Of a stretch of DNA of 20,525 nt, positions 1 through 20,525 are shown piece after piece. The notes beneath the pieces were generated by a model. The model saw only the letters and a program-made list of their open reading frames with translations. It made no database searches and was not told the origin of the DNA. The translations under genes were made by a program, and so were the position numbers. The DNA is taken from positions 1 through 20,525 of IMG/VR virus record IMGVR_UViG_3300044491_001634. One strand, given 5' to 3'. Origin of the DNA: a virus. Numbering within the stretch: the first letter of the stretch is position 1; each line of letters starts with the position of its first letter.

Positions 1-25
1 CCCCGAAAAACTGTCTAACATTTAC

Positions 26-57
26 ACCCCTATTCTTTTGAGTAGGGGTATTTTTTT
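26..57 (+). terminator. Rho-independent terminator of the upstream unit
   Basis: A 10-bp stem (ACCCCTATTC pairing with GAGTAGGGGT, one G-T pair) closed by a TTTT tetraloop is followed by A and seven T residues. This is a textbook intrinsic terminator reading rightward. It would end transcription of genes lying left of the window, so the TerS-TerL genes probably need their own promoter in the following non-coding stretch. Confidence 0.85.
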
Positions 58-358
58 AGCTTTATGATTACAAACAGTACAAACAATATACGTACGGCTT
101 TCATATTTCCGTTCTAAGGGCTTTAAATATACTAGGGGTATGAATACACCCCGGAACTCGTTAGAATCAAAATTTGATAGGTTAGAATGCAAAAGGGGGG
201 TATAGTGTTAAAATGGGTTGGGTGGGGGGCGGAATACCCTCCCTCCCGCAAAAACTAAATTTTCATCAAACCCTGTCAATGTTGGATTTCTACGTAGGAT
301 ACTTGCTTTTTGAGAAATTTCTACGTAAGGTGTGTAAACTACAATAAATTTCTACGTA
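58..358. other. Non-coding region upstream of the terminase genes; candidate promoter/packaging-site region
   Basis: About 300 nt without a credible gene. It holds G-runs at 135-138, 195-200, 215-217, 220-222 and 224-229, a small inverted repeat (GGGGT at 135-139 with ACCCC at 148-152), a GGGTAT/ATACCC pair at 198-203 and 234-239, and three spaced repeats at 286-358. I see no exact TAnnTTTG or strong sigma70-like promoter. Phage cos or pac sites usually lie in or next to the small-terminase gene, and the main promoter of the packaging genes would also be expected here. Assigning either role to this stretch is inference. Confidence 0.5.
286..358 (+). repeat. Three direct repeats of ATTTCTACGTA at exact 31-nt spacing
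   Basis: The 11-mer ATTTCTACGTA occurs at 286-296, 317-327 and 348-358. Copies two and three share a longer 14-mer (AAATTTCTACGTAA at 315-328 and 346-359). The start-to-start distance is 31 nt both times, close to three turns of B-DNA, so bound proteins would sit on the same face of the helix. The core contains the palindrome TACGTA. The last copy ends directly at the ATG of the next ORF. Possible roles are binding sites for the small terminase (like the R sites of lambda cosB), an operator, or origin iterons. Confidence 0.8.
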
Positions 359-532
359 ATGACGTGGCACAAGAAGTCGAGAATCGAGTCAAAAGAGGAG
401 CTAATAGAGGAGATTAAGGTGGTCATCGAGTGCTTGCACGGGATACCATCAATGTCTGATAAGCTGCCTAATTATATATATAACCGCATAGAATCCATTA
501 TAGAGTATGTCAAAGAAAAAGGCTGGGACTAA
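359..532 (+). CDS. Small hypothetical protein upstream of TerS (57 aa)
   Basis: An ATG-initiated ORF of 57 codons (MTWHKKSRIES... to ...YVKEKGWD) ending at a TAA inside the TerS gene, which it overlaps by 26 nt in another frame. The protein is charged, rich in Lys, Glu and Ile, and looks largely helical; no motif is recognised. Its start codon directly abuts the third ATTTCTACGTA repeat, so either the mRNA leader contains that repeat or the message is nearly leaderless. Overlap with TerS suggests translational coupling. It could be a chance ORF, but it fills an otherwise empty stretch and has a protein-like composition. Function unknown. Confidence 0.5.
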   Translation: MTWHKKSRIESKEELIEEIKVVIECLHGIPSMSDKLPNYIYNRIESIIEYVKEKGWD

Positions 533-1082
533 CGAGTTTAGCCCTGAAGAAAAGGTGGCTATTCTGAGGGAGATTGAGGTGATGGGCAACGTGTCCAAAG
601 TGGCTGAGAAATGGGGAGTGTCTAGACAGTCCATATATAACTGGCAAGCTCAGAGAAGAAACCTTGATGAGGAGATAATGATAAGGGAGCAAGCTAAGGA
701 CGTTGTAGCACGCTCAAAATTCGACCCAGAGCTCCTAAAAGACCTTGAGCAGTACCGTAACACTCTTCAGTTCATTGGGACGCTAGAGGAGCGAAAAGAG
801 AAGATGTCGGCTAAAGTAGAGTTCATGCTCATTAAGATTACGACCCTATTAGAGAATCATCCTGACCTAGATGAGATTCACCCGAAGGACTTGAGCAAGA
901 TAATGAAGGATTTGCATGATGTCCGTAAAGAGCTGAGTAATGAACCGACCATTATTATTGAGTACAAGAATAAGCTGAGGGAGCAGACCCTTCAGGTGCT
1001 TCAGGACTTCTTGGACTTAGACCAGCTAAAAGAGTTTGCGCATAGGATGGAAGCAATCGAAGCGGACTACGAGGTTTTATGA
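507..1082 (+). CDS. terS: Terminase small subunit (TerS), putative
   Basis: A 191-aa protein. The N-terminus (about residues 10-50: FSPEEKVAILREIEVMGNVS then KVAEKWGVSRQSIYNW) is a helix-turn-helix of the type found in small terminases and transposase N-termini. The middle and C-terminal parts are highly charged and helical, with probable coiled coil around residues 80-190, fitting the oligomerisation region of TerS. TerS binds the packaging site and regulates the large subunit's ATPase and nuclease. The position upstream of a recognisable large terminase supports the call, although four small ORFs intervene before TerL. The ATG at 507 lies inside the preceding ORF; the stop overlaps the next start (ATGA at 1079-1082). 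An unrelated HTH regulator remains possible. Confidence 0.7.
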   Translation: MSKKKAGTNEFSPEEKVAILREIEVMGNVSKVAEKWGVSRQSIYNWQAQRRNLDEEIMIREQAKDVVARSKFDPELLKDLEQYRNTLQFIGTLEERKEKMSAKVEFMLIKITTLLENHPDLDEIHPKDLSKIMKDLHDVRKELSNEPTIIIEYKNKLREQTLQVLQDFLDLDQLKEFAHRMEAIEADYEVL

Positions 1083-1204
1083 AAAAGTTAGTACCGATGT
1101 GTATTGTCGTATTGACCGAGTTTATAGGGTGCTTTATCTTGTGCGCATCCTGTAACTCCTTAACGACAGACCCATCGACAATCTACAACTTAATCTGTTC
1201 TTAA
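1079..1204 (+). CDS. Small membrane/lipoprotein-like protein (41 aa), possible outer spanin
   Basis: A 41-aa ORF with ATGA overlap to TerS and TAATG overlap to the next gene. It starts MKKLVPMCIVVLTEFIGCF and continues ILCASCNSLT: a basic N-terminus, a hydrophobic stretch (residues 4-24) and a cysteine at 25 preceded by Ala-Ser, which looks like a lipoprotein signal peptide, although the lipobox is imperfect (Cys rather than Leu at -3, and a Glu in the hydrophobic run). The short polar tail after the cysteine fits Rz1-type outer spanins, and in T7-like phages Rz/Rz1 lie between TerS and TerL. The tight overlaps on both sides support expression. The spanin role is inference. Confidence 0.5.
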   Translation: MKKLVPMCIVVLTEFIGCFILCASCNSLTTDPSTIYNLICS

Positions 1205-1584
1205 TGAAGATGAAGTTATTACGCCTACGTCAGGTATGGATGTACTCTGACAATCAACCAACGGAGATTATCCTTGCGCTGGCTAATATCTTTCTGGTTC
1301 CTTTTGCGTTGAGTATGGAGGTGGGAACGGGACTGTTTCTTTCTTTGATACCTGCTGTGTCAGGTGTTCATCAAATAATTTGCGTGGCTTCTGACGAGAT
1401 AAATTGTAGAGTGCGAGCCTCTATGATTTGTTTGGGTATATACCTAGCGTCAGCGGTTATGTATCTAATCACCATAGGCTTCCCTAGTCCAACACACTAT
1501 GGGTGGCTTCTATTTATAATCGCAGCTTTCGGTAGTATGTCCAGATTATCGAGAGAAAAAATATATAAAAACAAAAATGGATAA
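1204..1584 (+). CDS. Polytopic membrane protein (126 aa), possible holin
   Basis: About four hydrophobic segments are visible: near residues 20-38 (TEIILALANIFLVPFALSM), 42-63, 72-93 and 99-113, with a basic N-terminus (MKMKLLRLRQVW) and basic C-terminus (SREKIYKNKNG). This is an inner-membrane protein. Its location in the TerS-TerL interval, between a lipoprotein-like and a membrane-anchored coiled-coil protein, suggests lysis (holin or antiholin), but no holin family is recognised and no endolysin gene is in the window. Start ATG overlaps the previous stop by 1 nt, and the end overlaps the next gene by 8 nt. Confidence 0.65.
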   Translation: MKMKLLRLRQVWMYSDNQPTEIILALANIFLVPFALSMEVGTGLFLSLIPAVSGVHQIICVASDEINCRVRASMICLGIYLASAVMYLITIGFPSPTHYGWLLFIIAAFGSMSRLSREKIYKNKNG

Positions 1585-1888
1585 CATCACGCAAATTGTT
1601 ATTACGCTCGCAACCGTACTGGGCTCCGCTGGGGTCTGGAAGTTCTTTGAAGCTAGGCTTAAGATTAGAGCTGAGCAGAGAGAGAATGAAACCAATAATA
1701 GCGACACGATTCAGTATCGTGACGACCTAAAGAACAGGGTTCGTAACCTTGAGAACTTATTGGAAGAGTCATCCGATGAAAAGGATGAGTTGCGAAATCA
1801 AATATTAAAGCTGACAGAGGAAGTATCTGCCCTGCGGATTAAAGTTGAATTCTTAGAGAAGGAGAATGAAAGACTCAAGCTCAAATAA
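1577..1888 (+). CDS. Membrane-anchored coiled-coil protein (103 aa), possible inner spanin
   Basis: Residues 4-24 (ITQIVITLATVLGSAGVWKFF) form one N-terminal membrane anchor; the rest, about residues 30-103, is a long charged heptad-rich coiled coil (NLENLLEESSDEKDELRNQI, then KVEFLEKENERLKLK). One membrane span followed by a periplasmic coiled coil is the architecture of Rz-type inner spanins, and also of some phage holin-like proteins. The place between TerS and TerL matches T7-like spanin genes. There is no sequence motif to prove the role. It overlaps the preceding gene by 8 nt. Confidence 0.65.
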   Translation: MDNITQIVITLATVLGSAGVWKFFEARLKIRAEQRENETNNSDTIQYRDDLKNRVRNLENLLEESSDEKDELRNQILKLTEEVSALRIKVEFLEKENERLKLK

Positions 1889-1985
1889 CTTTAAGTGCGT
1901 TGGTCAAGTAGCCACTGGTAAGCGTTGTAAAGTGCAGTGCAAATTGTGCAAGCAGGCGTATGAGCCAAAAACAGAAAAAGAATAA
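1866..1985 (+). CDS. Four-cysteine mini-protein (39 aa)
   Basis: An ATG-initiated ORF that bridges the 71-nt gap between the coiled-coil gene and the TerL ATPase gene, overlapping the first by 23 nt and the second by 26 nt. It encodes MKDSSSNNFKCVGQ... with cysteines at residues 11, 21, 25 and 28 (CKVQCKLC at 21-28), a spacing that could bind one zinc ion. Similar tiny zinc-knuckle proteins are common in phages. It could be a chance ORF; the regular cysteines and the pattern of overlapping genes around it favour a real gene. Function unknown. Confidence 0.4.
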   Translation: MKDSSSNNFKCVGQVATGKRCKVQCKLCKQAYEPKTEKE

Positions 1986-2775
1986 CTGGTCTGATTTATT
2001 AGTCAACATAGTAGGACACGAGCCACCCCCTGACTCGCTAGACCTGCGTAATTCTTTTATCGAAAACTGTCTAGCTGACCAAGACGGTTTTAAGGTTACC
2101 CAAGCTGAGATTCATCACACGATGCAGAAGGGTATCTATGACTGGGAGCAGCAAGCCCTATCCAAGAACGCTCGCCTTAATGGATTGATTAGAGCGCCCT
2201 ATAACACGGGTAAGTCCCAACAAGTTCCTATTGGCTTGTCAGCATACATGACCACAAGAAAGCACGAGCTGGAAACGTTGATTGTATCTGCGGACGGTGG
2301 CATCTCTACGAAGAGAATACTGTCCCTAAGAGCCTTGTTCATGAGTGATATGTATAGGTACTGGTGCAGAGAGCACAACTTTAACCCTGTTGAGTTTGAT
2401 AGAACGGATACAGGCTCTACGCAGCGCATCATCGTTAAGAGCCGTAACCGCACAGGTAATCCCACGTATGAGGCGTATGCCGTCCTCACGCAAACCACAG
2501 GTCAACGAGCTGGCGTACTCATTCTTGATGATGTGTGCAATGACGAAGACAGAATATCTACGGCTCGTAGGGAAACGGTGTGGAACAAGGTATCGAACAC
2601 ATGGATTAAGCGTGTACACGATAAAGGTATTGTTTTGAGCGTGTGTACACCATACCATCCTAATGACGCTAACAGCCGTCTGATGAAATCGGGCATTTTT
2701 AACGTACTGCAAATATCGGTAAAAGAAGATAAGACTGGTTACAAGGTCGAGGAGTGGAACAACTTTGAAAAGTAA
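1960..2775 (+). CDS. terL: Large terminase, ATPase domain as a separate protein (split TerL N-part)
   Basis: 271 aa with the motor half of a phage packaging ATPase. Visible motifs are a Walker A-like P-loop at residues 79-86 (APYNTGKS), a Walker B at 175-181 (GVLILDD, catalytic acids D180/D181) and a coupling motif around 227-236 (SVCTPYHPND). The chain stops soon after the ATPase fold, whereas a normal TerL of about 450-600 aa continues into an RNase H-like nuclease. That nuclease is encoded separately at 3524-4309, with two foreign ORFs between. All ATPase motifs look intact, so the pair probably works in trans. It would power DNA translocation through the portal. The stop overlaps the TTG start of the next gene by 11 nt. 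Confidence 0.85.
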   Translation: MSQKQKKNNWSDLLVNIVGHEPPPDSLDLRNSFIENCLADQDGFKVTQAEIHHTMQKGIYDWEQQALSKNARLNGLIRAPYNTGKSQQVPIGLSAYMTTRKHELETLIVSADGGISTKRILSLRALFMSDMYRYWCREHNFNPVEFDRTDTGSTQRIIVKSRNRTGNPTYEAYAVLTQTTGQRAGVLILDDVCNDEDRISTARRETVWNKVSNTWIKRVHDKGIVLSVCTPYHPNDANSRLMKSGIFNVLQISVKEDKTGYKVEEWNNFEK

Positions 2776-3193
2776 AACGTGTAATACGTGTCATATCTCT
2801 AAGCCTCTATCTGAATTTAACAGGGACAATCACGCATCGGATGGTCACAGGAGTCGTTGTAGTAAGTGTAGAAACAAATCACGAAGAGAAACAGAAAAGA
2901 AGAAATATAACTACAAAGTATTTAGAGGGATGGTCTACTGCGTTGAGTGTGAAGGTTTTTATAAGATAGGAGTAACATCGTATGGTATTCGTAAACGACT
3001 TCAATCAATACAAACGGGTAACCCATTTGAGGTAAAAATTGTTTGGGTCAAGCGCACGAATAACGTAGGTAAATACGAGCGCACGATTCACCAACAACTA
3101 AAAGACAGCCACGTAAGGGGTGAGTGGTACGCCATTCCTAGAGTCTTAGCCCTAGAACTTAAACATATAGTAACGCACGATGAAGAAAGCTAA
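2765..3193 (+). CDS. Zinc-ribbon + GIY-YIG (T5orf172-like) endonuclease inserted in terL
   Basis: 142 aa, probably starting at TTG 2765, because the conserved cysteines lie just downstream of it. N-terminal zinc ribbon: CNTC (residues 6-9) and CSKC (32-35). The C-terminal domain, about 55-135, matches the T5orf172/MUG113 branch of the GIY-YIG nucleases: VYC...FYKIGVTS (57-72), R77 as candidate catalytic Arg, the SIQTGNP segment (81-87), E105 in KYERTIHQQL as candidate metal-binding Glu, and RGEWY (118-122). Such proteins are often mobile (homing) endonucleases, with the zinc ribbon giving DNA contact. The location between the two halves of the large terminase fits a selfish insertion. It overlaps both neighbours (11 and 14 nt), so it is expressed with the packaging genes. 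Confidence 0.75.
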   Translation: MKSKTCNTCHISKPLSEFNRDNHASDGHRSRCSKCRNKSRRETEKKKYNYKVFRGMVYCVECEGFYKIGVTSYGIRKRLQSIQTGNPFEVKIVWVKRTNNVGKYERTIHQQLKDSHVRGEWYAIPRVLALELKHIVTHDEES

Positions 3194-3527
3194 AGTAATA
3201 ATGTACGCTCGTTTTGGGGTGAACGTAGAACAAGATGAGATAGACTACATAAAAACAAAGATGGAAGAGTTCTTAGAGATGATAGAGGCTGAACTTGTTG
3301 GTCAGAAGTGGGAGATACTAGCAAAGAATCAAAACTCTAAGGTGATATACGAAATTATAAAGCAATGCAGTAAAAATGGATGGGCAATCTTAACATACGA
3401 CCTTAAAACACTACACCAGCACCATTCAGGTGCAATGTCCTTAATAGCGGAGGGTGACGATGTTGGTGTGCCCGTTTATTTCATTGATGGAGGCGCTGTA
3501 ATGCAAACTTTATTTAGCAGGATATGA
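3180..3527 (+). CDS. Degenerate serine-recombinase-fold protein (resolvase-like, 115 aa) inserted in terL
   Basis: The layout follows the N-terminal catalytic domain of serine resolvases: an opening strand KVIMYARFG (residues 5-13) where active enzymes have Y-x-R-V-S, a helical stretch, GQKWEIL (41-47), then GWAILTYDLKTLHQ (67-80) in place of the usual strand ending K-L-D-R-L-S-R, and GVPVYFIDG near the end (96-104). The nucleophilic serine position holds glycine (G13) and the Asp-Arg of the second motif are missing, so recombinase activity is unlikely. There is no DNA-binding tail. It overlaps the GIY-YIG gene by 14 nt and the TerL nuclease gene by 4 nt (ATGA). It may be an accessory of the insertion, an adaptor, or an unrelated Rossmann-like protein. 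Confidence 0.5.
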   Translation: MKKAKVIMYARFGVNVEQDEIDYIKTKMEEFLEMIEAELVGQKWEILAKNQNSKVIYEIIKQCSKNGWAILTYDLKTLHQHHSGAMSLIAEGDDVGVPVYFIDGGAVMQTLFSRI

Positions 3528-4309
3528 GAGAACCAGATAAGGTCTGGGACATTCCCCTATGGGAAACCAATCACAGTAAACAACGGCTACTCCAAGAGGA
3601 AGCGATGGATTTTCTGTCGTATAAGTTGGGGTACGAAATGAGCGAGGAAACAGATGACCCAACGAGAAAGGCTTACAAACACTTTGATGGATACAATCAC
3701 TACCCTGATGGCAATCTTACGGCTCTCGATTACGATAGTGGTCATCCTGTCTGGCTTTGTGCTGATTTCAACAGGTCTCCTCATTGTTGGGCTCTTCTCC
3801 AAGTTAAAAGAGCTCGTAATGGTCTTAAGCAGTATGTTATTTTCGATGAAATCTTCTCGAAAGAAGCTCTAACTACCGAACAAGCCCTAAAAGCAGTAGA
3901 ATTACTAAGAAAATGGGGTATTTCGAAGGTTTTATTAGCTGGAGACAATACTTCCAACCAAAAAAGTGGTAATTATGGTCGTGTAGGCAAAAACGATTGG
4001 GATTACGTGCGAGAAGTGTTTGATGAACACGACATTTCGTATAAAAACGAGCTAGACATCCAAAATCCTAAGCGAAAGATACGTGTAGACAAGGTAAACA
4101 ACGTAATTTACGCTGGAACCAATGGAGAAAGGCGTTTGTTAGTCAATACTCGCTGCGAACACGTCATAAAGGACTATATGTACTCCATAGTTGATGACAA
4201 AGGGCTAAAAATAGACAATGGAGACAGGGGACATATGTCGGATGCGACAGATTATGCCATTTGGCGTAATGAGCGAGGCAGTAATGCCCCCATGTATGTG
4301 CTCCGCTAG
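3524..4309 (+). CDS. terL: Large terminase, nuclease domain as a separate protein (split TerL C-part)
   Basis: 261 aa holding the RNase H-like nuclease of a phage large terminase. Candidate metal-binding acids are visible in order: D81 in CADFNRSP, D141 in LLAGDNTS, and D240/D243 in HMSDATDYAIWR, with D108/E109 (FDEIF) between. This is the typical D...D...D pattern of TerL nucleases. The N-terminus (VWDIPLWETNHSKQRLLQEE) corresponds to the linker that normally joins the ATPase to the nuclease, so the break falls at the domain border. The ATG overlaps the preceding stop (ATGA), suggesting re-initiation. It would make the cuts that start and end packaging, in partnership with the ATPase protein. 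Confidence 0.85.
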   Translation: MREPDKVWDIPLWETNHSKQRLLQEEAMDFLSYKLGYEMSEETDDPTRKAYKHFDGYNHYPDGNLTALDYDSGHPVWLCADFNRSPHCWALLQVKRARNGLKQYVIFDEIFSKEALTTEQALKAVELLRKWGISKVLLAGDNTSNQKSGNYGRVGKNDWDYVREVFDEHDISYKNELDIQNPKRKIRVDKVNNVIYAGTNGERRLLVNTRCEHVIKDYMYSIVDDKGLKIDNGDRGHMSDATDYAIWRNERGSNAPMYVLR

Positions 4310-4359
4310 TTGATACTCTTGCCATAATTGCGTCAAACTTATGGCTGAATTACGATAAA

Positions 4360-4386
4360 ATTCAATACCTTACTTTAGTATTGAAT
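4360..4386. repeat. Perfect 9-bp inverted repeat upstream of the 4418 gene
   Basis: ATTCAATAC (4360-4368) and GTATTGAAT (4378-4386) flank a 9-nt centre. It lies in the only gap (81-108 nt) between the terminase and portal groups. No T-tract of terminator length follows, so an operator or an mRNA hairpin is more likely than a terminator. The right arm overlaps the -33 element of the promoter candidate listed next. Confidence 0.6.
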
Positions 4387-4412
4387 CTTTATGGAATATA
4401 CGTATATTTTTG
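4380..4412 (+). promoter_or_regulatory. Candidate Bacteroidota-type promoter (ATTG, 21 nt, TAnnTTTG)
   Basis: TATTTTTG at 4405-4412 matches the Bacteroidota -7 consensus TAnnTTTG exactly, and ATTG at 4380-4383 sits 21 nt upstream where a -33 TTG/TTTG element is expected. Transcription would start near 4418, at or next to the ATG, implying a very short or absent leader. The match is short and could be chance; its position in a rare intergenic gap and beside an inverted repeat makes it worth listing. Confidence 0.35.
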
Positions 4413-4417
4413 ACACC

Positions 4418-4702
4418 ATGAGTAGCAAAAAAGACCCAAAACTTACAAGGTACGGAGTAAGTGGCTATAACAAGCCTAAACGGACTCCGAGTCATCCTAC
4501 TAAGTCTCATATTGTAGTAGCAAAAGTGGGCAACAAAGTAAAGGTCATACGCTTTGGTCAACAGGGTGTATCAGGTGCGGGCAAGAATCCTAAGACCGAA
4601 GCAGCAAAGGCTAGGCGTAAATCCTTCAAGGCTAGACACGCAAAGAACATAGCCAAAGGGCGTATGTCAGCAGCGTATTGGGCGGATAAAGTAAAATGGT
4701 AA
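4418..4702 (+). CDS. Small basic conserved phage protein (DUF6321-like)
   Basis: 94 aa from ATG 4418 (MSSKKDPKLTRYGVSG...); an in-frame ATG at 4391 would add nine residues, but the conserved family begins at the S-K-K-D-P-K-L segment. Strongly conserved-looking blocks are KPKRTPSHPTKSHIVVAK, VIRFGQQGVSGAGKNPKT, KARRKSFKARHAKNIAKG and the end SAAYWADKVKW. From memory this is a family found in many tailed phages of marine and enteric hosts (DUF6321), with no function that I know of. It is very basic, so nucleic-acid contact is plausible. It lies between TerL and portal, suggesting a packaging or head role. Confidence 0.8.
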   Translation: MSSKKDPKLTRYGVSGYNKPKRTPSHPTKSHIVVAKVGNKVKVIRFGQQGVSGAGKNPKTEAAKARRKSFKARHAKNIAKGRMSAAYWADKVKW

Positions 4703-4712
4703 TAACAGTATT

Positions 4713-4832
4713 ATGCCTCTTCAGCGTGGTTCTTCACCGAATATTATTCAGCAAAACATTCGACAACTCATCAAAGAGGGTTATACGAGGCAACAAGCCG
4801 TCGCTATAGCCCTACAATACTCAAGAAAGTAA
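4713..4832 (+). CDS. Small phage protein with MPLxxGSS start and QAVAIAL motif (39 aa)
   Basis: ATG at 4713, stop TAA overlapping the portal start (TAATG at 4830-4834). The protein begins MPLQRGSSPNIIQQNI and ends GYTRQQAVAIALQYSRK. This closely resembles a family of about 40-aa proteins found next to terminase or portal genes in many phages (pattern MPL-[KR]-x-GSS...I..NI..L...G....QA.AIAL...). The role is unknown to me. The 1-nt overlap with the portal gene suggests coupled translation. Confidence 0.7.
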   Translation: MPLQRGSSPNIIQQNIRQLIKEGYTRQQAVAIALQYSRK

Positions 4833-6391
4833 TGATAGACACCTCAAAGTTATATTCCGTATCCAAAGACGCTGTCGAAGACATCGTAATGAAAGAAACT
4901 CGTCACCCGTATTATAGTGTGGTTCTTGACCGTGCTAAGATGATGAACAGCTGGTTTCAGGCAGAGTATGATGAGTACACAGCCATTTCTAGCACCGTGT
5001 TTTCTGATAAGTCCTATATCATTGACCAGAGCAGCATAGAATCAGATGAGGAGTACAGAGAGCGTTTATCCAGAATGAAGTTGTTTCCGCTAGAGCAGAA
5101 GTTCTTCTCAGCCCAGCAGCGTATTTATGACGAGAACAACGTCAACAGAATGTACCCTGAAAACAAAGATTTCTGGAAGTGGAAAGAGTCTAACTTTGAT
5201 GACGCAGGATGTTCCATCACCGAGTTTTACCGAGACAAGGTTCTCTTCGTAAAAGAGGTTCTTGGATTCGGTGCGGTAGTAACCGACCTTATGATGGATG
5301 GTAGCGGAAATCCTGTTACCGACACAGACGGCAACGTAGTTCCTTACAACTTTGTTGTGCGTCCCCACGAAATATGGAACTTTCAAGTGAGACAAGGCGC
5401 TCTCACGTTGCTTGTTACTCGTCAAATGTATTACGAACTAGACAACGTTAAAAAGCATAAGTGGACTGCCTACACACCTGAGTACATCTGCGTGTACATC
5501 GAAGAGAACGGGAAGAAACAAAAGACGTTGGAAATACCTAATCCATTTGGTGAGGTTCCAGCCACGCTACTCAAGGGTCAGACGGATGCTAACAGTTCGT
5601 TCATCGTAGGTAAACCACGTAGATATTGCCTAAAAGGTATGTACCTAGCCTCTTCTGAGTTGTTCTATGACCTAAAGAAGGGTTCTGAACTGTTCGGGCA
5701 TCCTATTCCTGTTCTCACAGATTCCATTGTTCGGTCTTTAGCTGGTGTCGCTGATGATGACCAGTACGACTCTCGCACGATTAAAGAGGGTGTAGGTATG
5801 GCTATCATTATTCCTGATGACCAGCAAATACCTAGTAATATGTTGTACCAAGCAGATATGCAGGGTCTTCAGCACCTTAGAGATGTAATTTTTGGTGATT
5901 TAATGTCGCTCATCTTCTCTATGGCTCAGGTTCGGGACAAGTCCATTGTTAAGAGCAATGTGTCGGGCTCCGCTAAGAGATTTGATAACGTAGAGGAACA
6001 AGGGCTGCTAGCGTCTACAGCGATGGACATGGAAATGATAGAGATGCAGGTTCTAAGAAGAATGGCTAAGGTTCGTGACGAGGATTACGAGGGATACGGT
6101 GTAACCTACTCGAAACATTATGACCTGTCTAGTGCCGATGAGATATTCCAAGACATTACCGAAGGTATGCAGTATCATGCCATGTCTCTACCTCTTATCA
6201 AGAAGTTAACTGCGGAATATATGCGCAAGCGCTCTATGCCTCAAGAGGATATTGAAGAGGTAATGCAACACTTTAATGAGTATGGTATGCCTAAAACAGC
6301 TACTGACCTAAGAAATTTAGTGGATATTCTACCACAAGAAGAACTTCAACGCCAAGCACAAGTTGGTATTGAAACACAAAGCGAGCAATAA
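4832..6391 (+). CDS. Portal protein
   Basis: 519 aa, the usual size of a phage portal, directly downstream of the terminase group and upstream of scaffold and capsid. No catalytic motif is expected. Features typical of portals include the N-terminal helical part (HPYYSVVLDRAKMMNSWFQA, residues 25-44), a central mixed region with a long helix rich in Gln, Asp and Met (around 340-365: MLYQADMQGLQHLRDVIFGD), and a charged Gln-rich C-terminal tail (QEELQRQAQVGIETQSEQ) as in SPP1-gp6/DUF4055-type portals. Twelve copies would form the ring through which the terminase pumps DNA. The family assignment is from architecture and position. Confidence 0.8.
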   Translation: MIDTSKLYSVSKDAVEDIVMKETRHPYYSVVLDRAKMMNSWFQAEYDEYTAISSTVFSDKSYIIDQSSIESDEEYRERLSRMKLFPLEQKFFSAQQRIYDENNVNRMYPENKDFWKWKESNFDDAGCSITEFYRDKVLFVKEVLGFGAVVTDLMMDGSGNPVTDTDGNVVPYNFVVRPHEIWNFQVRQGALTLLVTRQMYYELDNVKKHKWTAYTPEYICVYIEENGKKQKTLEIPNPFGEVPATLLKGQTDANSSFIVGKPRRYCLKGMYLASSELFYDLKKGSELFGHPIPVLTDSIVRSLAGVADDDQYDSRTIKEGVGMAIIIPDDQQIPSNMLYQADMQGLQHLRDVIFGDLMSLIFSMAQVRDKSIVKSNVSGSAKRFDNVEEQGLLASTAMDMEMIEMQVLRRMAKVRDEDYEGYGVTYSKHYDLSSADEIFQDITEGMQYHAMSLPLIKKLTAEYMRKRSMPQEDIEEVMQHFNEYGMPKTATDLRNLVDILPQEELQRQAQVGIETQSEQ

Positions 6392-6409
6392 TTAACTTAT
6401 AACCACATT

Positions 6410-7156
6410 ATGAGCGAACAAAACATAGAGCAAGCTGATGCTCCTGAATCAGCTATAGAGGAGACAACCTCACAAAACACCGTACAATCACAACCAGAGT
6501 TTGACAAAGACAAGTTCTTTCGGGGTGCATACAACGAAGGAAAGAGTAAGGTCGAAAAGGACGTTGTTAGTAAGTTCTCTGAATTACTGGGGAATGACAT
6601 TGAATCATTAGACGATGCTTTTTCTCGCATACAACAGACCCTTCAACCTAAGCAAGAAGAGAAGGGTGAATCTGAGAAGTTGCGAGAACTGTTGCAGCAA
6701 TACCAGCAAGAGGCTGAAGCCGCAAAAGAGCAGTTAATGATGACTCAAATGGAGAATCGCATAAACACTGAATTTCAATCAGCATTTGGTGCACTCCAAC
6801 AAGATAATGAACTGACTTTGCGTCAAGACTATATAGAGCAACTGTTCTATAACGAGTACGAGATTGAGGAGAGCAACGGACAGTTTTATGCCGTCAAAGA
6901 CGGTGTACCTGACCTAGACGCTCAAGGCAATAGAAAGTCAGTGGCTAACTCACTCGTTGAGTTTGCTAAACAATTTGCGAAGCCCAAGAAAGTGGGCGCT
7001 GGCGGAGCAACTGGTGGTACTCCAGCTAGTAGTGAAAGACCTAGCCGAGCAGAGTTTCAACAACTTGTACGCTCGTCTAATCCAGCAGACCGTGCTAAAG
7101 CTGAGGAGCTCTTCGGGGCGATGAAAGCAACAGGCGGTTGGGCTGAACAAGCGTAA
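6410..7156 (+). CDS. Capsid scaffolding protein, putative
   Basis: 248 aa, acidic and Gln/Glu-rich, with a disordered N-terminus (MSEQNIEQADAPESAIEETT), a coiled-coil centre (about residues 80-125: EEKGESEKLRELLQQYQQEA then EAAKEQLMMTQMENRI), a Gly/Ala/Ser-rich linker near 195-208 and a short helical end (PADRAKAEELFGAMKATGGW). This composition, and the place between portal and major capsid genes, are typical of phage scaffolding proteins, which template the procapsid and then leave. No protease motif is visible. The intergenic gap before it is 18 nt and has no Shine-Dalgarno sequence. Confidence 0.75.
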   Translation: MSEQNIEQADAPESAIEETTSQNTVQSQPEFDKDKFFRGAYNEGKSKVEKDVVSKFSELLGNDIESLDDAFSRIQQTLQPKQEEKGESEKLRELLQQYQQEAEAAKEQLMMTQMENRINTEFQSAFGALQQDNELTLRQDYIEQLFYNEYEIEESNGQFYAVKDGVPDLDAQGNRKSVANSLVEFAKQFAKPKKVGAGGATGGTPASSERPSRAEFQQLVRSSNPADRAKAEELFGAMKATGGWAEQA

Positions 7157-7261
7157 ATCCATCTTTTATGGTTAGGCAAAACCTTAATTGTCATGTTCTG
7201 GTCATAGCGACCCAAAAGCTAAAATATAACCTTATACCTATAATTTAACTTTTATAAAGAC
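7157..7261 (+). promoter_or_regulatory. A/T-rich leader of the major capsid gene
   Basis: A 105-nt gap, one of the longest inside the structural cluster, directly before the most highly expressed virion gene. It contains two weak short stems (GGTT/AACC near 7170-7183 and GGTC/GACC near 7199-7212) and a very A/T-rich last 45 nt with a TATAAT-like hexamer at 7239-7244. No paired -35, no exact TAnnTTTG and no Shine-Dalgarno sequence are visible. A promoter or translation enhancer is plausible but not shown. Confidence 0.3.
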
Positions 7262-8455
7262 ATGGCAATTAATAGCAATTTCAATATATACGAACCAGAG
7301 GCGTTTGTAGAGGTAGCTCTAGCTAACCAATATCCAGACCGACCAATGGTATCTAAAGCCGTTACTAACGTAGCTGGCGCATCTATCGAAGGACTCGTTG
7401 CAGCTCGTAACAAGTCTGTAAACATCACTCGTGCCGTAAAGCCTAGTGGTTCCCCTTCTTCTTACTCAGGTTCTTATAGTCTAGGAACTCCTGACGCTAG
7501 CGAAGAAACATTAACCATCAACAAGCACTACTATGCTGGTTTCAGCATCGACAAAGCTGACCAAAAGTTTGCGCTTCCTGACTTAGTACAACAGCACTTT
7601 GTACCAAGACTACACCAGCTTATTGACCAAATCAATGCTGACGTAAAAGTAGAAGCTCGTAAGTCTTTTGAAGTAGCTTTTGCTGACAACAACACGGACT
7701 CTACTGTAATGGACGACAATGACCTTGCAGAAGCTCGTAGAATTATGGCTTCTCGTAAGTTCACTACGGATAACCTAATGATGGTTATTGACCCATTCGT
7801 AGAGAAAGACTTGACTACCCTAAACATCTTCCAACAAGCTAACACTCGTGGAGATGCTGGTATTCAGTTAGGTGGAGCTATGGCTCGTGCGTATGGTTTC
7901 GACTTCTTCGTAGACAATCAAGGTTCTAGCCACACTGCTGCTACAGTAACTAACGCTACATTAGCTGCTGACGAAGCTATCGGGCAAACTGAGTTAACCA
8001 TTGACAATGGTGCTGGCGGTGCTGCAACTGTATCTTTAGCTGAGGGTGACATCGTTACTTTCGGTTCCGCTAAAGGCACTGATGACTTCTACACTGTAGA
8101 AAGCCAAACTGCTAGTGTATTGACTCTTAAAGAGCCATTACGTAAAGCTGTTGCTAACAACGCTACTATCAACCCAGTTGATATTGCTTCAGGCGACACT
8201 GGACGTGAGCAGTTCTTCTACGACCCATCTGCCCTTGCCTTAGTAACTGCTGTAATGCCTTCAGTGGATAGCGGTTCAGGTTCAGGCGTTCGTAGAGCTG
8301 CTGGTTTCGAGCCAATGAACAACGTAAACTACACGTTGACTGTAGAAGAAACCAAGTCAGGCGCTGACATCCTTATCGAAGTACTATACGGAGTTAAGGT
8401 ATTCAGACCAGACTTAGGTGGACGATACATTCGTGGTAACGTAGCTAAGGCGTAA
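7262..8455 (+). CDS. Major capsid protein (HK97 fold, P22-like)
   Basis: 397 aa. The first 210 residues (MAINSNFNIYEPEAFVEVAL..., TINKHYYAGFSIDKADQKFA, ...LMMVIDPFVEKDLTTLNIFQ) and the last 80 (NYTLTVEETKSGADILIEVL then YGVKVFRPDLGG) look like the HK97-type shell. Between about 220 and 310 there is a beta-rich insertion (TELTIDNGAGG, LAEGDIVTFGSAKG, DDFYTVESQTASVLTLKEPL) that resembles the surface insertion domain of P22-type coat proteins. Codons are strongly biased to CGT, GCT and AAC, as expected for the most abundant virion protein. Preceded by scaffold and followed by a strong terminator. Confidence 0.85.
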   Translation: MAINSNFNIYEPEAFVEVALANQYPDRPMVSKAVTNVAGASIEGLVAARNKSVNITRAVKPSGSPSSYSGSYSLGTPDASEETLTINKHYYAGFSIDKADQKFALPDLVQQHFVPRLHQLIDQINADVKVEARKSFEVAFADNNTDSTVMDDNDLAEARRIMASRKFTTDNLMMVIDPFVEKDLTTLNIFQQANTRGDAGIQLGGAMARAYGFDFFVDNQGSSHTAATVTNATLAADEAIGQTELTIDNGAGGAATVSLAEGDIVTFGSAKGTDDFYTVESQTASVLTLKEPLRKAVANNATINPVDIASGDTGREQFFYDPSALALVTAVMPSVDSGSGSGVRRAAGFEPMNNVNYTLTVEETKSGADILIEVLYGVKVFRPDLGGRYIRGNVAKA

Positions 8456-8474
8456 GCCCTAGTAACTAATTAAA

Positions 8475-8518
8475 AGGGGTGTGGTTACCATACGTTGGTA
8501 ACTGCCCCCTATTTTTTT
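8475..8518 (+). terminator. Strong rho-independent terminator after the major capsid gene
   Basis: AGGGG (8475-8479) pairs with CCCCT (8506-8510), and GGTTACCA/TGGTAAC pair above it around a 5-nt loop (8491-8495), with a small imperfect zone between. The stem is followed by A and seven T residues. It separates the capsid gene from the connector genes and would let capsid message be made in excess. Confidence 0.85.
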
Positions 8519-8539
8519 AATACACACAAAACAATACTC

Positions 8540-8995
8540 ATGGCGTTTAGCGACTTAACACTTACTAGAAACAATATTGATGCACTAGAAGAGCTAACGT
8601 TCAAGGGCGTTAACGTCACTACGGGCACTACCGTGCTCAATCTATCGGAGAAGGATAACCTAATACTAGGTAAAGCAATTAAGCTCCTTAAAACGGATAT
8701 TCTTGAAAATCTAAGGGAATACATAAACGATTCTACGTATGCTACAGAGACAGCACTATTAGACGCTATACATGCTGCGGATTCTGAAGAACTTCTTGTT
8801 GACTTGCTTTCATACAAATTTTTAGAGTTGTGGTTTGCACAAGACGCAACGCATCAAGATAGCTTTTCATTTACTAAAGCTGGTAAATACTACCAAATGT
8901 ATAATCAATATTTAACAGCTAACCTTAGAAGGTTAAGTGGTTTACTCACTAAACCAAAGACCACGCCTAGAGTTAGATTTATGAGTTTATATTGA
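8540..8995 (+). CDS. Head-tail connector (adaptor) protein, putative
   Basis: 151 aa from ATG 8540 (MAFSDLTLTRNNIDALEELT...). The open frame reaches back to 8495, but that would place the start inside the terminator stem, so the internal ATG is chosen. The protein is mainly helical, with segments such as LGKAIKLLKTDILENLREYI and LLVDLLSYKFLELWFAQDAT, as in gp6/gp15-type adaptors that dock under the portal. The first gene after the capsid is the usual place for this adaptor. No diagnostic motif; the call rests on size, predicted helicity and order. Confidence 0.55.
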   Translation: MAFSDLTLTRNNIDALEELTFKGVNVTTGTTVLNLSEKDNLILGKAIKLLKTDILENLREYINDSTYATETALLDAIHAADSEELLVDLLSYKFLELWFAQDATHQDSFSFTKAGKYYQMYNQYLTANLRRLSGLLTKPKTTPRVRFMSLY

Positions 8996-8996
8996 T

Positions 8997-9482
8997 ATGA
9001 CAATAGGAGAAGCAGTAACAAAAGATTTAATAGATATGCTTGGGCGTATGCCTAAAGAAGTACTTACTGACGTAGGACGTGAGTATAAAGACTCTATATG
9101 GCAAACATCTCGTAAAGGCAAACAACCTGATGGTTCTGGTCGTGAAAAGCTAAATCCTAAGTACAGAAGAAGAAAAGTAAACAAGGGTGTGCAACCTATT
9201 CGTGACCATTATTATTCAGGCGCTGCGTTTCGTGAGTTCAACTACAAAGAGTCTGAAAACGCTGTTGGCTTTGGTTATGACAACGCTAAGGTATATGGTT
9301 ACATGAAAAGTCATCAAGACAAGGCTGAGTCAGGTCGTGCAACGGCTATGTATCCCATAGAGAAAGATAGTAGCTCATCCGAACAAAAAGAAGTTATACA
9401 ATTCGTAGAGAACCGCATATTAGATACACTAACTCAGCCTAGAACGATTCGTGCTAGTGCTACAACCGTTGTGAGGTTATAA
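8997..9482 (+). CDS. Head-tail joining / virion morphogenesis protein, putative (HK97 gp10-like)
   Basis: 161 aa. The segment KGKQPDGSGREKLNPKYRRR (about residues 40-60) followed by basic residues, and then IRDHYYSGAAFREF (68-81), recalls the pattern of HK97 gp10/Mu gpG-type proteins (G...P...L...Y...K, then L-R-D...G...F) that complete the head-tail interface. The place between the adaptor and the tail genes agrees. The start ATG follows the previous stop by one base. A family search would be needed to confirm. Confidence 0.5.
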   Translation: MTIGEAVTKDLIDMLGRMPKEVLTDVGREYKDSIWQTSRKGKQPDGSGREKLNPKYRRRKVNKGVQPIRDHYYSGAAFREFNYKESENAVGFGYDNAKVYGYMKSHQDKAESGRATAMYPIEKDSSSSEQKEVIQFVENRILDTLTQPRTIRASATTVVRL

Positions 9483-9938
9483 GTGGATAGAAACGCAATA
9501 CTTAGTGGGTACGTAACGAGCTTCAGCTCCTATTCATCTTCAGACGCAAGACCAACCGTTGAAAAGGTATTGAAATATAGTGGAAATAATATCGATATTC
9601 AGAAACGTGCAGACATTAAACGTGAAGTGGTCGTATTTAAACTTCTTAGTGGTTTAAGCGATTATAGATTGAATGATGAAAAACCTAGTGAATTGAACCA
9701 ACGGTTCCAAGCGCTAGTATATATTGAACAGCCCGATTCGCATAGCTTGAAAGACACGATATACGATAGGGCACTTGAAATTAGTGACCAGCTGTTTGAT
9801 TGGGCAACCGAGACGACAGCATCAGACATTAACAGTGACTTATGGACGCTCACAGTTACTGGTGTAGATAGTATCGAAGAGCAAGATGGATACTTATCTA
9901 CAACCGTAAATTTTGAAAGTATAATCCAAATATCCTAA
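9483..9938 (+). CDS. Tail completion / tail terminator-like protein, putative
   Basis: 151 aa, beginning at GTG 9483 immediately after the previous TAA; no ATG lies near the beginning of the frame, so the GTG start is the best choice. It mixes helices (SLKDTIYDRALEISDQLFDW, about residues 83-102) and strands at the end (LWTLTVTGVDSIEEQDGYLS then TTVNFESIIQ), an alpha/beta layout similar to tail terminators and completion proteins (lambda gpU, SPP1 gp17 type). The order after the joining protein and before the tail tube supports this. No decisive motif. Confidence 0.5.
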   Translation: MDRNAILSGYVTSFSSYSSSDARPTVEKVLKYSGNNIDIQKRADIKREVVVFKLLSGLSDYRLNDEKPSELNQRFQALVYIEQPDSHSLKDTIYDRALEISDQLFDWATETTASDINSDLWTLTVTGVDSIEEQDGYLSTTVNFESIIQIS

Positions 9939-9955
9939 ACTAAACACAAAAAACA

Positions 9956-10375
9956 ATGGCAAAGTTAATATTTGAATCTGCTGAAATCCTCAATAGTGGT
10001 GGTTCATCACAGGGTGTAATCAGCAACATCACCGTAGAAGGTGTAGAAGTAACACTAGAGCCTGATACAGTAAACGTAGAAGACAATCGTGAAATATACG
10101 AGTCTTATACTGGTCGTATCGTTATTCGCTCTAAAAACACTGCTTTTGATGGTGGTGGAGCAATCCTAGATAGCGCTTACGTTTCTACGGATGGTACACT
10201 TCCAACAGAAGGTAAATTAAAGTTAAATGGTAAGAGTGGTTCACACGACCTTACTACTGAACTTACTTACATTCAAGGTCATCACGCATTTGACAATGGT
10301 CGTTTAGAGACTGTATTAGTAGCTCAAGCGTCTGACGTAGACGGTGAAGTAGCTATGGTAGTAGCCTCCGCCTAA
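9956..10375 (+). CDS. Tail tube-like protein 1
   Basis: 139 aa, beta-rich. The leader before ATG 9956 is A-rich with no Shine-Dalgarno sequence. The block EPDTVNVEDNREI (residues 35-47) followed by strand GRIVIRS recurs in the next gene (EPNTQVIENNREI, 40-52, then NITVTG), so the two are paralogs with a common tail-tube-like core. Tail tube proteins stack as hexameric rings around the tape measure. Which of the two forms the bulk of the tube cannot be told from sequence; this one is shorter and lacks the C-terminal extension. Confidence 0.6.
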   Translation: MAKLIFESAEILNSGGSSQGVISNITVEGVEVTLEPDTVNVEDNREIYESYTGRIVIRSKNTAFDGGGAILDSAYVSTDGTLPTEGKLKLNGKSGSHDLTTELTYIQGHHAFDNGRLETVLVAQASDVDGEVAMVVASA

Positions 10376-10402
10376 TCCTAACACTCTAACTGGTAACGAA
10401 TC

Positions 10403-11266
10403 ATGCCTACGCAACTAAGCAAACTAGCTTTGGTTAATACTTCTGACCTTACAGAAACGTTATTGTTTTCTGTTGTTCAGGAAGGTGCGGCTGAAGCGTC
10501 TCGCCAAGTTATTAGCATTGAACCTAACACACAGGTCATTGAGAATAATCGTGAGATAATAACTAGCAAAAACTATAACATCACCGTTACTGGGGTATAT
10601 AGCCAATCCGCTAAAGCACAGTTGTATACGTGGGCACAAGCTCAAACCAACCTAGTGTTCACTGGATATGGATTAGACGACTCCATTCTTCAGATGGAAG
10701 GAACCCTGCAAATCAATAAGGGTTTCGAGGACAATATGTCCTTCAGATTCTCTAGCGCACGTGAAGCCAAAGGTGGATACGATTCCACTACGGGTAAGCA
10801 CACAGCAGAGATGTCCTACGTGAAGAATGGATTAGCCTTGTATGGTTGGCAAGAGGGTTCTACTACTGATTTAGCAGCAGGGTGGACAGATACCGTTGAG
10901 ACGCTAGACTTCACAGCAGGTATTCAGACACTTACGGATGCAAGCGTTGGTAGCGGAACTATGTATCGAGACATACACTTTCCGTTCCCAGCCAAGACGC
11001 TAACATTTAGTATAGATGTAACTGAAGACTCTGCTAGTAGCGCTCTTATTGGTATTCAGTGTTATGATGACGCTGGCTCAACTACGGGCGTGCAAGCGAC
11101 TACAGCGATTAGCGGAACAGGGACTACTCAAGTAAGCAAGACCCTTGTGGCTGCTTGTGAGTACGTTAGAGTCTCTATTGAAATTGGAAGCACAGACACT
11201 GTTAAATTCCAGAATCCGACTCTGCAACTTTCTACTGATTATGAATTTGTAGAGTTTAACACTTAA
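10403..11266 (+). CDS. Tail tube-like protein 2 with C-terminal carbohydrate-binding-like domain
   Basis: 287 aa. Residues 1-130 are the tube-like core shared with the previous gene (VISIEPNTQVIENNREIITS, 36-55; EGTLQINKGFEDNMSFRFSS, 99-118). Residues about 145-280 form a separate beta-rich domain (GWQEGSTTDLAAGWTD, TLTFSIDVTEDSASSALIGI, YVRVSIEIGSTDTVKFQNPT) with the look of a CBM4/9-type jelly roll, as occurs on the outer face of some major tail proteins. The extension could decorate the tail shaft and bind glycans weakly. It sits before the chaperone genes, the usual place of the major tail protein. Confidence 0.6.
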   Translation: MPTQLSKLALVNTSDLTETLLFSVVQEGAAEASRQVISIEPNTQVIENNREIITSKNYNITVTGVYSQSAKAQLYTWAQAQTNLVFTGYGLDDSILQMEGTLQINKGFEDNMSFRFSSAREAKGGYDSTTGKHTAEMSYVKNGLALYGWQEGSTTDLAAGWTDTVETLDFTAGIQTLTDASVGSGTMYRDIHFPFPAKTLTFSIDVTEDSASSALIGIQCYDDAGSTTGVQATTAISGTGTTQVSKTLVAACEYVRVSIEIGSTDTVKFQNPTLQLSTDYEFVEFNT

Positions 11267-11292
11267 TAACCCTAAAATAAAGCGAGCAATTT

Positions 11293-11694
11293 ATGGGACG
11301 TATTACAAAAGTAACGGGCGAATTTATGGGGGTTCGGTTTGAAGTCAAGCCGACCCCTATTCGTTTTGATAAGGTAGTCGAAGAGCGTAGACAAATGCTC
11401 TTGGGCTGGTACAAGGATAACCATCCTAAGCTTCATAAGAAGATTACCAACGATAATCTTTCTATTGATGATTATACGATGGAAGACCTTGAAGCACTGA
11501 ACGCATGGCGTTTAGACGAAGAGTTTCGTGCTAAGTACTGTAGTTATACAGCGCAACACTGCATGAAACTAGACAAACAGATTACCGATGACACTTGGAA
11601 GTCGGATGACTTGGAGCTTGGAACGCTTGAGGAAGCGTGGGATTTTTTTACGAACAGGCGACAAGTACCTTCCAATGGAGTCGGAGTACTTTAG
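11293..11694 (+). CDS. Tail assembly chaperone, short (G-like) form
   Basis: 133 aa, starting at ATG 11293 and ending at TAG 11692-11694. It is charged and helical, sits between the tail tube and tape measure genes, and overlaps a second frame that has no good start of its own. That is the layout of lambda G/T-type chaperones, which bind the tape measure and recruit tube subunits. The slippery stretch of seven T lies at 11643-11649 (codons GAT TTT TTT), 42 nt before the stop. Confidence 0.75.
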   Translation: MGRITKVTGEFMGVRFEVKPTPIRFDKVVEERRQMLLGWYKDNHPKLHKKITNDNLSIDDYTMEDLEALNAWRLDEEFRAKYCSYTAQHCMKLDKQITDDTWKSDDLELGTLEEAWDFFTNRRQVPSNGVGVL

Positions 11695-11882
11695 AGTCAT
11701 TAGACTTGCTCGCACCTAATGACCTAGTGGTTGAAGTTGGCGGTGCATACACATACTACTGTTATGTACTTGCCGACTTTAATCCATTGCGAGCTAAGGA
11801 ACTTGAAGCCGAGTGTTCCATAGAAGACATAACTAAGGCTATGATGGCTCGTGAAGCGTACCATAAGCCTAAAAACGAGTAA
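11293..11882 (+). CDS. Tail assembly chaperone, -1 frameshift (GT-like) fusion
   Basis: If ribosomes slip back one base on T TTT TTT (11643-11649), the first 119 residues (to ...EEAWDFF) continue as YEQATSTFQWSRSTLESLDL and on to TAA 11880-11882, giving a fusion of about 196 aa. The second frame opens only after a TGA at 11628-11630, just 13 nt before the slip site, and its only early start is a GTG at 11637, so independent translation is unlikely. The end (ADFNPLRAKELEAECSIEDI then TKAMMAREAYHKPK) resembles the T-part of such chaperones. Its stop is 8 nt before the tape measure start. Confidence 0.75.
11643..11691 (+). promoter_or_regulatory. Programmed -1 frameshift site with downstream stem-loop
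   Basis: Heptamer T TTT TTT (11643-11649) in zero frame fits the X XXY YYZ rule for tandem slippage. Thirteen nt downstream, AAGTAC (11663-11668) pairs perfectly with GTACTT (11686-11691), with further partial pairing inside (TCC with GGA), giving a possible stimulatory hairpin. The spacer is a little longer than the usual 5-9 nt. Confidence 0.65.
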
Positions 11883-11890
11883 ACAAAGAC

Positions 11891-14038
11891 ATGCCCGATT
11901 TAATATATAACGTCAAGTTTGAGATTGACCAAGCATCCGCAGAAAAAGTCGGGCAAATCGTTGATACTTCTAATGCTCAAGACATTAAGGTATTACAAAA
12001 AGAAGTAGAGCGTCTCAGTCAGACCCTAAAAGAAAATGCGGTAGAAAACGGCAAGGTTAAGAAGTCCGTTAAAGAAAAAATATTAGCCTACAAAGAAGAG
12101 GTAGCAAGCCTCAAACTACTTGATACTAAGATAAACAAGTCTATACAAGTGTATGGCGAGTTTAGCAATGAGACTAAGGAACTTGTTAATGATTTAAGGA
12201 TGCAGTCAGAGGTAGTAGATAGCTCTGGTCAAGAGTTGTTGGATTACGCTGAAACAACAGACCGTACTACAGCTGAAATAGTAGCTCTTACCAATGCCGT
12301 AAGTACAGGTAACAGGGCGATGGTTTCTGGAGAGAAAAGAGCTAGAGAAATGACTCGTGCGCAACAGATGATGGGCGGACAACTCGGTACAACAAACAAA
12401 ACGTTTGCAGCTGGTAATCAAGCGGTATTCTCGTTCAGTGACTTGATTCAGGATTCTACGCAATTTAGTTATGGGTTTGCGTCAGGTATGCGAGCCATAG
12501 GTAACAACATTGGCTTTACCGCAGAGCTTTTAGCTGTTGTGAGCGCTCAAGCTAAGCAAGCTGGGGTTAGTTTACGAACTTCTTTACTATCTTCATTAAG
12601 AGGTGTAAACGGAGTTGTTCTTGGTTTAAATGTTGCTGTTACGCTTTTTACCATAGGCTTGCAATCTATACAGAAAAGGAGTCGTGATGCAAAAGAAGAA
12701 GTTCAATCTTTTAGCAATACAGTATCTGATTTAACTGAAAATATACTTTCTTTAAACAACATAAACGATTTAAACACTAGGTCTTTATTAAGCTCAATTT
12801 CGGCTCAAAATCAATTAGCCACTAGATTTGAAGAATATGTAAATTTATTAAAATCAAGAGGATTTAATGAGTTAGCTGAAACGTACAGTAAACAGGCGGA
12901 AGAGTTAAGAAAACAAGCTGATATAGAATCAGACAGAAGACAAGAGTTAATAAGAATACTACAAGTACAAAGCGGTTTAACAGAGCAAACCATAAAAAAT
13001 AGACTAGCTAACATAGACTTGAACGAGTCAAGAATAGAGTCTCTTGAAATACAAGAAAAGTCTCTTGAGTTATTTTTAAGACAGGATGGCGCAGCTGGTA
13101 TATTAGGCGGAACACTTGATAGACTATTAGAGGTTCAAAGAGGCATTGTAAGAGTAGAAAGAGCAAATTTAAGGTCTAAGTTAGATACTGGCTTAATAAC
13201 TCAGCGTGAATTTGATTTACAAACGCAAATATTAGACCAAAGATTATTACAATTAAAGATAGAAGAAGACATAGCTAAAGCAAGAGCTGAGCAAGAAATT
13301 TTTGGTGAAACTGAAGCGGATAGGGTTTTTGATGAATTTCAGGCAACAATGAAAAGAAGAGTTACCGCTGTTGACCCGTCTGGCTTTTTACCTGATTTAG
13401 ATTTTACCATAGATGTTCCTGCATTAGATATAATAGGAGAAGAAGAATTACTTAAATCACAGGCAAAAGAGCAACAAGACGCTATTAATCAGGTAATGAA
13501 AGATGGTGTTGAGCAAAGAGTTAAACTACAAAATGACGAAGTAAATGCTAAAAAAGAATTATTAAAACTAGACGAAAAAAATAACTCCAACTCATTAAAG
13601 GCTATTGCTCAAACCGCAGCCAGTGTTATTCCTTCTTTATTTGAAGACCAAAAAGCATCAGCTATTGCTAGCGCCTTAGTTAATGCTGGCTCCGCCATTG
13701 TTCGTCAGTATGCCGACCTTCCATTAGCGGCAGCTATACCAGCCTCTATAGCTACTGCTGCGGCTACCAAAAAACAAATAGACGAAATTAAAAAGACAAA
13801 ATTTGGTGATAGAGGTAATGTAAGCGCAGGAGGTGGAGGTGGTAGTACAAGTGCAATATCACCAATATCATCAGCGTCAGGAGCTTCTCAACCAACACAA
13901 AGCATTAGCTTTTTACCTAACGCAGCTACATCAGGTCAAGCGCCCCCAACCGTTGACGTTAAAATAGACCGAGCAGGCTTAGCTGTAGCCGTAAACAAAG
14001 GAAACAGGGAGCTTGCCAACAAACAAGTGAGGGTATAA
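11891..14038 (+). CDS. Tape measure protein
   Basis: 715 aa, the second-longest gene in the window, right after the frameshifted chaperone. N-terminal coiled coil (about 30-75: VLQKEVERLSQTLKENAVEN), Gly/Ala-rich hydrophobic segments around 190-260 (FASGMRAIGNNIGFTAELLA and GVNGVVLGLNVAVTLFTIGL) as in tape measures that insert into the host membrane, a long helical middle (290-470), a second Ala-rich hydrophobic stretch near 570-625, and a low-complexity Gly/Ser tail from about 640. At about 1.5 angstrom per residue the tail would be near 105-110 nm (rule of thumb). From about 12560 to 13580 arginine is almost always AGA and the DNA is more A/T-rich than the ends, suggesting an exchanged segment. 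Confidence 0.85.
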   Translation: MPDLIYNVKFEIDQASAEKVGQIVDTSNAQDIKVLQKEVERLSQTLKENAVENGKVKKSVKEKILAYKEEVASLKLLDTKINKSIQVYGEFSNETKELVNDLRMQSEVVDSSGQELLDYAETTDRTTAEIVALTNAVSTGNRAMVSGEKRAREMTRAQQMMGGQLGTTNKTFAAGNQAVFSFSDLIQDSTQFSYGFASGMRAIGNNIGFTAELLAVVSAQAKQAGVSLRTSLLSSLRGVNGVVLGLNVAVTLFTIGLQSIQKRSRDAKEEVQSFSNTVSDLTENILSLNNINDLNTRSLLSSISAQNQLATRFEEYVNLLKSRGFNELAETYSKQAEELRKQADIESDRRQELIRILQVQSGLTEQTIKNRLANIDLNESRIESLEIQEKSLELFLRQDGAAGILGGTLDRLLEVQRGIVRVERANLRSKLDTGLITQREFDLQTQILDQRLLQLKIEEDIAKARAEQEIFGETEADRVFDEFQATMKRRVTAVDPSGFLPDLDFTIDVPALDIIGEEELLKSQAKEQQDAINQVMKDGVEQRVKLQNDEVNAKKELLKLDEKNNSNSLKAIAQTAASVIPSLFEDQKASAIASALVNAGSAIVRQYADLPLAAAIPASIATAAATKKQIDEIKKTKFGDRGNVSAGGGGGSTSAISPISSASGASQPTQSISFLPNAATSGQAPPTVDVKIDRAGLAVAVNKGNRELANKQVRV

Positions 14039-14041
14039 CGC

Positions 14042-15304
14042 ATGGCAACCCTAACGGTAAACACAGGAAACGTAGCTAGACAGTTCGGTACGTTCTCTTC
14101 TCAAATAAGCATGACGCATACCAGTGACGTGACTACCACCATGAAAATGGGTAAGATGCCAACCATTTCTCAGGACTTTGACGTGCAAGAAGAGGTGAGC
14201 GACATTACTGAGTTCCGCACGAACCTATCAGAAGTGTCTTTAGAGGTGTTTGACGAACTAGGCAATGGAGATAGTTTTTTTACGTACATAGAAGCTCTTG
14301 GGTTAGGTGACACCATACAAGTACAAGTAACCACCCCATCAGGAACTGACTACTTCATTACGACCAAAGCGTCTTGCGAATACGATTGGTTCTCTCGAAA
14401 GATAAGCATAAAGGCTCAGGCTGCTTTAAGATACGATGTAGAAGTCACCAATTACGATATTTCTAGCTACGAGACAAGCGGAGAAACAAACGCAGATGAC
14501 GGTCTAATCGTTTCAACGGATGTAATTACTGCGTTCTTAGAAGCGCAAGGGTCAGCTCCAACCATAAAGATACTAGGTCATTTTTCTAGCGTTACTAAGT
14601 CTGATATTACCAGCATACCAAGCCCGACCACTACTCGATACTTAATCTTTGATAGCCAGTACGTTGATACGTATGCTGAAGGGCAAGACGTTGTTCTGAA
14701 GTTATCTATCGTTGAAGGCGCTGTTGTAGGAGCCATGATGGGTTATTCTTTTTATGTACGCAGAAACTTTGCTAGTACATCCAATTCTGATTACTATGCG
14801 CAAATAGGTTCGTCAGACCTGAAGTCTTTTGGTGTATCGTTCAATGATAGGCACGTAAGAAACTTTGATAGTGTCTTTGCTATTCAAGACAACATAGATG
14901 GCGCTCAAATAAGTACGTCTGAGACTGAAGAGATAGATGCTACAGGCGCACAAGACATATCCATTAACTACTTTGTTCCTGATATGCACACCGTATTTTT
15001 TGATACTACGGAGTCGCCTCAAAAGTGGGAGTTAGCAACGACAGGGGCTAGTGCCTTGTCTCAATCCGATATGGACGATATATCCGATGACGCTCGTGAC
15101 TCCTACAAAAAGAGCTTGGGTATCACGTCTTCGTATTCTGTTGACTTTGAGATATTTGGCATTAGCACGCTAAAGCCCTATCAATTCATTCAGTTTGATT
15201 CTGATATACACCCTACTATTAACAGTAAAAAAGTACGCCCATCCTATTTGGAGTATGACCTAGAGTCCGACACTATCAAGGGCGAAGGGTATATTATTGG
15301 CTAA
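14042..15304 (+). CDS. Distal tail / tail tip protein, putative
   Basis: 420 aa, beta-rich, first gene after the tape measure where distal tail proteins or baseplate-hub proteins lie. It starts MATLTVNTGNVARQFGTFSS and ends KPYQFIQFDSDIHPTINSKK...LEYDLESDTIKGEGYIIG; that ending, a strand-rich segment placing a ligand- or ring-contact loop near the C-terminus, is like tail hub proteins, but I do not recognise a named family. A repeated Ser/Asp-rich centre (DMDDISDDARDSYKKSLGIT) is helical. Four nt separate it from the tape measure gene, and its end overlaps the next gene by 8 nt. Confidence 0.55.
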   Translation: MATLTVNTGNVARQFGTFSSQISMTHTSDVTTTMKMGKMPTISQDFDVQEEVSDITEFRTNLSEVSLEVFDELGNGDSFFTYIEALGLGDTIQVQVTTPSGTDYFITTKASCEYDWFSRKISIKAQAALRYDVEVTNYDISSYETSGETNADDGLIVSTDVITAFLEAQGSAPTIKILGHFSSVTKSDITSIPSPTTTRYLIFDSQYVDTYAEGQDVVLKLSIVEGAVVGAMMGYSFYVRRNFASTSNSDYYAQIGSSDLKSFGVSFNDRHVRNFDSVFAIQDNIDGAQISTSETEEIDATGAQDISINYFVPDMHTVFFDTTESPQKWELATTGASALSQSDMDDISDDARDSYKKSLGITSSYSVDFEIFGISTLKPYQFIQFDSDIHPTINSKKVRPSYLEYDLESDTIKGEGYIIG

Positions 15305-15809
15305 GTTAACCGACATAGTAGTCATCACCGATTCGGGTGGTACACAAACGCTAACCATCCAAAATTACACGGAGAGCGACGAACTCCAGTATTGGGGGTC
15401 AACCTTCGATGAAGCAATAGATGGGACGTTACGGAGCAACGTCAGAGGTATAAGGCGCAAAGCCGAACTTTCTTATCAGCTGTGTACGACTCCAGATGTA
15501 TATCGCTCGGTGTGTAACAACATAGCCACCGACCTAATCAATGGTGCAGAGTTCATATATATCGGTATTGATACTGATAATGTATTTCGTGTAGTTTTAG
15601 ACGATGGATTCGAACATAGAGTTCAATACGCTAATCAGCATGGTCTGTTTATTCCCAAGCTAGTATTTAGAAGCACTGAGGGTGACGTGGACATTATAAT
15701 AGACTTTGAAGATTGGCGGTTCATTACCGAGTCCGTCACCGAAGCCAGAGACTATAGGCTCATAACAGAATCAGTAACCGTACAATTAGATTATGGCTCT
15801 ATCATCTAA
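15297..15809 (+). CDS. Tail tip-associated protein A (tandem paralog)
   Basis: 170 aa from TTG 15297, overlapping the previous stop by 8 nt. It carries WGSTFDEAIDGTLRSNVRGI (residues 33-52), nearly identical to a segment of the next gene, and a shared order of strands (FRVVLDD... then HRVQYANQHG). The C-terminus holds a small internal repeat: RFITESVTEARDY followed by RLITESVTVQLDY. The function is not recognised; the place between distal tail and fibre genes suggests a tail-tip ring or fibre-attachment protein. No alternative ATG is found before the conserved region. Confidence 0.6.
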   Translation: MAKLTDIVVITDSGGTQTLTIQNYTESDELQYWGSTFDEAIDGTLRSNVRGIRRKAELSYQLCTTPDVYRSVCNNIATDLINGAEFIYIGIDTDNVFRVVLDDGFEHRVQYANQHGLFIPKLVFRSTEGDVDIIIDFEDWRFITESVTEARDYRLITESVTVQLDYGSII

Positions 15810-16284
15810 AATTACTAATATCTATATACGACAGAAGGATTATGATACAGCTAACGATTGGAAGTATGAGTTTATCATAAACAGCGCTGTATCGGAACTT
15901 GGTCAGGTTAATTACGGCTCAGCCTTTGATGAGGCTATAGATGGTAGCTTGAGGCATAATCTGCGTGGATTTAGAATTACCGTTAACCTAGATTGGGGTA
16001 AACTTCTTGACTCTACCGCAAAAAGAACTTTATTTGGTGGTAGTCAAACGTCTAGTACCATAGGGGCGCTCCTTACAGACTTAGTAGATGCTCTCGTTAC
16101 AGACGGTGATAGCTACATAGAAGTATCTTTTGACGATACTAACTGGGTTAAGGTAGTGCCTGACGCTGCAACGTACAGAACCGCATATACCAACCAAATA
16201 GGCAGAGGTTCATCTAGTATAACTCTTATAGGGCAGGAAATATTAACCAGTATTCCAGCGTATCTGGAAGCACCTAGCGTATAA
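15793..16284 (+). CDS. Tail tip-associated protein B (tandem paralog)
   Basis: 163 aa, ATG 15793, overlapping gene A by 17 nt. YGSAFDEAIDGSLRHNLRGF aligns with the matching block of gene A, followed in both by a beta-rich section (TVNLDWG), and later by AATYRTAYTNQIG which matches A's HRVQYANQHG. The two genes clearly arose by tandem duplication and then diverged. They may form a hetero-oligomer at the tail tip. No named family is recognised. Ends 5 nt before the fibre gene. Confidence 0.6.
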   Translation: MALSSKITNIYIRQKDYDTANDWKYEFIINSAVSELGQVNYGSAFDEAIDGSLRHNLRGFRITVNLDWGKLLDSTAKRTLFGGSQTSSTIGALLTDLVDALVTDGDSYIEVSFDDTNWVKVVPDAATYRTAYTNQIGRGSSSITLIGQEILTSIPAYLEAPSV

Positions 16285-16289
16285 CGTAT

Positions 16290-19200
16290 ATGGCAACGGA
16301 AGTAAAACGCAGACGTGGCACAACCGTAGAACACAGCACGTTTACTGGCGCTGTAGCGGAACTTACGGTTGACTTAACCAAAGATACCGTAGTCGTTCAT
16401 GACGGAGCTACACAGGGTGGGTTTCCATTGTTGCGTGAAGACTTTAGTAATGTACCGACCACTGCTCCGTTTACGCACATTACCCTAGACACCGCCATCT
16501 TTGATACTACGTATACAGAGACAGGTAGCGAGGCGCAGGGAACCTTGTATTGGAACTCAGATGAAGAAACGTTGAGTCTCGTTACTAATGGCGAAAGCAT
16601 AGAACTAGGTCAAAAAGTAGAGATACACGTTAAGAACCAAACAGGCGCTCAGATAGACAAAGGTGAGGTGGTCTACGCTTCAGGAACTGTTGGCGCTAGT
16701 GGTCGTATTCTTGTAACGAAAATGATAGCGGATGGAACCGTTGCTGCTAAGCGTGTATTAGGTGTCGCTGCTGAAAACATAGCCAATGGCGCTGATGGTA
16801 AGGTTATTAAGTTTGGTAAGTTACGCCAAATAAATACAAGCACGTTTAGTGATGGAGATATACTTTGGGTTTCTACTACGGTAGCTGGAGCGTTTCAGAA
16901 CACAGAACCATCTCAATCCGCTGGAGACATAGCCTTACCTATAGCTTATGTCGTGTACAGCAGTGCTAGTGTCGGTGAAATCTTTATTAGGGTTACACCC
17001 ATTGATGAGAATGAATATCAAGACTATGACGCTGGTCTACAAGACATAGCTGGACTCACTCCAACGGATAGCAATATCATTGTAGGAGACGGAACGAATT
17101 GGGTAGCTGAGTCGGGAGACACCGCACGAGCCAGTTTAGGTCTTACGATTGGAACGCACGTACAAGCGTGGGATGCTCAGTTAGATGACATAGCTGGTCT
17201 AACACCTACAGACGGAAACTTCATTGTTGGTAATGGAACTAACTTTGTAGCGGAGTCAGGTAACACCGCAAGAACAAGTTTGGGGTTAGGTACGAGTGAT
17301 GATGTTCAATTTGATGACCTTACACTGACTGGTGTTTTACGAACCAACGAAATAGACACGCAATCTGATTTGGTATGGAACACATCCACAGAAGTTTGGA
17401 ATACGTCTGATTATTACATTTCAGGAGCCTTAAATATAGCAGGTAGCGTTTATATAACTGATGATTTAAATGTAGCAGAATCATTGACGGTGGGTACTAC
17501 GCTAGACGTAACAGGTAACACCACCATTTCAGGCACGTTAGACGCTCCGACACTGAACACTGGTCAAGGCGACAATGAGTTGTATGCAATGAACCAAAAC
17601 GTTCAAACTAGCGACAGTGTAACGTTTGGGGCGCTAACAGTAAGTGGAGCTACAATCCTTAGCTCAACACTACAGGTGGATGGAACGGTAACCGTTAATG
17701 ACGATATAGAAACAGCTGATTTTAGTTCTTGGTTTACTACTACACCAAGTGGCTTCCAAATATCTCAGGCAGGTGTTGGTGACTTTAGAACATTGTATAT
17801 AGATGAGTTAGTAGCTAAAGCATTTACGGCAGACGTGGCGCAAGCGTTAGCAGGGTCTGACATACTAACGAAGTCAGTTGCTAAGTTAAACGCATCATTT
17901 GTAGTTCCTAGTGTTGGCGCATCTGTAAGCATCACAGTGGAAGACCTAGAAGGATTAAGCGGTTTTCAAGTATTTGAGGCTGGTGACCATGTAAGGGCTA
18001 GAGTCGTTGATTCAACTAGCGGACTTGCTATATTCGATGTATACGGAACTGTATCTAATTACGCTAGTGTTGCAGGCGGTACACAAACTTGGGATTATAC
18101 CATAACGTATGCAGGCGCATCAAATGGAGCTGTAGGAAAAACGGTAAACAAAGGCAACATACTATTAGACTATGGAACTTCAGGTAGCTACTATATTGAA
18201 AGGACTGTACTTGATAGAAGTGGTACAACAGATTTTACCAAAGTTCCATATAACAGAATCGTACAATGGACTAACACAGTAAGTGGTTCACCTAATCCAT
18301 TAGATAATGATACGGTCATAACGGTAATCACGCAAAGTGGTAACCTTGCTAACTTAACTAGCACGTATTCCAATGTAAGTGGGTTTGGATTCTTTGGGGA
18401 AAATACATTTCTTACTGGCGCTTTATTAGTGGGTGACCTGTCTAAGGCTAGTAACTATTTAGAGTACAATGGGTCAGCTTTAAATATAGTGACAGGTACG
18501 TTCAATTTGGCTACACCTACGTTAGTTATAGATAGCACCAATAACAAAGTAGCACTAGGAACTTCAGCTAATTCAATCACTATAGATGGAACTGAAGTAG
18601 GATTTATTGCTGATGGTGCTGGTGAGTTTAAGGCGTATGCAGATGCTAATAACTACATTAGACTAGCTAATTCTGCACTAGATATAAAGGCAGAGTCCTT
18701 TAAATTAGAGACGAGTACAGTAGTTTTAAATAGTGCAGGTAATGGTAGATTAATAGTTGGAGCTGACGCTGACAATCAATTAGTCGGTGATGGAGTAGGA
18801 TTTTTTGTAACTGGAGATGGTAATTTTAGAGTTGGTACGATACAACAAGGGACGGATTCGTATATAAAATTTGATGGCTCTACTGTTAGTATTGTTACAA
18901 ACACCTTTGATTTAGCTACATCTACTTTAGTTGTAGACAGTGCTAATAATAAAATAGCATTAGGTGCTTCAGCTGATTCGATTACTATAGATGGAACTGA
19001 GGTTGGTTTTATAGCTGATGGAACTGGTGAATTTAAGGCTTTTCTAGATGCTAACAATTTTATTAGATTAGCAGATAGCTCACTAAACATAAAGTCTCAG
19101 CAATTCAACCTAGAAAGTTCTACGATTCAATTAGGTGATTCTATTGAATTAATTACATCAGAAATAACTACTACGTATGACTACTCAGGAAGCACATTGG

Positions 19201-19991
19201 TATTTAGCGGTCTATTTAATAATACGTATAATTATTTTGGGTATTTAGAAGACATTGATGATGTAAATCCAGATGGCTATGTGTTTAGGGTTGGGGACGC
19301 TACTAACTTCATGGAGTTAAACACGTCTAATAACATTGCCAAAATAAAGTTTGATACGTTTGATTTAACGTCTGGCAATCTTGGAATAAAATCGGAAGGA
19401 ACATCATTTCCATCAACTTCTATTAATGATAGCTCGACTTCTACCCCAAACACAAGTTTTCTATCAAATGTTGAAGTTGTTCCTATTGATGCCTCAGATA
19501 ATAACACTGTTAGATTTAAGTTTGATTATTCGGTAAACTTTTCTACTAGTTTTTCTACTAATTTTAAAATAAGAGTCGAGGGCAGATTAACTGGAACTAC
19601 TACGTGGCAAGATATTACGTTATACACTGACCTTGAATATATACAACACGCATACACCATAGTGACTCAGACTTTGGGAACTATAAATGTTGCAAATGAG
19701 AGCGGTCCTACTGAGGTATTTCTAAGAGCGACAGGAAGCGGTAGCAGTCAATACGCAGGAACAATAACTTTTTATTTATTTGTGTCCCCTGATAGTAATT
19801 TTGATGGATTTAGGTTGGCTTTAGACGAGGTAGGAGGTACTGCGTCTTCAGCAAACGCATCCAATATATCAGGAATATCTTATGATTCTAATTTAGAACT
19901 TAATCCTAATGGTGTTTTTATTAGACTATCAGACACATTGGTAAACTCAAACGGTAATATATTTCAAGACAGGGCATTATTAACATCATGA
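16290..19991 (+). CDS. Modular tail fibre / receptor-binding protein
   Basis: 1233 aa. N-terminal module MATEVKRRRGTTVEHSTFTG (1-20) up to VVVHDGATQGGFPLLRED is a widespread phage fibre head that attaches to the tail. Next comes a beta domain (about 105-240: VKNQTGAQIDKGEVVYASGT, GVAAENIANGADGKVIKFGK), two copies of the DIAGLTPTD...SLGL repeat, a beta-helix-like region (SLTVGTTLDVTGNTTISGTL), two copies of a 91-residue module, and a C-terminal beta sandwich (about 1060-1190) likely to bind the receptor. Towards the 3' end the DNA becomes more A/T-rich. There is no intramolecular chaperone motif that I recognise. Role: host recognition. Start ATG 16290 follows gene B by 5 nt. Confidence 0.8.
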   Translation: MATEVKRRRGTTVEHSTFTGAVAELTVDLTKDTVVVHDGATQGGFPLLREDFSNVPTTAPFTHITLDTAIFDTTYTETGSEAQGTLYWNSDEETLSLVTNGESIELGQKVEIHVKNQTGAQIDKGEVVYASGTVGASGRILVTKMIADGTVAAKRVLGVAAENIANGADGKVIKFGKLRQINTSTFSDGDILWVSTTVAGAFQNTEPSQSAGDIALPIAYVVYSSASVGEIFIRVTPIDENEYQDYDAGLQDIAGLTPTDSNIIVGDGTNWVAESGDTARASLGLTIGTHVQAWDAQLDDIAGLTPTDGNFIVGNGTNFVAESGNTARTSLGLGTSDDVQFDDLTLTGVLRTNEIDTQSDLVWNTSTEVWNTSDYYISGALNIAGSVYITDDLNVAESLTVGTTLDVTGNTTISGTLDAPTLNTGQGDNELYAMNQNVQTSDSVTFGALTVSGATILSSTLQVDGTVTVNDDIETADFSSWFTTTPSGFQISQAGVGDFRTLYIDELVAKAFTADVAQALAGSDILTKSVAKLNASFVVPSVGASVSITVEDLEGLSGFQVFEAGDHVRARVVDSTSGLAIFDVYGTVSNYASVAGGTQTWDYTITYAGASNGAVGKTVNKGNILLDYGTSGSYYIERTVLDRSGTTDFTKVPYNRIVQWTNTVSGSPNPLDNDTVITVITQSGNLANLTSTYSNVSGFGFFGENTFLTGALLVGDLSKASNYLEYNGSALNIVTGTFNLATPTLVIDSTNNKVALGTSANSITIDGTEVGFIADGAGEFKAYADANNYIRLANSALDIKAESFKLETSTVVLNSAGNGRLIVGADADNQLVGDGVGFFVTGDGNFRVGTIQQGTDSYIKFDGSTVSIVTNTFDLATSTLVVDSANNKIALGASADSITIDGTEVGFIADGTGEFKAFLDANNFIRLADSSLNIKSQQFNLESSTIQLGDSIELITSEITTTYDYSGSTLVFSGLFNNTYNYFGYLEDIDDVNPDGYVFRVGDATNFMELNTSNNIAKIKFDTFDLTSGNLGIKSEGTSFPSTSINDSSTSTPNTSFLSNVEVVPIDASDNNTVRFKFDYSVNFSTSFSTNFKIRVEGRLTGTTTWQDITLYTDLEYIQHAYTIVTQTLGTINVANESGPTEVFLRATGSGSSQYAGTITFYLFVSPDSNFDGFRLALDEVGGTASSANASNISGISYDSNLELNPNGVFIRLSDTLVNSNGNIFQDRALLTS
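17037..17288 (+). repeat. Two-copy 36-residue repeat in the fibre gene (144-nt period)
   Basis: LQDIAGLTPTDSNIIVGDGT...TARASLGL (17037-17144) recurs as LDDIAGLTPTDGNFIVGNGT...TARTSLGL (17181-17288), linked by TIGTHVQAWDAQ. This repeat is common in phage fibres as a trimerising beta stalk. Confidence 0.85.
18453..19130 (+). repeat. Two-copy 91-residue module in the fibre gene (405-nt period)
   Basis: Copy 1 (about 18453-18725) and copy 2 (about 18858-19130) share NSITIDGTEVGFIADG/DSITIDGTEVGFIADG, GEFKA, and [NS]Y[LI]..[NFD]GS..[NS]IVT.TF[ND]LAT.TLV[IV]DS blocks. The start and end of each module repeat a shorter beta unit, for example NYIRLANSALDIKAESFKLE and NFIRLADSSLNIKSQQFNLE, so the fibre shaft has nested repeats. 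Copy 2 uses more A/T at third positions than copy 1. Confidence 0.75.
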
Positions 19992-20122
19992 CAAACCTAG
20001 AATTACTCGAAGCAATACAGAACGACCTTAGAAAGCTCAATGTTAATTATGAGGCACACGCTCTCATCCAACAAATCATACAAAACTACAAAGTTCGTAT
20101 TGAAAACGACCAACAAAACTAA
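19988..20122 (+). CDS. Small helical protein after the fibre gene (44 aa)
   Basis: ATG 19988 overlaps the fibre stop (ATGA). The protein MTNLELLEAIQNDLRKLNVN continues YEAHALIQQIIQNYKVRIEN and is predicted all-helical, without known motif. Its size, charge and ATGA coupling suggest a real gene, perhaps a fibre-assembly helper, which is a common place for such genes. That role is inference. Confidence 0.55.
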   Translation: MTNLELLEAIQNDLRKLNVNYEAHALIQQIIQNYKVRIENDQQN

Positions 20123-20151
20123 TTACTTTGAAGCTCAAACTTAATTGACCT

Positions 20152-20484
20152 ATGGCAAAACTAGAAGTAACAACCATCGCATCTGGAGCAGCTACGTCTT
20201 CAGCAATAGATTTTCAACGGTCAGGTGACCAATTTGAAGTGGGTTCCCTGATTCTAGAAGGAACGTACACGAACACATCATTTGACATACAAGCAGAAAT
20301 TGATGGAACGTGGTTCGATATATACGACACGTTCGGCACTAAGTATTCGGTAACGGTAGCGGATGGTAAACATTCATTACCTGCTGATGTATTCAAAGAC
20401 GTGAACAAAGTAAGACTGAAAGGCGATAGCAACGAAGGCGCAGAACGTACTGCTAAGTTCTTACTAATTGATATACTAGATTGA
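20152..20484 (+). CDS. Small beta-rich structural protein (110 aa)
   Basis: MAKLEVTTIASGAATSSAID...ILEGTYTNTSFDIQAEIDGTWFDI...YSVTVADGKHSLPADVFKDVNKVRLK. Alternating strand pattern with a compact single-domain layout, similar in flavour to small phage capsid-decoration or tail-accessory proteins. No named family is recognised and no signal peptide is seen. It follows the 44-aa gene by 29 nt and is the last complete gene of the window. Confidence 0.6.
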   Translation: MAKLEVTTIASGAATSSAIDFQRSGDQFEVGSLILEGTYTNTSFDIQAEIDGTWFDIYDTFGTKYSVTVADGKHSLPADVFKDVNKVRLKGDSNEGAERTAKFLLIDILD

Positions 20485-20525
20485 AGTTTTTTATCTACAT
20501 ATCACACATCAGATGGGGTGTATTA
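20485..20525. other. Window end, no feature resolved
   Basis: The last 41 nt after the final stop contain TTTTTT at 20488-20493 and the beginning of a possible weak stem (ACAC with GTGT near 20505-20522). A terminator may start here but is cut by the window border, so none is called. Confidence 0.2.

Follow-up and report, generated by a model that had tools for sequence, protein, structure and literature searches.

Direct repeats upstream of a putative terS gene in a marine phage: putative operator sites for a phage HTH regulator

Do short direct repeats beside a terminase gene mark a site of DNA packaging, or do they belong to the control of the genes that follow them? The question is raised by three identical copies of the 11-mer ATTTCTACGTA just upstream of a putative small terminase gene (terS) in the window, the whole 20,525-nucleotide stretch analysed here (positions 1 to 20,525 of IMG/VR record IMGVR_UViG_3300044491_001634). 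The first-pass annotation had offered two readings, a TerS-recognition element or an autoregulatory operator of the terminase operon.

The repeats and the terS operon

The three copies lie on the + strand at positions 286..296, 317..327 and 348..358; all are direct and none is inverted, and exact matching bears out the 31-nt phase described earlier, with spacings of 31 and 31 nt between successive copies. A search for the 11-mer, proposed as a check in the first-pass annotation and run here on the window, found no exact occurrence beyond these three; when two mismatches were allowed there were 15 matches (including the three exact ones) against 9.0 expected, so the rest are near chance. An identical 11-mer triple within 100 nt was found in 0/300 second-order Markov shuffles. 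Copies 2 and 3 have a 14-mer, AAATTTCTACGTAA, in common. The copies had been said to end at the first ATG upstream of TerS; an ATG does abut copy 3, but it starts a 57-amino acid ORF (359..532, + strand). This ORF is the first gene of the terS operon, is conserved (MxWHKK..SMSDKLPNYI.NRIES), and extends past the start of the putative terS gene (507..1082, + strand).

The 191-amino acid product of the latter gene is a putative TerS, a name that rests on its position and its N-terminal HTH, since the TerS models of PHROG and Pfam gave no match to it. The HTH is conserved, the predicted fold is weak outside it, and a structure search with that fold was uninformative. Direct search found 66 relatives of the protein in viral contigs, and use of an alignment raised this to at least 80; a TerS alignment found none in the genome collection, and nothing in the annotated phage collection matched the terS, portal or capsid protein. 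Eleven long relatives were read. The large terminase is present as two ORFs, an ATPase half (1960-2775) and a nuclease half (3524-4309), and the halves are separate in all 11 long relatives, with an ORF of about 115 amino acids between them (3180-3527 in the window, where it has a weak, sub-threshold match to the Resolvase N-terminal domain). The window phage and some relatives also have a GIY-YIG/T5orf172 (MUG113) homing-endonuclease-like ORF between the halves (2765-3193 in the window); this insertion is restricted to them, and the 115-amino acid ORF is present even in long relatives that lack it.

A promoter-like module upstream of terS

An alignment of 62 non-redundant terS-upstream sequences shows a fixed order of elements: AGGGG, TATTAAA, TACCCTCCCTTYCGCAAAA, AAATTTYYACC and TGTCAA, then an optional segment that carries copy 1, TTGC, a 17-nt spacer with copy 2, TATAGTTTGTCAA and ATG. 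TTGCWT-17-TATAGT is found in most relatives, and in many of the 62 sequences TTGC-17-TATAGT surrounds copy 2, which therefore sits in the promoter spacer and -10. The window's version, with a -35-like TTGCTT at 303..308 (+ strand; TTGCAT or TTGCTA in relatives) and, 17 nt further on, a -10-like TAAGGT at 326..331 (+ strand; TATAGT in most relatives) followed by GTGTAAA, is weak, and a plain consensus scan makes no call there; it is on the strength of the relatives, by sequence comparison, that we consider the region upstream of terS to be a conserved promoter-like module. In the window, copy 1 lies directly upstream of the -35-like element, and the last TA of copy 2 is the start of the -10-like element. 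An intrinsic-terminator-like hairpin with a T-run at 26..57 (+ strand) probably terminates the preceding transcription unit. TACCCTCCCTCCCGCAAAAA (the CCCTCCC..CGCAAAA block; 235..254, + strand), which follows the GGGG and TATTAAA elements, is one of the best-conserved upstream blocks of the family and is retained in relatives without the ATTTCTAC copies. The evidence on a Bacteroidota host is divided: the -10 is TATAGTTTG and not the TAnnTTTG (-7) consensus of Bacteroidota promoters (PMC6847099, PMC9723704), but none of the 24 window starts inspected has a Shine-Dalgarno motif, as in the Bacteroidota (PMC6847099).

The copies themselves are less constant than the module. A + strand site is present between -300 and -145 from terS in 37/60 non-redundant relatives and a - strand site in 3/60 (shuffles give 1.8% for the site in this interval), and it is still found upstream of terS in relatives with 43-52% TerS identity (L143, L144, L146). 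No copy can be recognised in the terS promoters of L016-L018, L061 and L062, and the promoter can thus do without the site. The copy 2 position is occupied by ATTTCTACCTATAGTTTGTCAA or a similar sequence in relatives, and copy 3 is kept in close relatives only. Alignment with relatives also points to a weak "copy 0" at 259..279 (+ strand), ATTTTCATCAA followed by TGTCAA; in some of the approximately 74% relatives (L038, for example) it reads ATTTCTACC..TGTCAA and adjoins the -35, because the segment that carries copy 1 is absent there. In this 74% group the next copy upstream of copy 2 is 37 nt away from it. Thus the 31-nt phase holds among the closer relatives but is lost in this group, and since it is kept in close relatives alone and copies are lost elsewhere it is, on the alignment, a lineage-specific outcome, one that plausibly arose from promoter geometry.

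Across the relatives the invariant part of the site is ATTTYTA, which is asymmetric, and the TACGTA palindrome varies; the palindrome is therefore incidental, and the dimeric binder that had been called plausible on account of a palindromic core loses its basis.

Arrays of the same site in relatives

The site is not peculiar to the terS promoter. Relatives have it in arrays, of 2-6 copies each, at 1.5-4 kb upstream of terS, and in the long relatives these lie near -3 kb and -1.8 kb, in addition to the copies in the terS promoter. Only 285 nt of the window precede copy 1, and the distant arrays of this phage itself, like the HTH genes described below, are therefore inferred from relatives. A matrix (consensus TAGATTTCTACGTACCCT) was built from 52 sites in arrays that lie >300 nt from terS on its upstream side, leaving out the window and the terS promoters; its top scores in the window are nevertheless the three copies, with 19.8, 16.3 and 13.0 bits for copies 1, 2 and 3, and 11.1 bits for the next place. 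The matrix derives from forward-strand sites, so strand bias was taken instead from a two-strand regular-expression scan of the 9 kb upstream of terS, which counted 87 sites in the sense of terS against 8 in the opposite one. A strict array pattern run against 2.9 million viral contigs matched in this phage group only. The sites are largely confined between rep-O and terS and are not genome-wide, and no arrays were found in leftward or structural operons. Spacings between neighbouring sites in the arrays range from 17 to 29 nt with a mode of 21 and follow no strict helical phase (vector strength 0.23), contrary to the regular same-face array that had been suggested. Among these related loci most spacings are odd (17, 19, 21, 23, 25, 27 and 29).

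Many arrays start 3-7 nt past a stop codon, and the gene that this codon ends is often a small HTH gene (in G001, G002, G003, G015, G011, L014, L022 and L023); in G001 and L022 another array directly follows a replication-protein-like gene, which in G001 has a Phage_rep_O match, and others follow unrelated small ORFs. An intrinsic terminator lies within about 50 nt after 11/33 arrays (the loci are not independent) compared with 3.4% of random positions. Two other elements were seen in these upstream regions. Shortly downstream of its two distant arrays G001 (L072), the nearest long relative, has near-palindromes, TTATTTAGACTCAATCTAAAT and TTATTTAGACTTATTCTAAAT, at about 27620-27650 and 29175-29200, which may serve the next operons as operators or promoters. 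In two relatives there is a tandem GATTTCTACTGTAGATTTCTACTGT, at -4456 and -4443 from terS in L089 (G015), that visually resembles Cas12a repeat handles.

This placement at gene ends suggests an alternative in which the repeats are RNA-level elements, with the gene-end arrays acting in the transcript (in antitermination or processing) and the terS copies in transcripts that read through from the operon upstream. The strong strand bias, the location in 3' untranslated stretches and the frequency with which arrays run into a terminator all agree with such a role, and several arrays fold better than shuffled sequences (z about -3). However, the good folds come from differing inter-site segments or from the terminator rather than from the repeat, there is no Rfam match, and copies 1 and 2 precede the point at which transcription from the local promoter is expected to start. 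An RNA-level role is more plausible for the gene-end arrays than for the terS array, which does not fold (z -0.95); as an account of the repeats as a whole we think it unlikely. The arrays next to the replication-protein genes in G001 and L022, and the iteron-like look of direct repeats with a 17-25 nt period, might instead indicate replication iterons or partition sites bound by a replication protein, of which the terS cluster would be a secondary copy. This is quite improbable, given that most arrays follow HTH genes or unrelated small ORFs, that the array spacing is irregular, and that the terS copies are built into a set of promoter elements.

The packaging reading, that the repeats are TerS-recognition sites (cosB or pac) beside the terminase genes, has in its favor the position of a repeated site next to terS, the conserved TerS HTH and some enrichment of contig starts 180-580 nt upstream of terS. 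The phage λ cosB is the obvious model, as its R3, R2 and R1 are likewise three short repeats just upstream of terS; there, R2 points the opposite way to R1 and R3 and the array is interrupted by an IHF site (PMC4669245), whereas here all copies are direct, overlap a promoter and are repeated elsewhere, and no cosN was found. In relatives the same sites form arrays kilobases away (-1.5 to -4 kb), at other gene ends, which is what the first-pass annotation had itself named as evidence against a packaging element. Moreover, contig ends differ in sequence and show no shared sharp terminus, G004 and G006 close into circles with overlaps of 123 and 127 nt, and in relatives that have kept the CCCTCCC..CGCAAAA block the copies have degenerated or disappeared. 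We therefore rejected cosB/pac as the best explanation, on the recurrence of the arrays and the promoter overlap, no shared contig terminus having been found either, and regard it as very improbable. If there is a packaging site in this region, the block at 235-254 would be the better candidate, as a lead only, because it is retained where the repeats are not. Finally, AATTTCTAC literally matches the sequence that opens the 5' handle of Cas12a crRNAs, but the notion that the repeats are RNA anti-CRISPR decoys is hardly credible: most sites are without a GTAGA partner arm and loop downstream, so the handle hairpin cannot form, and it is with promoters and gene ends that the sites are associated.

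Putative operators and a candidate regulator

The explanation that we favor, with a probability of roughly 0.55, is that the repeats are putative operator sites for one or more phage HTH regulators and resemble the operators and stoperators of phage L5. It retains the operator half of the autoregulatory operator originally proposed, in that the copies lie in a promoter-like module and belong to a wider site family. Small Cro/C1-like HTH proteins encoded upstream are more plausible binders than TerS. A family of small HTH proteins is encoded in the upstream segment of most relatives for which there is enough upstream sequence (in G001 the genes lie at 28910-29080 and 29925-30155), and one member has a predicted Cro/C1 domain (pLDDT 88.8) whose fold is closest to those of HipB, SinR and P22 c2 (Foldseek E-values are >0.1, with probabilities of 0.9-0.99 for several). 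Variation of the site correlates with HTH sequence (partial r 0.28); the value is higher, however, for a neighbouring block outside the site (0.37), so linkage explains the correlation, and we discarded it as evidence for the binder; with covariation no higher than that of a non-site block, the HTH protein stays a candidate.

Copies 1-3 would then be asymmetric protein-binding sites in the promoter of the packaging/structural operon, with copy 1 just upstream of the -35, copy 2 over the spacer and -10, and copy 3 at the first start codon. A phage regulator, most likely a small Cro/C1-like HTH protein with its gene in the upstream 4 kb, would switch the operon by binding to them, probably with occlusion of the promoter until late in infection, and the same protein on the same-facing gene-end arrays might block or modulate elongation, as at L5 stoperators. 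Protein binding, the identity of the binder, and repression, activation or elongation block are all inferred.

Lambdoid operators are pairs of palindromic half-sites. Like the Cro/C1 operators of those phages (P22 c2, for example), the sites described here occur severally around a -35 and -10 with genes for small Cro/C1-fold proteins nearby, but their invariant part is asymmetric and they nearly always face the same way. In this they resemble mycobacteriophage L5 (cluster A), which also has short asymmetric sites, in promoters and between genes; their orientation goes with that of transcription, and repression depends on it (PMC9283540). The L5 sites have a different sequence and are spread over the genome, whereas the arrays here lie within about 5 kb upstream of terS; the L5 repressor has an HTH and a stoperator domain, whereas the candidates here are Cro/C1 proteins of 56-140 amino acids with no evident second domain. 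No two-domain repressor was seen in the upstream segment searched, where the candidates are the small HTH proteins, and no genomic prophage was found. By this analogy the sites match the L5 architecture of promoter sites plus same-facing gene-end sites, but we set them apart and do not assign them to the L5 type, because they are not genome-wide and the two-domain repressor was not seen.

The practical lesson is that repeats beside terS should be checked for copies elsewhere before they are read as a packaging site. For this marine phage the analysis proposes a control switch on the packaging/structural operon that can be put to the test, and possibly a second, independent case of orientation-dependent operator arrays at gene ends; the phage belongs to a group without counterparts of its terS, portal and capsid proteins in the annotated phage collection. 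Rather more speculatively, the terS promoter and the same-facing arrays at stop codons and terminators could together control elongation as one network under tiny Cro/C1 proteins. Such a network, which we put forward only tentatively, would be a system of stoperator-like or antitermination type in an uncultivated phage lineage, with an origin separate from that of L5.
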